Shown piece after piece: positions 1 to 64,000 of a stretch of 64,000 nt of DNA (positions within the stretch are counted from its first letter, which is position 1; each line of letters begins with the position of its first letter). A program made the translations under genes and the position numbers. Source of the stretch: Thermococcus bergensis. Its GTDB lineage: Archaea; Methanobacteriota_B; Thermococci; Thermococcales; Thermococcaceae. The DNA lies in the NCBI RefSeq assembly GCF_020386975.1, contig NZ_JABFNK010000001.1, positions 186,001-250,000 on the forward strand, in the 5' to 3' direction. Under the pieces are notes generated by a model, which was not told the origin of the DNA, searched no databases, and saw only the letters and a list, made by a program, of their open reading frames with translations.

Positions 1-720
1 AAGAAAATCCTGGTAGATACCGGAAGCGATGGAAGAGTCTTACTCCACAATATGGAAGCACTCAATGTATCGCCGGAAGAAGTCGATGCACTCTTTCTTA
101 CTCATGGGCATTACGACCACACTGGAGGATTGAAAGAGTTTCTAGACGCAAGAAAGAGCTCTATAGATGTTTATGCTCATCCTGATATATTTTTGAGAAG
201 GGTTGCACTAAAACCCCGGCGCAGGGAGATTGGGATCCCGTTTTCACAAGAATATCTGGAACGACTTGGAGCGAATTTCATTTTAAGGGAGGAATCCACT
301 AAGATTTTTGAGGGGATGTACACAAGCGGTGAGATAGAGAGAACAACCTGGGATAGGGCTGTAGGGTATCTCGTGAAAGGAAAAAAGCTGGTTAAGGACC
401 CTATAAGGGATGATATGGCTTTAATATTGGATATTGGTTCCTCGATGGTTATCGTAACCGGGTGTGGGCATAGCGGGATTTTAAACATAGCAATGCATGC
501 AAAAAGCACTTTTTACAAACCTATTTTCGCTTTGGTGGGTGGTTTGCACCTGAGAGGCGCTAAAAGACATATTCTCGAGGATGTAGTAAAGGGCTTTAAA
601 GATTTTGGAATAAAGAAGCTCTATCCCGGACACTGTACGGGTATAGATGAGTACGCCTATCTCAAAGCTGAGATTGGAAGCGTAGAGGCGCTTCACGTTG
701 GGAAGGTTATGAAAATGTAA
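1..720 (+). CDS. MBL-fold metallo-hydrolase (COG1237-like), 5' end outside window
   Basis: The reading frame is open from base 1, so the gene starts upstream of the window. It carries the metal-binding motif HGHYDH of the metallo-beta-lactamase fold, followed by TGG, and later a GCGH motif (VTGCGHSGI) and a PGHCTG motif. This combination is typical of the COG1237 group, which includes archaeal proteins annotated as dihydropterin/RFA-P-type synthases. The substrate cannot be read from the sequence. A two-metal cytoplasmic hydrolase or transferase is the safe inference. An internal ATG at 52 is not a likely start because the frame upstream encodes conserved-looking strand residues (KILVDTGSDG). 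Confidence 0.85.
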   Translation, partial: KKILVDTGSDGRVLLHNMEALNVSPEEVDALFLTHGHYDHTGGLKEFLDARKSSIDVYAHPDIFLRRVALKPRRREIGIPFSQEYLERLGANFILREESTKIFEGMYTSGEIERTTWDRAVGYLVKGKKLVKDPIRDDMALILDIGSSMVIVTGCGHSGILNIAMHAKSTFYKPIFALVGGLHLRGAKRHILEDVVKGFKDFGIKKLYPGHCTGIDEYAYLKAEIGSVEALHVGKVMKM

Positions 721-762
721 AACTAATTTTAATTCCTAACCAAGCTTACATTGGTGTTAAAC

Positions 763-1500
763 GTGAATCCCTATCACGAAGCAAACAGAAGAAGATGGGA
801 AGCCGTAGCTGAAGAATGGCAAAAGAGGATTGAAAATCTATGGAGAAAAGCATATGAAGATCCAAGAACGGTTTTCAACGAGATAGAACTCAAATACCTT
901 GGCGATGTTAGAGGAAAAAGCGTGGCAGTTCTCGGGAGCGGGGACAATTTAGCGGTTTTTGCGTTTGCGGGTATGGGAGCAAAGGTGACTTCTGTGGACA
1001 TTTCACAAAATCAGCTTGAAATCGCCGCTGAGAGGGCAAAGGAACTCAACGCCACCATTGAATTTGTGAGAGCTGACGTAACAAAGCTACCCCTGAAGGA
1101 TGGAAGCTTTGATATAGTTTACACAGGGGGTCATGTTGCGGTATGGGTAAGCGACTTAAAAGCCTATTACAGAGAAGCCTGCAGAATACTAAGGCCCGGA
1201 GGTCTTTTTCTCGTTAACGAGTATCACCCCTTCAGAAGGGTATGGGCGGAGAAGAATCATTTTGAGCTTGAGTTCAACTACTTTGATAGGGGGCCGCATA
1301 TTTACGATGTCGAGACTCCAGAAGGAAAGCTCCCCGGATACGAGTTTCACTGGACAGTTGAGGATTATGTAATGGCTCTCATCGAAGGAGGATGTGAGTT
1401 AGTTGCCCTTCATGAGTTCGGGGATGAGAAAGAATGGTGGGAGGTTGCCAACCTCCAGGGGCTTCCGAGGTGCTTGATCCTTGTAGGGAAAAGGATTTAG
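763..1500 (+). CDS. class I SAM-dependent methyltransferase
   Basis: About 245 residues with a Rossmann-type SAM-binding fold. Motif I is VAVLGSGDN, followed by the acidic end of strand 2 (TSVDIS), then a DGSFDIVYTGG motif and an RPGG post-motif (ILRPGGLFLVNEYHP). The substrate is unknown; it resembles the broad Methyltransf_11 group. TTG 751, GTG 754 and GTG 763 are all possible starts. I chose 763 because GGTG at 753-756 then sits at the usual spacing for a Thermococcales ribosome binding site. It stands alone, with an SDR gene fragment directly after its stop. Confidence 0.8.
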   Translation: MNPYHEANRRRWEAVAEEWQKRIENLWRKAYEDPRTVFNEIELKYLGDVRGKSVAVLGSGDNLAVFAFAGMGAKVTSVDISQNQLEIAAERAKELNATIEFVRADVTKLPLKDGSFDIVYTGGHVAVWVSDLKAYYREACRILRPGGLFLVNEYHPFRRVWAEKNHFELEFNYFDRGPHIYDVETPEGKLPGYEFHWTVEDYVMALIEGGCELVALHEFGDEKEWWEVANLQGLPRCLILVGKRI

Positions 1501-1641
1501 GGAAAAAGAGACCTCTCCGGAAGGCTTGGTGAGCCAGAAGAAATAGGTTACCTCGTTGCGTTTTTAGCCAGTGAGTATGGAAGCTACATAAACGGGACAA
1601 TGATACCCGTAGACGGAGGAAGGCTTAACTCGGTGTTTTGA
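1501..1641 (+). pseudogene. C-terminal fragment of a short-chain dehydrogenase/reductase
   Basis: Immediately after the methyltransferase stop, the same frame encodes the end of an SDR-family protein: GRLGEPEEIGYLVAFLASE, then YINGTMIPVDGG, ending at a TGA. These are the conserved C-terminal blocks of FabG-type oxidoreductases (the EPEEIA and VDGG motifs). The Rossmann glycine motif and the YxxxK catalytic site are absent, and there is no start codon or ribosome binding site of its own. It is the remnant of a gene lost by deletion, possibly when the methyltransferase gene was joined here. It is not expected to make a functional enzyme. Confidence 0.8.
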
Positions 1642-1815
1642 TTTTTTCTTTCCAAACCTTTTTATGTGAAGCGGGAATCATACTTTTTGAGTTCTTTAGA
1701 TAGTTTTTTGTGATTATGTATGTTTGAGGACAAAATGGTTCTTCTGCGAAAGCAATATAAGAGGCAAAAAGTAATACCACACCAATATGACAAACTATCT
1801 CTTTAGGTGATGATC

Positions 1816-2388
1816 ATGGGACTAATAGAGGATAAAGCCCTTGTGGAAGCTGCACTGTTTGTTGCAGGACGCCCTTTGAGTCTTAAAGAGCTATCCAAGG
1901 CTCTTGGGATTAAGTCTCTAGACTATCTTGAAAAACTCATTGAGCTTATAGCGGCTGAATATGCTGAGAGGAAAAGCGCTATAGAAGTTGTAAGGGTTCT
2001 CGGCGATAAGTACGTGATGCAGGTTAAACAAGAATACTCTCAGAGAGTTATTCACCTTATGCCAAGGCCCGACCTGAGAACAGGAGAACTCAAAACCCTC
2101 GCTTTAATAGCATATCTACAGCCAATAGAGCAGAGTAAACTGGTGAAGCTTAGAGGAAGTCAGGCTTATGAGCACATAAAACGTCTGCTGGAAATGGGCC
2201 TTATTTATGCAGAGCCATATGAGAAGACAAAAATCCTTGGAACAACCCAGAAATTTGCAGAGCTCTACGGATTCCCAGAAAACGACCCCTTGATAATAAA
2301 GGAAGCCTTCAAAAAGGTTGTCCATGCCGAATATTCCGACTTAATAGCAAAAATAGAAAAGCAACAAGAAGAGAAAAACGTGGAGTAG
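1816..2388 (+). CDS. scpB: Segregation and condensation protein ScpB
   Basis: 190 residues with the tandem winged-helix layout of ScpB: an N-terminal block (LVEAALFVAGRPLSLKELS), a central LRTGELKTLALIAYLQPIEQ block that matches the kleisin-complex wHTH signature, and a C-terminal LGTTQKFAELYGF motif. It should bind the kleisin ScpA and regulate SMC loading on chromosomal DNA. Its partners smc and scpA lie about 10 kb downstream in this window rather than next to it. Start 1816 is preferred over GTG 1807 because AGGTGA at 1805-1810 is the ribosome binding site. Confidence 0.9.
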   Translation: MGLIEDKALVEAALFVAGRPLSLKELSKALGIKSLDYLEKLIELIAAEYAERKSAIEVVRVLGDKYVMQVKQEYSQRVIHLMPRPDLRTGELKTLALIAYLQPIEQSKLVKLRGSQAYEHIKRLLEMGLIYAEPYEKTKILGTTQKFAELYGFPENDPLIIKEAFKKVVHAEYSDLIAKIEKQQEEKNVE

Positions 2389-2505
2389 TAATTTCTTATA
2401 CCTCTCGTTTTTCTTTTTCTGCACTATGAAGAAATTTTAAGGGTGTATTGGGGGTTCAAAAACTTTAAATACCCGTTCTGCGAATTACTATTCAGGTGAG
2501 TGTAT

Positions 2506-3567
2506 ATGACGGTTATAACGAAAGAGGAAATTGTTGATAGGATAAGGAGAAAAACAGGCATGAGCCTGGAGGAAATAGAACGTAAAATCAGAGAGATAGC
2601 CCAGGCTAATGAAATCTCCGAACATGCGGCCGCACTTCTTTTGGCAGAGCAGCTTGGGGTAGAGACTGAGGAAGAAGAGCCTGCTCTGATCCATATTGCC
2701 GATTTAGTTCCGGGGATGAGAAACATAAACGTTGTTGGTAGAGTTCTTCGCAAGTACCCTGTTAGAGAATACACCAAAAAGGACGGCTCAGTTGGAAGAG
2801 TTGCGGGTCTTTTAATTTATGACAATACCGGAAGGGCAAGGGTTGTTTTGTGGGACTCAGAAGTTGCAAAGTATTATAACGAGATTCAACCCGGCACAGT
2901 GATCAAGATTATAAATGCAGATGTGAGGGAAAGCCTGAGAGGTCTTCCGGAGATTCATGTCAACTTTAGGAGCAGAGTTATAGTAAACCCTGAAGACCCG
3001 AGAGTCAAAGAAATTCCGCCAATTGAGGAGGTAAGAAGCTACAACTACACGAGAAAGAACATTGGAGAGCTGATGGGCGGCGAAAAGTTTGTCGAAGTTA
3101 GGGGCACAATAGCAAAGCTCTACAGGGTTATAGCTTACGATGCATGTCCTCAGTGCAGGAGAAAAGTTGACTATGACCCCGCAACGGACACGTGGATATG
3201 TATAGAGCACGGTGAGGTTAAGCCAATCAAAGCGACAATACTGGACTTTGGTATCGATGACTCAACGGGCTACATAAGGGTTACCCTATTTGGAGATGAT
3301 GTAGTTGAGATTCTTGGAGCTGAGCCGGAAGAAATTAGCGAGAAGCTTAAAGAGCTTGTAAATACTGGATTAACTATGAGAGAAGCTGGAAGAAAGCTTG
3401 CAGAGGAAGAGTTCTACCATGTTCTTGGAAAGGAGATAATCGTTAGAGGAAACGTCGTTGAGGACAGGTTCTTGGGACTTATATTGAAAGCTTCTTCATG
3501 GGATGACGTTGATTATGAAAAGGAAATTGAAAGAGTGAGGAGAGAGCTCTTGGAGGAGGTAGAGTGA
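2506..3567 (+). CDS. rpa41: Replication protein A large subunit, RPA41
   Basis: 353 residues. It has an N-terminal helical region, then an OB fold (INVVGRVLRKYPVREYTKKD), a second OB region with a zinc finger (CPQC ... CIEH, around residues 210-235), and a further OB strand set (KATILDFGIDDSTGYIRVTL). This is the ssDNA-binding subunit of the archaeal heterotrimeric RPA described in Pyrococcus. It is the first gene of a three-gene operon: RPA14 starts 2 bases after its stop. AGGTGAG at 2494-2500 places the start at ATG 2506. Role in replication, repair and recombination. Confidence 0.95.
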   Translation: MTVITKEEIVDRIRRKTGMSLEEIERKIREIAQANEISEHAAALLLAEQLGVETEEEEPALIHIADLVPGMRNINVVGRVLRKYPVREYTKKDGSVGRVAGLLIYDNTGRARVVLWDSEVAKYYNEIQPGTVIKIINADVRESLRGLPEIHVNFRSRVIVNPEDPRVKEIPPIEEVRSYNYTRKNIGELMGGEKFVEVRGTIAKLYRVIAYDACPQCRRKVDYDPATDTWICIEHGEVKPIKATILDFGIDDSTGYIRVTLFGDDVVEILGAEPEEISEKLKELVNTGLTMREAGRKLAEEEFYHVLGKEIIVRGNVVEDRFLGLILKASSWDDVDYEKEIERVRRELLEEVE

Positions 3568-3568
3568 G

Positions 3569-3940
3569 ATGGAAGAGATTCCTCAAGTTAGAAGAAGAAA
3601 GCCTGCGGTTGAGAAAAAAATTGCCGAGATAACTCCAGAAGATGTAAGGGTGTCATTAGTTGGTAAGGTTGTCAAAGTCGACAAAATAGACTACATCTTT
3701 TGGCTTGACGATGGAACTGGGGTAATTGCGATTGAATGTGAGGAAAACATCCTGCCAAAAATTGGGCAACCGGTAAGGGTGATTGGCAGAGTCATTAGAA
3801 ACGATGAGAAGATACACATCTATGGGGAGGTAGTTCAGGATTTCAGCAATGTAAATCTGGAGTATCTTGAGGAGATTCAAGAACTGGAAAAGAAACTCTT
3901 GCCCAAACTTGAAAACGCTCTTGTGTGGTGGTTAGAATGA
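3569..3940 (+). CDS. rpa14: Replication protein A small subunit, RPA14
   Basis: 123 residues forming a single OB fold (VRVSLVGKVVKV, WLDDGTGVIAIEC, VRVIGRVI) with a C-terminal helix, the size and layout of RPA14 of the Pyrococcus RPA41-14-32 heterotrimer. Its start lies one base after the RPA41 stop, and its own stop overlaps the ATG of RPA32 (ATGA), so the three subunits should be translationally coupled and made in matched amounts. Identification rests on the OB pattern plus operon position. Confidence 0.93.
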   Translation: MEEIPQVRRRKPAVEKKIAEITPEDVRVSLVGKVVKVDKIDYIFWLDDGTGVIAIECEENILPKIGQPVRVIGRVIRNDEKIHIYGEVVQDFSNVNLEYLEEIQELEKKLLPKLENALVWWLE

Positions 3941-4740
3941 AAAAGAGGTTGCCCTCAACAAGGGTCTATATAAAGGACGTCTTAGAGGGATTTTACGTCA
4001 AAGGTGAGGGAGATTTTGAGCCAAATTACCTTATCACAAAGGACGCAAGAAAGGTGTACAGGGTAAAGATAGTAGGGACAGTAGTTAGAGACCCCATAAT
4101 TGCAGAGGATGAAACTTATGGAAAATTCCAGATAGACGATGGGACTGGAGTAATCTGGGTTCTAGGGTTTAGAGACGACACAAGGTTTGTTCGCTTGGTA
4201 AAGAGAGGGGACATGGTTCAGCTGATTGGAAAGGTGGCTGAGTGGAGAGATGACAAGCAAATCCTCGTTGAGGGAGTCAGCAAAGTTGACCCCAACATGT
4301 GGATACTGCACAGGTACGAGACACTTAAAGACAAAGTTGAGCATATTAAAAAGGCTAAAATCGCTTTTGAGATATACAACACCTACGGAATCACCGCGAA
4401 GGCCAAGGTTATCGCAAAGAACAAGGGAATAAGTGAAGATTTACTAAGCACAATAGATGAGCTCTATAGCATAATAATGGAGCAAAAAGCTGAAGAGGCT
4501 GCTTTTGAGGAGGAATTGTTTGAGGAAGAGGAAAAAGAGGTCAGTGAAGAACTTGAAGGGGTAAAGAAGGCCGTACTGGAGATACTCAAATCAAAGGGCA
4601 CTGCGGTCTCATTGAAGTTCATCCAGAGAAAACTTCAAGACAAATACGACCCGGAGACAGTCGAAGAAGCAATTAGGGCTCTCCTTGCGGAAGGAGAGAT
4701 TTTTGAACCAGAGGTCGGTTATTACCAGATACTCGAATAG
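3937..4740 (+). CDS. rpa32: Replication protein A subunit RPA32
   Basis: 267 residues. The N-terminal half is an OB fold (VYRVKIVGTVV, FQIDDGTGVIWVLGF, VQLIGKV). After an acidic linker (around residues 190-210) comes a C-terminal winged-helix domain (KKAVLEILKSKGTAVSLKFI ... AIRALLAEGEIFE), matching the RPA32 architecture where the wHTH recruits partners. Start at ATG 3937 overlaps the RPA14 stop by 4 bases. The longer form from GTG 3925 would extend into RPA14 and lacks a ribosome binding site. Confidence 0.94.
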   Translation: MKKRLPSTRVYIKDVLEGFYVKGEGDFEPNYLITKDARKVYRVKIVGTVVRDPIIAEDETYGKFQIDDGTGVIWVLGFRDDTRFVRLVKRGDMVQLIGKVAEWRDDKQILVEGVSKVDPNMWILHRYETLKDKVEHIKKAKIAFEIYNTYGITAKAKVIAKNKGISEDLLSTIDELYSIIMEQKAEEAAFEEELFEEEEKEVSEELEGVKKAVLEILKSKGTAVSLKFIQRKLQDKYDPETVEEAIRALLAEGEIFEPEVGYYQILE

Positions 4741-4775
4741 CCCTTTTCTTTATAATTTTTTTGAAAAAAAGAAAA
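4741..4775. terminator. Probable bidirectional T-rich terminator
   Basis: The 35 bases between the convergent RPA32 gene and the minus-strand gene ending at 4776 read as a near-symmetrical T-run/A-run pair: TTTTCTTT and seven Ts on one side, then seven As and AAAGAAAA. Archaeal RNA polymerase terminates at T-runs, so this stretch can stop transcription from both directions. Assigned by eye only. Confidence 0.5.
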
Positions 4776-5156
4776 TCAATACTGCTCTCTCATTGTCCTA
4801 ATTACAGGATCGTGGATGAGGGTGGAGGTTATGCCGTCTACAAGTCTATAGAACTCGTTTTTGCCTTTCTCTAAATCCATGCTTTCTATCTTTAAAAGCT
4901 CGCACTTGTTGCTCAGTATCCACCTTCCGAGCACGATCTTTTCTCTTCCATCTTGCTCGATATCTATTCTTATGACCCCGTAGGGAATGTCTGCAGTCCA
5001 CCAGTTAGCTTTAAACACAATTTTCCATCCAAGTTCCTCCAAAACATTGACGAGCATTTCCAGAGTCTCTCCCGGACCATAGGGTGTTTTGAATGTGATG
5101 ACCGTCCACAATTCTTTGTCAGATAATTTGTCTTTAATCTGGTCTTTGAATTCCAT
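4776..5156 (-). CDS. Conserved Thermococcales-type protein of unknown function
   Basis: 126 residues, soluble, no signal peptide or membrane segment. The sequence alternates strands and helices and is rich in aromatic residues in the middle (KANWWTADIPYG), ending MREQY. I do not recognise the family. It starts 4 bases after the DGGGP synthase stop and its ribosome binding site (GGAGGTG) lies inside the end of that gene, so the two are almost certainly co-transcribed. That link suggests, but does not show, a membrane-lipid-related role. Confidence 0.7.
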   Translation of the reverse strand: MEFKDQIKDKLSDKELWTVITFKTPYGPGETLEMLVNVLEELGWKIVFKANWWTADIPYGVIRIDIEQDGREKIVLGRWILSNKCELLKIESMDLEKGKNEFYRLVDGITSTLIHDPVIRTMREQY

Positions 5157-5160
5157 ACCT

Positions 5161-6000
5161 TCACACCTCCTTTGTCAATGAGCCTAACAAAAAGCTGAAC
5201 ACCGCCAGGTAAATTGCAATCTTTAACTTTCTTTGAGCTTTCCCAGCAGTAATTGGAGATGGGTCTTTTAAAACTTCGTATGCGGAGAACAAAATTATTC
5301 CATCCACGGCTATTATTGGGAGGTATCCAAGGCCGATTCCGGCCTTTACAGGTAAGAACGAGGCGATTACAGTAGCAACACTGAACAGAACCCCAAGTTT
5401 TGAGGCCTTTTCAACTCCCCAAACAATGGGGAGAGTTTTGGCTCCATGAGCCATGTCACCCTCAATGTCTTCAACGTCCTTGAATATCTCCCGTGCAACG
5501 TTCACTAAAAACGCACAGAGTGCAAGATAACCGGCAAGGCCAATTTTACCAACAGCTATAGCTCCGTAAAGGGGGGTGACTCCCGTAAGGGTCGCTACTA
5601 TGAGATTCCCAATAAAAGGTGTGGGCTTGAACTTCCAGGCATAGAGGTACATCAGGAGATAAGCCCCGAAGGCAAATAAAAATGCCTGCAGATTAAGCAT
5701 ATATGCTACTAAAAGTCCCAATGCAGCTAAGCATAAACCGTAGACAAGGGCCGCCTTTTTTGAGAGTGCTCCCCTTGGGAGGGGCCTGGTGGGTCGGTTG
5801 ATTTTATCAATCTCATAGTCAAAGTAGTCGTTGATTATATTGCCCCAGCTGCACCCGAGGAATACCACAAGAAATATCATCAAGCTTTTTTCATAGCCGG
5901 GAAAGCTACCTAAAGCCACTGTAGCACCGAGAATTCCAACTAAACCCGCAACAGTACAGTTGGCTGGTCTCAGAATTTCCAAGAATCCTTTGAGCTCCAT
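5161..6000 (-). CDS. Digeranylgeranylglyceryl phosphate synthase (UbiA family)
   Basis: 279 residues of an integral-membrane UbiA prenyltransferase. The first Asp-rich motif is NDYFDYEIDKINRP (near residues 57-70) and the second is DVEDIEGD (near 178-185); both bind Mg-prenyl diphosphate. Eight to nine hydrophobic segments are visible. The enzyme adds the second geranylgeranyl chain to GGGP in archaeal ether-lipid synthesis, the step after the one fed by G1P dehydrogenase (19.8 kb in this window). ATG 6000 is preceded by AGGTGTG at the right distance; the longer frame from 6009 is not needed. Confidence 0.92.
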   Translation of the reverse strand: MELKGFLEILRPANCTVAGLVGILGATVALGSFPGYEKSLMIFLVVFLGCSWGNIINDYFDYEIDKINRPTRPLPRGALSKKAALVYGLCLAALGLLVAYMLNLQAFLFAFGAYLLMYLYAWKFKPTPFIGNLIVATLTGVTPLYGAIAVGKIGLAGYLALCAFLVNVAREIFKDVEDIEGDMAHGAKTLPIVWGVEKASKLGVLFSVATVIASFLPVKAGIGLGYLPIIAVDGIILFSAYEVLKDPSPITAGKAQRKLKIAIYLAVFSFLLGSLTKEV

Positions 6001-6047
6001 TAGGCACACCTAATACTAAAAATGAGGAGCGGTTAAAAATCTTTTCC

Positions 6048-7121
6048 CTAAAGGGCATCTCTGCTTAAAAGCCCAAGTTCCTCCCCATCTTCCCGCACTC
6101 TGATTCTTCCAAACCTTATTTCAACGGCATTTTTGAGCTCGTTTTCATCTAAAGGAGTCAGTACATGGGCTTTAAGCTCTTTAAAGTTTATTAGCTTTAG
6201 AATTCCAAGCCCCAGGCAAAAACCCTTTTTATCTATGAGACCGACGATGAGATTGCTTAGATTCTCGAAATCAACAGCGTTCATTGAGTTTCTATCAAAA
6301 TTTCTTGGGAAACTTCCAGCGTCGGCTTTTACAACAAAATACTTCCCTGCAATTTTTCGCCCGTGAAAAACGAGCCACCTAAATAGACTCTCCAGGAGAC
6401 CTTTTTCCTCTTCACTTATTTCTTTTCCCTGAAACATCATAGTGCCGCTTATGTGGAGTCTTTTAAGGTCTAGGATGTATTCACGGGAGTTTTCAAAGTA
6501 CCTTTTCCATTTTTCTTTTCTTATTTGCCTTCTTTCCTCCCTTGTATGGAGTTTTGCGTTTTCACTAATTGCTAATCTAATAATCCTTGTTCTGTCTTCA
6601 AAGGGTCTTAGGATGTCCTCAAGCTCGTCTTTTCTCTGTAAAGCAAGTATCAAATCAGGCCTGACAAGCTCTATTTTCATTCTTTTTAGCTCGACCCCAG
6701 ACCCATGAACCAGGCCGGTGGTATCCACTATGACGACATCCGCTCCCCTTTTAATTGCCTCATCAGCAAGGAGCTTAACTCCAGTTACCATTTCCCCAAA
6801 AAACTGATTCGGTGCTATTGTGCCGACAAAATAATGTTTTATGGGCTTTATCTCTTCCATTGATGTGAAAATGCTATCAGGAAACCCGAGACTTATGAGG
6901 GCAGGAGGTAGAATGCCCTTTTGACCAACGTCACTGTCTACAATTGCTACTCTAAATCCCTGAGAGAGAAGTTCATTAGCTAAAAACACTGTGAGGGTCG
7001 TTTTTCCGCTATCAACTCCGCCCAATATCATGATTTTGAGAGGCTTTTTCTCTTTTTGTATAATTTTCAGGACTTCACCTCTGTCTTCTGGAACTTCTTG
7101 TGTATATTTTGCCTTGTTCAT
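6048..7121 (-). CDS. Polyribonucleotide 5'-hydroxyl kinase (Clp1/Grc3-type)
   Basis: 357 residues. Walker A is GGVDSGKTT (residues 34-42), a DVGQKG motif follows at the end of the next strand, and VDTTGL(V)HG forms the Walker B-like region. This is the pattern of the Clp1_P family, which in Pyrococcus horikoshii is an RNA-specific 5'-OH polynucleotide kinase. The C-terminal third is a separate beta-rich domain (LGLGILKLINF). Likely role in RNA end healing, for example of tRNA exons or broken RNA. The gene is read away from IS copy 1, which lies about 84 bp upstream of its start. Confidence 0.85.
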   Translation of the reverse strand: MNKAKYTQEVPEDRGEVLKIIQKEKKPLKIMILGGVDSGKTTLTVFLANELLSQGFRVAIVDSDVGQKGILPPALISLGFPDSIFTSMEEIKPIKHYFVGTIAPNQFFGEMVTGVKLLADEAIKRGADVVIVDTTGLVHGSGVELKRMKIELVRPDLILALQRKDELEDILRPFEDRTRIIRLAISENAKLHTREERRQIRKEKWKRYFENSREYILDLKRLHISGTMMFQGKEISEEEKGLLESLFRWLVFHGRKIAGKYFVVKADAGSFPRNFDRNSMNAVDFENLSNLIVGLIDKKGFCLGLGILKLINFKELKAHVLTPLDENELKNAVEIRFGRIRVREDGEELGLLSRDAL

Positions 7122-7205
7122 ATATTGAAAGTAAAAGGAAACAATTAAAAAGTTAACTCAAAAATTACTGAAAAAGCATGTAGCAGGATTAATTTACAAA
7201 GACCA

Positions 7206-8074
7206 GGGCGTGTTTATAGTAACCTTTATTAGGGTTTTTGCTGAATTCTTTCGGGTGGTTGTCGTGATCCCCAGATGGGATCACAGACTCAAAGACCCTG
7301 AAAGCGTGGCATTCGCAATTCTTGACGTTTTAGCAGACTTCGAATCAGAAGGAAAGCTGAAGAACCTGCCAAAATCCAAAAAATTTCCAGTAAAAACAAT
7401 ACTGGCAATACTCCTCTTTAAACAATACTACAACCTACCTCTCAGAGACGCCCAGCACTACGGCAGAAAATTCTTCGGAGCAAACATTCACTACTCAACC
7501 CTCCACAACTGGGAGAAAAAGCTGAACCTCGAAGAACTGACAAACCACCTCCTGAAAAAACTCCAGAAATTACCCTACGCCAGCACTCAAGCAGACTCAA
7601 CCATTATTACAAATAAAAAAAGGGCAGGATAGAAGTTCAGGCAATAACGAGAATCCTGCCGGGTTTACTGTATCCGGTTGCTGTGAAGATCACAACTTCT
7701 GAGAACGAGCTGATTGAACTCCTGCCGGGGGGTTCTGGGAATTTTTATGCTGATGGGGCTTATGATTCAAAGAAAGTTCTGAACACTGTGGTGGAAAAGG
7801 GTTATCGGCCGATTGTTAAGAAAACTAAGAACGCTCCAGGTGGTTTTGGTAGTAAGAAGAGAGACAGAGTGTTTTCTGAAGAAGAGTACAGGCATAGGAA
7901 TCCTCATGAGGGGTTCTGGGGTGCGTTTACAACGTGGTTTGGCAGTAGGATCCCCTGTTTTCTGAAAAAGACTACTGTAACCCGAATCCTGCTTGGGGTA
8001 ATGTGTTATGGTCTGAAAATCCTCCTCAGAGTCAAATACTGTTTAAATAACAGGGGGTGAAACTAAACACGCCC
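7206..8074 (+). mobile_element. 869-bp DDE insertion sequence, copy 1
   Basis: Bounded by terminal inverted repeats GGGCGTGTTTA (left) and TAAACACGCCC (right) and flanked by a 9-bp target duplication CAAAGACCA at 7197-7205 and 8075-8083. Three more copies of identical length lie at 17208, 29145 and 47924, differing by only a few bases, so movement is recent. It encodes one transposase in two overlapping frames. The Y(2)R(3)E(6) spacing around the last catalytic residue points to the IS4/IS5 superfamily, but I cannot name the ISfinder family with certainty. Confidence 0.95.
7210..8060 (+). CDS. Transposase, two frames joined by -1 shift at A7
   Basis: Frame 1 runs from GTG 7210 (inside the left inverted repeat) to a TAG at 7630; frame 2 covers the rest. 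The frames join at seven As (7615-7621): shifting back one base yields a continuous product of about 283 residues reading TNKKKGRIEVQAITRILPG. Catalytic residues: first Asp in QADSTII (just before the shift), second Asp in YADGAYDSK, Glu in YRHRNPHEGFW, giving Y(2)R(3)E(6)T where the usual last residue is K. Without the shift neither half contains a full DDE site. The true start may be a later GTG; no ribosome binding site is visible. Confidence 0.85.
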
Positions 8075-8085
8075 CAAAGACCAAA

Positions 8086-8116
8086 AGGTTTATTAAAACT
8101 ATAAACCACATAGTTT
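8086..8116 (+). promoter_or_regulatory. Promoter and inverted-repeat operator of the Lrp-like gene
   Basis: AAAAGG (BRE-like) is followed by a TATA-like TTTATTAAA at 8089-8097. Overlapping its 3' half is a perfect inverted repeat AAACTAT / ATAGTTT (8096-8102 and 8110-8116) with a 7-base spacer. Lrp-family proteins commonly bind such repeats in their own promoter and repress it, so autoregulation is the likely meaning. IS copy 1 ends 14 bases upstream of the TATA element, leaving it intact. Confidence 0.55.
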
Positions 8117-8152
8117 GTGATTGCAAAACAAATGAAATAGGAGGGGATAAAA

Positions 8153-8617
8153 ATGAATACTGATAGCGCACTTACATCAAGACAAGTGGAGTTGCTTAAA
8201 AAGCTTTACAAAGAGGGAAAAACCATAGAAGTACACACCGTTGAAAAAACCCAGGATGAACTGGCTGACGAATTGGGAATAACAAGACAGGCTCTAAGCA
8301 ACCACCTCAAGACCCTTAAGGAGCTTGGATACATAAGAACAGGTAGGGGATTCATAGACCTTACTGACAAAGCATTGGAGTTTCTGGGTGAAAAGAAGGG
8401 GGATGTCTTTGTTTTCGTCAGGATTGAACCCACTAAGAGGAAATCCGTTTATGATGCTATCAAAAAGCTCAAAGTTAAGCGCATTTACAGGGTTACCGGT
8501 GACATAGACCTTATTGTTGAAGCAGACAAAACCAGACTTGACGAAATACTAGAGGAGATAGCATCCCTTGATGGGGTTAAAGAAACAATCACCCACGTTG
8601 TTCTTGAGACTCTCTGA
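8153..8617 (+). CDS. Lrp/AsnC-type transcriptional regulator
   Basis: 154 residues. The N-terminal 75 form a winged helix-turn-helix (TQDELADELGITRQALSNHLK, broken here into DELADELGI and RQALSNHLKTL), and the C-terminal 75 look like a RAM/AsnC ligand-binding domain (VFVFVRIEPTKRKSVYDAIK ... YRVTGDIDLIVEAD). It should bind DNA as a dimer or higher oligomer and respond to a small molecule, unidentified. The N-terminal HTH is longer than in classical Lrp. Ribosome binding site GGAGGGG precedes ATG 8153. Its 3' end overlaps the convergent engB gene by 29 bases. Confidence 0.85.
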   Translation: MNTDSALTSRQVELLKKLYKEGKTIEVHTVEKTQDELADELGITRQALSNHLKTLKELGYIRTGRGFIDLTDKALEFLGEKKGDVFVFVRIEPTKRKSVYDAIKKLKVKRIYRVTGDIDLIVEADKTRLDEILEEIASLDGVKETITHVVLETL

Positions 8618-9161
8618 TTTTCTCTTCTATTAATTTTCTGAGCTGATCTAAATTTGTCCCGAATTTCGCAGAAATTGGGATAAAGACATCTTTGTAATTT
8701 TCCCACGTTCCACTTAGTCCGAACTTCTCTATGAGGCGGTTTATGGTTGCGTTTAGGTTCTTTACTTTGTCCATCTTGTTGACTGCAACTATGGTTGGTA
8801 TGTTGAGCTCTTGGAGAAACTGGAAGAACTCTACATCGATGGGTATCTCTCCTCTTTTCTCCCACCTTTCAATGATTTCAAGGGCGCTTTTTCCATCTAT
8901 AACCAACACTGCAAGCTCAATTTTATCGGCATTGTCTTCTATGAAGCGCACTATTTCGGTTTTTACCTTTTCCTGAACATGTTTTGGCACTCCGCTCATA
9001 AACCCAAAACCGGGCATGTCGACTACCTTCTTTCCCCGCCACCCTATTTCTACGGGTTTTCTCGTCACGCCCGGCCTCTTGCCCCTCTTAACGTACTTTC
9101 CAGTAAGCCTAAATATCAGCGTGCTTTTCCCAACGTTTGATCGTCCAACAAAGATTATCAT
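8589..9161 (-). CDS. engB: EngB/YihA-type GTP-binding protein
   Basis: 190-residue TrmE-Era-EngA-EngB-Septin class GTPase. G1 is GRSNVGKS (residues 6-13), G2 GVTRKPV, G3 DMPGFG, G4 NKMD and G5 ISAK. Bacterial EngB acts in large-subunit ribosome assembly; the archaeal version is presumed similar but less studied. The gene ends inside the 3' end of the Lrp-like gene on the opposite strand. Confidence 0.92.
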   Translation of the reverse strand: MIIFVGRSNVGKSTLIFRLTGKYVKRGKRPGVTRKPVEIGWRGKKVVDMPGFGFMSGVPKHVQEKVKTEIVRFIEDNADKIELAVLVIDGKSALEIIERWEKRGEIPIDVEFFQFLQELNIPTIVAVNKMDKVKNLNATINRLIEKFGLSGTWENYKDVFIPISAKFGTNLDQLRKLIEEKIRESQEQRG

Positions 9162-9231
9162 TGACTCTCACCTTTTGACCTCGGAAAGGCTTAAGTAGAG
9201 TAACTTCAAAAATCTTTCCTAGGTGAGTCCT

Positions 9232-9888
9232 ATGGAGAACCAGCAGGGGAACCAACTTATTAATAAGTTTGTGGTCTCATTGACCGATGGACAGATACTT
9301 GGTTATGTGACCGACATTAATGTGGAAGTTGATCACGACCAGTTTTATTTTATTCTAAAAATCAAGCCCCTGGAGAACATAAGCAAGAGCGGTGAACTCC
9401 AGCCCGGCATGTTCTCTAGTGAAAAGAAGATAAAAATCAAGCCCTCTGACATTGTCACTGTTGGTCCAGACGTCATAATACTTGGAAATGGCCAAGTCCC
9501 ACCGATAAGGGAGATAGAGAGGCTCCACAACATAGCTTCAGAGTACAACACCTTGGTGAAAGAGCTGGAGCACAAGGAGAAAGTTATTGCAGAACTTAAG
9601 GAAGAAAACTCAAAGCTAATGAAACAGATTGAAGAGCTGACGAAAGAGTTGAAGAGGCTTCAGGTTATCAAAGAAGACTTTGAGCACCTAAAGGAACAGC
9701 TTATAAAGCAGGAAGGACAGCTTGAGATGGCAAAAGAGTACATAAGGCTCCTGGAAGGATTAAGGCATGATATAGACCAGATAAAGGCAGATGTCGAGAC
9801 CCTCATCAAGGGATACATCGAGGACGTCATTAGAAAAATAGTGAATGAGGAATTAAATGCAAGAGGATTAAAGAAAACACTCCTCTAA
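9232..9888 (+). CDS. PRC-barrel-like domain plus coiled coil (CdvA-like architecture)
   Basis: 218 residues. The first about 85 form an all-beta domain with PRC-barrel features (KFVVSLTDGQILGYVTDINV ... IKPSDIVTVGPDVIILG, given here in parts). From about residue 105 to 180 there is a long charged coiled coil (EYNTLVKELEHKEKVIAEL and following heptads), then a short helical tail (LIKGYIEDVIRKIVNEELN). That domain order is the one seen in crenarchaeal CdvA, though similarity may be architectural only. A structural or chromosome/membrane scaffolding role is inference. ATG 9232 follows AGGTGAG; 3' end overlaps the Sec61-beta gene by 4 bases. Confidence 0.65.
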   Translation: MENQQGNQLINKFVVSLTDGQILGYVTDINVEVDHDQFYFILKIKPLENISKSGELQPGMFSSEKKIKIKPSDIVTVGPDVIILGNGQVPPIREIERLHNIASEYNTLVKELEHKEKVIAELKEENSKLMKQIEELTKELKRLQVIKEDFEHLKEQLIKQEGQLEMAKEYIRLLEGLRHDIDQIKADVETLIKGYIEDVIRKIVNEELNARGLKKTLL

Positions 9889-10055
9889 CCAAATATCTGG
9901 TGGCCAAACACGTTAAGCAATATCTCAATAGCCACAAATATCAATACTATTGCTATTGCCCCTCTGGGGCTTATTTTTATTGCTCTTGTGTCTTCGTCAA
10001 AGAACCTCATCAAACCTGCACCGGTTGGGGGTAGAGTTGTTTTTTCCTTTGCCAT
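9885..10055 (-). CDS. Preprotein translocase subunit Sec61-beta
   Basis: 56 residues, the usual length of archaeal Sec61-beta. A polar N-terminus (KTTLPPTGAGLMRFFDED) carries the conserved GAGLMRF block, followed by KISPRGAIAIVLIFV, which begins a single C-terminal transmembrane segment. It joins SecY and SecE in the translocon. The start is ATG 10055, preceded by GAGAGGTGAGAG; the longer frame from 10094 has no support. Confidence 0.93.
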   Translation of the reverse strand: MAKEKTTLPPTGAGLMRFFDEDTRAIKISPRGAIAIVLIFVAIEILLNVFGHQIFG

Positions 10056-10202
10056 TCTCTCACCTCTCCTGTTGAGAACAATAAACACCAGCATATAAAA
10101 AAGTTTTTGTCAAAGAAACCTTTTTAAATAAAACCACTTAGCCCATGGTGGACAAGGGGTTTACCCAATGAATCCCGCTAATGAACGTGGAGGTGGGAGG
10201 AA

Positions 10203-10583
10203 ATGGCAACATTCAAGCTTGTAATATCCGATCCAAAGAGTGGTATCGCAAAGCAAGTTGAAATTACTGGGGCTGAGGCGGAGAAGTTGATTGGCCTTAG
10301 AATAGGAGACGAAATAGAGGCTAAGGAGTTGGGGCTTAACTTGAGCGAAGTCTTTGGAAGTGAAATCCCCGCAGATGTTAAGCTCAAAATAACCGGCGGG
10401 ACTGATAAAGATGGCTTCCCCATGAGGCCAGATGTACACGGCCCAAGAAGGGTTAGGATTCTCCTTTCAAGAGGCCCCGGATTCAGACCCCAAGAAAAGG
10501 GAGAAAGAAGGAAGAAAACCGTTAGGGGCAATACAATAAGCCCTGAAATTGTTCAAATAAACCTTAAAATTGTCTATCCATGA
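10203..10583 (+). CDS. rps6e: Ribosomal protein S6e
   Basis: 126 residues matching archaeal S6e: N-terminal [18 protein letters not shown], the central [17 protein letters not shown] block and the [17 protein letters not shown] block, then a basic tail. A 30S ribosomal subunit component. GGAGG at 10195-10199 precedes ATG 10203. It lies directly upstream of aIF2-gamma, a common Thermococcales neighbour. Confidence 0.97.
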
Positions 10584-10690
10584 AGCCTTTCTTCTCCATT
10601 CTTTAATCTTTGGTATAATCGATTAATTTAAAAGTCCTTGTGGTAAGGTTAATAAGGGAGAATAAACCCTTAATTTTGGAGGCGAGGAAA

Positions 10691-11923
10691 ATGGCAAAGA
10701 AGAAGTTTAAGCAGGCTGAAGTTAATATTGGTATGGTTGGTCACGTTGATCACGGTAAGACAACACTAACAAGAGCCTTAACCGGAATCTGGACAGATAC
10801 CCATAGCGAGGAGCTTAGAAGGGGTATCACCATCAAGATAGGTTTTGCCGATGCTGAAATAAGAAAGTGCCCGAGCTGTGGAAAGTATTCTACTTCTCCA
10901 AAATGTCCATACTGTGGTGCTGAAACCGAGTTCGAGAGGAGAGTTTCTTTTATAGACGCTCCGGGACACGAGGCTTTGATGACCACAATGCTTGCTGGGG
11001 CCTCCTTGATGGATGGTGCGGTTTTGGTTATTGCTGCAAATGAGCCATGTCCAAGACCTCAAACGAGAGAGCACCTAATGGCATTGCAGATAGTAGGGAA
11101 TAAGAACATAATAATTGCCCAGAACAAGATTGAGCTTGTAACGAAGGAACAGGCTATAGAAAACTATAAGCAGATTAAGGAGTTTGTCAAAGGTACTGTG
11201 GCAGAAAACGCTCCTATCATACCAATATCCGCCCTTCACGGAGCAAACATAGACGTGCTGATAAAGGCGATTGAGGACTTTATCCCAACACCCGAGAGAG
11301 ACCCGAACAAGCCGCCAAAAATGCTCGTCTTAAGGAGTTTCGATGTCAATAAGCCGGGAACTCCCCCTGAAAAGCTTGTTGGTGGAGTTATTGGAGGTTC
11401 AATTGTCCAAGGAAAGCTCAAAGTCGGAGATGAAATTGAAATAAGGCCTGGAGTTCCATATGAAGAACATGGAAGAATAAAATACGAGCCCATAACCACT
11501 GAGATAGTTTCCCTTCAAGCAGGTGGAAGATTTGTAGAAGAGGCATACCCCGGTGGACTTGTGGGAGTTGGGACTAAGCTTGATCCATTCTTGACCAAGG
11601 GGGATTTAATGGCCGGTAACGTCGTCGGAAAGCCCGGTAAGCTCCCACCGGTCTGGCAGGACATCAGGTTAGAAGTGCACCTCCTTGAAAGAGTGGTTGG
11701 AACTGAAGAAGAACTCAAAGTAGAGCCTATAAAGAGGAAAGAAGTGCTTCTCCTCAACGTGGGAACAGCGAGAACAATGGGCCTTGTGACAGGAATAGGC
11801 AAAGACGAGGTTGAGCTCAAGCTCCAGATTCCAATATGTGCAGAGCCCGGAGAGAGAGTTGCAATTAGCAGACAGGTAGGCTCAAGGTGGAGACTTATCG
11901 GTTATGGATTCATAAGGGAATGA
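10691..11923 (+). CDS. eif2g: Translation initiation factor aIF2 gamma subunit
   Basis: 410 residues. G1 GHVDHGKTT (residues 17-25), switch-region [12 protein letters not shown], a zinc-ribbon insert CPSC...CPYC (about 60-76) characteristic of aIF2-gamma, G3 DAPGHE, G4 QNKIE (an NKIE variant of NKxD, normal for this family), and C-terminal beta-barrel domains II and III. It carries Met-tRNAi to the small subunit as part of aIF2. ATG 10691 preceded by GGAGGCGAGG; the upstream frame from 10640 is unsupported. Confidence 0.97.
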
Positions 11924-11949
11924 CCCTTTCCCTTTCTTTTGGTGATTTT

Positions 11950-12357
11950 ATGCGGAAGTGGATCGTTATTCCGGACACGAATTTTCTTTTAGTTCCCGGC
12001 CAGTTTGGGGTTGACATAGTGAGTGAGCTTCACAGGGTTCTTGATGTGAAGTTTGAGGTTCTTATCCCAAACGTCGTTCTTGACGAGCTTAATGTAATAG
12101 AACGCAAGGTCAAAGGAAAAGACCTTATGGCTGTTAGAATGGCCAAAAAGCTGGCTGAAAAGTTCAATATTGTAGAGATAGGCAGGTTTGGAGAAAAGCC
12201 CATAGACCAGCAGATACTTGAGTTTGCATTGAAAACTCCAAATGTAATAGTATGCACAAATGACAAAGCATTGAAGAGAAAACTCCGCGAAAATGGCATT
12301 CCTGTAGTTTATCTGCGGCAGAAAAAGATTCTTGAGCTTGAAGGCATGCTTTCTTGA
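11950..12357 (+). CDS. PIN-domain protein (Fcf1/Utp24-like)
   Basis: 135 residues forming one PIN domain. Acidic residues sit where expected: IPDTNFLL (first Asp), PNVVLDEL (Asp-Glu in the second block) and VCTNDKALKRKLRENGIPV (third block). The PDTNFLLVP start resembles the archaeal group annotated as rRNA-processing protein Fcf1, whose eukaryotic relatives cleave pre-18S rRNA. It follows aIF2-gamma by 26 bp with GGTGAT at 11941-11946 as its ribosome binding site, and precedes smc. No antitoxin gene is next to it, which argues against a VapC toxin. Confidence 0.8.
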   Translation: MRKWIVIPDTNFLLVPGQFGVDIVSELHRVLDVKFEVLIPNVVLDELNVIERKVKGKDLMAVRMAKKLAEKFNIVEIGRFGEKPIDQQILEFALKTPNVIVCTNDKALKRKLRENGIPVVYLRQKKILELEGMLS

Positions 12358-12409
12358 TGCGGAGAAAGATATATAACCATTTTAGTTCAATTCGGCGTAG
12401 GTGTTAAAT

Positions 12410-15400
12410 ATGCCATATATAGAGAAAATGGAAATGAAAGGATTCAAATCATATGGGAACAAAAAAGTGGTAGTTCCTTTTTCTCGTGGCTTCACAGCGA
12501 TAGTTGGTGCCAATGGAAGCGGTAAAAGCAATATTGGCGATGCTATTCTCTTTGTTCTCGGTGGTTTGTCAGCGAAGGCAATGCGTGCAACGAGGATAAG
12601 TGACCTCATATTTGCAGGCACAAAAGAGGAGGAGCCTGCTAAATATGCTGAGGTTGCGATATACTTCAACAATGAAGACAGAGGATTTCCAATAGACGAG
12701 GATGAGGTAGTCGTAAAGCGGCGTGTCTATCCGGACGGAAGAAGCGTTTACTGGCTCAATGGGAAGAGAACCAGCAGGAGCGATATTCTAGATTTGCTGA
12801 GCGCTGCAATGATATCGCCTGAGGGTTACAATTTAGTTCTCCAAGGTGACATAACCAAGTTCATTAAAATGAGCCCAACTGAAAGGAGAATGATAATAGA
12901 CGAGATTTCTGGTGTAGCAGAATACGACGAGAAGAAAAAGAAAGCCTTAGAAGAGCTAAAGCAGGCAGAAGAGAACTTGGCCAGAGTTGATTTGCTTATA
13001 AGGGAAGTGAAAACGCAGCTCGACAAGCTCGAAAAAGAACGAAATGATGCTTTGAGGTACCTAGACCTAAAAGAAAAGCTGGAGATAGCCAGAACAACTT
13101 TGCTTGTAGGAGAAGTGAGGAGGCTTGAAAATTTAATTGCAGAAAGCCAGAAAAGAGACAAGGAAATTGAAGAGGAAATAAACGAAATCAGCAAAAAGCT
13201 GGAAGAGATCGCGAAGGAAATAGTCGAAAAAGAGAGAACCCTCAATCAAATTGAAAGAGAACTTGAAGAGAAAAGTGAGGATGGTATTCTCGAAGTAACA
13301 CGGAAGATAAGCGACATCACCTCCAAAATAGAGCTGGCAAAGAAAAACATTGAGCTGGCAAACAGGGAGATTGAAGAAAGCCAGAGAAGACTCATGAAAA
13401 CAAAGGAAGAGCTTAGGGCAGTCTCTGAAGAAATCGAAAAAAGCAAATCTGCAATAGAAAGATGGAAGAAGAGAAAAGAGGTCCTTCTCAAAGAAATACA
13501 GGAAAAAGAAAAAGAAAGAAACGAACTAATTCTAAAGCTGGCGGAGATAGATAAGAACTTCTCAATAGCTAAGGAAGAATTCGACAGCGTTGAAAAAGAG
13601 CTCGAACAATCGAAGAAGGACTACTATCTCAAAGAAAGTGAAATAGGAAAAATGCACGATGAAATCGAGAGAATCAAGACAAGAAATGCTCAAAATTCCG
13701 CAAAAAGACTGGCACTCAAGAGCAAAATTGAAGAAACAAGAGAAGAAATTGAGAAGAAAAAAGCCGAGCTGTCAGAAATAGAGGGGAAGATGGAAAAAAC
13801 TACCAGCAGGCTAAGAAAGATTGAGAAAGAGCTGGAAGAAAAGCAGCAAAAGCTGGAAAAACTTCTTCCCGAAATTAAAAAATTAAACGAAGATTTGATA
13901 AAGGCTGAGGCACAGAGGGAAATCAGCGGCAATAAGACGCTTGAAGCATTGAAGAAAGCGAACATTCCCGGAATTTACGGCTCTCTGGCAGAGCTTATAA
14001 AAGTCAGGGATGAGAGCTATCTCACCGCTGTTGAAGTCGCCCTCGGCTCTCATGCTGACAACGTGGTTGTTGAGGATGATAAAGTTGCAGAGAAAGCGAT
14101 AACTTTCCTCAAGAAAAACAGGCTTGGAAGGCTCACGTTTCTCCCGTTAAACAAAATAAGGCCGCGCAAGCTTGCTGAAACGTCAAAAGGAATTCCGGTC
14201 ATGGACGTTATTGAATATGACCCAAGGTTTAAAAACGCGGTTTCATTTGCCGTTGGGGATACTTTGATAGTCACCGATATGAACGAAGCCAGAGAGGTTG
14301 GAATTGGAAAGGTTAGAATGGTTACTCTTGAGGGAGAGCTCTTAGAGAGAAGTGGAGCAATTGTTGGAGGATACTATAGACCAAAGGCAAAGCTTGGAGT
14401 AAATACGGATGAAATAAAGAGACGCCTGGAGGCTCTGGAAAGAGAGAAAGACTCCCTGGAGTCTCAGATAAATGCCCTTAAAATTGAGCAGAAGGGGCTG
14501 GAAAGAGACCTGTTTGAGCTGAGGATGAAAAAGAGCGACCTTTCAAAAGATCTCCAAGTTCTCCAAAAGGAGATGGATAGACTGCTCAATGAGGATAATG
14601 CCCTAAAAGAGGAAATCGAAGAGGGAGAAAAGAGGATAAAAGAGCTGGAAGAATTGATTCACCAGACAAAGGGCGAGCTTGCAAAGCTCAGTGGAAGAAT
14701 AGAGAGACTTGAGAAAAAGAGGGAGAAGCTGAGAAAAGCACTCGACAACCCAGAGGCAAGAGAGCTCAACCAGAAGATAAGGGAAGTGGAGCACGAGCTC
14801 AGCGCCCTTAGAGAAGAACTTAGCAAGGTTGAGTCAAAGCTTGAGAACCTCGATGTCAGGATCAACGAGGAGCTCATCCCAAGAAAAGCCGCTCTGGAGG
14901 AAGAGATCGAAGGGCTGGTAAACAGAATAAACGCCTTCAAGGCCAGCATAAGCAAAAACGAAGAAAACATTGCCAGACTGCAGGAGGAACTTGAGACGCT
15001 GCAAGAAGCAGAAGAAGAAGTAAAAGAAGAGCTCAAGCATCTTAGGGATGAAAGAGAGAAACTCAGGGAAGAAATCTCCCAGTTGAGAGAAAAGAAGGAA
15101 GAGCTCAGAGATGCATTACAAAAACTTAGAATTGAGGCGAATTCACTCAAGATAAGAATCGCTCAATACGAAGCCCAGCTTCGGGAGAAGAACAGGGAGC
15201 TCAAGCACCACGACGTTAGGCTTGTCAAGGAGATTCCTCTCGACTTGGAGAAGCTTAGAGAGGAAATAGATGAAATGGAGGAAGAGATTAGAAAGCTTGA
15301 GCCAGTTAACATGAAGGCTATTGAGGACTATGAAGTTGTAGAGAGGCGTTACCTTGAGCTCAGATCAAAGAGAGAGAGGCTTGAGGCGGAAAAAGACAGC

Positions 15401-15940
15401 ATCGTCGAGTTCATAAATGAAATAGAGGCACAGAAAAAGAATGTCTTCATGAGAACGCTCGAAGCAATTGCAAAGAACTTTTCAGAGCTGTTTGCAAAGC
15501 TCTCTCCCGGTGGAGAGGCCAGACTAATACTCGAAAATCCAGAGGATCCCTTCAGCGGTGGACTTGACATAGAAGCAAAGCCGGCTGGAAAGGAAGTAAA
15601 GAGAATAGAGGCAATGAGCGGTGGAGAAAAGGCACTGACAGCACTGGCTTTTGTCTTTGCAATTCAGCACTTTAAGCCAGCTCCGTTCTATCTCTTCGAT
15701 GAAATTGACGCCCACCTCGACGATGCAAACGTAAAGAGAGTGGCTGACTTGATAAAGGAGGCCTCTAAGAGCAGTCAGTTCATAGTGATAACTCTCAGAG
15801 ATGTCATGATGGCAAATGCGGACAAGATTATAGGGGTATCAATGCGCAACGGAATCTCAAGGGTTGTGAGCCTAAGCCTGGAGAAGGCAATGGAGTACCT
15901 GGAGAAGGCAAGGGCAAAGAACACAAACGCGGCAATCTAG
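12410..15940 (+). CDS. smc: Chromosome segregation protein SMC
   Basis: 1176 residues, standard length. Walker A GANGSGKSN starts at residue 33; two coiled-coil arms flank a hinge around residues 520-665 (starting GIYGSLAELI, with a RSGAIVGGYYR strand at its end); the ABC signature MSGGEKALTALAF lies near residue 1067 and Walker B LFDEIDAHLDD near 1094. It dimerises at the hinge and, with ScpA, organises and segregates the chromosome. ATG 12410 follows AGGTGTT. scpA begins 10 bases after its stop, so the two are co-expressed. Confidence 0.98.
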   Translation: MPYIEKMEMKGFKSYGNKKVVVPFSRGFTAIVGANGSGKSNIGDAILFVLGGLSAKAMRATRISDLIFAGTKEEEPAKYAEVAIYFNNEDRGFPIDEDEVVVKRRVYPDGRSVYWLNGKRTSRSDILDLLSAAMISPEGYNLVLQGDITKFIKMSPTERRMIIDEISGVAEYDEKKKKALEELKQAEENLARVDLLIREVKTQLDKLEKERNDALRYLDLKEKLEIARTTLLVGEVRRLENLIAESQKRDKEIEEEINEISKKLEEIAKEIVEKERTLNQIERELEEKSEDGILEVTRKISDITSKIELAKKNIELANREIEESQRRLMKTKEELRAVSEEIEKSKSAIERWKKRKEVLLKEIQEKEKERNELILKLAEIDKNFSIAKEEFDSVEKELEQSKKDYYLKESEIGKMHDEIERIKTRNAQNSAKRLALKSKIEETREEIEKKKAELSEIEGKMEKTTSRLRKIEKELEEKQQKLEKLLPEIKKLNEDLIKAEAQREISGNKTLEALKKANIPGIYGSLAELIKVRDESYLTAVEVALGSHADNVVVEDDKVAEKAITFLKKNRLGRLTFLPLNKIRPRKLAETSKGIPVMDVIEYDPRFKNAVSFAVGDTLIVTDMNEAREVGIGKVRMVTLEGELLERSGAIVGGYYRPKAKLGVNTDEIKRRLEALEREKDSLESQINALKIEQKGLERDLFELRMKKSDLSKDLQVLQKEMDRLLNEDNALKEEIEEGEKRIKELEELIHQTKGELAKLSGRIERLEKKREKLRKALDNPEARELNQKIREVEHELSALREELSKVESKLENLDVRINEELIPRKAALEEEIEGLVNRINAFKASISKNEENIARLQEELETLQEAEEEVKEELKHLRDEREKLREEISQLREKKEELRDALQKLRIEANSLKIRIAQYEAQLREKNRELKHHDVRLVKEIPLDLEKLREEIDEMEEEIRKLEPVNMKAIEDYEVVERRYLELRSKRERLEAEKDSIVEFINEIEAQKKNVFMRTLEAIAKNFSELFAKLSPGGEARLILENPEDPFSGGLDIEAKPAGKEVKRIEAMSGGEKALTALAFVFAIQHFKPAPFYLFDEIDAHLDDANVKRVADLIKEASKSSQFIVITLRDVMMANADKIIGVSMRNGISRVVSLSLEKAMEYLEKARAKNTNAAI

Positions 15941-15950
15941 GTGAAGGAAA

Positions 15951-16604
15951 ATGGAACACAAGAGAGAGGAAGAAATAACTCCCATTGACATTCTCCTCCA
16001 GCTCGTAACGATGGGCAAGGTTGACCCCTGGAACATAGACATAGTCGACCTTACAGAGAAGTATATCGAGCGGATCAGGGAAATGCAGGATCTCGACTTA
16101 AGGATATCCGCCAGGGCAATCTTAGCCGCTTCTATCCTTCTTAGAATGAAAACCGAGGCACTGCTTTACGGCGGTGAAGACGAGGAAGGAGAAGAGGAGG
16201 AAGAAGAGAAAATAAGGGTTGAAGTGGAGCCCTATGTTCCTCCTTTGAGAAGGGTGGAGCGCTATTACACTCTAGATGATCTCATAGAAGCCCTTATGGA
16301 CGCACTGGAAGAAGCGGAAAAGAAAAAACCCAAGAAGAAAAAGAAAGTCGAGATTGAGGAAGAGATATTCGTTGTTGATGACTTCAGAGTGGATATAGAG
16401 AAGCACGTTAACAGGCTCTACGAAATAGTCAAGGAGCTCTACGAAGAAACAAAGGAAAAAATACCCTTCTGGGATCTGATATTTGACCCAACGCCCAAGA
16501 TAGTGGCAAGAACATTTCTTTATTTACTGTTTCTGGCAAACATGGGAAAGGTCGAGCTTATTCAGGAGGAGCCCTTTGGGGAGATATTTGTAGTCCCAAC
16601 ATAG
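15951..16604 (+). CDS. scpA: Segregation and condensation protein ScpA (kleisin)
   Basis: 217 residues. The N-terminal kleisin block reads ITPIDILLQLVTMGKVDPWN with IDIVDLTEKY, then a highly acidic/basic linker (GEEEEEEKI ... KKKPKKKKKVE), then the C-terminal winged helix that contacts the SMC head (WDLIFDPTPKIVARTFLYLL). It closes the SMC ring and binds ScpB. The gene follows smc by 10 bases. Its last 43 bases overlap the convergent gene at 16562-17026. Confidence 0.95.
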   Translation: MEHKREEEITPIDILLQLVTMGKVDPWNIDIVDLTEKYIERIREMQDLDLRISARAILAASILLRMKTEALLYGGEDEEGEEEEEEKIRVEVEPYVPPLRRVERYYTLDDLIEALMDALEEAEKKKPKKKKKVEIEEEIFVVDDFRVDIEKHVNRLYEIVKELYEETKEKIPFWDLIFDPTPKIVARTFLYLLFLANMGKVELIQEEPFGEIFVVPT

Positions 16605-17026
16605 TCCCTTTCTCTCTTTTTTGCCGGCCTGAATGTTATGGCAAGCAGGGGTTCTTCTTCACCCACATAAATAACCTTTTTCTCCCTGTTTATGTAAAAG
16701 TAAAAGATGCCATTGGGAATTTCGCTTAAAAACTTCCGTGGTGTTGTTTTCTTCGCAACCTTTTTCTCTCCCCAGAACACGCACTCATAAGCGTCGTCAA
16801 TATTTTTGACTTCTTCAAATATCTCCGAAACGGAGAGCTTCTTTCCTTCAAGCTTGGAGCACACGAGGGACTTTCTTTTGTCCGTGAATATAAGGATTCT
16901 CTCATTAACCTCAATCTTTTCCGCCCCATTAAGGAAATTCAGAAGAGCTGAGTAAATTTTTTCGCATTTTCTGCTTTTTGAAAGGCGTTTAATTATTCTC
17001 TCCTTAGCGTGGTTTGTGAGCAGCAT
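16562..17026 (-). CDS. Unknown 154-aa protein convergent with scpA
   Basis: I do not recognise this protein. It begins with NHAKERIIKRLSKSRKCEKI, a basic helix, followed by a beta-rich middle (RILIFTDKRKSLVCSKLEG) and an aromatic IFYFYINREKK segment with basic residues, suggesting possible nucleic-acid contact but no known motif. No membrane segment or signal peptide. The 3' end overlaps scpA by 43 bases and its start lies only 22 bases beyond the 3' end of the tRNA-Met gene on the same strand, so it may be transcribed from read-through or a very short promoter. Confidence 0.6.
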   Translation of the reverse strand: MLLTNHAKERIIKRLSKSRKCEKIYSALLNFLNGAEKIEVNERILIFTDKRKSLVCSKLEGKKLSVSEIFEEVKNIDDAYECVFWGEKKVAKKTTPRKFLSEIPNGIFYFYINREKKVIYVGEEEPLLAITFRPAKKRERDYVGTTNISPKGSS

Positions 17027-17048
17027 AAGAACACCGAGAAAATTTTAA

Positions 17049-17156
17049 TGGTGCCGGGGGCGGGCTTTGAACCCGCGACCTCCCGGTTTCTCAGGCTCCC
17101 CCGAAGGGGAGCAGCCCTATGAGCCGGGCGCTCTGACCAGGCTGAGCCACCCCGGC
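17049..17156 (-). tRNA. tRNA-Met (CAT), elongator type, with intron
   Basis: The minus strand folds into a full cloverleaf: acceptor GCCGGGG/CCCCGGC with encoded CCA, D-arm starting GTGGCTCAG, anticodon stem CCCGG/CCGGG with loop CTCATA-A, and T-arm GCGGG/CCCGC around TTCAAAG. The anticodon CAT occupies 17119-17121. Between loop positions 37 and 38 there is an intron of about 30 bases (17088-17117) containing a GCTCCCC/GGGGAGC hairpin, as expected for the bulge-helix-bulge splicing substrate of the archaeal endonuclease. Introns at this place in elongator tRNA-Met are normal in Thermococcales. IS copy 2 lies 51 bp upstream of its 5' end. Confidence 0.93.
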
Positions 17157-17183
17157 ACTTCCGCATATACCTCTTTGTACTTT

Positions 17184-17200
17184 GTTTTTAAATTTTTCGC
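17184..17200 (-). promoter_or_regulatory. TATA/BRE of the tRNA-Met gene
   Basis: Read on the minus strand, GGCGAAAAATTTAAAAAC contains a BRE-like GCGAAA and the TATA-like TTTAAAAA (17192 to 17185), about 30-36 bases upstream of the mature tRNA 5' end. IS copy 2 begins at 17208, so the element stopped about 15 bases short of the TATA core and left the promoter usable. Confidence 0.5.
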
Positions 17201-17207
17201 CTCCATA

Positions 17208-18076
17208 GGGCGTGTTTATAGTAACCTTTATTAGGGTTTTTGCTGAATTCTTTCGGGTGGTTGTCGTGATCCCCAGATGGGATCACAGACTCAAAGACCC
17301 TGAAAGCGTGGCATTCGCAATTCTTGACGTTTTAGCAGACTTCGAATCAGAAGGAAAGCTGAAGAACCTGCCAAAATCCAAAAAATTTCCAGTAAAAACA
17401 ATACTGGCAATACTCCTCTTTAAACAATACTACAACCTACCCCTCAGAGACGCCCAGCACTACGGCAGAAAATTCTTCGGAGCAAACATTCACTACTCAA
17501 CCCTCCACAACTGGGAGAAAAAGCTGAACCTCGAAGAACTGACAAACCACCTCCTGAAAAAACTCCAGAAATTACCCTACGCCAGCACTCAAGCAGACTC
17601 AACCATTATTACAAATAAAAAAAGGGCAGGATAGAAGTTCAGGCAATAACGAGAATCCTGCCGGGTTTACTGTATCCGGTTGCTGTGAAGATCACAACTT
17701 CTGAGAACGAGCTGATTGAACTCCTGCCGGGGGGTTCTGGGAATTTTTATGCTGATGGGGCTTATGATTCAAAGAAAGTTCTGAACACTGTGGTGGAAAA
17801 GGGTTATCGGCCGATTGTTAAGAAAACTAAGAACGCTCCAGGTGGTTTTGGTAGTAAGAAGAGAGACAGAGTGTTTTCTGAAGAAGAGTACAGGCATAGG
17901 AATCCTCATGAGGGGTTCTGGGGTGCGTTTACAACGTGGTTTGGCAGTAGGATCCCCTGTTTTCTGAAAAAGACTACTGTAACCCGAATCCTGCTTGGGG
18001 TAATGTGTTATGGTCTGAAAATCCTCCTCAGAGTCAAATACTGTTTAAATAACAGGGGGTGAAACTAAACACGCCC
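17208..18076 (+). mobile_element. 869-bp DDE insertion sequence, copy 2
   Basis: Same ends as copy 1 (GGGCGTGTTTA / TAAACACGCCC), 10-bp target duplication CGCCTCCATA at 17198-17207 and 18077-18086. Almost identical to copy 1; a T/C change (CCTACCT to CCTACCC) in the middle of the first frame is silent. Same orientation as copy 1. The 5' end faces the promoter of tRNA-Met. Confidence 0.95.
17212..18062 (+). CDS. Transposase of IS copy 2 (-1 shift at A7)
   Basis: Protein halves identical to those of copy 1. The A7 run linking the frames is at 17617-17623, and the upstream frame ends at a TAG shortly after. The retention of the split in a near-identical copy supports a functional frameshift or slippage rather than decay. 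Confidence 0.85.
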
Positions 18077-18114
18077 CGCCTCCATATGAGATACTTGAAA
18101 GATTAACCTTTTCC

Positions 18115-18870
18115 TTAAATTTCCTCCAGTATCATCCCGAGAAGTCGCTTATCGTTCACCGCTATTATATTCAGCCTCTCCGTTGCATCCAGTCTAAACT
18201 TTATCTCCTCCCCTCTGTCGTCGGTTATAATGGCCCCGGCTTCCTTTGCAATTACATAGCCAGCCGCTATGTCTGTTGGTCTTACATAGTTCCTTATATC
18301 CACCACACCGTCGAGAGAACCCCTCGCAAGGTAGGCAAGCTCAACTGCTATAGCACCCAAAACCCTTGTCCTTCTCACTTTTTGAACGAGTCCTGCCCCT
18401 CTGCCCCGTGTATAGAAGCTTATTGAAACGGACTTCTCGTTTAGGGGCTTGACCCCTATTTTTTTCCCATTTAGGTAAGCCCCCTCCCCGGGAATTCCCT
18501 CATAGACGTTCTTTGTGATAAACTCATAGAGCATGGCGTAAGCAGGTTTTTCATTTTTGAAAACTGCAAAACTGAACCCAAAGATGGGGATGCCGTGAAT
18601 AAAGTTGAAGGAACCGTCTAGAGGATCAACGACTACGGTGTATTCGCTTCCAGTATCTATGTTCCCTATCTCTTCACTTACTATGTTTACGCCGAGAGGT
18701 CTGAGGTACTCTAAAACTACATTTTCCGCTACTTTATCTACAAGTTTTGTTTTGTCGCCGCTAGGGCTAACAGCAACGAATTCTCCCGCCTTTTTTGTTC
18801 CAAAGAGGGGCATTATCTCTTTCTCAATATCTTTCGCGAGGTTGAGCGCTATCTCGTTCCATTCATACAT
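18115..18870 (-). CDS. Inositol-1-monophosphatase / fructose-1,6-bisphosphatase (archaeal dual type)
   Basis: 251 residues. Metal sites: SEE at 65-67, DPLDGS at 82-87 and the C-terminal PTDIAAGYVIAKEAGA block with its Asp. Belongs to the Li-sensitive Mg-dependent phosphatase superfamily; in Thermococcales close relatives hydrolyse both inositol phosphate and FBP. Functions could include making inositol for di-myo-inositol phosphate or gluconeogenesis, which cannot be told apart here. Starts 3 bases after the DUF63 gene stop, so it is the second gene of a two-gene operon. IS copy 2 lies just past its 3' end. Confidence 0.9.
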   Translation of the reverse strand: MYEWNEIALNLAKDIEKEIMPLFGTKKAGEFVAVSPSGDKTKLVDKVAENVVLEYLRPLGVNIVSEEIGNIDTGSEYTVVVDPLDGSFNFIHGIPIFGFSFAVFKNEKPAYAMLYEFITKNVYEGIPGEGAYLNGKKIGVKPLNEKSVSISFYTRGRGAGLVQKVRRTRVLGAIAVELAYLARGSLDGVVDIRNYVRPTDIAAGYVIAKEAGAIITDDRGEEIKFRLDATERLNIIAVNDKRLLGMILEEI

Positions 18871-18873
18871 TGC

Positions 18874-19680
18874 TCAGACCCCCATGAGCATTCTCAAAAG
18901 ATTCCTAGTCCCCGGGGCAAAGCCAAGGATAAACATCACCATCTTTATGAAATCCATGAGCTCTTTATCGCTTTCGCTCTCCTCAAGTTCTTCCATCAGG
19001 TAAAGTGCAACCATCAGAACTGAAAACTTCAAGAGGTACATGACTGCGGCGGTTCCGGTTAGGTCTATAAGGTACCTCGGCAAGACGTGTTGTTCCCAGT
19101 AACCGAGAAAATCAACCCCTACAAACGTTGTCGTTGCGTCGTAAAAGTGGGCATAGAAAAGGTAGGAGTTTTCTCTTACGAGCCTTATCTTCTTGGAAAG
19201 GAGATAAACCACAGCCAGGGCAAGCGATGCAAAGGGCATGAAGTACTTTAAAACTTCGAAGTTAAAGCTTACTTTGTCCAGATTAAAAAGCAGGAGCAGA
19301 ACTTCCCCACCAACGAGGGCCCATCCAAAGTAAAGGAAAATTTTCCTCCAGTCTTCAAAGAATTTGTGGGTTATTAAAAGAGCGGAGAACGTTATTGCAA
19401 ACACAAGAAAATATATACCCGGCGTAACTGTGAGGTAAGTCCTAGGTATTATCGTCGCATCTGTAAGAGCCCTCCCAAAGGCACCCAAAATCATGTAGGG
19501 GATTAAAGCCCTAAAGAACGCGTTGTCATATTTTATGCCAAGTTTTTTAAGAACCTTGTAAACCCCAAGAGCCGCCAATCCAAGAATTATTGCATATGTA
19601 AGGGTGTTCACAACGTTGTAGCCTTGATTATACCTTATTGGGTCTATGAAGTATCTCTGAAAGATCTCTCCAATCCCCAT
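18874..19680 (-). CDS. DUF63 family membrane protein
   Basis: 268 residues with about seven hydrophobic segments (for example YAIILGLAALGVYKV, FALIPYMILGAFGRALTD-like, and GIYFLVFAITFSALLI). The conserved ALIPYMILGAFGRALTDA block and a DATTTFVGVDFLGYWEQHV segment are typical of DUF63, an archaeal integral membrane family of unknown function. It heads an operon with the IMPase-like gene, which may hint at a shared pathway. No clear transporter signature. Confidence 0.85.
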   Translation of the reverse strand: MGIGEIFQRYFIDPIRYNQGYNVVNTLTYAIILGLAALGVYKVLKKLGIKYDNAFFRALIPYMILGAFGRALTDATIIPRTYLTVTPGIYFLVFAITFSALLITHKFFEDWRKIFLYFGWALVGGEVLLLLFNLDKVSFNFEVLKYFMPFASLALAVVYLLSKKIRLVRENSYLFYAHFYDATTTFVGVDFLGYWEQHVLPRYLIDLTGTAAVMYLLKFSVLMVALYLMEELEESESDKELMDFIKMVMFILGFAPGTRNLLRMLMGV

Positions 19681-19774
19681 TTAATCACCTGAATGAATAT
19701 TCCGGGATTAGTTAAAACTTTTTCCTCCAATTATTTTTTAAGCTCTGAGGGAGAAGAATAAAAGGGGGATGATC

Positions 19775-20815
19775 ATGCATTTAATGGAACTGCCAAGGGA
19801 GGTTCTTCTTGGTGAAAACCTTAAGGATAAGGTTAGCCAAGTTGCCAGACGGCTCAAATTGGGTGAAAAGGCCTTAATTCTCTACGGCCCAAAAACTAAG
19901 GAAATTGCCGGAAAGGATGTGGAAAAACACCTAACGGATTCCTTTGACGTGAAGAGTTTGATTGTTAAGGAAGCCTCAATGAAGGAAGTTGAAAGAACAC
20001 TCAATGTGATAAAAAACGAGGATATAAACTGGGTTATCGGCGTTGGAGGAGGAAGCATAATAGATGTAGCTAAGCTGGCCTCTTTTAAAGCTGATATCCC
20101 ATTCATAAGCTTTCCTACAACTGCTTCTCACGATGGCATAGCGAGTGCAAACGCCTCAATCAAAGACCTCGGTGCAAAAACCTCAGTAAAAGCACGCCCC
20201 CCTATAGCTATTGTTGCGGATGTAGAGGTTATAAAAACCTCCCCCTACAGGTACCTCGCAGCTGGAGTCGGGGATATGATAAGCAACCTCACAGCAGTAA
20301 AAGACTGGGAGCTTGCCCATAAAATAAAGGGGGAATATTTCAGTGAATACGCTGCTTCTCTCTCCCTCATGAGCGCAAAGATGGTCATTAAAAACGCAGA
20401 TATCATAAGGCTAGGCAACGAGGAAAGTGTGAGAAAGGTAATAAAGGGCCTAATATCAAGCGGCGTAGCAATGAGTATAGCCGGCTCATCAAGACCTGCA
20501 AGCGGTGCGGAACACCTATTCAGCCATGCACTGGACATGATAGCTCCAAAGCCTGCCCTTCATGGAGAGCAGTGTGGAGTGGGAACGATAATAATGGCCT
20601 ATCTCCACGGCCTTAAGTGGCAGAGGATTAGGGAAACCTTAAAGAAGGTTGGAGCACCTACTAATGCATACGAATTGGGAATTGATCCGGAATACATTGT
20701 GGAAGCATTAACAATAGCACACACAATTAGGCCTGATAGGTATACGATTTTGGGCAAAGATGGCCTCACAAGAGAGGCTGCTGAGAAAGCGGCTAAAATA
20801 ACAGGTGTAATATGA
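19775..20815 (+). CDS. egsA: sn-glycerol-1-phosphate dehydrogenase
   Basis: 346 residues of the iron-containing alcohol dehydrogenase-like superfamily. Nucleotide-binding GVGGGSIIDVAK, FPTTASHDGIAS, and metal-binding Asp/His in DMISN, SGAEHLFSHALD and ALHGEQCG. It reduces DHAP to sn-glycerol-1-phosphate, setting the archaeal lipid stereochemistry. GGGGG at 19764-19768 fits ATG 19775 better than ATG 19769. A UPF0179 gene follows after 24 bases with its own ribosome binding site. Confidence 0.96.
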   Translation: MHLMELPREVLLGENLKDKVSQVARRLKLGEKALILYGPKTKEIAGKDVEKHLTDSFDVKSLIVKEASMKEVERTLNVIKNEDINWVIGVGGGSIIDVAKLASFKADIPFISFPTTASHDGIASANASIKDLGAKTSVKARPPIAIVADVEVIKTSPYRYLAAGVGDMISNLTAVKDWELAHKIKGEYFSEYAASLSLMSAKMVIKNADIIRLGNEESVRKVIKGLISSGVAMSIAGSSRPASGAEHLFSHALDMIAPKPALHGEQCGVGTIIMAYLHGLKWQRIRETLKKVGAPTNAYELGIDPEYIVEALTIAHTIRPDRYTILGKDGLTREAAEKAAKITGVI

Positions 20816-20839
20816 TCATCATTCATAGGAGGTGTTAAA

Positions 20840-21268
20840 ATGGTAATCACGCTGGTTGGAGAAAAACTCGCAAAACCCGGGGTAGAGTTCATCTATTACG
20901 GTCCAGCAGATCCATGCAAAAGCTGCAGGTTGGCAAGGGTCTGCGTAGGTAACCTTGAACCAGGAAGGAGGTACAAAGTTGTAAGGGTCAGAAACATAGA
21001 GCACTCCTGTCCTCTCCACGAGGGGAAGGTAAGGGTGGTTGAAGTAGTGGAACCGGCAATAGACGTAGCAATAGAGCCGAGAGTTGCCGTAGTTGGGTCA
21101 AAGATAAAGCTAAGCTTTGTGGACTGCAGTGACCCAGAGAAGCAAAACCTGGTTAGACCCGAGGGGCTTTTTGAAGGGGATGTTGTCAAGATTCTTGAAG
21201 TTCTTGGAGACTTTGAATGTGATGGGAAAAAATATAAGCTTGCCCGCGTTATACGGGAAAAAGAGTAA
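20840..21268 (+). CDS. UPF0179 family protein
   Basis: 142 residues. Conserved cysteines appear in [10 protein letters not shown] near the N-terminus, HSCPL in the middle and two more (VDCSD, FECDG), which would suit a zinc or Fe-S site. The family is archaeal and uncharacterised. AGGAGGTG precedes ATG 20840, and egsA ends 24 bases upstream, so co-transcription is likely. The stop abuts the convergent pxpC stop. Confidence 0.88.
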
Positions 21269-22270
21269 CTATCTCTTCTTTTCTACTTTTGTAAAGGCTA
21301 TTACCTCTTCTCCCAAGGCTTTCAATTTGTAGGCCTTCAGTTCCCCCAGGAGGAACATCTTTATGGCTTCCATGGTTGTCTCACGCCTTCTTAAAGCCTT
21401 CTGAGCATCTTCGACACTTACAGCCCTAAACCTAATCTTTCCTCCGGGCCTCGTTTGAGCAACCTTTGGAATGTCCACTCTGGCAACGACCCCTATCTTT
21501 GCGTATCCTCCGGTTGTCTGTCTGTCCGCGAGCATTATTATCGGCTTGCCGCTTTTTGGGACTTGAATCGCGCCAAGGGGAATTGCATCGGTGATTATGT
21601 CGGCACCTTTTTCTGAGTGCTCTATTTTCGGACCCTCCAGCCGGTAGCCCATCCTATCAGATTCTGGTGTTACCTCGTAAGTTGAGCTCAGGAATGTTCT
21701 AATTCCTTCTTCTGTAAAGTGGTCTTCTTGTGGCCCTAAAATTACCCTAACTTCACTCTCGTTTGAATATTTTGGCACAAACGCCTCCGGAAGCTTTTTA
21801 CCATCCTTCCCTGTTAAAATTGCGTAGCCCAGGCTTAGAGTATCCCCACTTTTCAGCGCTCTGCCAAAGTTTGCCCTCAAATAGGTGGAGCAGCTACCAA
21901 GAATCCGCTCACAACATATCCCTCCGGCAAATGCTATATATCCGTACATTCCGGTTTTTAGTGTTCCTATTTCTAAAACGTCCCCTCTCTTTGCCCAGTA
22001 GCTCTCCCATGGGTTTATGGGAACGCCGTTTAGCTTAACTTCCACGTCCCCACCCACGGCAAAAACGGCAGAGGAGTGGAACCTTATGGTGGGCCCTCTT
22101 AGAACGAACTCCAGCAGAGGTGCGTTATCATAATTCCCAACAAGATAATTAGTCAATCTCGCGGAAACCTCGTCCATAACCCCACTTACCGGAACGCCGA
22201 ACTTTTGGTAGCCTATTCTTCCCAGATCCTGAACCGTCGTAAGCGAAGGAACGTTTACCAGCTCTATCAT
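21269..22270 (-). CDS. pxpC: 5-oxoprolinase subunit PxpC (biotin-dependent carboxylase-like)
   Basis: 333 residues of the AHS2/KipA family: TVQDLGRIGYQKFGVPVSGVMD near the N-terminus (in parts TVQDLGR and GVPVSGVMD), LEFVLRGPTIRF, and IMLADRQTTGGYAKIG towards the end. Together with PxpA and PxpB it hydrolyses 5-oxoproline to glutamate with ATP. The start overlaps the pxpB stop by 4 bases, so translation is coupled. The three-gene operon is interrupted upstream by an IS982-type element. Confidence 0.93.
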   Translation of the reverse strand: MIELVNVPSLTTVQDLGRIGYQKFGVPVSGVMDEVSARLTNYLVGNYDNAPLLEFVLRGPTIRFHSSAVFAVGGDVEVKLNGVPINPWESYWAKRGDVLEIGTLKTGMYGYIAFAGGICCERILGSCSTYLRANFGRALKSGDTLSLGYAILTGKDGKKLPEAFVPKYSNESEVRVILGPQEDHFTEEGIRTFLSSTYEVTPESDRMGYRLEGPKIEHSEKGADIITDAIPLGAIQVPKSGKPIIMLADRQTTGGYAKIGVVARVDIPKVAQTRPGGKIRFRAVSVEDAQKALRRRETTMEAIKMFLLGELKAYKLKALGEEVIAFTKVEKKR

Positions 22271-22959
22271 GCCTTTTCACCCCATTCTCGCTTATAGATC
22301 TCCCAGAACTCCTCCTCACTTATGGGCACGAACTTGACGTAATCTCCAGCCTTCACTATGCTTGGCGGATTTTTAGAAGGATCAAACGTTTTCAGCGGCG
22401 TTCTTCCGATTATCCTCCATCCTCCTGGGCTCTCAATGGCGTACCATCCGGTCTGCTTTCCGGCTATTCCAACGCTTCCAGCCGGAACTTTTAACCTCGG
22501 CTTCTCCAGCCTCGGCGTTGCTATCCTCTCATCCATGCCTCCAAGATACGCAAACCCGGGCAGGAACCCGAGCATGTAAACCCTGTAGAGTGGCTTTGAG
22601 TGGATCTCTATGACTTCTTCGACGGTTAAGCCGTTGTATTGCGCGACAAACTCTATATCCGGCCCGAATTCCCCTCCGTAGGCAACCGGTATCTCCACAA
22701 TCCTCTCTTCCTCCTCCCGCGGCTCCGCGGAGAGAAAAGGCTTCAGGGCCTCGACGGCCTCTGTATATGAGGTTTTTAATGGGTTATAGTAAACGTAAAC
22801 GCTCGTGTACGTCGGCACTACCTCAACAAGCCACTCCGGATTTTCTTCCTCTATGGTTCTTGCCACAGCGTGAACTTTCCTGTTAAGGTCCTCGTCTATC
22901 TCATTGCCGAAAATTATAACTACCGCAGAATCACCAGCCGGCTTAAAAGTTGGAAACAT
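22267..22959 (-). CDS. pxpB: 5-oxoprolinase subunit PxpB
   Basis: 230 residues of the AHS1/KipI family. The hallmark block reads GFLPGFAYLGGMDE followed by PRLKVPAGSVGIAG and SPGGWRIIGRTP. It forms the ATP-dependent 5-oxoprolinase with PxpC and PxpA. The TAGGTGA ribosome binding site at 22972-22966 was supplied by the target duplication of the upstream insertion element, so translation should be intact, but its transcription from the pxpA promoter now has to cross 932 bp of IS. Confidence 0.93.
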   Translation of the reverse strand: MFPTFKPAGDSAVVIIFGNEIDEDLNRKVHAVARTIEEENPEWLVEVVPTYTSVYVYYNPLKTSYTEAVEALKPFLSAEPREEEERIVEIPVAYGGEFGPDIEFVAQYNGLTVEEVIEIHSKPLYRVYMLGFLPGFAYLGGMDERIATPRLEKPRLKVPAGSVGIAGKQTGWYAIESPGGWRIIGRTPLKTFDPSKNPPSIVKAGDYVKFVPISEEEFWEIYKREWGEKA

Positions 22960-22972
22960 AAAAAATCACCTA

Positions 22973-23904
22973 ACCCTAGTTCCCACCATCTGTGAAGTTG
23001 TATAATCTGTCCAGATTCACGGCCAGAATCGCCCCTAAAATCCTGACAGCTAACCCCCTCAAACTAACACTCCTGCTCGGCCTCAGAAGAAACTCAGAAA
23101 ACTTCGAAAACAAAGTCTCAATCCTCCTGCGAAAGTCAGACAAGTACTTGTAAAACTTCTTCTCCTCCAGATTACTAACCTGATTCTCCCGCTTCACCGG
23201 CGTGTAAACAACGCCAAACTTCAGGAATTCCTCCTGAAGTTCTCTACTAACGTAACCCTTATCCAAAAACAGAAAACAGCCAGAAAACTCCTCAACAATC
23301 ACCCAGAACTTTTCCCTGACAACACTCACATCATGCTTGTTTGCCGGATCAACGGACAGCAAAGCCAGCAAATTTCCATCAGAGTAACAGGTCAGCTTGT
23401 ACCCATAGTAAAACTTTTTTTAGAGGGAACAAACCCAACTGCGGGCTTTTCAGAGATGATTTCTGAAGAACCCTTCTTCTCCTTCCTGTTTTTTCTGGCC
23501 AACTCCTTGGTCTGAATGGGCTTTGAGTCCAGTATTCTAACGTATTCTCTGGCGTGTTTTTTGAATAATTCTTCCTGCGCTAGGAGCAGGAGTTTTTCGT
23601 GCCTGTTCAAGCGTTCTGTTAGTTTGTTGTACCTGATTTTTGGGAACAGCTTCATTTCTTCGATTAGGACTCTGTAAGCGTGCTTGTAAACTCCTCCGAA
23701 GTGCAGGTGGGCTAGTATTGCGAAGGTTATCAGGTCGTAGAGGCTGATTACTTCCCTGCGAGTGTTTTTCGGGTAGTGTTTGCTGATTATCGGATAGATT
23801 TCGGATTTTATGATCAGGATTTCCTGCTGAAAGTTCATAACAACCACCAATCAACCAAAAGACTTAAGTGCTTATAACTCTAACGATCTAATGGGAACTA
23901 GGGT
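22973..23904 (-). mobile_element. 932-bp IS982-type element, copy A, inside the pxp operon
   Basis: Ends are ACCCTAGTTCCCA and its inverse TGGGAACTAGGGT. The flanking 7-bp duplication TCACCTA lies at 22966-22972 and 23905-23911. The element carries one transposase gene in two frames in the same direction as the pxp genes. A second copy is at 50382. Terminal repeats, length and the transposase motifs all match the IS982 family (ISPfu3-like). Confidence 0.95.
22976..23838 (-). CDS. IS982-type transposase, two frames joined at A7
   Basis: The first frame starts at the MNFQQE methionine (23838) and contains RILDSKPIQTKELARKNRK, the IS982 hallmark with the first catalytic Asp. It ends early in SKKSFTMGTS. 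The second frame continues with the second Asp (FLFLDKGY) and a C-terminal RRRIETLFSKF with Glu. A shift of -1 at the A7 run (T7 on the plus strand at 23415-23421) gives SKKKFYYGYKLTCYSDG and a 287-residue product. The second copy at 50.4 kb has the same arrangement. Confidence 0.85.
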
Positions 23905-24672
23905 TCACCTAATAAATTCTCTCATGGGTACAACTTTCACTCCTTCCTCCTCGAGGCGCCTTCTTATGTAGGCTGTTATCTCCACAGCCTGTGGGTTGTC
24001 CCCGTGGACGCAAATTGTGTCGGCTTTAAGCTCCACCCATTCGCCGTTAATGGCTTTAACCCCTCCATCCTTGACCATGGAAATGACGCGCTCGGCTATG
24101 AGCTCTTTGTCGTGGATAACCGCTCCCGGCTTCCTTCTTGAGACTAGGGTACCATCCGGGTTGTAAGCCCTATCGGCAAATACCTCGTGGGCAACCTTTA
24201 GTCCCATCTCTTCCGCAATTTCCAGAGGCTTTGACATCGAAAGCCCAACAAAAATAAGGTTCCTGTCGAAATCAGCTATTCCCTCCAATATACCTCTCGC
24301 GAGCTCTTCATCCTTAACTAGGGCGTTGTAAAGTGCCCCGTGGGGCTTAACGTGCTGAAGTTCCAGCCCTTCAGCCTTTACGAATGCATACAATGCTCCA
24401 ATCTGATAGAGAACGTAGTTTCTCGCTTCTTCTCTTGTTATGTCCATATATCTCCTTCCAAAGCCGAGCAAGTCCGGATAACCCGGATGTGCTCCAACGG
24501 CAACGTTCAGCTCTTTTGCGAGCTTTACGGTCTTCCTCATTACCATTGGATCGCCAGCATGCCAGCCGCATGCAACGTTGGCTGATGTTATGTACTTCAT
24601 AACTTCCTCATCAAGCCCAAGCTTGTACCTTCCAAAGCTTTCACCGAGGTCTGAGTTGAGATCCACCTTCAT
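23905..24672 (-). CDS. pxpA: 5-oxoprolinase subunit PxpA (LamB/YcsF family)
   Basis: 255 residues. Starts [17 protein letters not shown], the family signature, with [28 protein letters not shown] and [10 protein letters not shown]. This subunit handles the 5-oxoproline substrate. It is the first gene of the operon; its final codons ATT AGG TGA now abut the IS982 element, with the stop kept by the target duplication. ATG 24672 is favoured over 24678 by homology of the N-terminus. Confidence 0.94.
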
Positions 24673-24734
24673 GAGCATACACCCATTAAACGATGATCCG
24701 ATAGACCTTTAACCCTTTCCCACAATTGATTATC

Positions 24735-25220
24735 ATGTTGATAATAGACGCCGCAATATTCATTCAAGGGGTTGATGTTGAAGGTGTCACAACTCCAAAG
24801 GTGCTTGAAGAGGTTAAAGACCCGGAATCTAAGTTATTTGTCGAAAGTCTGATTAGTGCGGGCAAGGTTAGGGTAATGGTTCCCTCAAAGGAGAGTGTAG
24901 AAGCTGTTAAAAAGAAAGCCCTTGAGACTGGGGAGCTGGGAGAACTCAGCGAAGCGGATATCGAGATACTTGCCTTAGCTTATGAGCTTAAGGGGGAGAT
25001 ATTTACCGACGACTACAACCTCCAGAACATCGCAACCTTCATGGGTCTAAGATTTAGAACACTGAAGCGGGGCATAAAGAAAATTATAAAATGGCGCTAC
25101 GTTTGCATTGGGTGCGGGAAGAAGTTCGAAACCCAGCCCCCTGATAACCTCTGTCCTGACTGCGGAAGTAAAGTCAGGTTACTCCCCAAAAAGAAGAGAA
25201 AAAAGCGTCAGCGCTCATAG
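24735..25220 (+). CDS. nob1: Endoribonuclease Nob1
   Basis: 161 residues: a PIN domain ([11 protein letters not shown], acidic residues [15 protein letters not shown], and [12 protein letters not shown]) followed by a zinc ribbon ([21 protein letters not shown]) and a basic tail. Nob1 cleaves pre-16S rRNA at its 3' end during small-subunit maturation. ATG 24735 is preferred to the TTG nine bases earlier. It is divergent from pxpA. Confidence 0.92.
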
Positions 25221-25304
25221 GGTTCTTCATCAATCCGCCTAAGTTCCTCATCATCCGCTGCTATGGTTTTTGCCCAAAAAGATAAAAAGGCTTCGATGGG
25301 AAAA

Positions 25305-25751
25305 TTAACCCCTAAGAGTTGCTATTAATCTTTTTTCGTTTAGCAGAAGATTAATTGCGTCTTTAACGTCCTTAACCACTATATCGCTGGCAAGCAATGC
25401 CTCGACGCTGGCTCCTTCATCTCCTATTACGCATATGGCAAGTTCAGCATTCTCAAGCATTCTGACGTCGTTGTTGCCGTTGCCAACACCAATGTAGGGT
25501 TCATACTCAAGAGCCTTCTGAAGTTTCTCGTTACCATTATTGACTTTCTCCACTTTAATTTTCATCCCTTTGAACTCCTCTTCAAGGGTTCCAAACGTAT
25601 CGGAGCTTAGAACAACTACCCTGTATTTTTCACTCAGTTTGTCTAAAAGCTCTTTTATCTCTTCACTAACCTTTCCTTCAACGCCGAGCGTTCCATTTAA
25701 GTCAAAAACAACAGTCTTTGCATTAATTCTTCCATAGTTTGGAATCTCCAT
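25305..25751 (-). CDS. HAD-superfamily hydrolase, soluble P-type ATPase-like
   Basis: 148 residues. Motif I FDLNGTLG with Asn in place of the second Asp position (DxN instead of DxD), motif II VLSSD, and motif IV GVGNGNNDVRML. The set is that of the small archaeal HAD proteins related to the P-domain of P-type ATPases (COG4087), in which D-L-N-G-T resembles DKTGT. Phosphatase activity is plausible; substrate unknown. Starts at the second Met (25751), preceded by AGGTGAAC. Confidence 0.8.
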   Translation of the reverse strand: MEIPNYGRINAKTVVFDLNGTLGVEGKVSEEIKELLDKLSEKYRVVVLSSDTFGTLEEEFKGMKIKVEKVNNGNEKLQKALEYEPYIGVGNGNNDVRMLENAELAICVIGDEGASVEALLASDIVVKDVKDAINLLLNEKRLIATLRG

Positions 25752-25821
25752 TTTGTTCACCTGAGAACATTTAGCAAAAATGCTTAAAATCTTGCCCCCA
25801 ATATCGAAGAGGTGAGACAGT

Positions 25822-26355
25822 GTGAGGATTGCATGGGGGATCAGCGGCGCCGGTCATTTGCTTCTAGAAAGCGTTGAAGTACTCGAAAAGTTAAGGGAAA
25901 GGCATGAGATTAAGATATTTCTCTCTTCAGCAGGAGAAGAAGTTGCCAGAATGTATGGTGTCCTCGAAAGAATAGGAAGCTTCCCTCTCGTTAGGGAATC
26001 CAAACAGGGGCATTCGTTTCCCTCTTGCGGTTCGTTCAACTTGGGCAAGTTTGACGTCTTTGTAATCTCCCCTGCGACTTCAAACACGGTTGCAAAGATA
26101 AGACTAGGCATAGCGGACTCTTTGCTCTCATGCTGTGCATCCCAAGCCCTGAAGAGCAGAGTCCCTCTGATGATAGTCCCGACAGATTCCAAGCCAGTGG
26201 TGGAAACCAAAGCCCCCAATGGGGAGACCTTTAAGATTTACCCGCGCAAAATTGACCTTGAACACCTAGAAGCGTTGAGAGAGGAGGGTGTACTAGTCCT
26301 TGAGCATCCTTACGATGTGGAAAAGGCCTTGGAGCAGTTTTATGGGCATAGGTAG
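25822..26355 (+). CDS. afpA: Archaeoflavoprotein (AfpA-like)
   Basis: 177 residues with the flavoprotein (PPC-decarboxylase/UbiX-type) fold. It begins AWGISGAGHLL, then VISPATSNTVAKIRLGIADSL, and CCASQALKSRVPLMIVPTDS, a pattern matching archaeal flavoproteins that accept electrons from ferredoxin, related to dihydromethanopterin reductase. Start is GTG 25822 with GAGGTGAG at 25809-25816. It may be a stand-alone electron carrier. It precedes nikR by about 120 bases. Confidence 0.8.
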   Translation: MRIAWGISGAGHLLLESVEVLEKLRERHEIKIFLSSAGEEVARMYGVLERIGSFPLVRESKQGHSFPSCGSFNLGKFDVFVISPATSNTVAKIRLGIADSLLSCCASQALKSRVPLMIVPTDSKPVVETKAPNGETFKIYPRKIDLEHLEALREEGVLVLEHPYDVEKALEQFYGHR

Positions 26356-26431
26356 AATTTCCGTCTTTTGTTACTCTGCATTTCCATTTCGTTAATTGTA
26401 TCGTATGCTTGTCCCATCCCCTTATGCCAAA

Positions 26432-26451
26432 GTTTAATAATGTCAAGACAT
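26432..26451 (+). promoter_or_regulatory. nikR promoter with perfect palindrome
   Basis: A TATA-like TTTAATAA at 26433-26440 is followed at once by the perfect 12-bp palindrome ATGTCAAGACAT (26440-26451). A repressor bound here would block transcription start, so it may be the site for NikR autoregulation. It does not look like the long-spaced E. coli NikR operator, so the link is inferential. Confidence 0.4.
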
Positions 26452-26475
26452 CAAACATAGACGCGGTGATTGAAG

Positions 26476-26892
26476 GTGAAGATAGTACGCTTTGGTGTCT
26501 CGATGCCAGAGGATTTGCTGGAGAAGTTTGATGCTATCATCGAAGAAAAGGGATATGCTAACAGAAGTGAGGCTATTAGGGATTTGGTGAGGGACTTCAT
26601 AGTCAGGCATGAATGGGAAGAGGGGGACAAAGAGGTCGCCGGAACCATAACAATTGTTTACAACCATGATGAGGCAGATGTCGTGAAAGAGCTCCTTGAT
26701 ATGCAGCATGACTATGTAAATGAAATTATCTCGAGCCTTCACGTCCATATGGACGAGCACAACTGCCTTGAGGTCATTGTCGTTAAGGGGAAAGCCAGCG
26801 TGGTAAAGAGAATAGCCGAAAGGCTGATTAGCTTAAAAGGTGTAAAGCACGGGAAGCTCGTCATGACCACCACAGGCAAAGAGCTGGTATGA
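26476..26892 (+). CDS. nikR: Nickel-responsive regulator NikR
   Basis: 138 residues. N-terminal ribbon-helix-helix ([20 protein letters not shown] and [14 protein letters not shown]), C-terminal ACT-like domain with the nickel ligands in [19 protein letters not shown] and NC (His, His-x-His, Cys). It binds DNA when loaded with Ni and controls nickel uptake, relevant to Ni-Fe hydrogenases of the order. I prefer GTG 26476: GCGGTGA at 26463-26469 then has normal spacing, whereas TTG 26470 would abut it. Confidence 0.92.
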
Positions 26893-26935
26893 AAAAACTT
26901 ATAAATTCCTCTTTTATCAACACACTTGGGTGTGT

Positions 26936-27012
26936 GCCGGGGTAGCCTAGCTCGGTAGGGCGGCGGACTCGTAATCCGCAGGTCCCGGGTTCAAATCCCG
27001 GTCCCGGCTCCA
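26936..27012 (+). tRNA. tRNA-Thr (CGT)
   Basis: Cloverleaf by eye: acceptor GCCGGGG/TCCCGGC with discriminator T and encoded CCA, anticodon stem GCGGA/TCCGC enclosing loop CTCGTAA (anticodon CGT), and T-arm CCGGG-TTCAAAT-CCCGG. No intron. The DNA immediately downstream is AT-rich and gene-poor, as often seen where mobile elements integrate at a tRNA 3' end, but no copy of the tRNA 3' end is seen further along. Confidence 0.95.
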
Positions 27013-29013
27013 TATATTCGTTTCTACGTTGGTTGTGATAACTTTAATTATGTTTTGAGCCTATACGGGCACGGTATAGTGATGAAGTCGAACCCGATTA
27101 CGGGGTTACTGAAATCTCTCTTAAAACTGACTTCAGTATACCAATTGAAGCATGGTTTGTTGGGGAAGGTGTTAGAACAATGTCTAACTAGAGAGTTTTT
27201 AGAGAAAGAAACAAAGCTCGGAAGTTATCTCCTCCGGTGCTCTTGAGGAGAATAAATTTACAAAAACTATCAACTAGTTTTTGGGGAAAGAGTTAGTTTT
27301 TTGCCAGTATTTCCAAATCGGAGCTAATTGGGGGGTTTAAAAAGTGGACTTTTAGATGGACGTCTAATTGTTTTATTAGCATAAAATAAAATGTGTTACT
27401 TCAACTCTCAAACTTTAGCGTGATTTTTTACTTTTATATATTGTTATTGTAATTAAAATTTATTGTAACCATATCTTATAATATTATTTAGAACTATAAA
27501 TAATGAAACTTTTACATAGAATAAAAATTACGTAATAAAAAAGTAATTTTTTGATAATTTTTACTAACTAATGTTGTATTAATTATTACACTTATAGTAA
27601 TGCCCGTACAACGTGTGATTCACATTACCTGGGGGCTTAAAAAGCAAGAGAAATGGATAGTACTCCGCAATCATCGGGAGTAGGAATGCTCTTTGTTTGA
27701 CTTTTCTTTTTTCTCCGTAATCATTTTATACATCGATTTCTTAGAGTTGTTTGGGGATTTGCAATGAAGGACGTAGATAGGATTTTAGAGGAACTGGGCG
27801 CGGATAAGTTTGTTAGGTCGGTTCATCAGTACAGAACTGGGAATTTCAAGTATCTCTTATTGATTCCAAAAAAGAGGGGGGTGCTTTTGAGAAGGTTCGC
27901 AGGGTTGCTGGGGAGATTGGGCGTAGGTTAGGTGCTAGGGTTGCTGTTTGTGACCCTGCTTTGTTTGAGGATCCGGACACGAAGTTTGCTGTTGAGTTTC
28001 TATTGTACTCGGGTCTCCATCTTCACCCGGAGGGCTTTGATTTTGATGAATTGGAAAATGAGCTCTTCGACTTTGGTGAGCTGTTTGAGGAGTATGAGAT
28101 GATGCCCCCTTCTGAGCTCGCTGATGTGGTGTATTTGGGTTTGATGGGAGTTGATAACGAAAGGTTGGCAGACTCCTTAGGCGTGCAGTTGGAGAATATA
28201 AGGAAGACTAAGAAGCTTTTGAAGGAGTATTTGGCATCGTATGGGTATGTGTACTAGTTTCAGCTAGAGATGCTATCCCAGTGGGGTTGTTTTTTGTTTT
28301 CGCTTTTATACGATATTCTCGTGTTCTCAAGGGGTTGCATTATAAAATGGAACTACTGAATGTTCGTTTTTGTGCAAAGATTTTGGATATAATGTGCCTT
28401 ATATCTAAAACTAGCGAACATAAATGTGCATTATATTGGCCTGATTACACCTCTCCTCGGTAGCACTGTGTTATGAGTATCCAGCAGTTGTCTCATAGGC
28501 GTGATCTTCTATGTTATTTATCGGGAGCTTATCAAGTGGTAGTGAAGCATGCGAGTGTGTCTTTGCAATTTTGCAAAACACGTTGAGAGATAACCGGGAA
28601 TTTTACCACCTTTGATTGTAAAGGAAAAAATTAGCAATTATGCCGGCTTATGTGGGGTCAACTTCTCCTCCTTATAGGTTCTGCGGGGTGAGTTTAGCGG
28701 AAACTCCGATTTTTACAACTTTAATTAGTAAAAAAGCAGCACTTTGTAATTATTGATGGTGGTAATTAAAGCAATATCCAGTAATTTTGTATAATACAAA
28801 ACTTATGGAAATAATATATATTAAGAATCTTATCTTTATGTAATCTACGTAACATGTTCTTAAATTTATACACAATTTTTAAGCGTAACAAATTCAGGTA
28901 AAAATTGAGAGATAATTCGTGAACACCTCTACAAAAATACTACATCTAGTAGTAAATAATCCCAAAGGGTATTTATATTACCAAATCGATATACACACTC
29001 AGGGGAAGCGGAG
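27013..29013. other. AT-rich, gene-poor decayed stretch downstream of tRNA-Thr
   Basis: Over 2 kb with only one recognisable, frame-broken gene (27764-28257). The segments 27360-27600 and 28720-28990 are strongly AT-rich relative to surrounding genes. It includes inverted repeats: AAAAATTAC/GTAATTTTT at 27523-27531 and 27543-27551, and TTTTGTAT-A-ATACAAAA at 28785-28801. Small open frames (27055-27246, 28281-28463) show no conserved features and no good ribosome binding site. The position suggests remains of an integrated plasmid or virus; no integrase is visible. Confidence 0.6.
27764..28257 (+). pseudogene. Unknown protein split by a -1 shift at an A-run
   Basis: ATG 27764 opens a frame MKDVDRILEELGADKFVRSV... 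that ends soon after; a -1 shift at the six-A run (CCAAAAAAGAGG, near 27870) continues as EGGAFEKVRRVAGEIG and runs to 28257, giving about 165 residues. The C-terminal part ends with an HTH-like stretch (NERLADSLGVQLENIRKTKK). No family recognised. It lies inside the AT-rich stretch, so it is either a decaying gene of a former mobile element or another slippage gene. The reconstructed protein is uniform in style, supporting a single original gene. Confidence 0.6.
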
Positions 29014-29187
29014 ATGAGAGATACTCAAAAGTTTACGTGCCCATTTTGCGGGTACAAAGCAAAAAACTTGGAAGAGCTAAAGCAGCACATCCTTGAAAAA
29101 CATACGCTGAACAGGGAAGATGTAAGAGGTATTAGGTTCATTCAGGGCGTGTTTAGTTTCACCCCCTGTTATTTAAACAGTATTTGA
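29014..29187 (+). CDS. Small C2H2-type zinc-finger protein with IS-derived tail
   Basis: 57 residues as it now stands. A single C2H2 finger: FTCPFCGYKAKNLEELKQH then ILEKH (C-x2-C ... H-x4-H). IS copy 3 inserted after codon 44; the frame runs on into the element and adds 13 residues (GVFSFTPCYLNSI) before a TGA at 29185. Joining across the element, the original protein was 46 residues ending FIQKH. The finger is untouched, so function may persist. Promoter: TATTTATATTA near 28970. Such small fingers are common in archaea and their viruses; probably a regulator. Confidence 0.75.
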   Translation: MRDTQKFTCPFCGYKAKNLEELKQHILEKHTLNREDVRGIRFIQGVFSFTPCYLNSI

Positions 29188-30013
29188 CTCTGAGGAGGAT
29201 TTTCAGACCATAACACATTACCCCAAGCAGGATTCGGGTTACAGTAGTCTTTTTCAGAAAACAGGGGATCCTACTGCCAAACCACGTTGTAAACGCACCC
29301 CAGAACCCCTCATGAGGATTCCTATGCCTGTACTCTTCTTCAGAAAACACTCTGTCTCTCTTCTTACTACCAAAACCACCTGGAGCGTTCTTAGTTTTCT
29401 TAACAATCGGCCGATAACCCTTTTCCACCACAGTGTTCAGAACTTTCTTTGAATCATAAGCCCCATCAGCATAAAAATTCCCAGAACCCCCCGGCAGGAG
29501 TTCAATCAGCTCGTTCTCAGAAGTTGTGATCTTCACAGCAACCGGATACAGTAAACCCGGCAGGATTCTCGTTATTGCCTGAACTTCTATCCTACCCTTT
29601 TTTTATTTGTAATAATGGTTGAGTCTGCTTGAGTGCTGGCGTAGGGTAATTTCTGGAGTTTTTTCAGGAGGTGGTTTGTCAGTTCTTCGAGGTTCAGCTT
29701 TTTCTCCCAGTTGTGGAGGGTTGAGTAGTGAATGTTTGCTCCGAAGAATTTTCTGCCGTAGTGCTGGGCGTCTCTGAGGGGTAGGTTGTAGTATTGTTTA
29801 AAGAGGAGTATTGCCAGTATTGTTTTTACTGGAAATTTTTTGGATTTTGGCAGGTTCTTCAGCTTTCCTTCTGATTCGAAGTCTGCTAAAACGTCAAGAA
29901 TTGCGAATGCCACGCTTTCAGGGTCTTTGAGTCTGTGATCCCATCTGGGGATCACGACAACCACCTGAAAGAATTCAGCAAAAACCCTAATAAAGGTTAC
30001 TATAAACACGCCC
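29145..30013 (-). mobile_element. 869-bp DDE insertion sequence, copy 3
   Basis: Inverted relative to copies 1 and 2, with the same terminal repeats and a 10-bp duplication GGTTCATTCA at 29135-29144 and 30014-30023. Its transposase-start end faces the queD promoter. It interrupts the last three codons of a zinc-finger gene. Differs from the other copies at a few bases (Arg to Gln near the N-terminus, Ala to Val next to the end of frame 1). Confidence 0.95.
29159..30009 (-). CDS. Transposase of IS copy 3 (-1 shift at A7)
   Basis: As copy 1, with the A7 run appearing as T7 on the plus strand at 29598-29604. One substitution gives FFQVVVV for FFRVVVV. In this copy the open frame could extend upstream past the element boundary into flanking DNA, but the start inside the inverted repeat, or a later GTG, is equally likely. 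Confidence 0.85.
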
Positions 30014-30024
30014 GGTTCATTCAA

Positions 30025-30040
30025 AAACATTAAAAGCTTC
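30025..30040 (+). promoter_or_regulatory. TATA-like element of queD next to IS copy 3
   Basis: ATTAAAAG at 30029-30036, preceded by AAAAC, lies 35-40 bases before ATG 30070 and would drive queD. The IS ends at 30013, so 15 bases separate it from the TATA core, the same spacing as at the other copies. Confidence 0.45.
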
Positions 30041-30069
30041 TATTCGCTTTTTGTTTTAGGGTGATAGCT

Positions 30070-30525
30070 ATGTTCAAAATAGTTGAGAGAAAAATCGGAT
30101 GGCACAAGGACTTTGATAGCTCTCATTTCCTGGCCTTGCCCTATGAGAGCAAGTGCCTTAGGATTCACGGGCATACATATAATGTTGATGTGGAAATATG
30201 GGGAGAGCTAAACGAAAACGGTATGATATTTGATTTCAACCACCTAAGCAACCTTATAAAGCTCCTCGATCATAAAATCCTTATCAGTGAAGACTGGGTA
30301 ACTGACAAGAGGGATGGATACGTTGTTGTGGAGAAGAACGGCAAGCACCTAGAACTCCCCGAAAATGAAGTTGTAGTCCTAAACAAGCCGAACGTAACGG
30401 CAGAGTACATTGCGGAGTGGTTTGCGGAGAGGATAGCAGAAAAAGCCGGAGAAAATGTGAAGAAAATTAAGGTGAAAATCTGGGAAGACCCAAGAAGCTA
30501 TGCCGAGGTTACCTTAAGGGTTTAA
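30070..30525 (+). CDS. queD: 6-carboxy-tetrahydropterin synthase QueD / PTPS family
   Basis: 151 residues. Zinc-binding His residues are at SSHFL (H19) and RIHGHTYNV (H33, H35), with the catalytic Cys in SKCLRIHGH (C29). This pattern is that of 6-pyruvoyl-tetrahydropterin synthase homologues, which in archaea mostly act as QueD in making archaeosine/queuosine precursors. A pterin role is also possible. AGGGTGAT precedes ATG 30070. The PPC-domain gene follows after 38 bases. Confidence 0.85.
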   Translation: MFKIVERKIGWHKDFDSSHFLALPYESKCLRIHGHTYNVDVEIWGELNENGMIFDFNHLSNLIKLLDHKILISEDWVTDKRDGYVVVEKNGKHLELPENEVVVLNKPNVTAEYIAEWFAERIAEKAGENVKKIKVKIWEDPRSYAEVTLRV

Positions 30526-30563
30526 AGAACTTAAAACGCTGTCTTATGGGGGAGGTGATTGGA

Positions 30564-30983
30564 ATGGGATTTTCGAAGGGTAGGGTCTTTCTGTTTAGAA
30601 TACCTGAAGGGAAGGAGTTTTTGAGCGCTGTAGTTGAGTTTGCAAAAAAACACAATGTAGTGATAGGCACTATCAGCGCAATTGGGACTCTTAAAAACCC
30701 AAAAATCGGGTATTTTGAGGAGGAAAAGAAGCAGTATAAGGTGATCGAGCTCAAGGGGATATATGAACTGGTGTCTGCTCTGGGTAACATAAGCATAAAA
30801 GACGATGAGCCTTTTGCCCATGTCCATGTGAGCTTGGGCGATAAGGAGGGGAAGATGTTTGGTGGCCACTTGATTGAAGGGGAAGTATTTGTTGCTGAAG
30901 TCTACATTGAAGAGCTCCTTGGTGAGCCGTTAATAAGAAAGCCCCAGGAAAACGGGCTAGCCCTATGGGATGTTGAAGAATAG
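30564..30983 (+). CDS. PPC-domain (DUF296) protein
   Basis: 139 residues. Shows the PPC/DUF296 core: RIPEGKEFLSAVVEFAKKH, VVIGTISAIGTLKNPKIGYF, the metal-binding FAHVHVSLGDKEGKMFGGHL (three His in a trimer interface), and AEVYIEELLG. In plants the fold sits next to AT-hooks; in archaea it stands alone and forms trimers. Function is unknown; DNA binding has been suggested. GGAGGTGAT at 30551-30559 precedes ATG 30564. Probably co-transcribed with queD. Confidence 0.88.
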   Translation: MGFSKGRVFLFRIPEGKEFLSAVVEFAKKHNVVIGTISAIGTLKNPKIGYFEEEKKQYKVIELKGIYELVSALGNISIKDDEPFAHVHVSLGDKEGKMFGGHLIEGEVFVAEVYIEELLGEPLIRKPQENGLALWDVEE

Positions 30984-31197
30984 CTACTTCACCCTCTATT
31001 TCATAAAAAAGGGCGTGGACAAACGTTCCAACGGCCTCTTTCTCTTATTATTGTTCCACGTATTTAATGTTTTGTGGTGTTGGAGATGTAACATTTAGTG
31101 TTAGTGTTACCTTTAGTGTATATTTTAGCCAAGTTCTCATAGATTGGCGCTTTTTTAAGTGTTTAGGTGATCTTAATGTAACGATGAAATTTTAACT

Positions 31198-31492
31198 ATG
31201 ATTGGAAATTATGCATTCGGTATCTTGATAGTAAAGTATTTAAGGAATGAAGCATATTTACCTATCATGTCGAAGCTATTCAAAGTTAAAGCCAAATTGA
31301 AGCAAGAAGACCCTAAGGCAGGAGAAAGGATTAGGTATGTATCTCTACTTGTGCTGGCAAATGATAAAAGCAAAAGCCCTCGCGGAGGAATACTTCCTCG
31401 AAGAGGAGATTAAAAATGAGAACATAGAAATTTTAAAGATGGAAGAGATAGAATTTGAAAAAGGTAAAGTTTTGGGAGTAATCATTGGCTAA
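31198..31492 (+). pseudogene. Degraded small gene, frame-broken
   Basis: The frame from ATG 31198 encodes SKLFKVKAKLKQEDPKAGER and then a run without coherent protein features to TAA. The next frame from 31361 encodes a clean helical/strand stretch, IKAKALAEEYFLEEEIKNEN with EIEFEKGKVLGVIIG at the end (31492). A shift of +1 near 31360 would join the two into one protein of about 97 residues. No family recognised. Alternatively the second part (44 codons) is an independent short gene, but it has no ribosome binding site. Confidence 0.45.
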
Positions 31493-31626
31493 CTCCCTAC
31501 GAGACTATCTACTTTTGACAATATTGCCCCATTTCTGAGCATTCTTGAGGGAAGCTTTAGCATCTAATGTCCGCTTCCGAAAAACTATTTTAACCACTAT
31601 AATGTAACTTGACTGGAGGTGTGAGT

Positions 31627-32379
31627 ATGAAACCCATTATTGGAATTGTGGCTTCTTTTGACTGGGAAACCGGTGCCCTTACCATAAACGACACTTACGT
31701 TAAGAGGATTAGAGATGCTGGAGGGATACCCGTAGCAATTCCGCCGCTTCTGGGGATAACAGATGTTATCGAAGCGATAGATGGGCTTATAATTCCCGAA
31801 GGTCCCGATATTCACCCAAGATATTACGGGGAGACACTCTCTGATAAAATTGAATGGCTTGATGTACAGAGGGATGAATTTGAACTTGCCCTCATTAAAG
31901 TTGCCCTTGAGAAAGGCCTCCCCATGCTGGGAATAGGCAGAGGGGCACAGGCAATAAACGTAGCCCTCGGAGGGAGTTTGTATCAGGATGTCAGTGAAAT
32001 TCCAAAGGCCATAAGACATAACTGGCTCAGGGATGGTGAATTCCTTGTGCATCCAGCGGCGAAAGTTCATGAAGTGAGAATAAAGCTGGATTCCCTGCTC
32101 TTTGAGGTACTTAGGGAGAACCTAAGCGTTGAATCGACAAGTGAGGTTTTTATAGGAGTTAACAGTTTTCACCACCAGGCCATTAAGAGGCTCGGAAGCG
32201 AAGTAAAGCCGGTAGCCTATGCGGAGGACGGAATAATTGAGGCCATTGAAGTGGAGGGAAAATTTGCGATAGGGGTTCAGTGGCTAGCGGAATATCTTGA
32301 TGAGATGGAGCCTCTTTTCAGAGCCCTTGTAGAGAAAGCCCTTGAATACAAAAAGAAAAAAACTGGGCATATTAGATGA
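31627..32379 (+). CDS. Peptidase C26-like protein lacking catalytic Cys and His (pseudoenzyme)
   Basis: 250 residues with the class I glutamine amidotransferase-like fold of gamma-glutamyl-GABA hydrolases (PuuD). The family blocks are present: IIPEGPDIHPRYYGE, the nucleophile elbow, INVALGGSLYQDV, VNSFHHQAIK. But the elbow reads LGIGRGAQ (G104 where LGICRG has the nucleophile Cys) and the triad region reads GVQWLAE where GVQWHPE is usual. Both catalytic Cys and His are missing while the fold is kept, so it is probably a binding or regulatory protein. ATG 31627 follows GGAGGTGTGAG. Confidence 0.85.
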   Translation: MKPIIGIVASFDWETGALTINDTYVKRIRDAGGIPVAIPPLLGITDVIEAIDGLIIPEGPDIHPRYYGETLSDKIEWLDVQRDEFELALIKVALEKGLPMLGIGRGAQAINVALGGSLYQDVSEIPKAIRHNWLRDGEFLVHPAAKVHEVRIKLDSLLFEVLRENLSVESTSEVFIGVNSFHHQAIKRLGSEVKPVAYAEDGIIEAIEVEGKFAIGVQWLAEYLDEMEPLFRALVEKALEYKKKKTGHIR

Positions 32380-32389
32380 AGAACTCTCT

Positions 32390-33259
32390 TCAGCGAATTT
32401 CTCTGTGGAGGAACTGTAATACCAGATGAGAGCCATCGCAGCTGGGGTATGAATAGTAGCCCTCCCTGCACGAACCAAATGTTATTCCCTTTGCCTCCAC
32501 CTTTTCTCTTGCCTCTTCAAGGATTTTGAGTCTCAGTTCTTTGGGTAGATAATAGTAGCCACCTATCCTCTCTCCCTTTTTGTAGAGGGGTGCGAGCTTT
32601 TTCATTAGCTCGGGGAACTTTGCCTCCATTCTCTTCCATGAATCTGGCCGGAGTTTTAGAGTTGACACCGTTATGTGGGACACAAAGCTCAGCGCATTGA
32701 GGGTTTCATCAAAGTCCTCCCATGTGTAAAATGGTATTATCGGGTCGATTCGAGCATAGACAGGAATGCCGTCTTTCTTTGCCTTTTTCAATGCTTCGAT
32801 TCTTTCTCTCGGCAGGGGTGCGTTTGGCTCAAGGAGTTTTGCTTTTTCTTCATCCACGGTGGTGACCGTAATTCCGACAGCACATTTTAGAGTTTTCAGG
32901 ATGTCCAGATCTCTCTCGAACAAATTGGATTTTGTCAAAATCAGGCATGGGATGTCGTATCTTTTGAACAGCTCAAGCACCTTTCGGGTTATTTTCAACT
33001 CTTTGTCTATCGTCGGATACGGGTCGGAGGAGTAGGAGAGAGCTACAATGAACCTTCTGTCGAACTTCCGGAGCTCCCTTTCTAAGGTGGGGAGAAGGTT
33101 TTCCTTTATCCTAACCTTGAAGGCTTTGGGGATGTAAGAGGTTATGTAGCAGTAAACGCAGGCATGGTCGCAACCCGTGTAGATGTTGAGGGTGTATTTA
33201 AAGGGGCATGTGCAGAGCTTGGACTTCCATGGGTCAAAGAGCCGTATATACATATACAT
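32390..33259 (-). CDS. Radical SAM protein, spore-photolyase-like (SPL family)
   Basis: 289 residues. The Fe-S motif is CDHACVYC (C30, C34, C37), followed by IVALSYSSDPYP, LTKSNLFERDLDIL, and a triose-barrel pattern (ITVTTVDEEKAKLLEPNAP). A C-terminal Cys pair (GSCREGYYSYPSCDGSH) may hold a further site. These features match the archaeal SplB-like group annotated as DNA repair photolyases, though substrates are unproven. TTTTAAA lies about 25 bases before ATG 33259 and no ribosome binding site is seen, so the mRNA may be leaderless. Divergent from osmC. Confidence 0.8.
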   Translation of the reverse strand: MYMYIRLFDPWKSKLCTCPFKYTLNIYTGCDHACVYCYITSYIPKAFKVRIKENLLPTLERELRKFDRRFIVALSYSSDPYPTIDKELKITRKVLELFKRYDIPCLILTKSNLFERDLDILKTLKCAVGITVTTVDEEKAKLLEPNAPLPRERIEALKKAKKDGIPVYARIDPIIPFYTWEDFDETLNALSFVSHITVSTLKLRPDSWKRMEAKFPELMKKLAPLYKKGERIGGYYYLPKELRLKILEEAREKVEAKGITFGSCREGYYSYPSCDGSHLVLQFLHREIR

Positions 33260-33311
33260 TGCTTCGCAAAAGACATTTAAAAGCTTCTTGCCATTCTATG
33301 CTGGTGGTTTT

Positions 33312-33710
33312 ATGAAGGGAACTGTCAAGTGGATAGGGGATTCCAAGTTTGAAGCACTTACAGAAGAGGGCGGAAAGATAGTGTTCGGAGAGAATGGCAT
33401 CTTCCCGATGAAGACACTTCTCCTCAGCGTGGCTGGATGTACAGCCATAGATGTGGTGATGATACTCCAGAAGATGCGCGAGCCTATTGAGAATCTTGAA
33501 GTCGAAATAAGCGGGGAAAGAAGGGAAGAACATCCAAAAATCTACACCAAAGTCCACATTCACTACAAAATCTATGGGGATGTGAAGGAGGAAAAAGCAA
33601 AAAGGGCTATAGAGCTCAGCCAGGAAAAGTACTGCTCTGCTTCAGCCCATCTAAAGCTCAGCGGGACTGAGGTTACTTACTCCTACGAGATTATTAAGGA
33701 AAAGGTTTAA
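33312..33710 (+). CDS. OsmC-family peroxiredoxin-like protein
   Basis: 132 residues. The two redox cysteines lie in SVAGCTAIDV (C43) and QEKYCSASAHL (C108), with the conserved Glu/Arg region near GNGI/FPMKTLLLS. OsmC/Ohr proteins are dimeric thiol peroxidases of organic hydroperoxides. Start ATG 33312 (GGTGG seven bases before). The DUF1884 gene starts 34 bases after its stop on the same strand, so the two probably share a transcript and possibly a physical assembly. Confidence 0.88.
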   Translation: MKGTVKWIGDSKFEALTEEGGKIVFGENGIFPMKTLLLSVAGCTAIDVVMILQKMREPIENLEVEISGERREEHPKIYTKVHIHYKIYGDVKEEKAKRAIELSQEKYCSASAHLKLSGTEVTYSYEIIKEKV

Positions 33711-33744
33711 GTCTCTTTTTCCAATTTTATCATGGTGAACCTAG

Positions 33745-34029
33745 ATGAGGGGAGAACTAATCAGGGTTTTAAGTGCTGTCGAAGAAAAGGCTAACGAGCT
33801 TAAGATGGACGGATTTGAGCCGGATCTGGTGCTCTTTGGAAAAGAAGCCTACGAGTTTTTGAAAGAACAGGTCAACGAAGAGTTTGGAGGAGAAGATGGA
33901 ATTTCTGAAATTTCCGGACTCAAGGTTAAGATTGTTGAAGAATTTGGAAAAGACGCTGTCGTTATTGACTCAAAAGTTCTGGGCCTGGGGCTTGGAGGGG
34001 CCAAACGGGTGAAGGTTATCAAAGATTAA
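33745..34029 (+). CDS. DUF1884 (PF08967) protein, truncated-encapsulin (family 4)-like
   Basis: 94 residues. The sequence GELIRVLSAVEEKANELKM, DLVLFGKEAYEFLKEQ, ISGLKVKIVEEFGKDAVVID and LGLGLGGAKRVKV agrees with DUF1884, a family found mainly in Thermococcales. From memory of the encapsulin literature, this family corresponds to the HK97 A-domain alone and has been called family 4 encapsulin, usually encoded beside a putative cargo enzyme. The OsmC gene just upstream fits that arrangement. Whether it makes shells, rings or other assemblies is not shown by sequence. The 3' end overlaps the convergent CitG-like gene by 11 bases. Confidence 0.75.
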   Translation: MRGELIRVLSAVEEKANELKMDGFEPDLVLFGKEAYEFLKEQVNEEFGGEDGISEISGLKVKIVEEFGKDAVVIDSKVLGLGLGGAKRVKVIKD

Positions 34030-34915
34030 GGGAATAACCGCTTAGGATTAACAGGCTGAGTGAGATCGCCATTATATCCGCTAGGCTTCCGGGGTTCCTT
34101 AGGTCTTTCTTTTCCCTTAAGAATTCATCAAACTCTTCAAGAGTGAGCTTTCCGGCAAGGACTTCTCTTGCTTTCTTTTGGACAAGCTCTGCCTCTTCCG
34201 GCCCGGCTTTTCTTACGATTAAGGTGTCTATGTTGTTGGAGAGAAGCTCAAGAAACACCCTAACTGTGGCTTCTTCAAGCGAAAGAGTTGAGGTCAGCTC
34301 TTTGAACCGGTAAAAGGTTGAGTAGCTGAGCCTGTAGCCGGTGAGCCATTCCCTGAAAATCAGCTCCCTCTCACTTGAAATCTCCGCAAGTTTTTTGAGA
34401 TTTATTTCATCCCTGAGGAGCTCCTCAAAGGAAGCATCGTCATAGACGTCGTATTTTACACCAGTCTTAATTCCCTTTGGGTTTGCCGTCCTTATTGCTT
34501 TGTAAAACTCTATGCTGTCTTGGGGAGAGGAGCAGGCAATAAGCTTCTTAACCTCTTCTCTTGCATCAATGCTCCCTGCCCATGTTATTGCAGTTATGAG
34601 GGGGATTTCGAGGGTGATTATTCCAAAATTAGGGTTTGAGTTTTGGGCTTTTCTGGAGTTTTCGACGGCTTTTCTTATCAGCGCTCCTATCCCGGCATCT
34701 GCTGGAGAAATCTTTCCCTTTCTAATAAATTCCCCCTTTTCTGCGGCTTCAAAAAGAACATCTATAACGGCGGTATGCGCAAAAAGAAAATGGTACAGAG
34801 TAAGGTCTTCAAAGTCTCTATACCTGTTTACGTTGCCCGGCTTGGGTACTGCAACTTCGAGCAGAGAGCCAAGGGTAAAAGCCTTGACCACTCCCCACTT
34901 GTCCATAGCCATCAT
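34019..34915 (-). CDS. CitG/MdcB-type triphosphoribosyl-dephospho-CoA synthase family protein
   Basis: 298 residues. Begins with the family block LLEVAVPKPGNVNRYRDFED and YHFLFAH, then SPADAGIGALIRKAVE, and ends NPGSLADIMAISLSLLIL. In bacteria this family makes the prosthetic-group precursor for citrate or malonate lyase, but no lyase genes lie here, so the archaeal role is unknown. The ATG overlaps the stop of the upstream membrane gene (ATGA), so it is the last gene of the PspC operon. Confidence 0.82.
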   Translation of the reverse strand: MMAMDKWGVVKAFTLGSLLEVAVPKPGNVNRYRDFEDLTLYHFLFAHTAVIDVLFEAAEKGEFIRKGKISPADAGIGALIRKAVENSRKAQNSNPNFGIITLEIPLITAITWAGSIDAREEVKKLIACSSPQDSIEFYKAIRTANPKGIKTGVKYDVYDDASFEELLRDEINLKKLAEISSERELIFREWLTGYRLSYSTFYRFKELTSTLSLEEATVRVFLELLSNNIDTLIVRKAGPEEAELVQKKAREVLAGKLTLEEFDEFLREKKDLRNPGSLADIMAISLSLLILSGYSLNL

Positions 34916-35775
34916 TCCACGACTATTTTTCCAATGAAGTTTTTGACTATCAGTTTTAATGTTTTCTCCCCTGTTTCAAATCCCTTGTTTATGGTTAGTG
35001 AAGTTAGAGAGCCTTCAATCATGGGGACTACCTTGGTGCCAGCTGGAAGAGAAATGTTGATCTCTCCACTTCCCCTGTATATTTCAATTTGAGAGCAGTA
35101 TTCCTCGTCTTCTGGGCATCTTTCCAGCTCCACTTCCATGTCCCCGATGAAGTTTCTTGCAACAAGTGAGCTGAATGTCCCTGAGATAGTGATATCACCA
35201 ACGACGTTGTCGAAGGTAAGCAAAGAAGTGCCTAGATCAATATTGATGTCACCAATTGTGTTCCTTAAGGCTAAAGACTTTACGGCGTTATCTCCGACTC
35301 TTATCAAGAGTCTTCCGTTTTTGTAGTCCTCACAATCGAGACATGAGATTACCAAGGTTTCGCCTTCTTCTATCTTCACCGGCAGGTTGCTGAGGACTTC
35401 TATCCCATCTGTTCCCTGCTCTACCGTTATTTCTGCGGCAATGTTCTCGATTAGTATCTCCGAGGAGTTAAATTTTCCGAGTGTAGTTATTTCTCCGGCA
35501 TCCCTGGAGGAAAATCTCCATGAATAATATGCACCAGGGGTTACGAGGAATAATGCCAGATACAGAACAAAGGCCAGTGCCAAGGATGTTCTTACCGTTT
35601 TGTTCTTGACTAGTACATAAAGCCCTGCAACAATAAGTACTACTCCCCAGAACGCCCTTTTGATGTAGGGGGCATATGGAAGAAGATAGTCGTACACCTC
35701 TGGTCTGATGCTTTTTAAAAGGATTAACAGGCCCAAAAAAGCCAAAAATAATCCAAAAAATTTCTTCATTTTCAT
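34912..35775 (-). CDS. Membrane protein with LiaF/DUF4097-like beta domain
   Basis: 287 residues. Three hydrophobic segments in the first about 90 residues (FFGLFLAFLGLLILL, AFWGVVLIVAGLYVLV, SLALAFVLYLALFLV), then a C-terminal half of repeated short strands (ILIENIAAEITVEQ, LALRNTIGDINIDL, LTFDNVVGDITISG, LVARNFIGDMEVEL), the stacked beta-strand pattern of DUF4097/LiaF-like adhesin domains. Likely an outward-facing membrane stress sensor. The gene overlaps the upstream pspC by 4 bases. Confidence 0.75.
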   Translation of the reverse strand: MKMKKFFGLFLAFLGLLILLKSIRPEVYDYLLPYAPYIKRAFWGVVLIVAGLYVLVKNKTVRTSLALAFVLYLALFLVTPGAYYSWRFSSRDAGEITTLGKFNSSEILIENIAAEITVEQGTDGIEVLSNLPVKIEEGETLVISCLDCEDYKNGRLLIRVGDNAVKSLALRNTIGDINIDLGTSLLTFDNVVGDITISGTFSSLVARNFIGDMEVELERCPEDEEYCSQIEIYRGSGEINISLPAGTKVVPMIEGSLTSLTINKGFETGEKTLKLIVKNFIGKIVVE

Positions 35776-36215
35776 CCCCTCGCTATTAAGTATAGACCCA
35801 AAACGAGAAGGAGAAGTGCAACAACTTCCCTGAGGCCTAAAAACGGAATTTCGATGACTTCCTTTAGGAGCACCACTGCGCCTAAAAGGACAAGGGCAAT
35901 CCCAAAAAGTTTGGTGTCGTCCCTCTCCTTTATTTTCGGGGCTTTTTTAGTTAGTTCTTCAACTTTTTCTCCGGCTTCTTCAGCTAACTTTTCGACTTTT
36001 TCTGGAATTTTCTCTGCAGTTACTGCCTCTCGCTCTTCTTCGGGCATTACAATGGCCATCAAGAAATACGCCAGAATGAAGACCGGCTCAATCAGGCAGA
36101 GGAGTATAAACAGAACCCTGATTATCGTCGGGTCAAGCTCCAAGTATTCTGCGATGCCCCCGAGCACTCCCAAAAATACTCTATTCTTCTTGCTCCTCTT
36201 GAGTCGTTTCTCCAA
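35772..36215 (-). CDS. PspC-domain protein with extra C-terminal membrane helices
   Basis: 147 residues from TTG 36215. N-terminal PspC domain (KRSKKNRVFLGVLGGIAEYL, DPTIIRVLFILLCLI, AYFLMAIVMP), an acidic/basic linker (about residues 60-95), then two more membrane segments (FGIALVLLGAVVLLKEVI, VVALLLLVLGLYLIA). GGGGGTGAACCAG before the TTG gives the usual spacing, so I prefer it over GTG 36224. Overlaps the upstream pspC gene in another frame. Confidence 0.8.
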   Translation of the reverse strand: MEKRLKRSKKNRVFLGVLGGIAEYLELDPTIIRVLFILLCLIEPVFILAYFLMAIVMPEEEREAVTAEKIPEKVEKLAEEAGEKVEELTKKAPKIKERDDTKLFGIALVLLGAVVLLKEVIEIPFLGLREVVALLLLVLGLYLIARG

Positions 36216-36420
36216 CTGGTTCACCCCCTTCTTCTGGCTCTAATGGCATTACAAGTGCCAAAAGAAGATACAGTAACACTGCAGTTCCAAAGCTGGCTAA
36301 AAGCAGTATTATGAATATTATTCTCACAATTGTTGGGTCGACATCAAAATACTCGGCAAGTCCTCCACAAACTCCAAATACTATCCTGTTTTTTCTGCTT
36401 CTATAAAGTTTCTTTCCCAT
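36181..36420 (-). CDS. PspC-domain protein
   Basis: 79 residues: SRKNRIVFGVCGGLAEYF, DPTIVRIIFIILLLASFG and LYLLLALVMP form one PspC domain with two membrane segments and an acidic tail. First gene of a four-gene unit (pspC, pspC, LiaF-like, citG-like), each overlapping the next, suggesting tight coupling. PspC proteins sense membrane stress in bacteria. Preceded by AGAGGTGAGAAA. Confidence 0.85.
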   Translation of the reverse strand: MGKKLYRSRKNRIVFGVCGGLAEYFDVDPTIVRIIFIILLLASFGTAVLLYLLLALVMPLEPEEGGEPVGETTQEEQEE

Positions 36421-36564
36421 ATTTTCTCACCTCTAGTAATGTATCCACTCTCATAGTATATCAACATACCGGTTATTTTTGAGCAGAATCTACTGAACTC
36501 CTAATTGGTGGGGTAAAATTTGGACTGGTGAATAGAATAAAAGGGGAGAAGAAGGCGATCGTGA

Positions 36565-36708
36565 TCAGATTATTTCAACTTCAAAGCTCACCACGTCTTT
36601 TCCTAATTTCCCTCTCGCTATTTCAAGGGCTTTCTCTACCTTGCTAACTGCGACTATTTCCTCCTCAGGAATGGAGTTCTTCTTGTAGTACACTATTCTT
36701 GCGAGCAT
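36565..36708 (-). CDS. Small conserved-looking 47-residue protein
   Basis: A short gene with a strong ribosome binding site (GGGGTGAGG, 6-8 bases before ATG 36708). The product begins MLARIVYYKKNSIPEEEI, continues with a helix (SKVEKALEIARGKLG) and ends VVSFEVEII. Acidic and basic residues alternate and the beta-alpha-beta pattern is coherent, so it looks like a real protein. No function recognised. It is read divergently from the JAMM protease gene across a palindromic intergenic region. Confidence 0.65.
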   Translation of the reverse strand: MLARIVYYKKNSIPEEEIVAVSKVEKALEIARGKLGKDVVSFEVEII

Positions 36709-36723
36709 ATTCCTCACCCCATA

Positions 36724-36765
36724 TATCACTTCGAGTGATAGCACAGGGATATCACACTTTGATGA
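36724..36765. promoter_or_regulatory. Palindromic operator candidates in a divergent promoter region
   Basis: A perfect inverted repeat TATCACT-TCG-AGTGATA occupies 36724-36740. A second, related site ATCA-CACTT-TGAT starts at 36751. Both share ATCAC half-sites spaced about 25 bases apart. A TATA-like ATTTATAAG follows at about 36776-36784 for the rightward gene. A dimeric repressor could control both the 47-residue gene and the JAMM gene. Confidence 0.45.
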
Positions 36766-36851
36766 TTGTAAAGATATTTATAAGCCTTTCTGCACTAATT
36801 TGTTCGTCAATGAACAGAAAAGATTTAAAGTGATAGGGAAAAGAAGCACTT

Positions 36852-37253
36852 ATGCGGAGCCTTTTTATAAAACGTGTACATTTGAAGGAAATTCTAACCA
36901 CGGCTAGAGAGAGCAACATTGAAATATGCGGGTTTTTGATAGGGACGATGAAAGGGGAAGATGCCTTTGTGGACTACGTAGTCTTTGCAGAGAACCGGTT
37001 GAATTCCCCAGTAAAGTTTGAGATAGGCCCTTTAGAAACGCTCAAAGTTCTTGAAAAAGCCGAAAAAGAGGGGAAGGAAATAGTTGGGATATTTCACTCC
37101 CACCTTAATTGTCCCCCATATCCCTCTCCCAGGGATTTGAAAGGCATGGACTTGTGGAGAAACGCATGGCTGATAGTAAATAACATTGGAGAATATAGGG
37201 CGTTTGTTCTCGAAAACGGCCAGATAAAAGAAATTAATGTTGAAGTAATTTAG
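36852..37253 (+). CDS. JAMM/MPN+ metalloprotease (JAMM1-like)
   Basis: 133 residues. The JAMM zinc motif is complete: E24 (IEICGF), H82-S-H84 (FHSHLNCPPYPSP), S92 and D95 (SPRD). A single MPN+ domain of this size matches the Pyrococcus furiosus JAMM1 enzyme, which removes ubiquitin-like SAMP proteins. So a role in SAMP recycling or sulfur-carrier processing is likely. ATG 36852 overlaps no upstream gene; its stop overlaps the convergent mobB gene by 4 bases. Confidence 0.88.
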   Translation: MRSLFIKRVHLKEILTTARESNIEICGFLIGTMKGEDAFVDYVVFAENRLNSPVKFEIGPLETLKVLEKAEKEGKEIVGIFHSHLNCPPYPSPRDLKGMDLWRNAWLIVNNIGEYRAFVLENGQIKEINVEVI

Positions 37254-37981
37254 TCTTCGATTATAATCTCTATTTTCCTCCCATCTTTGTATCCTTTCAT
37301 GGCGGAGAGCATGCCTTTAATGGTCTTTTCAACAAGCTCCTGAACCCAGTCTTTCATTGGGAGCTCCTTTCCGTCTATTCTAACGGTTACCTTTGGCTTT
37401 GAGCTCAATACGACGCAATCCTCTGTGCTCCTTTCGCCCTTTACTATGAGTTTTGCCATTTCATAGCAGTTGAGCCCGCACTGTCCGCAGTTGATGTTTG
37501 GCAGCATAAAAGCTTTCTCTTCCACTAAATCGGCCAGCTTTTCTGGGTTTTCGAGGGGGTTTATTACCTCAAGTCCATCGACACTTTTGGCTTTGCTTGA
37601 GATAACACCGCTGACGGCTATCGCAAGCCCATCGTTTAATACTTTCACTTCCTCTTCGCTTTTCGCACATATTATCTTAGGCAAATGCTTGGCATCTTTG
37701 AAGCCCTCAAGAAGAAGGAAATCAACCTCTGGCATTGTGGAGAATAGGGCATTTAAGTCCTTTGCCTCAAAAAGGAGGGCATCTGTATCCTGAGCTCTCA
37801 CGATTACATAATCAGCTACTCTTTTTAGCTTCCATGTATCACTGTCCTTTCTATCAAAGTTCGTGTGCATGCTCTTTGCTATTCCTATCCTGTGGCCTCT
37901 TTTTTTGAGCTCTCTTGCGACTCTCTCTACCGTGGTTGTCTTTCCGCTCTTCTTAAAGCCTACAAACGCAACTGCCCTCAT
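37250..37981 (-). CDS. mobB: MobB-type GTP-binding protein with C-terminal Fe-S domain
   Basis: 243 residues. P-loop GFKKSGKTTTVERV at the N-terminus and VDFLLLEGFKDAKHLPKI, typical of MobB in molybdopterin guanine dinucleotide synthesis. The C-terminal third carries a CGQCGLNCYEMAK cluster with a fourth Cys in TEDC, consistent with a 4Fe-4S domain (Fes4 type), as in archaeal MobB fusions. It serves molybdenum/tungsten cofactor delivery, which suits the tungsten enzymes of this order. Starts within 6 bases of the LSm gene stop. Confidence 0.85.
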   Translation of the reverse strand: MRAVAFVGFKKSGKTTTVERVARELKKRGHRIGIAKSMHTNFDRKDSDTWKLKRVADYVIVRAQDTDALLFEAKDLNALFSTMPEVDFLLLEGFKDAKHLPKIICAKSEEEVKVLNDGLAIAVSGVISSKAKSVDGLEVINPLENPEKLADLVEEKAFMLPNINCGQCGLNCYEMAKLIVKGERSTEDCVVLSSKPKVTVRIDGKELPMKDWVQELVEKTIKGMLSAMKGYKDGRKIEIIIED

Positions 37982-37986
37982 TTTTA

Positions 37987-38208
37987 TCACTCTAAGAGCA
38001 TTATCCAGTTTATGTCATCTATCTTTACCACCAAGGCTTTTCCCCGGTTGCCCACCACATCGGCAACGTTCTCTAAGACTATTACTTCCTCGTCAAAATC
38101 TTTTAGCACTCCAGTAAAAGAATGATCTCCGCTGACCGCTAAGGCTACGCGTTTACCTTTCCACGTTTCGAGGGTTTTGTCCAGTAAAAGTGGTTTTTCT
38201 TCGCTCAT
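37987..38208 (-). CDS. LSm-domain (Sm-like) protein
   Basis: 73 residues. Sm1 motif region KGKRVALAVSGDHSFTGVLKDFD followed by EEVIVLENV, and Sm2-like ALVVKIDDINWIMLLE. (The Sm2 box lacks the usual RG, so it is a divergent member.) Probably forms a ring and may bind RNA, but could have another role. It is the first gene of a unit with mobB. ATG 38208 is preceded by AGGTGGGAAC. Confidence 0.8.
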   Translation of the reverse strand: MSEEKPLLLDKTLETWKGKRVALAVSGDHSFTGVLKDFDEEVIVLENVADVVGNRGKALVVKIDDINWIMLLE

Positions 38209-38267
38209 GTTCCCACCTATACAAAAAGACTATAAATGACTTTTAGCCTTTTCCATCTGGTGGTCAC

Positions 38268-39089
38268 ATGAGGTTGGTCACAAAGAATGAAGTTGTGAAA
38301 GAAGCCTTCTTAAACGAGCTTAAGAGGGAAGGAATCAGGTTTGCTGTTATGGAAAGACTTGGGTATGAGGCGTTTATCGGCTACATGATTGAAGGGACGC
38401 TGGAGGAGATAAACAACACCATAAGCTCTTTTGAAGGTGAGGAAAAGGAGATTCTTCTTGAGGGCTTTCTCACGTTTAAGGAGCAGATAAACCATGCCCT
38501 TGAGCACCTTAAAGAGGGTGAAGAAATAGAGCATCTCCTTCAAGAGGGCTACTGGATGGGAGACGTTCTTGACCAGCTGTTTAAAAACGATGCGGTTGCT
38601 GTTGAGGGGAACAGGGCAAAGCTAAAGGATGGCATTGATGTCACAAAGCTCAAATTCCAGTTCAGGTTCCCATATCAAATTGCAAAAAACCTTGAGAAAA
38701 TTGAGCAGATAGCGAAGCAGTTTGCGTTTGTTGACCTTGTCCCCGAATACGAGATAGAGATTAGGGAGCTTGAAATAGGAAAAATCAACAGGGCTATGCA
38801 CATAGCCGCGAAGTACTTTGAAGAAGAGATGGTTATGGGTGTCTATTTCGCCCTCATCTCAAGGGGAATAGTGGCCGGTGAGATACTAAATGCTATTGGC
38901 AACGAGAAAGTCCCCAAAGATGAACTGGCAAGGGCTTTCCTCAAGGCAATGCCCATGGAGATACCCACTGAAAAGGGTACCATGGTAATAAACGTGACTA
39001 ATGAGAGAGCATTTGAAGAGATTTTGAAAATGCTGGAAAAGGAGGGGCGAATAGACATAAAGGGTGGAAAGATCAGGAAGTTGAAGTAG
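38268..39089 (+). CDS. Conserved-looking protein of unknown function (273 aa)
   Basis: Largely helical and acidic, with no membrane segment. The C-terminal 60 residues look like a winged helix or MoaD-like tail (VPKDELARAFLKAMPMEIP, then FEEILKMLEKEGRIDIKGGK), consistent with a DNA- or protein-binding module. I do not recognise the family. GGTGGTCAC lies just before ATG 38268. Its 3' end overlaps a convergent membrane gene by 17 bases. Confidence 0.7.
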   Translation: MRLVTKNEVVKEAFLNELKREGIRFAVMERLGYEAFIGYMIEGTLEEINNTISSFEGEEKEILLEGFLTFKEQINHALEHLKEGEEIEHLLQEGYWMGDVLDQLFKNDAVAVEGNRAKLKDGIDVTKLKFQFRFPYQIAKNLEKIEQIAKQFAFVDLVPEYEIEIRELEIGKINRAMHIAAKYFEEEMVMGVYFALISRGIVAGEILNAIGNEKVPKDELARAFLKAMPMEIPTEKGTMVINVTNERAFEEILKMLEKEGRIDIKGGKIRKLK

Positions 39090-39396
39090 AGCCCTCTGAA
39101 GGCAGCAGTACTAAGCCCAGGAGCATTAAAATACCTCCAACTCTGCTGGTTAGAATGAGGGCAATTATTGCCGGGACTAAAAGCTTGTCTTTTGCTTTTT
39201 TGTATTCTTTGTTTTCAATGAGCTCAACACATTCTTCTGATCTTTTGAATATCCAGTAGCCGAGAATAGCGAATGGTATTGCGAGCAAAATCCCTACTAC
39301 CGTAAGCAAAAGAAGAACTGCTATGAGGAATGGCTCTATGACACTTAAAATCCCACCAACTTTGATAAGGGTCTTAGCCATCTCCACATCGGCCAT
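39073..39396 (-). CDS. Small membrane protein, unknown
   Basis: 107 residues with three hydrophobic stretches (VIEPFLIAVLLLLTVVGILL, LAIPFAILGYWIF and LVPAIIALILTSRVGGILMLLGLVLL taken in pieces), plus a charged loop ELIENKEYKKAKDK. No known family. AGGTGGTTACATG context: ATG 39396. Likely an integral membrane component; function unknown. Confidence 0.65.
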   Translation of the reverse strand: MADVEMAKTLIKVGGILSVIEPFLIAVLLLLTVVGILLAIPFAILGYWIFKRSEECVELIENKEYKKAKDKLLVPAIIALILTSRVGGILMLLGLVLLPSEGSTSTS

Positions 39397-39428
39397 GTAA
39401 CCACCATAAATAGTAAGAAAAAAGACCT

Positions 39429-40418
39429 TTAAAAGATTTTCCAGATTTCGTCTGTTTCTGGTCTTTTTAGTGGGGTCTCCTTTCCATCTTTCACAAGAAC
39501 CTTTGTATTCTTGTCTTCCAGGAACTCTCCAACTATTGCCGCCTCAATGCCCTCTTTTTGTATTGCGTTCACGATTTTTTCGGCTTTCTCCTTTGGTGCC
39601 GCGATTAAAAGAGAGCCTGAGCTTATCAGAGCAAGGGGGTCTAAGTTGAAGTATTCGCACAGCTTTTTGGTTTCCTCCGCTATGGGAATCTTATCGTGGT
39701 AAACCCTAAACCCCAGTTCAGCGGCGTCTGCCATCTCGTGGAATCCGTTGGCTATTCCTCCCTCTGTGGGGTCATGCATGGCATGAACCCCAATTTCTGC
39801 AGCGATTAATGCCTCTTTTACCACACTGATTTTCTCAAGGAATCTCTTTGCCCTCTCTACTAGCTCATCTCCAAATACATTTCTCAGCTCTTCCTCCCTT
39901 TCGCTCGCTATGATTGAGGTTCCTTCGATTCCAGCGCCTTTGGTCAAGATTATGGCATCTCCAGCCTTTGCACCGTTTGATCTCACAAGTTTCTCCCTTT
40001 TGACTTCGCCAAGCATTGTTCCAATGACTATAGGCCTGTTTAGTCCAATCGTCACTTCTGTATGACCTCCGACTATTGAAATGCCAAGCTTTTCAGCACT
40101 CCTATGCATGTCTTCCATTATTTCCTTGAGGAGGTTCTCATCGGCATTTTCCGGCAACAGGATTGTTGCTAAGAACCATCTTGGCTTAGCTCCAAACGTT
40201 GCAACGTCGTTTGCGTTCACGTTTATTGCGTAAAAGCCTATATGCTTCTCCGCCCCCGTTATGGGATCGCTTGATGCAACGAGAACATTCTCCCCAAAGT
40301 CGATTGCAGCCGCATCAATGCCCACGCCAGATTTTATTATAACTCTCTCATCCTCAACCCCTAGAAGATTGAAGACAATTTTTTCAAGCACTTCTGGAGG
40401 AACTTTTCCTGGAAGCAT
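39429..40418 (-). CDS. AIR-synthase-related (PurM/HypE fold) protein
   Basis: 329 residues with the ATP-binding AIR synthase fold: GVGIDAAAIDFGE, DPITGAEKHIG, NVNANDVATFGAKPRW, VGGHTEVT, and MHDPTEGGIANGFHEMAD in the C-terminal half. It lacks the C-terminal Cys of HypE. The group is annotated as AIR synthase-related in Thermococcales, with unknown substrate. It is separated by 55 bp from the aminotransferase gene read in the same direction and could be co-transcribed. Confidence 0.82.
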   Translation of the reverse strand: MLPGKVPPEVLEKIVFNLLGVEDERVIIKSGVGIDAAAIDFGENVLVASSDPITGAEKHIGFYAINVNANDVATFGAKPRWFLATILLPENADENLLKEIMEDMHRSAEKLGISIVGGHTEVTIGLNRPIVIGTMLGEVKREKLVRSNGAKAGDAIILTKGAGIEGTSIIASEREEELRNVFGDELVERAKRFLEKISVVKEALIAAEIGVHAMHDPTEGGIANGFHEMADAAELGFRVYHDKIPIAEETKKLCEYFNLDPLALISSGSLLIAAPKEKAEKIVNAIQKEGIEAAIVGEFLEDKNTKVLVKDGKETPLKRPETDEIWKIF

Positions 40419-40473
40419 TTTTCATCCCCATCAAAGTGAGACAGAAAAGATAAAAAGATTGCTGAGGAGGGTG

Positions 40474-41643
40474 TTAAACAAGCTTCTTATCCTTTAGAAC
40501 TTTTTCCATTCTGTCCATGGCTTCTTCGAGCTTTTCGTAGGCTGTGGCGTAGCTTATCCTTACATAGCCTTCTCCAGCCTGTCCAAATGCACTTCCGGGA
40601 ACTAAGACAACTTTTGCCTCCTTTATCATAAGCTCGCTGAACTCCTTGCTGCTCAAACCGGTATCCTTTATGCGCGGGAAGATGTAAAAAGCTCCCTTTG
40701 GCTTAACCGTTGGCAGACCCATCTCGTTCAGCCTCTTCCAAACAAGGTTTCTCCTTCTCTCGTATTCTTTACGCATCTCCTCTACCGCTTGCCAGCTTCT
40801 TTCGTCCCTTAGGGCTTTTGCAGCCGCATACTGGATAAAGGTTACGGGGCAAGTTGCATTGTACATTTGGAAGCGAACCATTTTTTCCACAACCCATTCT
40901 GGGGCAGCTAAAAAGCCCAAACGCCATCCGGTCATTGCGAAGGTCTTTGAGAACCCGTTCATGGTTATTGTCCTCTCAAACATTCCGTCCAGAGAAGCAA
41001 TGCTGTAGTTTTTGACCCCATCGTAGACAAAATACTCATAAACTTCATCGCTTAAGATCATTAGATCGTGCTCAACTGCAAAGTCCGCTATCTCTTCGAG
41101 GTCTTTCTTCGTTAATACTGCTCCCGTGGGATTGTTTGGAGTGTTTATTATCAAAGCCCTTGTTTTTGGGGTCACGTATTTTTCGAGCTCATCGACACTT
41201 AGGCGGAACTCGTTTTCCTCATAAGTGGGAACCTCAACGGGCTTTCCTCCCGCTAGAATAACTGCAGGGGCGTAGCTAACGAACATTGGGGAGGGAATGA
41301 GAACTTCCTCGTTGTCTTTCAAGAAGGTTGCAAGTCCCATTAGAATCTGCTGGTTAGTGCCAACTGTTATCATTATTTGGGTTTTTGGATCTGCGTCAAT
41401 TCCATTATGCTTTTTGAACTTCTCTGCAACTGCCTCTCTAAGCTCCAAAATCCCTATATTTGGACTATAGTGCGTTAGTCCCTTATCAAGGGCTTCCTTT
41501 GCGTATTCCTTTATGTGTTCTGGCGTGTCAAAGTCTGGCTCTCCAATTCCAAGTGAGATTATTCCCTCAATGCCTTGGGCAAGGTCAAAAAGCTTTCTTA
41601 TTTCAGAAGGGTTCACCATTTCAAGCCTATCGCTCAGCGCCAT
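40474..41643 (-). CDS. Aromatic/aspartate-type aminotransferase (class I)
   Basis: 389 residues. PLP-binding Lys in NGFSKTFAMTGWRLGFLA, Asn in INTPNNPTGAV, Asp in LSDEVYEYF and Arg near YVRISYAT. The length and pattern resemble the Pyrococcus aromatic aminotransferase. ATG 41643 (MALSDRL) is chosen because the N-terminus then matches the family; the longer start at 41652 adds only three residues. Likely role in amino acid catabolism. Confidence 0.88.
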   Translation of the reverse strand: MALSDRLEMVNPSEIRKLFDLAQGIEGIISLGIGEPDFDTPEHIKEYAKEALDKGLTHYSPNIGILELREAVAEKFKKHNGIDADPKTQIMITVGTNQQILMGLATFLKDNEEVLIPSPMFVSYAPAVILAGGKPVEVPTYEENEFRLSVDELEKYVTPKTRALIINTPNNPTGAVLTKKDLEEIADFAVEHDLMILSDEVYEYFVYDGVKNYSIASLDGMFERTITMNGFSKTFAMTGWRLGFLAAPEWVVEKMVRFQMYNATCPVTFIQYAAAKALRDERSWQAVEEMRKEYERRRNLVWKRLNEMGLPTVKPKGAFYIFPRIKDTGLSSKEFSELMIKEAKVVLVPGSAFGQAGEGYVRISYATAYEKLEEAMDRMEKVLKDKKLV

Positions 41644-41722
41644 AATCTTCACCAGTAGGATTTCTCCTTGATGTTTATAATTTTACCGACATGAAATATT
41701 TGGCAACGATGAATAGAATAGC

Positions 41723-43324
41723 TCACTGATATACAACAAAGTTCTCCAAAACAAGGGCATCGAGCTTGGCTTTTTTGAAAGTTTTCAGGGCATCCTCTGG
41801 AGAGCAAACTATCGGCTCCCCATGCATGTTAAAGCTCGTGTTTAGAACCATGCCAACGCCCGTTTCTGCTTCAAAGTGTTTTATTATGTCGTAATAGCGC
41901 GGATTATCTTCCTTAAGAAGAGTTTGGGGTCTTGTTGTTTTATCAACGTGTACAACCGCTGGGGCTTCATTGGCCATTTTTTCAGTTGCTTTGTAGCTCA
42001 TGGTCATGAACTTGTTGGGGTAAGGATCCTCGAGGTAGTCCTCAATTCTCTCCTCCAGCATTGAAGGGGCAAACGGCTGGAAGACGTCTCTGTTCAATGC
42101 TACGTTGAGCTTTTTTACAACATATTTGCTTCTTGGGTCTGCGAGGATGGAGCGGTTGCCTAGGGCTCTTGGACCGTATTCCATTCTTCCTTGGAAAAAG
42201 CCCACCATTTTGCCTTCAAGAAGCATTTCTGCAACAACTCCCTCTACGTCTTCACGATATTCAAATTTCAGACTCTCTGCCCTTAAGAGGGCTTCAATTT
42301 CGCTCTCATCGTAGGAAGGCCCCAAGTAAACATGCTCAAGCTTAAAGGGCTTCCATTTCCTATCGAGCCTTTCGAACTGGGCTTTGACGAAGGCTGCGGC
42401 ACCAAAAGCTAATCCAGAATCATCCATTGCTGGAAATATCCATAGATCGGGGAAATATTTTCGCAGCACGGCATTTGCCTTGACGTTTTGTGCAACTCCT
42501 CCGGCGTAGGCAAGTTTTAAGTTATAACTTTTAAGTTTTAACCCAAGCTCATCGATAATCTTTTCAAGATGCGCTTGAGCAGAGGCGGCTATCTCTATTG
42601 CTTTCTTTTGTACTTCTCCGTCCAAATTACCTTTTTTCATCTGCTGGGCGATTTCTTTAGCCCTCGAGAGGGGATACCCTAAGAGTTCGGCGAGCTTTTT
42701 CGTTGCCTCAACTCCAACCACCTTCAGCCTGTTCTCAAAGGTTAAACCGTTAAGCTCTATTATGTGTGAGAGGTCATAAGTTGGCTTACCATAGGCTGCC
42801 AGGCTCATGACCTTTCCTTCATGTCTCATAGGCTTGAAGCCCAGAAGCTCCGTAACTGAAGCATAAAAGTCCCCAAGAGAGTCTAAATAGGTGCTCTGAG
42901 CTATTCTTATCATCTCGCCATCTCTTGCCACATAAATGGAAGAGCTTAGTCCATCTCCCGCAGCATCTATGCTTAACGCCAGTGCCTCTCTCCAGCCAGA
43001 GGTAAAGTAGGATGAGGATGCATGAGCAAGGTGGTGCTCAACAAAAAGAACTCTCTTCTTGAAGTCTTCACCGAATATTGATTTGAGGTTTTTCTCAAGT
43101 TCTAACAACCTTGACTGCTTCCTGAAAATGCCTGCCACCGCTATTACCTCTACCTCTTCCGGACGCACTTCTCCCATCTCTAGGACTTTCTTTATGCTCA
43201 ACTCTGGAAATCCGCGGTACTTCTTTATCCTATTTAGTCTTTCTTCATTTACGGCGTAGAGCTCTTCTCCCTTGAAAAGCACCGCTCCTGCGTCGTGTCC
43301 ATCGTGCACTCCAAGTATGATCAT
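41723..43324 (-). CDS. Carbamoyltransferase, NodU/CmcH family
   Basis: 533 residues. N-terminal Kae1/HSP70-like half: GVHDGHDAGAVLF, EEHLAHASSSYF-like VEHHLAHASSSYF, LSIDAAGDGLSSS, and LAYAGGVAQNVKAN. C-terminal half: MEYGPRALGNRSILADPR, NRDVFQPFAPS, VLNTSFNMHGEPIV. This is the carbamoyl-adenylate transferase family used for natural products and nucleoside modifications. No partner genes are next to it, so the acceptor is unknown. It is also common in Thermococcales genomes. Confidence 0.9.
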   Translation of the reverse strand: MIILGVHDGHDAGAVLFKGEELYAVNEERLNRIKKYRGFPELSIKKVLEMGEVRPEEVEVIAVAGIFRKQSRLLELEKNLKSIFGEDFKKRVLFVEHHLAHASSSYFTSGWREALALSIDAAGDGLSSSIYVARDGEMIRIAQSTYLDSLGDFYASVTELLGFKPMRHEGKVMSLAAYGKPTYDLSHIIELNGLTFENRLKVVGVEATKKLAELLGYPLSRAKEIAQQMKKGNLDGEVQKKAIEIAASAQAHLEKIIDELGLKLKSYNLKLAYAGGVAQNVKANAVLRKYFPDLWIFPAMDDSGLAFGAAAFVKAQFERLDRKWKPFKLEHVYLGPSYDESEIEALLRAESLKFEYREDVEGVVAEMLLEGKMVGFFQGRMEYGPRALGNRSILADPRSKYVVKKLNVALNRDVFQPFAPSMLEERIEDYLEDPYPNKFMTMSYKATEKMANEAPAVVHVDKTTRPQTLLKEDNPRYYDIIKHFEAETGVGMVLNTSFNMHGEPIVCSPEDALKTFKKAKLDALVLENFVVYQ

Positions 43325-43386
43325 GTGTTGGAGTTGAATGGAGGATTTTTAAACATAACTTCGGAATGCAACACTGGGGAGTCAAA

Positions 43387-43731
43387 ATGCGGGCAGAAGT
43401 CAAGGGGTTTATTGATAGGGGCACGTATAGAAAAGCACCTCTGTTTGAAGGTGAACTCCCTGAGGGGAGCTACACCCAGATAGTCGAAATAAAGCCAAAG
43501 CAAACCGTTCCAAAGCATTATCATGAGAAGCAGTACGAGCTCTTTTACATAATCAGCGGTGAGGCAAAGCTGGGTATTGGGGAAAAGGAATACGAAGCCA
43601 AACCAGGGGACATCTACCTTGTAAAACCAAAGACAGTTCACTGGGTCGTAAACGAAAGGGAGGAACCATTTAGGCTCTTCGTTGTTAAGCTGAACTACTT
43701 TGGAGAAGACAGTGTCTGGCTGAGTGATTAA
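43387..43731 (+). CDS. Cupin-domain protein
   Basis: 114 residues, single cupin barrel. Motif 1 KHYHEKQYELFYIISGEA (His, His, Glu metal ligands) and motif 2 PGDIYLVKPKTVHWVVN (His). Fits a small metal-binding cupin, substrate unknown. GGGG six bases before ATG 43387. The next gene begins 1-2 bases past its stop, so they form a unit. Confidence 0.85.
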   Translation: MRAEVKGFIDRGTYRKAPLFEGELPEGSYTQIVEIKPKQTVPKHYHEKQYELFYIISGEAKLGIGEKEYEAKPGDIYLVKPKTVHWVVNEREEPFRLFVVKLNYFGEDSVWLSD

Positions 43732-43732
43732 C

Positions 43733-44152
43733 ATGGGAAGAGTAAGGAAGGAAAAGGCAGAAATGTTCCCCCTATCTCCGGAATCATGGTACCTTGTGGT
43801 TTATTTTAATGAAAAACTTGAGTACCTTTACATACCCTCATCCAATAAACCAGACTTAGAAAGACTTGGATATCTTCTGGCGGCTTTTAAGCTGTTTAAT
43901 ATCCCTTATTTGCTTTTTGGAGTTCATGGGGAGGATATTTTTGAGCTTAGGGATGATTTCGAAGAAAGATTGAAAGAAGAGTTTGGTGTGAATATTGATG
44001 AGAACGTCCTTGCCAAAGAATTTAAGAGCTCACTTAGGAACATCGAGAATTTAAAGACATTTTACGAAAAGCTCGGGTTTTTTGAAGACCTTGAGGAGCT
44101 TGAAGATCTAAGAAGGCTGTATGAGGAGTACCTGAAAAAGAGGAGAAAATGA
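43733..44152 (+). CDS. Unknown 139-residue protein
   Basis: Beta-alpha start (ESWYLVVYFNEKLEYLYIPS), a hydrophobic helix region (LGYLLAAFKLFNIPYLLFG) and a long charged helical tail (LEELEDLRRLYEEYLKKRR). No known family. It follows the cupin gene directly (ATG one base past its stop), suggesting joint function. No membrane segment is certain. GTGATTAACATG places the ATG at 43733. Confidence 0.65.
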   Translation: MGRVRKEKAEMFPLSPESWYLVVYFNEKLEYLYIPSSNKPDLERLGYLLAAFKLFNIPYLLFGVHGEDIFELRDDFEERLKEEFGVNIDENVLAKEFKSSLRNIENLKTFYEKLGFFEDLEELEDLRRLYEEYLKKRRK

Positions 44153-44197
44153 ACAGTTAAGCGAAAAATTCTTTAAACCTTCTTTTTATCTAAGAGC

Positions 44198-45073
44198 ATG
44201 AACATTTACGAAATGCTTGCTTTAATAGGCACTGGGCTACTCCTTCGGAGGGTAATAAAATCTGAGAAGCCTTTTGCTCACTTGAATAAGTTTGCATCCC
44301 AGGTGCTTTTAACATTCTATGTCTTTTCAAACGTTGCCTCAAAGGACATCGCCTATCTGGTGGAAATCAAGATTGTGTTCTTGTATGTCTTCTTAGTCAT
44401 TGCCCTCAGTCTTGGAGCGTCTTTCCTCTATGCGAGGGTTTTTGTAGAGGATAAAAAGTGGCAGGGGGCGTTGATGATACTCTCGACGTATCCAAACACA
44501 GTCGCAATGGGTTTCCCGATAGCGAGCCTGTTTTTAGATGATTTAACTCCAGCGATTATCTACGCAAGCACAAACACCTTAATAGTCCTCCCCTTAGTTA
44601 CTTTCATAGCCGCGCATTATTCGAGCGGAAAAGCCTCACTCAAGGAAAGCCTCATAAGGGCGCTTAAGTTTCCGCCCACCAGTGCCAATGTACTTGCCCT
44701 CATCCTTGTGCTGCTCGGGATTAAGCTTCCCTCGCAACTGCTGGGCGTGATGAACAAAATTGGCTGGTGGAGCATTCCTGCCATTCTAATATACTTCGGC
44801 TCTCGTATAAACCTCCAGAAATTTGAATGGAGGAAGCTTCTTGAGGTGGGGACGTTTAGAATAGTCATACCCTTCGTTTTCGTGGTTTTAACCCTAAAAA
44901 CAAGCCCTGAAATATTTTATGCGGTGCTGGTTGAGGCATCGATGCCCCCAGCAATAATGGCAAATACCATTTTAGCCCACTACAGGCTTAGAGAGGAGGA
45001 AGGGATAGGGGCTACAGTTGTACTAACGATAGCGGTTTTGATACTGTTTTTGGTGCTCAGAGCTTTTGTTTAG
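44198..45073 (+). CDS. AEC-family transporter (auxin efflux carrier-like)
   Basis: 291 residues with about nine to ten membrane segments. Hallmarks of the AEC family: ALIGTGLLLRRV, YPNTVAMGFPIASLF in the first half and VEASMPPAIMANTILAHYR near the end. Substrate unknown; relatives move malate or other organic acids. Its start follows the preceding gene by about 45 bases and may be transcribed separately. Confidence 0.85.
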   Translation: MNIYEMLALIGTGLLLRRVIKSEKPFAHLNKFASQVLLTFYVFSNVASKDIAYLVEIKIVFLYVFLVIALSLGASFLYARVFVEDKKWQGALMILSTYPNTVAMGFPIASLFLDDLTPAIIYASTNTLIVLPLVTFIAAHYSSGKASLKESLIRALKFPPTSANVLALILVLLGIKLPSQLLGVMNKIGWWSIPAILIYFGSRINLQKFEWRKLLEVGTFRIVIPFVFVVLTLKTSPEIFYAVLVEASMPPAIMANTILAHYRLREEEGIGATVVLTIAVLILFLVLRAFV

Positions 45074-45162
45074 ACTTTCGTGTTCTTAGAGGGATTTTTG
45101 ACGTTAGCATCTTGTATGGAGAATAACCAAAAACAAACAAAAACGGTTAAAAATCTGGAAAC

Positions 45163-46125
45163 TTAATACGGCAGTTCAAGAACAAGAATAGACTTCCCAT
45201 ACTCTCTTATCCTTGCTGTCTTTCCGGAGTATTCAAGGGCGTCAATTATGTCTGCTTTTCTTGGGAATCTGTGGAATTCTTTAGTTAGCTTTTCAAAGAA
45301 CTCCCAAGCGGCTATGTGCTCAAAGTTTTCCCTGAATGGTTCTACTATTATCAGCTTCCCACCTTCATCAACAAAATCAAGCGCCTTTGCTACAGTCCAG
45401 TAGATCTCTGGAATGTACTCGAGAACAAAACTCATTATAACAACATCATATTTTCGCTTGGGGATTATGTGTCTTATTTCGGCCTCCTTTAAATGTACCC
45501 AATCCATTCCGAGAGTCTTTATGTTTCTCCGGGCGATACTCAAAAGTCTTGGGGAAAAATCGACACCTACATATTCGCCATTTGGGCCCACATATCTTCC
45601 GAGCTCTACTGGAGAAACTGAACCACATCCCAGGTCAAGAACCCTGATGCCATCTTTGAGATTGCCTATTTTGGCTATTATCTTTCGGTACAGATTATTG
45701 AGCGGGTTCGAAAGTCGAGTGTTCCAGAAGTCCGCATCCTTATCAAAATCCATCGTCACCTTGGGATTTTCAAACGACGAGAACGCATAAGTTGCCATTT
45801 CGACAATCCTGTCTTGTAATTGGATCCATTCTGGAATTACATCACTCAACCTGTCGTATTTAATGAGAAACGTCCTTAGGAATTTCCTGTTGCGCACCCT
45901 GTTTTCGTTGACCTCGATAATGCCGAGGTCATAGTATGTGCTGAGAAGTGATTTCAAGTAAGGCCTATTTGGAACATCTATCGAATTTAAGAGCTCCTCG
46001 AGGGTTGTGGCTTTACCAGTATTTCTAAAGATTCCCAACTCAAGACCCATTTTTACTACGTTAAAAAAAGAGAACTCGATTAGGGTTTCCAGATTGAAGT
46101 CAAATTTTTCTATTTGATTTTCCAT
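45163..46125 (-). CDS. Methyltransferase with N-terminal dimerisation wHTH (O-methyltransferase type)
   Basis: 320 residues. First about 90 form a winged-helix dimerisation domain (FFNVVKMGLELGIF, LEELLNSIDVPNRPYLKSLL). SAM-binding motif I VLDLGCGSVSPVELGRYVG, then YVGVDFSPRLLSIARR and YDVVIMSFVLEYIPE. This is the pattern of O-methyltransferase-like enzymes. GAGGTGAC precedes ATG 46125 (MENQIEKF). Acceptor unknown. Confidence 0.8.
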   Translation of the reverse strand: MENQIEKFDFNLETLIEFSFFNVVKMGLELGIFRNTGKATTLEELLNSIDVPNRPYLKSLLSTYYDLGIIEVNENRVRNRKFLRTFLIKYDRLSDVIPEWIQLQDRIVEMATYAFSSFENPKVTMDFDKDADFWNTRLSNPLNNLYRKIIAKIGNLKDGIRVLDLGCGSVSPVELGRYVGPNGEYVGVDFSPRLLSIARRNIKTLGMDWVHLKEAEIRHIIPKRKYDVVIMSFVLEYIPEIYWTVAKALDFVDEGGKLIIVEPFRENFEHIAAWEFFEKLTKEFHRFPRKADIIDALEYSGKTARIREYGKSILVLELPY

Positions 46126-46352
46126 TTTTGTCACCTCGCATGAATTGGGTGTGGATACCATTTGGGATTTACAAATCTTCCTGTATTCGATTAATCTGCA
46201 GTATCTAAGACTATCCTGGTTCCATCACTAACAAACCCCGGATCAGCAGCACTTCTTTGTAATGACCACAACATATGGGGCTGTTCTCTAAATGGTTAAA
46301 AGCGTAAAGTTTAAATATTTTGACTTAGTATTTCTTAATGGGGTGGTTTAGT

Positions 46353-46516
46353 GTGCCTAAGGCGACCTTTGTTATTAGTGAGGAACCTTAGAGGAATTTA
46401 AAAAAGTGGCTATCCAGCGTTATGGGAACAAGAGAGGCGTTCTGAGTGTGGCAATAGAAGAAGCCATTAAAGACTGGATCAAGAAAACCAAAAAGGAGCT
46501 GGAAAATGCCGAGTGA
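46353..46516 (+). pseudogene. Ribbon-helix-helix-like gene upstream of tnpB, frame-broken
   Basis: GTG 46353 opens PKATFVISEEP and then stops at TAG 46389. The -1 frame continues from LEEFKKVAIQRYGNKRG through VLSVAIEEAIKDWIKK to TGA 46514. Together they form a small ribbon-helix-helix-type protein of about 54 residues with one base missing near 46385. GGGGTGG precedes the start. Its end overlaps the tnpB ATG by 11 bases, so the two were translationally coupled. Small DNA-binding genes often sit before tnpB in Thermococcales. Confidence 0.6.
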
Positions 46517-47684
46517 GACTGTTAAGCTCACGGCAAAGTTCAAACTCAAGACGGAGCCCGAAGGGTTAGAAGACCTCTTCTCCCTTTATTCTGATATTGT
46601 TAATTTTCTCCTTGATTATGCTTTCGAAAACAACATCACGAGCTTTTACCGGCTGAAGAAGGAGACTTACAAGGGCCTCCGGAGGGAATACCCAGACCTT
46701 CCGAGCCATTACCTCTACACGGCTTGTCAAATGGTTACCTCAATCCACAAGAGCTACAGGAAGAGAAAAAGACGAGGAAAAGCTAATGGAAAGCCCGTCT
46801 TCAAAAAGCAAGTGATAATGCTTGATGATCATCTTTTCAAACTCGACCTTGACGGTGGATTTGTCAAGCTCTCAACTCCCGGCGGAAGGCTGGAACTGGA
46901 GTTTTACCCTGCAAAATACCACGAGAAGTTTAGAGGGTGGAAAATAGGACAAGCGTGGCTTGTTAAAAATTCAAAGGGGAGTTTCATCAATATTGTCTTT
47001 TCCGAGGAGGTTGAAGTTAGAGAGCCAAAAGCCTTTGTTGGTGTGGACTTGAACGAAAACAATGTTACCCTTAGCCTTCCAGAGGGGGATTTTATCCAGA
47101 TTATCACTCACGAGAGGGAGATTAGAACGGGCTACTTCTTGAAGAGAAGGAGAATCCAGAAGAAGCTAAAAACGGGTAAAAAGAGGAGAGAGCTTTTGGA
47201 AAAGTATGGCGAAAGAGAAAGGAACAGACTAAATGACTTGTATCACAAGTTAGCAAACAAGATTGTTGAACTGGCGGAAAAGTATGGTGGTATTGCTCTT
47301 GAAGACTTAACGGAAATCAGGAACACAATAAGGTATTCGGCTGAAATGAACGGTCGCTTGCACAGGTGGGGTTTTAGGAAGCTTCAATCCATTATTGAGT
47401 ATAAAGCCAAGTTGAAGGGTGTGAGTGTGGTTTTTGTTAATCCTGCTCGCACTTCATCCCTGTGTCCGATATGTGGGGGTAAGTTAAGCCCGAATGGGCA
47501 CAGGGTTTTGAAATGCGAGTGTGGTTTTGAGGCTGACCGTGACGTGGTCGGCTCTTGGAATATTCGTTTGAGGGGCCTGAAGATGTGGGGAGTCTCCGTT
47601 CCCCCCGAAAGCCAGCCAATGAAGACGGGAGGCTGGAAGCCTACCCGTTACGAAATTAACACTCTACACACACTTTACGGGTAG
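46506..47684 (+). CDS. tnpB: TnpB, RNA-guided nuclease of IS605-type elements
   Basis: 392 residues, full length. RuvC-like active site: Asp in GVDLNENNVTL (near 180), Glu in ALEDLTEIRN (near 266) and Asp in EADRDVVGSWNIR (near 345). The zinc ribbon is CPICGGKLSPNG ... CECG. N-terminal basic region KSYRKRKRRGKANGKP. TnpB is the ancestor of Cas12 and cuts DNA guided by an RNA made from the element's right end. No TnpA (Y1) gene is nearby, so this is an isolated tnpB. The catalytic residues are all present. Confidence 0.93.
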   Translation: MPSETVKLTAKFKLKTEPEGLEDLFSLYSDIVNFLLDYAFENNITSFYRLKKETYKGLRREYPDLPSHYLYTACQMVTSIHKSYRKRKRRGKANGKPVFKKQVIMLDDHLFKLDLDGGFVKLSTPGGRLELEFYPAKYHEKFRGWKIGQAWLVKNSKGSFINIVFSEEVEVREPKAFVGVDLNENNVTLSLPEGDFIQIITHEREIRTGYFLKRRRIQKKLKTGKKRRELLEKYGERERNRLNDLYHKLANKIVELAEKYGGIALEDLTEIRNTIRYSAEMNGRLHRWGFRKLQSIIEYKAKLKGVSVVFVNPARTSSLCPICGGKLSPNGHRVLKCECGFEADRDVVGSWNIRLRGLKMWGVSVPPESQPMKTGGWKPTRYEINTLHTLYG

Positions 47685-47695
47685 GCAGAACGGTC
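47560..47695 (+). ncRNA. Candidate omega-RNA / right end of the TnpB element
   Basis: The last about 40 codons of tnpB and bases just beyond contain strong nested stems: CCAGCC / GGCTGG (around 47611-47637) and a perfect 10-bp pair GCCTACCCGT (47639-47648) / ACGGGTAGGC (47677-47686), the latter spanning the tnpB stop codon. In IS605-type elements the guide RNA overlaps the tnpB 3' end and finishes at the right end, followed by guide sequence. The position and folding fit that, but expression is not shown. Confidence 0.45.
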
Positions 47696-47923
47696 AACTA
47701 CCGACCACACTGCCCTCATTCCTCCTAGAAGAAGCGGTAATATTAACACTGGGTACTATAATGGTAGTTATAATATTTAAGATTTTTGGCTTTGTTTTGT
47801 GATTTGTGACATATGTTGATATTAACATGTGTTTGGTACCATACGTTCTTTTTAGCTTTAAAAGTCACGAGAGGAGTGCTTTTTGTCCATGTCTTGTTTG
47901 TCGTTCTGCCAATATTCTCTCCA

Positions 47924-48792
47924 GGGCGTGTTTAGTTTCACCCCCTGTTATTTAAACAGTATTTGACTCTGAGGAGGATTTTCAGACCATAACACATTAC
48001 CCCAAGCAGGATTCGGGTTACAGTAGTCTTTTTCAGAAAACAGGGGATCCTACTGCCAAACCACGTTGTAAACGCACCCCAGAACCCCTCATGAGGATTC
48101 CTATGCCTGTACTCTTCTTCAGAAAACACTCTGTCTCTCTTCTTACTACCAAAACCACCTGGAGCGTTCTTAGTTTTCTTAACAATCGGCCGATAACCCT
48201 TTTCCACCACAGTGTTCAGAACTTTCTTTGAATCATAAGCCCCATCAGCATAAAAATTCCCAGAACCCCCCGGCAGGAGTTCAATCAGCTCGTTCTCAGA
48301 AGTTGTGATCTTCACAGCAACCGGATACAGTAAACCCGGCAGGATTCTCGTTATTGCCTGAACTTCTATCCTGCCCTTTTTTTATTTGTAATAATGGTTG
48401 AGTCTGCTTGAGTGCTGGCGTAGGGTAATTTCTGGAGTTTTTTCAGGAGGTGGTTTGTCAGTTCTTCGAGGTTCAGCTTTTTCTCCCAGTTGTGGAGGGT
48501 TGAGTAGTGAATGTTTGCTCCGAAGAATTTTCTGCCGTAGTGCTGGGCGTCTCTGAGAGGTAGGTTGTAGTATTGTTTAAAGAGGAGTATTGCCAGTATT
48601 GTTTTTACTGGAAATTTTTTGGATTTTGGCAGGTTCTTCAGCTTTCCTTCTGATTCGAAGTCTGCTAAAACGTCAAGAATTGCGAATGCCACGCTTTCAG
48701 GGTCTTTGAGTCTGTGATCCCATCTGGGGATCACGACAACCACCCGAAAGAATTCAGCAAAAACCCTAATAAAGGTTACTATAAACACGCCC
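47924..48792 (-). mobile_element. 869-bp DDE insertion sequence, copy 4
   Basis: Ends as in other copies and a 10-bp duplication ATTCTCTCCA at 47914-47923 and 48793-48802. Minus orientation. Its transposase-start end faces the promoter of the sodium:solute symporter gene. Confidence 0.95.
47938..48788 (-). CDS. Transposase of IS copy 4 (-1 shift at A7)
   Basis: Same product as copy 1; the slippery run is T7 on the plus strand at 48377-48383. No inactivating change is seen apart from the split shared by all copies. Confidence 0.85.
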
Positions 48793-48802
48793 ATTCTCTC
48801 CA

Positions 48803-48816
48803 AAAACTTTAAATAG
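48803..48816 (+). promoter_or_regulatory. TATA-like element of the symporter gene next to IS copy 4
   Basis: CTTTAAATAG at 48807-48816, preceded by AAAA, lies about 45 bases before ATG 48860. IS copy 4 ends at 48792, 14 bases upstream, so the promoter is spared. Confidence 0.45.
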
Positions 48817-48859
48817 CCTCCAATATTCCCCGGCTTGTGCTTTCAAGAGGTGCAGAAAA

Positions 48860-50300
48860 ATGAGCGTAGTTTGGACGACACTTGTTTTGTATATGGGAGC
48901 AATGCTAGGAGTTTCAGTGTATGCAAGGAAGTACATTAAGACCTCGGCCGACTTTTTGGTGGCCGGGAGAAGGCTTGGACTGGCATTAACAACCGCAACT
49001 CTTGCAGCCACTCACTATGGTGGTGGCTTTCATCCTTGGAGGAGCTAGTTGGGGAGCCACCTACGGGTTAGGAGGAATTTGGTACGGTTTTGCCTGTGGA
49101 TTGGGGCTTCTTCTCTTGGGTCTGACCCTTGCAAAGCCTATGCGTGCTCTGGCCCTGTACACAGTCCCAGATGTCTTGGAGATGCGCTATAAGAGTAAAG
49201 CAATAAGGCTTTTGGCAGCAACGCTATCGCTTTTAGCCCTTGTGGGCATACTTGGAGCGCAGGTGTGGGCAGCATCGGCAGTGTTTGAAGCCATAGGATT
49301 GCCGGGAACTGCAGGAGCAGTATTTGCCACGTTGATTTTCATAGCGTACACGGCTTTCTCAGGGTTATGGGCTGTGGCACTGACGGATTTCATTCAGGTG
49401 ATACTTGGAAGCATTGGCGTGACAGTTGCAGTGGTGCTTGGGCTGAGCAAAGTGGGTGGCTTTGAAGGATTAAGGACGAGTCTTGCATCAATTCCAAACC
49501 TACCTCAGGCATCTGGGGAGTACTTCAACTTCATGTCACTGGGAGTTTCGCTCTTTGCCCTGACGTTAGCGGCAACGGTGATGTACACATTGATAGGACA
49601 GGATTTTTACCAGAGGCTCTTTGCCTCTAAGGACGAGAAGACTGCAAGAATGGGAGCAATTTACGCTGGAATTCTGCTTATGGCGTTATCTTTCCTCCCA
49701 GCCCTTGCAGGAATGCTTGCATTGGCTCTTTCGAGTGATCCTCAAGCGATAATCGATTCACCAAAGACTGCAGTGCCGAAACTAGTGATCACAGTGTTTG
49801 GAAGCGGAGTGGGAGCGATATTCGTAGCTGCAATCCTCGCTGCAGTGATGAGTACGGCCGATTCCTTATTATCAGCAGCAACCTCTCACGTGGTTAAGGA
49901 CGTTTATCAGAGCTTTATAGAACCGGAGGCAGACGATAAAAAACTACTGAAGCTCTCAATCGGGACTACAATAGCTATAGGTCTCCTAGCCCTTGTCGCT
50001 GCATTGACAGTTCAGGGAATAGTTGAGCTCCTTATATACTCCTACGACATCTACACTTCGGGAGTCTTTGTTCCATTGATACTGGGCATCTACTGGAAGA
50101 GGGCAACAAAAGAAGGTGCCTTGCTTGGAATGATTGCCGGAGCATTAACTGCTGTTGCAGGAATAACTGGAGTAGTGAGCTTCAGCTACTGGGAGTACAT
50201 CTACGTAAGCGGAGCCCTTGTTTCAGCAGTGGTCATGGTGTTTGTTAGCCTCTTAACCTCTCCAGAGCCGCTTGATGAAGACTTCAAAAATGCCTTTTAA
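48860..50300 (+). pseudogene. Sodium:solute symporter (SSS family), one-base frameshift
   Basis: ATG 48860 (after AAGAGGTGC) encodes the first helix and the family block YARKYIKTSADFLVAGRR ... LAATHYGGGF, then the frame is lost. The +1 frame continues ILGGASWGATYGLGGIWYGF and runs with about a dozen membrane helices to 50300. Skipping one base at 49031 restores an SSS protein of about 480 residues. Family marks include the TSADFLVAGR start and SAATSHVVKDVYQ near the end. Either a recently inactivated transporter or an assembly error. Na+ -coupled uptake of proline or a similar solute is the expected role. Confidence 0.8.
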
Positions 50301-50381
50301 TTTGGCTTTCTCATTTTTTCATTATTGGGACAGTTAATGGAGAAAATGTGACTGCAACAGTTTCTCTCAATATAATGTATA

Positions 50382-51313
50382 ACCCTAGTTCCCATTAGAT
50401 CGTTAGAGTTATAAGCACTTAAGTCTTTTGGTTGATTGGTGGTTGTTATGAACTTTCAGCAGGAAATCCTGATCATAAAATCCGAAATCTATCCGATAAT
50501 CAGCAAACACTACCCGAAAAACACTCACAGGGAAATAATCAGCCTCTACGACCTAATAACCTTCGCAATACTAGCACACTTGCACTTTAACGGAGTTTAC
50601 AAGCACGCTTACAGAGTCCTAATCGAAGAAATGAAGCTGTTCCCCAAAATCAGGTACAACAAACTAACAGAACGCTTGAACAGGCACGAAAAACTCCTGC
50701 TCCTAGCGCAGGAAGAATTATTCAAAAAACACGCCAGAGAATACGTTAGAATACTGGACTCAAAGCCCATTCAGACCAAGGAGTTGGCCAGAAAAAACAG
50801 GAAGGAGAAGAAGGGTTCTTCAGAAATCATCTCTGAAAAGCCCGCAGTTGGGTTTGTTCCCTCTAAAAAAAGTTTTACTATGGGTACAAGCTGACCTGTT
50901 ACTCTGATGGAAATTTGCTGGCTTTACTGTCTGTTGATCCGGCGAATAAGCATGATGTGAGTGTTGTCAGGGAAAAGTTCTGGGTGATTGTTGAGGAGTT
51001 TTCTGGCTGTTTTCTGTTTTTGGATAAGGGTTACGTTAGTAGAGAACTTCAGGAGGAATTCCTGAAGTTTGGCGTTGTTTACACGCCGGTGAAGCGGGAG
51101 AATCAGGTTAGTAATCTGGAGGAGAAGAAGTTTTACAAGTACTTGTCTGACTTTCGCAGGAGGATTGAGACTTTGTTTTCGAAGTTTTCTGAGTTTCTTC
51201 TGAAGCCGAGCAGGAGTGTTAGTTTGAGGGGGTTGGTTGTCAGGATTTTAGGGGCGATTCTGGCCGTGAATCTGGACAGATTATACAACTTCACAGATGG
51301 TGGGAACTAGGGT
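50382..51313 (+). mobile_element. 932-bp IS982-type element, copy B
   Basis: Ends ACCCTAGTTCCCA / TGGGAACTAGGGT, with an 8-bp duplication AATGTATA at 50374-50381 and 51314-51321. Opposite orientation to copy A; the two are near-identical, with a few substitutions (for example an R-to-H change near the N-terminus). Confidence 0.95.
50448..51310 (+). CDS. IS982-type transposase, copy B, two frames joined at A7
   Basis: Same arrangement as copy A, with A7 at 50865-50871 in the context AAA AAA AGT. ATG 50448 follows GGTGGTTGTT. First Asp in RILDSKPIQT, second in FLFLDKGYVS, Glu in the C-terminal RRRIETLF. Both copies keep the split, so it is not random decay. Confidence 0.85.
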
Positions 51314-51410
51314 AATGTATACAGTTAGGTTTGTGAAATGCATAGTAATAGATGATCATTGCAGATATATGACTACGAAAAGCTAATTTGCCAAAACCCC
51401 CAAACTAAAG

Positions 51411-52331
51411 ATGGTGGGTATCTTGCCTTCAAAGAAGAGACAAATAAAAGGGAAAGCATTTATTAGTGATCGTTTTGAGAATTTTGAACTCCCCACAGGA
51501 CTTGCAAACAACATAAAAGGTACTGTTGCCGAATTAATTGGTCAAAATTATCTGTGGAATAAATTAATACCAGAACTCAGAAAACAATATGATATTGTTC
51601 ATTATTTATCTCCTCAGGTGCCATATACCAATTTTGAGAGGGACTTCTATTCTTTTCAAAGATCAAACTTTTTGAAGCGATTAAAAATAGCTAGGAAAAT
51701 GTTAGTTTCTACTCTCTCAGAGTGGATATTGCCCCCTACTGTCAAGGGAGGATACTTAGTTGTGAGTGATGGATATTATCACAAGGAAGATGATGTGTTT
51801 GAGGTCGAGATATTTCTAGACTTGGATCCGAACGAGCCGATTATACGCCGTCCGGTATGGGTGAATAGGAAAGATCGCCAAGGATTTAGGGATATTGATG
51901 CTCTTATTTCAAGTGGGTATTTTATTTCTTGGGAGAACATAAACAAAACATTAACTCTTAAAAAGGCCTTAGGGGAGTTATTAGAAGGCTCACAATACAT
52001 TCCTGATTGTATGCTATTATTGGGGAAGATTGAAGGTACAAAAGACTTTCATTTAATCCCTATCTTCAAGACCAAGAGAATTCATAAATTCAACATAAAA
52101 CGGAGCGACCTTGAGAAGCATTATGAGCTTCCAATACTCAAAATCGAGAAGGTTTTAATTATCGAAGTTAAAGGAGGAAGTAGGAGATTCACATTTACTA
52201 ATAATCAGATAAAATTAATTAAGAACATCCCCACGAACGTACCTATCGAATTCCTCATTATACACGTACCAATAGGGGATATCATTTCATTGAAAGAGGC
52301 TCAAATCCACATATACAAGATGATAAAATAA
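51411..52331 (+). CDS. AT-rich unknown protein with PD-(D/E)XK-like C-terminus
   Basis: 306 residues. Near the C-terminus IPDCMLLLGKIE is followed by EKVLIIEVKGGSRRF and a Gln-containing helix (NNQIKLIKN), which matches the D...ExK core of restriction-like nucleases; an early helix GTVAELIGQNYL could supply the upstream Glu. Codon use and base composition are visibly more AT-rich than neighbouring genes, and it sits between an IS and a membrane gene, so it was probably acquired. It may be an orphan nuclease of a defence or mobile system. No clear ribosome binding site. Confidence 0.6.
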   Translation: MVGILPSKKRQIKGKAFISDRFENFELPTGLANNIKGTVAELIGQNYLWNKLIPELRKQYDIVHYLSPQVPYTNFERDFYSFQRSNFLKRLKIARKMLVSTLSEWILPPTVKGGYLVVSDGYYHKEDDVFEVEIFLDLDPNEPIIRRPVWVNRKDRQGFRDIDALISSGYFISWENINKTLTLKKALGELLEGSQYIPDCMLLLGKIEGTKDFHLIPIFKTKRIHKFNIKRSDLEKHYELPILKIEKVLIIEVKGGSRRFTFTNNQIKLIKNIPTNVPIEFLIIHVPIGDIISLKEAQIHIYKMIK

Positions 52332-52358
52332 TTTGTTGAGGGTTGGGAGGCCACGTTT

Positions 52359-52709
52359 TCATAATGAAAAAGCTAGGCCTAATGTGGTTAGCAACATCAG
52401 TGTGATGATGAGCGAAATTAGGTAAATTAGCGCTGCTGCAGCAAAAAGTCCAAGACCAAAATTAAACCCGGACTTAAATGTTAGTTCGATTCTCAGTGGA
52501 GGACTTTGAGATTCCGCTGTCTCTGTTTTTATGCTTGGCATAAGTGAGAAGAGGTAACTCGCAATTAGGAGTAGCACCATTAGGATTATAACAAAGATCG
52601 GAAGTTTTGAATCTGATGGTATCCACCCAGCTAGGGTTGATATCAAGAGCGTTATGCTAACAACTAAAACTCCCCACAGTATAGCCTTGAAACCTCCGTT
52701 CACAAACAT
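52359..52709 (-). CDS. Small membrane protein, unknown
   Basis: 116 residues with three or four membrane segments (ILWGVLVVSITLLISTLAG, IFVIILMVLLLIASYLFSL, and FGLGLFAAAALIYLISLI). No family recognised. Converges with the nuclease-like gene, ending 28 bases from its stop. Start chosen at the ATG before FVNGG (52709); the frame extends to 52715. Confidence 0.6.
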   Translation of the reverse strand: MFVNGGFKAILWGVLVVSITLLISTLAGWIPSDSKLPIFVIILMVLLLIASYLFSLMPSIKTETAESQSPPLRIELTFKSGFNFGLGLFAAAALIYLISLIITLMLLTTLGLAFSL

Positions 52710-52715
52710 CACCAA

Positions 52716-52988
52716 AAAGAATACGCAAGAAAAATATAAATCATTTTGGCCTTATTCACAAGCTATTTGTGTAACCCCTCCTAGCCCTATCTTTTTATGG
52801 GTCTTTAGTGGATAGTCTACCTGCATATAGCTACCATTTCTTTTGAAATGGATTCACGCATATTGTAGTTTGGAATCATGAACCTAACCAAGACCTTCCT
52901 TTCTAACTTCTTCTACCATGGGGATGAAGTTAATGTTTTGTGAAAAAGCTTTAAAGAGAAACCTCAAATATCACCCGAGGTGAAAGCA
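52716..52988. other. Intergenic region before enolase with two hairpins
   Basis: Contains two compact perfect inverted repeats: CACAA-GCTAT-TTGTG (52757-52771) and CCATTTC-TTTT-GAAATGG (52834-52851). A TATA-like CTTTAAAGA at about 52948 probably serves enolase. The hairpins could be operators or terminators; I see no coding sequence. Confidence 0.45.
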
Positions 52989-54281
52989 ATGGAAAACCCA
53001 TTTGAAATTACTGGAATAGTTGCTAGGGAAATTCTCGACTCAAGAGGAAACCCAACAGTTGAGGTTGATGTATACACCCCGGTTGCGATGGGAAGGGCGG
53101 CAGTGCCAAGCGGTGCCTCAACGGGAATCCACGAGGCCCTAGAGCTTAGAGATGGCGGAAAAAGATACCACGGAAAAGGTGTTAAGAGGGCCGTTGAGAA
53201 CGTTAACAAGATAATCGCTCCTGAACTTCTTGGAATGGATGTCACACTTCAGAGAGACATAGATATGCTCATGGTTGAGCTCGATGGCACGGAGAACAAG
53301 AGCAACCTCGGTGCTAACGCTATTCTTGGTGTTTCCCTTGCTGTTGCAAAAGCTGCCGCTAACACCCTTGGAATGCCTCTCTACAGATACCTTGGCGGAG
53401 CAAACGCTTACGTTCTGCCTGTTCCAATGAGCAACGTTATCAACGGAGGCGCACATGCGGGCAACGATTTGGACTTCCAGGAGTTCATGATTATGCCCGT
53501 CGGTGCAAAGAGCTTTAGGGAAGCCATTCAAATGGTAAGCGAGACCTACCACACCTTAAAGAAGATTCTCATAGAGAAGTATGGTAAGCTGGCAGTTAAC
53601 GTCGGTGACGAGGGCGGCTTCGCACCACCGATGAAAGAAGTAACCGAGCCATTGGATGCCCTTGTAAAGGCTATTGAAGAGAGCGGTTACAAAGTCGGAG
53701 ATGAAATTGCCTTTGCCCTTGATGTGGCATCAAGCGAGCTTTATGACGAGGAGAAGAACGTTTACGTTGTTGGCGGCAAGGAATACACGAGAGAAGAGCT
53801 CATCGACCTCTACAAGGAGCTTACCTCAACCTATCCAATACTGTCAATTGAAGACCCGGTGCAGGAGGAAGACTTTGAGGGCTTTGCAATGGTCACGAAG
53901 GAGCTTGGAAAGAAAGTCCAGCTCGTAGGTGACGACATATTCGTAACAAACGTCAAGAGGCTCAAGAAGGGCATCGAGATGGGGGCTGGAAACGCTCTGC
54001 TCCTCAAGGTAAACCAGATTGGAACACTCAGCGAAGCTATTGATGCCGCTTACCTTGCCTTTAGGGCTGGCTATGGAGTTGTTGTATCCCACCGCTCCGG
54101 CGAGACCGAAGACGCTACAATTGCCGATCTAGCCGTTGCCCTAAATGCAGGCCAGATTAAGACCGGTGCTCCAGCAAGAAGCGACAGAAACGCCAAGTAC
54201 AACCAGCTCCTAAGAATCGAGGAAGAGCTTGAGGGAGTTGCTTACTATCCGGGCAAGAAGTTCAGGAACCCATTGCTTTGA
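52989..54281 (+). CDS. eno: Enolase
   Basis: 430 residues. N-terminal [26 protein letters not shown]-like [18 protein letters not shown], catalytic Glu/Lys residues in [11 protein letters not shown] and [14 protein letters not shown], and the SHRSGETED loop. Converts 2-phosphoglycerate to PEP in the modified Embden-Meyerhof pathway. ATG 52989 follows GAGGTGAAAG; the upstream frame at 52980 is unsupported. Confidence 0.98.
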
Positions 54282-54335
54282 TTCCTTTCTTTCTTAAAAT
54301 TTTGAAAAAACGTTGAAAAATTTTGAAGAAAAAGC

Positions 54336-55016
54336 TCAAGGCTTTCTCACGACTATCAGCGCATGGTCTTTCTCGTATGGCTCCAGGGAGATTCTCTCCA
54401 CAACCTCAAAATATTCGCTGAGCTCCTTCTCGACTTCTTTGAACACTTCTTCGGGCTCTTTTGTCACGTCAATACTTCTGCTCTTGACGGAGATCATACC
54501 ATAGCCGCCGCTCTTGAGGTAGGCTTTTGCGTTGTCTATGAGTATCTTGGCCTGCGTTGGCTGTGCAACGTCTTCAAAGATCACATCTACTTTTGTCACC
54601 AGAGCTCTGTATTCTTCAGGCTTTGTTGCATCGCCCAAAATGGGTATTATGTTTCTTCTCTCCTCTACAAGGGGAACTAGCTCTCTAAGGACTCTTGGCG
54701 AGAACTCTATACCGAAGATTTTCCCTTCCCATCCAACGATGTCACTTACGTGTGAGGCTGTAGTACCGCTTGCTATTCCAAGGTACAGCACGGTGCTCCC
54801 GGGCTTTATTGGGAAATTCTTAAGACCATTAAGGATTGCAGCGCCAAGCTTTGACCTGTTTGGGTTCCATATTCTGTATTCCTCTCCTTCCCACTTGATA
54901 ACCCTCTCCCCGTAAACCTTCTGACCGGGCACTAGGTTTTTGGTCGCTATCTTCTCGCTCCCGTCATCGTCGATGACGATGTAAACGCCAGGGAATTTGT
55001 GCTTTTTAACGTTCAT
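54336..55016 (-). CDS. flpA: Fibrillarin-like rRNA/tRNA 2'-O-methyltransferase
   Basis: 226 residues. SAM-binding [42 protein letters not shown] and [17 protein letters not shown] are the fibrillarin blocks. It is the catalytic subunit of box C/D guide RNP methylation. It follows the Nop5 gene by 5 bases, so the two RNP proteins form one operon. Confidence 0.97.
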
Positions 55017-55021
55017 CTATT

Positions 55022-56275
55022 TCACCTCCTCCTACCCTTCTCTTTGTGTTTCTTTTTCTTTTCTTTCTCTTTTCCTTTGAATTTCTTCCCCTTTTCCTTC
55101 TTTTTGAATCTTTTTTCTTTTTTCTTCTTCTCTTTCTTGGGCTTCTCCTTGCGTTTTGGCGGGTTGGGGTACTTCTCCTTGATTTCCTTGATTCTGGCTT
55201 CAATCTCCTTCTTAAGCTCCTCAGCTATGTACTCTCCTGAGAAGTAGTCAACTCTGGCAGCTATTGCCAATTTGCCAGCTAAAGCTCTTGCAATTTTACC
55301 TCTCTGCCACCATGGGGACTTGTTGATTGCTGGGTACTGATAGATCACACCGTGCTTTGGTGGCTTTGCACCGCTCCGCAGGTGTCTGAATAGTGCCTTC
55401 TCTGCACCGAGAACTTGAATTGTTGAGGCAGGCATCATTGCGAGCTCTTTTAATCCTCCAGCCAGGCTTATCAGCCTTGCGGCAAGCTTTGCACCAACCA
55501 GGGCTTTTAAGTTTGGAGCAACGTCATCCATTGCCCTCTCGATGTAGTCCTCTATTTCGTTTCTCAGCTTGTAAAGATCATCAATTTCTCTCGCTAAGTC
55601 CTGGATAACTCTGAGGTCCTTTTCGTCCATCCATGCTCCCATTGTCTTCTCCTTTGCTTCGAGGATTTTCGCTATTTTCTCTTCGCTAAGTCCAAGGGAT
55701 TCCAACTTCTCCTTTGTTATGTTCTCTCTGTGCCCGACATTCTTGACAAAACTCACGTACTGCGGGTGTTTGGGTAAAAGCTCATCAAGCTCGGGGAAGT
55801 GGAGGGAATACCACTCTCTCAGTCTGGAAACGAGGAGGTTTACGACCTTGTCAATATCATCTAGAGCTTCTATTGCCTGAATTATCATTTTGTCTCTTGC
55901 ACCGCTCTGCTCCTGTATCCTGAGTCTGGTTAGGGCTACTCCTACTGTGAAGTATCTTTCGAACCATTCTTGCCCCAGGAACTCCTCTGGGTTTTCCCTG
56001 AGTTTCTCTCCGGCTAAGTTGGGAAATTCAAATTCAGACTCGAAGCCGAGCTCTCTCACACGTCTGCTGAGCTCAGGGTGTTCGAACACAAAACTTGAGT
56101 ACCCTTTTTCCTTCAATTCACCTAGGAGAATGGTAAGATCTTCGGTAACATCTCCCTTTAGGAGCTTGTCAAGTGCAACTTCTGGCCTCTCCGTGAAGAT
56201 TCTTTTCCCCACTAGGTTGCCGTTCTCATCAAAGGCGTAGATACCCTGCACATTTTCGCTTATGTATGCTTTCAT
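55022..56275 (-). CDS. nop5: Nop5 (Nop56/58) core protein of box C/D RNP
   Basis: 417 residues: N-terminal domain binding fibrillarin, a long helical coiled coil (about 130-250), the Nop domain with APNLKALVGAKLAARLISLAGG and GAEKALFRHLRSGAKPPKHG, and a strongly basic Lys-rich tail (about residues 365-417), a known feature of Nop5 proteins. Upstream partner of flpA. ATG 56275 is the third ATG-like start in the frame and matches the family N-terminus MKAYISENVQGIYAFDE. Confidence 0.96.
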   Translation of the reverse strand: MKAYISENVQGIYAFDENGNLVGKRIFTERPEVALDKLLKGDVTEDLTILLGELKEKGYSSFVFEHPELSRRVRELGFESEFEFPNLAGEKLRENPEEFLGQEWFERYFTVGVALTRLRIQEQSGARDKMIIQAIEALDDIDKVVNLLVSRLREWYSLHFPELDELLPKHPQYVSFVKNVGHRENITKEKLESLGLSEEKIAKILEAKEKTMGAWMDEKDLRVIQDLAREIDDLYKLRNEIEDYIERAMDDVAPNLKALVGAKLAARLISLAGGLKELAMMPASTIQVLGAEKALFRHLRSGAKPPKHGVIYQYPAINKSPWWQRGKIARALAGKLAIAARVDYFSGEYIAEELKKEIEARIKEIKEKYPNPPKRKEKPKKEKKKKEKRFKKKEKGKKFKGKEKEKKKKHKEKGRRR

Positions 56276-56463
56276 GAGCATCACCTTTTTTATTCTTTGC
56301 TGAAGAAGTATAAAAGAGTTGAGTTTTTAAACATATTCCGTGACGTGGCTTTATCGCTCATTGTCGAAAAAATATTACACATTTACCGAAAGGCTTTTAT
56401 AATGTACGTCTTTAACCTTTGAGAGAACGATTTAAAGATAATCTCTTAAAAAGGTGGTGCCCA

Positions 56464-57516
56464 ATGAGGAAACTGCTGAAGCCAGTAAAGGATGTGGGAA
56501 TTGTTGGTTATGGTGCCTATGTGCCTATGTATAGAATTAAAAACGAGGAAATTGGAAGGGTTTGGGGAGTGAATGGGTTTCCCATTCAGGAAAAGTCCGT
56601 TAATAATTTGGATGAAGATGCAATAACAATAGGAATTGAGGCCGCAAGAAATGCTCTTAAAAGAGCTCAAATCGATCCGAGAGAAATTAGGGCTTTGTGG
56701 TTTGGAACCGAATCCAAGCCATATGCGGTCAAACCTTCTGCAACCGTAATTGCTGAGGCAATTGGGGCAACTCCGGATTTAGATGCCGCGGATTTTGAAT
56801 TCGCATGTAAAGCTGGAACTGAAGCATTGCAAGCTGCTATTGGTTTTGTTGGGAGCGGAATGGCGAAGTATGCCATGGCCATCGGTGCCGATACAGCTCA
56901 AGGAAGGCCAGGCGACCATTTAGAGTTTACTGCATCCGCTGGAGGAGCCGCTTATATCGTGGGTGAGAAAAGCTCCGAGACAGTCGCTTATTTTGAGGGA
57001 AGCTATTCTTACGTAACCGATACTCCTGACTTCTGGAGGAGGCAGCACGAGCACTATCCAAGGCACGGAAACAGGTTTACTGGAGAGCCTGCTTACTTCC
57101 ACCAGATAATAAGCGCCGCAAAGGGCTTAATGGAAGAGCTGGGCTACTCTCCGAGTGATTTTGATTACGCCGTCTTCCACCAGCCAAACGTTAAGTTTCC
57201 GATAACAGCCGCAAAGATTCTCGGAATCCCAAAAGAAAAAGTTCTTCCGGGACTGTTAAGTGGAATAATAGGAAACACATACAGCGGCGCTACGTTAGTT
57301 GGCATTTCAGCGGTTTTGGACATAGCAAAGCCGGGAGACAGGATTCTCTGGGTAAGCTTTGGAAGCGGTGCGGGTAGCGATGCATTCAGCTTAGTGGTGC
57401 AGGATGCAATTGAAGAAAAGAGAGACCTAGCGCCAAAGACCATGGATTACGTAAACAGGAAGAAATACATCGATTATGCCCTCTACGCAAAGCACAGAGG
57501 TAAGTACATCATGTGA
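56464..57516 (+). CDS. Hydroxymethylglutaryl-CoA synthase (archaeal)
   Basis: 350 residues. Nucleophile Cys in [12 protein letters not shown], catalytic Glu and His in the FHQPNVKFP block and [10 protein letters not shown]. Condenses acetoacetyl-CoA with acetyl-CoA in the mevalonate route to archaeal lipids. First gene of the HMGCS-thiolase-DUF35 operon. AAGGTGG precedes ATG 56464. Confidence 0.96.
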
Positions 57517-57526
57517 GGTGGTTAAA

Positions 57527-58684
57527 ATGAGAAAGCCGGTTATCATTGGTGTGGGATTGACTCCGGTTGGAGAGCACTGGAAGCTGAGCCTTAGAGATTT
57601 AGCCGTTGAGGCTTTGCTCAATGCCATGGAAGATGCGGGTGTTGATAAGGTGGATTCACTTTATGTTGGCAACATGGCCTCTGGTTCATTCGTTGAACAG
57701 GAAAACCTTGGGGCATTAATAGCAGATTGGGCAGGTCTTGGAAATATTCCAGCCGTTAAAATTGAAGCCGCATGTGCAAGCGGTGGAGCCGCGGTTCAGG
57801 AAGGAGTAAAAGCAGTTATGAGCGGTCTTGAAGACGTCGTTGCAGTTGTAGGCGTTGAGAAGATGACCGATGCCTGGCCAAGCGACGCAACAAGGTACCT
57901 TGCCTACGCTGCAGATGCAGAGTGGGAGCTTTTCCATGGTGTGAGCTTTGTAGCGCTAAATGCACTTGCCATGAGGCTCTACATGAAGGAATACGGTTAT
58001 ACTGAAGAGGATTTAGCTCTCTTTGCAGTTAACGCTCACGCAAACGGTGCCAAGAACCCATACGCTATGCTCAAGAAGCCAATAACGGTTGAAACCGTTA
58101 TGAAGAGCCCATATGTAGCTGACCCGCTGAAGCTCTTTGACGCCTCACCAATAGCCGACGGTGCTGCGGCTGTCATAATAACCACCGAAGAGAAGGCCAA
58201 AGAATTTGTGGACAAGGCGAAGATGGTTGAAGTTGCGGGAATGGGAAGAGCAGTGGATACCATAAACCTTGCAAACAGAAAAGATTTCCTGTTCTTAAAA
58301 GCTGCTCATGTAGCCGCTCAAAAGGCATACAAGATGGCGGGTGTTGAGGTTAAAGACATAGACTTCTTTGAGGTTCACGATGCCTTTACCGTAATGGCCG
58401 CCTTAAGCCTGGAGTCAATTGGCGCTGCGGAGAGAGGAAAGGGTGCAATGCTTGCAAAAGAAGGGCAGATAGCGATTGATGGTGATTACCCAATCCAGAC
58501 GCTCGGTGGACTAAAAGCGAGGGGACACCCTGTAGGGGCTACGGGAGTTTATCAAACCGTAGAAGCAGTATGGCAGCTTAGAGGAGAGGCTCCAAACCAA
58601 GTGCCTGATGCGGAGATAGGATTGACTCAAAACATAGGTGGAACGGGTTCAAACATAACCGTAACCATATTGAGGAGGGTTTGA
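57527..58684 (+). CDS. Acetyl-CoA C-acetyltransferase (thiolase)
   Basis: 385 residues. Active-site Cys in EAACASGGAAVQEG, His in the VHDAFTVMA block and GGLKARGHPVGATG. Supplies acetoacetyl-CoA to the upstream synthase. GAGGTGG precedes ATG 57527, 10 bases after the previous stop. In methanogens this thiolase, HMGCS and a DUF35 protein form a channelling complex; the same gene order here suggests the same. Confidence 0.95.
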   Translation: MRKPVIIGVGLTPVGEHWKLSLRDLAVEALLNAMEDAGVDKVDSLYVGNMASGSFVEQENLGALIADWAGLGNIPAVKIEAACASGGAAVQEGVKAVMSGLEDVVAVVGVEKMTDAWPSDATRYLAYAADAEWELFHGVSFVALNALAMRLYMKEYGYTEEDLALFAVNAHANGAKNPYAMLKKPITVETVMKSPYVADPLKLFDASPIADGAAAVIITTEEKAKEFVDKAKMVEVAGMGRAVDTINLANRKDFLFLKAAHVAAQKAYKMAGVEVKDIDFFEVHDAFTVMAALSLESIGAAERGKGAMLAKEGQIAIDGDYPIQTLGGLKARGHPVGATGVYQTVEAVWQLRGEAPNQVPDAEIGLTQNIGGTGSNITVTILRRV

Positions 58685-58686
58685 AG

Positions 58687-59094
58687 ATGGGGAGACCAAT
58701 GCAGGTTGCCCGTTATTGGAGGCACTTTAAAGAGAAATACCGCCTCATCGGGGGCAAATGTAAGAGCTGCGGTCACGTTCACTTCCCTAAGAGGCCTGTT
58801 TGCCCGGAATGTGGAAGCCAAGAGGTAGAGGAGTTCCAGTTCAGCGGAAAGGGCAAAGTGGTAAGCTGGACTATAGTGAGAAACCCGCCAAGCGGTTACG
58901 AGTACTACAAGCCGTATCCCATAGCCCTAATTCAGCTCGAAGAGGGGCCGGTGATTTTGGCCCAGCTCACGGATGTTGACCCAGAAGAAATCGACTTTGG
59001 CATGGAAGTAGAGATGGTCACGAGAAAGGTTAGGGAGTTCGAAGAGGACGGAATAATCCTCTACGGCTACAAGTTCAGACCTCCGATAAAATGA
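58687..59094 (+). CDS. DUF35 OB-fold/zinc-ribbon protein of the thiolase-HMGCS complex
   Basis: 135 residues. Zinc ribbon CKSCGHVHFPKRPVCPEC, then an OB fold (FSGKGKVVSWTIVRNPP, ALIQLEEGPVILAQLTDVD). Starts 2 bases after the thiolase stop. This is the scaffolding subunit that bridges thiolase and HMG-CoA synthase. It binds CoA in known complexes. The stop abuts the convergent GNAT gene. Confidence 0.93.
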   Translation: MGRPMQVARYWRHFKEKYRLIGGKCKSCGHVHFPKRPVCPECGSQEVEEFQFSGKGKVVSWTIVRNPPSGYEYYKPYPIALIQLEEGPVILAQLTDVDPEEIDFGMEVEMVTRKVREFEEDGIILYGYKFRPPIK

Positions 59095-59586
59095 CTACTT
59101 TTTTTCTTCTTTTAGGTCTTTTACCATTCTTATCCATATGCCGCTCTTTCCAGCTATTTTGAAGCCGAGCTTTTTGTAGAATTCAATTGCTTTGGTGTTC
59201 TTTTCTCCGACCCACAGCTCTATTCTGTCGTTGTATTTGCTCAGATACTCCAGACACTTTTCCATGAGCTTTTTGCCAACGCTTTTTCCCTGGTAGCCCT
59301 TGTCAATTACAAACTCGTGTATGGCCCCTACCACCCTGTCCTCGTATCTGCTGTGCCAGTCGTTGTCGCATACTATAAACCCAACTATCCTATCACCATC
59401 TTTTGCCACAAAGAAGCCATCGCTGGCTTTGTTCCAGCACCACCGGAGGTACCTTTTAGCGTAGCTCTCTCCCTCTCCGCCGTATTCTCTCAAGCCCTCG
59501 TAGCCCCTCATGTAAATTCCTACAAGGGTCTCGAGTGTTTCTTGGTCCATTTTCTTTAGTTTCTCCACTTTGATTTCATCCGCCAT
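59095..59586 (-). CDS. GNAT-family N-acetyltransferase
   Basis: 163 residues. The acetyl-CoA loop appears as VIDKGYQGKSVGKKLMEKCLEY (given in parts GYQGKSVGKKLME), after strand FVAKDGDRIVGFIVCDND, and closes with NTKAIEFYKKLGFKIAG. Substrate not known. It is convergent with DUF35 and divergent from mbf1. Confidence 0.88.
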   Translation of the reverse strand: MADEIKVEKLKKMDQETLETLVGIYMRGYEGLREYGGEGESYAKRYLRWCWNKASDGFFVAKDGDRIVGFIVCDNDWHSRYEDRVVGAIHEFVIDKGYQGKSVGKKLMEKCLEYLSKYNDRIELWVGEKNTKAIEFYKKLGFKIAGKSGIWIRMVKDLKEEKK

Positions 59587-59667
59587 ATTTATCGGTGTTA
59601 TGTTATCAGATGGGTTTATAAAATCTAATCCTAAAACTCAGAGTAGAGAGCGCTGAAGGTGATCTTA

Positions 59668-60201
59668 ATGGCAAAAGCCAAACCGAGGATTTGTGAAGTC
59701 TGTGGGGCAGAGATTAGAGGACAAGGCCACACGGTGAAAATAGAGGGTGCAGAGCTGTTAGTTTGCAGCAGGTGCTATCAAAAGTATGGCAAGAAAAAGC
59801 CTGGAACGTGGAGTCCAATGCCCACCGGAAGGCAACCGAGGAGGACCTACGAGCCAAAGCCTAGACCGAAGCCAGCTCCGAGAACGCAGAAGCCCCTTTA
59901 TACAGAGGATATCGTTGAGGACTATGCAGAGAGGGTAAGAGAGGCGATTCAAAAAAGTGGTTTGAGCTATGAAGAGCTTTCCCACAAAGTGGGTCTTTCA
60001 ACAAACCTCCTTAAGAGAATAGCCCACGGGGAGTACATGCCGACCATAGAGGAGGCAAAGAAGCTCGAAAGATACTTTAAGATAACCCTCATTGAGAGGG
60101 TAGAGAAAAGCGTGCAGGAGAAAGTTGCGATTCCAAAGGATTACGAGCCGACCCTTGGGGACGTCGCAAACATAAAAATCAGGAAGAAGAAAAAGAAGTG
60201 A
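59668..60201 (+). CDS. mbf1: Multiprotein bridging factor 1 (MBF1)
   Basis: 177 residues. N-terminal zinc ribbon (CEVCGAEIRG ... VCSRCYQKYG), a proline/basic linker, then the Cro-type HTH domain (AIQKSGLSYEELSHKVGLST, NLLKRIAHGEYMPTIEEA) and a basic C-terminus. Archaeal MBF1 links transcription to translation and binds the small ribosomal subunit. ATG 59668 follows AAGGTGATC. Its stop abuts the convergent DUF356 gene. Confidence 0.95.
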   Translation: MAKAKPRICEVCGAEIRGQGHTVKIEGAELLVCSRCYQKYGKKKPGTWSPMPTGRQPRRTYEPKPRPKPAPRTQKPLYTEDIVEDYAERVREAIQKSGLSYEELSHKVGLSTNLLKRIAHGEYMPTIEEAKKLERYFKITLIERVEKSVQEKVAIPKDYEPTLGDVANIKIRKKKKK

Positions 60202-60585
60202 TTATTCCTCGCTCTCTTCTCCATTTCTAGGTCTTTTGGGAGGATAAAACCCCTTCAGCACTTCAAAAGTTCCCCACATTTTGAGGAGTTCCTTATGAAC
60301 GGGTGAATCCGGCGGGATAACTATTATGTGTGCCGGGGGGTGAATTTCCCTTAATCTCCCTATTGCTTTTGCGGGAGGTAGGTCTATCTGCGCTATAACA
60401 TGGGCGCGGTACTTCTTCTTGGGCTTCTCTCCAACGATTTTTTCAAACGCCCAGTCAGAGAGAGCTGGGGGTATGATTCTTGGTTTTCCCCTTATCTCCA
60501 TTCCTCCATATCTAACGAGGTCTGCCAGTGCTACTAGGGCTTTGTCAAAGCTGTCTGTCCTTATCAAAACCATCGTGTTTAGCAT
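60202..60585 (-). CDS. DUF356 family protein
   Basis: 127 residues. TMVLIRTDSFDKALVALADLVRY, RGKPRIIPPALSDWAFEK and HPPAHIIVIPPDS are typical of the archaeal DUF356 family, function unknown. The fold is a small alpha/beta protein. Convergent with mbf1. Confidence 0.85.
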   Translation of the reverse strand: MLNTMVLIRTDSFDKALVALADLVRYGGMEIRGKPRIIPPALSDWAFEKIVGEKPKKKYRAHVIAQIDLPPAKAIGRLREIHPPAHIIVIPPDSPVHKELLKMWGTFEVLKGFYPPKRPRNGEESEE

Positions 60586-60685
60586 ATTCTCACCGAGAAG
60601 AGGTAAGCCGGAGGGTATTTAAAGAATGTGGTGAGGCGGAAAATTTATAAGCACAACCCAAGGAGATATGAGTGATCGCTCGGGC

Positions 60686-60763
60686 GGGCCCGTGGTCTAG
60701 ACTGGTTATGACGTCGCCCTCACACGGCGAAGGTCCGGGGTTCGAATCCCCGCGGGCCCACCA
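60686..60763 (+). tRNA. tRNA-Val (CAC)
   Basis: Acceptor GGGCCCG/CGGGCCC with encoded CCA, anticodon stem TCGCC/GGCGA enclosing loop CTCACAC (anticodon CAC), T-arm CGGGG-TTCGAAT-CCCCG. No intron. Downstream lies a 567-bp non-coding stretch. Confidence 0.95.
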
Positions 60764-61330
60764 TAACAGCCCTTACCTGCGTAAGCGCTGGCGGAATGTT
60801 GAGTGCTTTTCTAAGGATTTACAATAAATGAACGGGGTTTCTTGTTTACGTGCTCTTTTATGAGAGTTTCACTCGAGAAAGCGTCCTGTGGACGCTAAAA
60901 TTGGATTGAAACCTGATTGAAAGTGCGTATTTAGGAAGTAAACCCCTCCAAAAGTGCTTTTGAGTAGTGCACAACTGGTTTTTGCCTGTTATTAAGAAGG
61001 GAGCTCTTTTGGTCAAACTTTTTCCAAAAGTTTGCTTACCTGCTTGCCTGCGCGAAGTTTGATCAAAGCTTGTCTTCTCGAAATCGCTATTCTGGGAAGT
61101 TTTCGGTTTGTTTCAAAAGTTCGTGAGACAGTTTAGCTTCGGTTATAACTTATAACTAAGAAGTTATAACTCATAACTGGAAATCGGGAACTATAAGAGG
61201 ACAACCTCTAATAAAGGATACTGTAACTGCAAAAGAATCTTCCGGGAATAGTTCATACCCAAAAACATTATAACTTCTTTCAGGTTATTCTCTAGTGGTT
61301 AAGATCATTATCTACAGTCCGGTGTTGAAG
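60764..61330. other. Non-coding stretch with AT repeats before the ABC transporter
   Basis: No gene seen. It holds several hairpins: GCGTCC-TGT-GGACGC (60881-60895) and CAAACTTTT-TCC-AAAAGTTTG (about 61014-61034). At about 61143-61180 the unit TTATAACT is repeated four times in imperfect mirror form (GTTATAACTTATAACT / AGTTATAACTCATAAC), and again as TTATAACTTC nearer the gene. These could be regulator sites for the transporter operon. Confidence 0.45.
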
Positions 61331-62269
61331 ATGGAATACGTCATAGAAACCAAAGACCTCACGAAGTTTTTCGGAAAGAGAAACATAGTTTATCATCTCG
61401 ACCTTAAAGTCCCTAAAGGGGTTGTCTATGGCTTTTTGGGGCCGAACGGGGCCGGTAAGACCACCACAATCAAAATGCTCACGGCAGCTTTGAGACCCAC
61501 CTATGGGGAGATTAGAATATTTGGCATGAAGATGCCCCAGAAGAGAGTTGAAATAATGAAAAACGTTGGCTATATGCCCGAGGTTCCGATAGCCTATGAA
61601 GACATGACGATTTTTGACTTTCTGACTTATATGGGCAGGCTCTCCGGCTTAAAAAAGGAGGAAGCGAGAGAGCAGGCGAAGGAGCTCATGAAGTACGTTG
61701 GCGTTGGAAGGTTAGCACTGAACAAGATAAAGGAGCTCTCCTCGGGACAGAAACAGAGGGTTGCTTTTGCTTCGGCTCTAATCGGTGACCCGGAGCTTCT
61801 AATCCTTGATGAGCCCACCGCAAACCTTGACCCCCTCGGGAGAATAGAATTCATAGGAAAAATTCTCTCCCTTGCTAAAGAGGGGAAGACTATTTTCGTG
61901 AGCTCGCACATAGTGAGCGAAGTTGAGAAGATGTGCAACTACGTGGGCTTAATTAACCAGGGGCGTTTGATAGCCCAGGGGAAGATAAGCGAGCTTACTG
62001 AGATAGAGGAGAACGATTACGATGTTTCTACCTCAGACAACAGGGCGGCAATTGAGTTCCTAAGAGAAAAGCCATACGTTAGGGAAGTGTGGGAGGAGGA
62101 AAATATAATCAGAGTTAAAGTAGACCCGAGGTTTCTTGACGAGTTTTTCCTGCAGTTTCCGAAGTATCTTACCTCTCGGGGCATTCGCCTAAAGCTCTTC
62201 AAGCCCCACACAAGCCCGCTTGAGAGAATCCTCATGGAAAAGTTCAGCATAGGTGAGGAAAGTGATTAG
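61331..62269 (+). CDS. ABC transporter ATP-binding protein (ABC-2 type)
   Basis: 312 residues. Walker A GPNGAGKTTTIKML, Q-loop region YMPEVPIAYEDM, signature LSSGQKQRVAFASAL, Walker B LLILDEPTANLDP and H-loop SSHIVSEVEKM, then an about 90-residue C-terminal extension. Pairs with the membrane protein starting inside its 3' end (17-base overlap). Likely an export system; the third gene encodes an exported protein, so cell-surface or antimicrobial roles are possible. Confidence 0.92.
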   Translation: MEYVIETKDLTKFFGKRNIVYHLDLKVPKGVVYGFLGPNGAGKTTTIKMLTAALRPTYGEIRIFGMKMPQKRVEIMKNVGYMPEVPIAYEDMTIFDFLTYMGRLSGLKKEEAREQAKELMKYVGVGRLALNKIKELSSGQKQRVAFASALIGDPELLILDEPTANLDPLGRIEFIGKILSLAKEGKTIFVSSHIVSEVEKMCNYVGLINQGRLIAQGKISELTEIEENDYDVSTSDNRAAIEFLREKPYVREVWEEENIIRVKVDPRFLDEFFLQFPKYLTSRGIRLKLFKPHTSPLERILMEKFSIGEESD

Positions 62270-63050
62270 CGTTCTGTACCAAAACGAGGTCTACAGGCTT
62301 TTGAAGTCGAGACGGCTTAAGGTGATGCTTGTCCTAATGCTCCTTCCAGTAATAGTTTACTTTTTCACCCATGAAGAGATAACTGAATACAGCGCAAAAG
62401 CCCTGGAGATTTCATTCCAGATAAACATTTCTCAGTTTTTAATAAACTTCTGGGCAAGTGTGATCGGGCAACTCGTCGTTATAATCGTCATGAGTGATTT
62501 GCTCGCGAGTGAGATTGACAAAGGCACAATAAGACTTCTCCTCGCGAAACCGATAAGAAAAAGCGAGATAGTCCTAGGCAAGTTTCTTTCCGGAATTACT
62601 GCCGTGCTCGTTATTTTTGGTATTCCATACTTTGTGATGCAGGTTTACATGGTTCTCCTCTACAAGTCCGGCTTCGAAGGGTTTATGGCGACTTTCGACG
62701 ACTTCCTGTTCGCCCTTGGGGTTACGGTCATCATCCTCGGAAGCCTTGGAGCGGTTTCGATGCTCCTCTCGGTTGTCCTTTCGAGACCCCTTTACGCATC
62801 TCTCGCAAGCTTTGGATTGGTTTTTACTGCTCAATTCATACTCCCACAGCTGCCCTTCTTTGACAATCCAGAGCGCTTTAACCTGAGCTATCAGATAGGG
62901 GTTTTACTAAAGAGGGGCTTTACGCTTCACACCGGACTGGACACCTATAAGGGAGACCCATCCATGAGTGCTCTGTTTTTCCTCAGCGTTATCCTGTTGA
63001 GCCTCATATTTACGCTTTTAGGACTGTACAGAAAGGAGTTTGAGGGATGA
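62253..63050 (+). CDS. ABC-2 type permease
   Basis: 265 residues, six membrane segments (for example VMLVLMLLPVIVYFF, VIGQLVVIIVMSDLLASEID, GITAVLVIFGIPYFVMQVYM and the last two near residues 160-180 and 240-260). SDLLASEIDKGTIRLLLAKPI is the typical ABC-2 membrane block. GTG start overlapping the ATPase gene end. Forms the membrane half of the exporter. Confidence 0.88.
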   Translation: MRKVISVLYQNEVYRLLKSRRLKVMLVLMLLPVIVYFFTHEEITEYSAKALEISFQINISQFLINFWASVIGQLVVIIVMSDLLASEIDKGTIRLLLAKPIRKSEIVLGKFLSGITAVLVIFGIPYFVMQVYMVLLYKSGFEGFMATFDDFLFALGVTVIILGSLGAVSMLLSVVLSRPLYASLASFGLVFTAQFILPQLPFFDNPERFNLSYQIGVLLKRGFTLHTGLDTYKGDPSMSALFFLSVILLSLIFTLLGLYRKEFEG

Positions 63051-63053
63051 GCC

Positions 63054-64000
63054 ATGAAGAAAATTTTACCGTTTTTCATACTTCTCCTCTTTGCTGGGAA
63101 CGCTCTTGCCCTATCTGTCGAGCTTGGGATAGATGAGGTTTTGATAGTTGATGACACCATCGTAACCTTTGATGTAGCTCAAAACAATCCGAATCTGGTT
63201 TTTCTATTGTTAGAGAGTGAAAACACGAGCCTAATCAAAGGGCTACAGTTCGGCGAGAGTGTTTTCTTTGAAGGGGTAAACTACACCGTTGGAAGCCTTG
63301 ATATGAATACACTTACCCTTAAGCTCCATCTAAGTGGCAACTACTCCGGCGTTGAGGTTCTAAAAAAGAGGGACTTCAGTGTATCCCTCGTGGAGACCTT
63401 TGATGCCTATGTAAGGGTAAAGGTGGAGAACACAGGGTATTATGAGATCAACGACACCCTGGTGATTCTTGCTCAGGGAGTGGAGATAGAGGAGCGGCCT
63501 ATTGTCCTTAAGCCCGGGGAAGGCCTGACTTTGAAGGTTTCTCCCCCCTATACTCAGCTAACCTTCATGCTGAAGGAGGCCAAGCTATCAAAAACCATAA
63601 CTGTCACTTCTACTGAAGAACTTGTAACGATTGAGCGCATCTGGAAGGATGAAAAGCTTCATGTCCTTCTGAGAAACCATGGGGATCCCGTTAACGTCAC
63701 CATTAAGCTCCTGGTTAGCGGGATGACTCTCGAGAGGAGAAAGGTCTTCCTCAGCTCAAAGGGAGAGCGGGAAGTAGTCTTTGAGACCGACGCTGTTCAG
63801 GGCACGGTTCTTGTTGACTATGGCGTAATAAAGCAGGAGAGCTTCTACTTCGAAATGCCAAGGATATCTCTTACGAGGATTGAGAAGGAAAAGGACATGT
63901 TGAAGATATGGCTGAGAAACGACGGAAAGACAGCGTTTTCGGGAAGGGTGTCTATTTACCAGAACTCTGTCATTGTGGGGGAGCCCTATTTTGCCGACGT
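63054..64000 (+). CDS. Exported protein, 3' end beyond window
   Basis: Open from ATG 63054 to the window end (about 315 codons), so not closed here. Signal peptide KKILPFFILLLFAGNALALS with a cleavage site after ALA. The rest is beta-rich with repeated FN3/CARDB-like segments (VRVKVENTGYYEINDTLVIL, LHVLLRNHGDPVNVTIKLLV, LKIWLRNDGKTAFSGRVSI), suggesting stacked Ig-like domains on the cell surface. It starts 3 bases after the permease gene, so it belongs to the same operon. Confidence 0.75.
   Translation, partial: MKKILPFFILLLFAGNALALSVELGIDEVLIVDDTIVTFDVAQNNPNLVFLLLESENTSLIKGLQFGESVFFEGVNYTVGSLDMNTLTLKLHLSGNYSGVEVLKKRDFSVSLVETFDAYVRVKVENTGYYEINDTLVILAQGVEIEERPIVLKPGEGLTLKVSPPYTQLTFMLKEAKLSKTITVTSTEELVTIERIWKDEKLHVLLRNHGDPVNVTIKLLVSGMTLERRKVFLSSKGEREVVFETDAVQGTVLVDYGVIKQESFYFEMPRISLTRIEKEKDMLKIWLRNDGKTAFSGRVSIYQNSVIVGEPYFAD

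Follow-up and report, generated by a model that had tools for sequence, protein, structure and literature searches.

The A-domain proteins of encapsulin Family 4 were sorted by Andreas and Giessen in 2021 (PMC8346489) into four operon types, one of which is the OsmC type; hydrogenase and OsmC operons were grouped in subfamily 4A, and GAPDH and DeoC operons in subfamily 4B. Systems of the OsmC type often include a MarC gene as well (PMC8346489). The same authors hypothesized that the enzymes are complexed with, or enclosed by, the A-domain protein, and they cite a proteomic study of P. furiosus for a complex between GAPDH and its 4B protein. According to a 2024 review (PMC11202242), Families 3 and 4 have yet to be experimentally characterised. 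In the literature searched we found no experimental study of Family 4 of later date, and the main text of a T. kodakarensis interactome paper (PMC12016516) mentions neither encapsulin nor OsmC.

The window, a stretch of 64,000 nucleotides from Thermococcus bergensis, carries an OsmC-family gene that is followed, after a gap of 34 bp and on the same (+) strand, by a gene for a DUF1884 protein. A preliminary description had drawn attention to this spacing and shared direction, and both are confirmed by the coordinates, as the identities of the two genes are by their Pfam matches. Its choice of OsmC as the partner of DUF1884 agrees with the published place of OsmC as a Family 4A operon partner (PMC8346489). 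Its further suggestion of a novel assembly had been anticipated, since the OsmC operon type was published together with a cargo or complex hypothesis in 2021 (PMC8346489). The gene pair is real, conserved and of an already published kind; because both genes are conserved across the Thermococcales, their pairing is not a matter of chance. The features of the locus are listed here in order of position.

31609..32379, + strand: peptidase C26 / GATase gene, which in genera other than g3 accompanies the radical SAM gene and OsmC
32390..33259, - strand: radical SAM gene, divergent from OsmC and its neighbour in all loci examined
33267..33283, + strand: BRE/TATA-like element of OsmC, CAAAAGACATTTAAAAG, conserved in the genus
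33312..33710, + strand: OsmC-family gene, YhfA-like, 132 aa, with its ATG at 33312 and its stop codon ending at 33710
33699..33713, + strand: weak BRE/TATA-like element, GAAAAGGTTTAAGTC, which overlaps the stop codon of OsmC; its score of 3.9 does not exceed that of shuffles in this genome
33734..33738, + strand: Shine-Dalgarno-like GGTGA preceding the A-domain gene, its GGTG core found in all aligned relatives
33745..34029, + strand: Family 4A A-domain gene (DUF1884, PF08967, NF041190), 94 aa
34019..34915, - strand: CitG-family gene (PF01874), convergent with the A-domain gene (11-bp tail-to-tail overlap), a neighbour kept outside genus g3

Farther upstream, at 29159-30030, two neighbouring minus-strand ORFs resemble a broken transposase, as in the relic of an insertion sequence.

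The A-domain protein and the OsmC protein

The 94-residue protein matches the PF08967 profile with 111.3 bits; the family is now named ENCP4 in Pfam, "Putative type 4B encapsulin shell protein". Among the NCBIfam subfamily models, 4A (NF041190, cut-off 90 bits) gives 158.6 bits as against 40.1 for 4B and 22.6 for 4C, and by these profile scores the protein clearly belongs to the 4A subfamily. Its best sequence match, and the only strong solved relative, is PF0899 of P. furiosus (2PK8, E 2.2e-30), which was crystallised as a dimer (per PMC8346489). An AlphaFold model of the window protein (built from 23 sequences, mean pLDDT 79, with the last ~13 residues poorly modelled) likewise finds its best fold match in 2PK8, with a TM of 0.85. 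Nearly all further top PDB matches of the model are HK97-fold capsids or encapsulins, with TM values (query length) mostly of ~0.45-0.58 and E-values of 0.1-1.5; individually these E-values are weak, but the predicted fold is consistent across the matches. Taken with the NF041190 score, this bears out the earlier statement that DUF1884 is an HK97 A-domain known as a Family 4 "encapsulin", and since the matches are so consistently HK97, the protein does not appear unrelated to that fold. It is, at 94 aa, an A-domain only and not a complete HK97-fold shell protein with P-domain, E-loop and N-arm. The nearly invariant residues of 4A include R2, G3, L5, I6, R7, L9, E13, E14, K15, N17, E18 and L19, and the N-terminal helix motif RGxLIRxLxxxEEKxNEL is nearly invariant in OsmC-linked, hydrogenase-linked and unlinked copies alike. 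No PF08967 match was found outside the Thermococcaceae in the other families searched of the same phylum.

The OsmC protein (PF02566, 61.1 bits) is nearest to the YhfA type, although its 98 bits against the YhfA equivalog model fall under the cut-off of 138. Cys43 and Cys108 are present in 81/81 orthologues, and these two conserved cysteines would fit an active thiol peroxidase. Sampled genomes carry further OsmC paralogues, so that published data on T. kodakarensis OsmC (TK0189) may not refer to this orthologue. A targeting tail or cargo-loading peptide, which the preliminary description had suggested looking for, was not found on the 4A-linked OsmC proteins of any linked genome: these proteins are 130-136 aa long and end within a few residues after the OsmC domain, and the longest C-termini (139-144 aa) all come from genomes in which OsmC and 4A are unlinked.

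Linkage across the Thermococcales

We surveyed 94 Thermococcales genomes, of which 74 were classed as good (>=90% complete, <=5% contaminated). All 74 good genomes contain 4A, usually as a single copy. An orthologue of the window's OsmC is found in 72 of them, a MarC relative in 65 and a hydA match (E<=1e-60) in 70, the last count including ~40%-identical paralogues. The neighbourhood of 4A was read at 87 loci, where the upstream context is OsmC without MarC (21 loci), OsmC-MarC-4A (38), MarC alone (12), hydrogenase (8) or none of these (8). The enzyme gene upstream of 4A, on the same strand, is OsmC in the window and at 59 of the 87 loci (68%); at the other 28 OsmC is unlinked, and 4A has another partner or none. 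The adjacency of OsmC and DUF1884, whose conservation the preliminary description had made a touchstone, is common, and a conserved unit is not supported, since elsewhere 4A occurs with MarC, with hydrogenase or alone.

The linkage is found at every locus of g1, the window's genus (10/10), g5 (6/6) and g6 (1/1), and at none in g2 (0/3) and g3 (0/9); in g1 the two genes are directly adjacent, with a gap of 33-34 bp, at 10/10 loci, and in g3 4A adjoins the hydrogenase gene hydA at 8/9. On the 4A tree OsmC linkage changes at least eight times, a number that is approximate because the tree, built on 93 columns, leaves 42 of its 80 inner branches open; g1 and g3 each form one group, and the rows cluster largely by genus whatever the neighbour. 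OsmC stands beside the divergent radical SAM gene at 84/84 OsmC loci, also where 4A is elsewhere, and a convergent CitG gene lies beside 4A at 77 loci outside genus g3, so both OsmC and 4A keep another neighbour more faithfully than they keep each other.

Some details of gene order deserve mention in their own right. The divergent pairing of radical SAM and OsmC is more constant than that of OsmC and 4A. At locus L111 (G046) 4A has the radical SAM gene immediately upstream, again divergent, without OsmC or MarC between them, as if both had been deleted; a search of this genome, which is 74% complete, gave no OsmC-domain gene. At L054, L058, L060, L071 and other loci of genus g4, MarC and 4A are separated by one or two copies of a ~290-aa protein of unassigned family that bears a hydrophobic stretch at its N terminus.

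One alternative reading is that the soluble [NiFe] sulfhydrogenase is what 4A serves in every species, with its adjacency to OsmC incidental. The hydA-linked loci of g3 agree with this, as does a close hydA homologue in the window genome, unlinked to 4A (C3:87828-89105), yet we consider it very unlikely: G019, 99% complete and in one contig, has 4A and no hydA match at E<=1e-60, which contradicts hydrogenase as a universal partner, and G087 keeps 4A with only a ~42%-identical hydA homologue. The MarC membrane protein, the immediate upstream neighbour in many Thermococcus genomes, might instead be what 4A works with, and the MarC-4A adjacency does survive at 12 loci with OsmC elsewhere. Such a role seems barely credible, however, as MarC matches are missing from 9 of the 74 good genomes, all of which keep 4A, and as MarC is unlinked to 4A in the window genome itself (C2:66530-67153). 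MarC as a universal partner is contradicted by those genomes. OsmC fares no differently in G011 (99% complete), where 4A lies beside hydA and no orthologue of the window's OsmC was found, OsmC being present only as paralogues of 25-28% identity. Rate covariation, given radical SAM, was 0.26 for 4A and OsmC versus 0.50 for 4A and the control gene CitG; this weak test gave no signal of a special 4A-OsmC coupling above the control.

Family 4B offers a comparison within the window's genus, where the 4B gene overlaps the end of deoC in an operon tighter than that of OsmC and 4A. The 4B gene is deleted or decayed in five genomes of this genus, with its partner DeoC intact in each: G074 and G085 have lost it, G078 and G083 keep it in decayed form, and it is deleted behind deoC in the window genome (G000, L190), where DeoC is intact at C5:1182400-1183056 and apparently only the last few 4B codons are left. 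Loss of an A-domain gene can thus leave the presumed client in place.

Promoter-like elements and the transcription unit

A BRE/TATA motif was trained on the upstream regions of the OsmC and radical SAM genes and then applied to 4A. It exceeds the shuffled 95th percentile in 80/83 OsmC upstream regions, these being the training set. Over the 110 nt before 4A, the best promoter-like site falls at -50..-42 in 63/88 loci. In genus g4, 4A elements above the shuffled 95th percentile occur in 4/4 genomes with OsmC without MarC, in 9/9 with MarC only and in 6/7 with none of these neighbours, and in g5 the sequence GAAAAACTTTAAATG stands at -49 before 4A in 6/6 genomes, within the 63-bp gap between OsmC and 4A. 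Control genes located inside or behind other genes scored 0/9 for HydA and 0/17 for the gene behind CitG. Most relatives carry an element in front of 4A whose spacing is constant, and an ancestral promoter of its own is thus probable for 4A. The weak element of the window, which overlaps the OsmC stop codon, sits at the position of the strong elements in g4 and g5 genomes; because OsmC and 4A have moved closer together in the window's genus and the promoter of 4A looks weak there, some co-transcription of 4A from the OsmC promoter is plausible in it. A single transcription unit, proposed earlier from the short distance and shared direction, is thus not supported as a general rule, the element before 4A being present in most relatives though weak in the window's genus.

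These observations bear on the possibility that OsmC is a true client of 4A, that is, that the OsmC dimer, lacking a targeting tail, is bound and stabilised by facets or dimers of 4A and the two genes are co-transcribed, as the 2021 hypothesis and the preliminary description would have it. The operon type is published (PMC8346489), the linkage recurs at 59/87 loci, and the window's genus combines a short gap with a weak internal promoter. We nevertheless judge it unlikely, in view of the 28 unlinked loci, the presence of 4A in G011 without this OsmC, the missing tail, a rate covariation not above that of CitG, and the strong promoter-like element that 4A has to itself in other genomes where the two genes are directly adjacent, such as those of g5. 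The unlinked loci, missing tail, promoter-like element and covariation likewise weaken the idea of a single unit with a sheltered cargo. As 4A is kept whether or not OsmC adjoins it, a dedicated system of shell and cargo is probably not what the pair represents.

A probable core protein and its described relatives

We hold with moderate confidence that 4A is a core protein that depends on no particular partner, and that the OsmC beside it acts independently. The two genes would be neighbours by descent from an ancestral block, GATase - radical SAM (divergent) OsmC - (MarC) - 4A (convergent) CitG, which different lineages would have broken at different points, the direction of change being our inference. 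4A would be a small HK97 A-domain protein that forms homo-oligomers and that ancestrally had a promoter to itself, and its target or structural role would be common to all Thermococcaceae; it would not be a dedicated shell for the enzyme encoded upstream, nor form a specific complex with OsmC. OsmC would most likely act alone as a two-cysteine hydroperoxide reductase. Several points count against a core protein of this kind. Linkage at 68% of loci across several genera exceeds rare chance and could reflect function, and the direct adjacency throughout g1 occurs just where the upstream promoter-like element is weak. The GAPDH-4B complex of P. furiosus (via PMC8346489) indicates that A-domain/enzyme complexes can exist, and gene order says nothing direct about protein contacts.

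More tentatively, and with somewhat more doubt than belief, we suggest that 4A is no encapsulin with cargo, but a virus-derived HK97 A-domain turned universal Thermococcaceae core protein, which might act with a single shared target by way of its invariant N-terminal helix; the "operon types" would then be drifting neighbourhoods. Family 4 cargo assignments rest largely on gene order, and the survey shows that the partner of 4A is poorly predicted by its gene neighbourhood. The survey favours unbiased pull-downs over presuming an OsmC or hydrogenase cargo, and the naturally "unlinked" and "partner-less" species are candidate test strains.

Among described systems, the Family 4A OsmC operon type (PMC8346489) resembles the locus in its two proteins, their order and strand, and the 4A subfamily. 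It differs in often including MarC, which is absent at the window locus and encoded elsewhere in the genome, and the operon or cargo relation proposed for it is not stable across the 94 surveyed genomes. PF0899 of P. furiosus (2PK8), a hydrogenase-type 4A protein, is the best match in both sequence and fold, but its gene adjoins sulfhydrogenase whereas that of the window adjoins OsmC. The encapsulin of T. maritima (3DKT) and HK97 capsids share the A-domain fold (TM by query length 0.55-0.58, E 0.3-0.9); compared with the ~265 resolved residues of 3DKT, the 94-residue window protein is without P-domain, E-loop and N-arm, and its neighbour is without a cargo peptide. On the OsmC side, the YhfA-type proteins 1ML8, 1VLA and 2E8C are full-length homologues that show no notable difference beyond the equivalog score below its cut-off, and both cysteines are also found in the 1VLA and 2E8C alignments.
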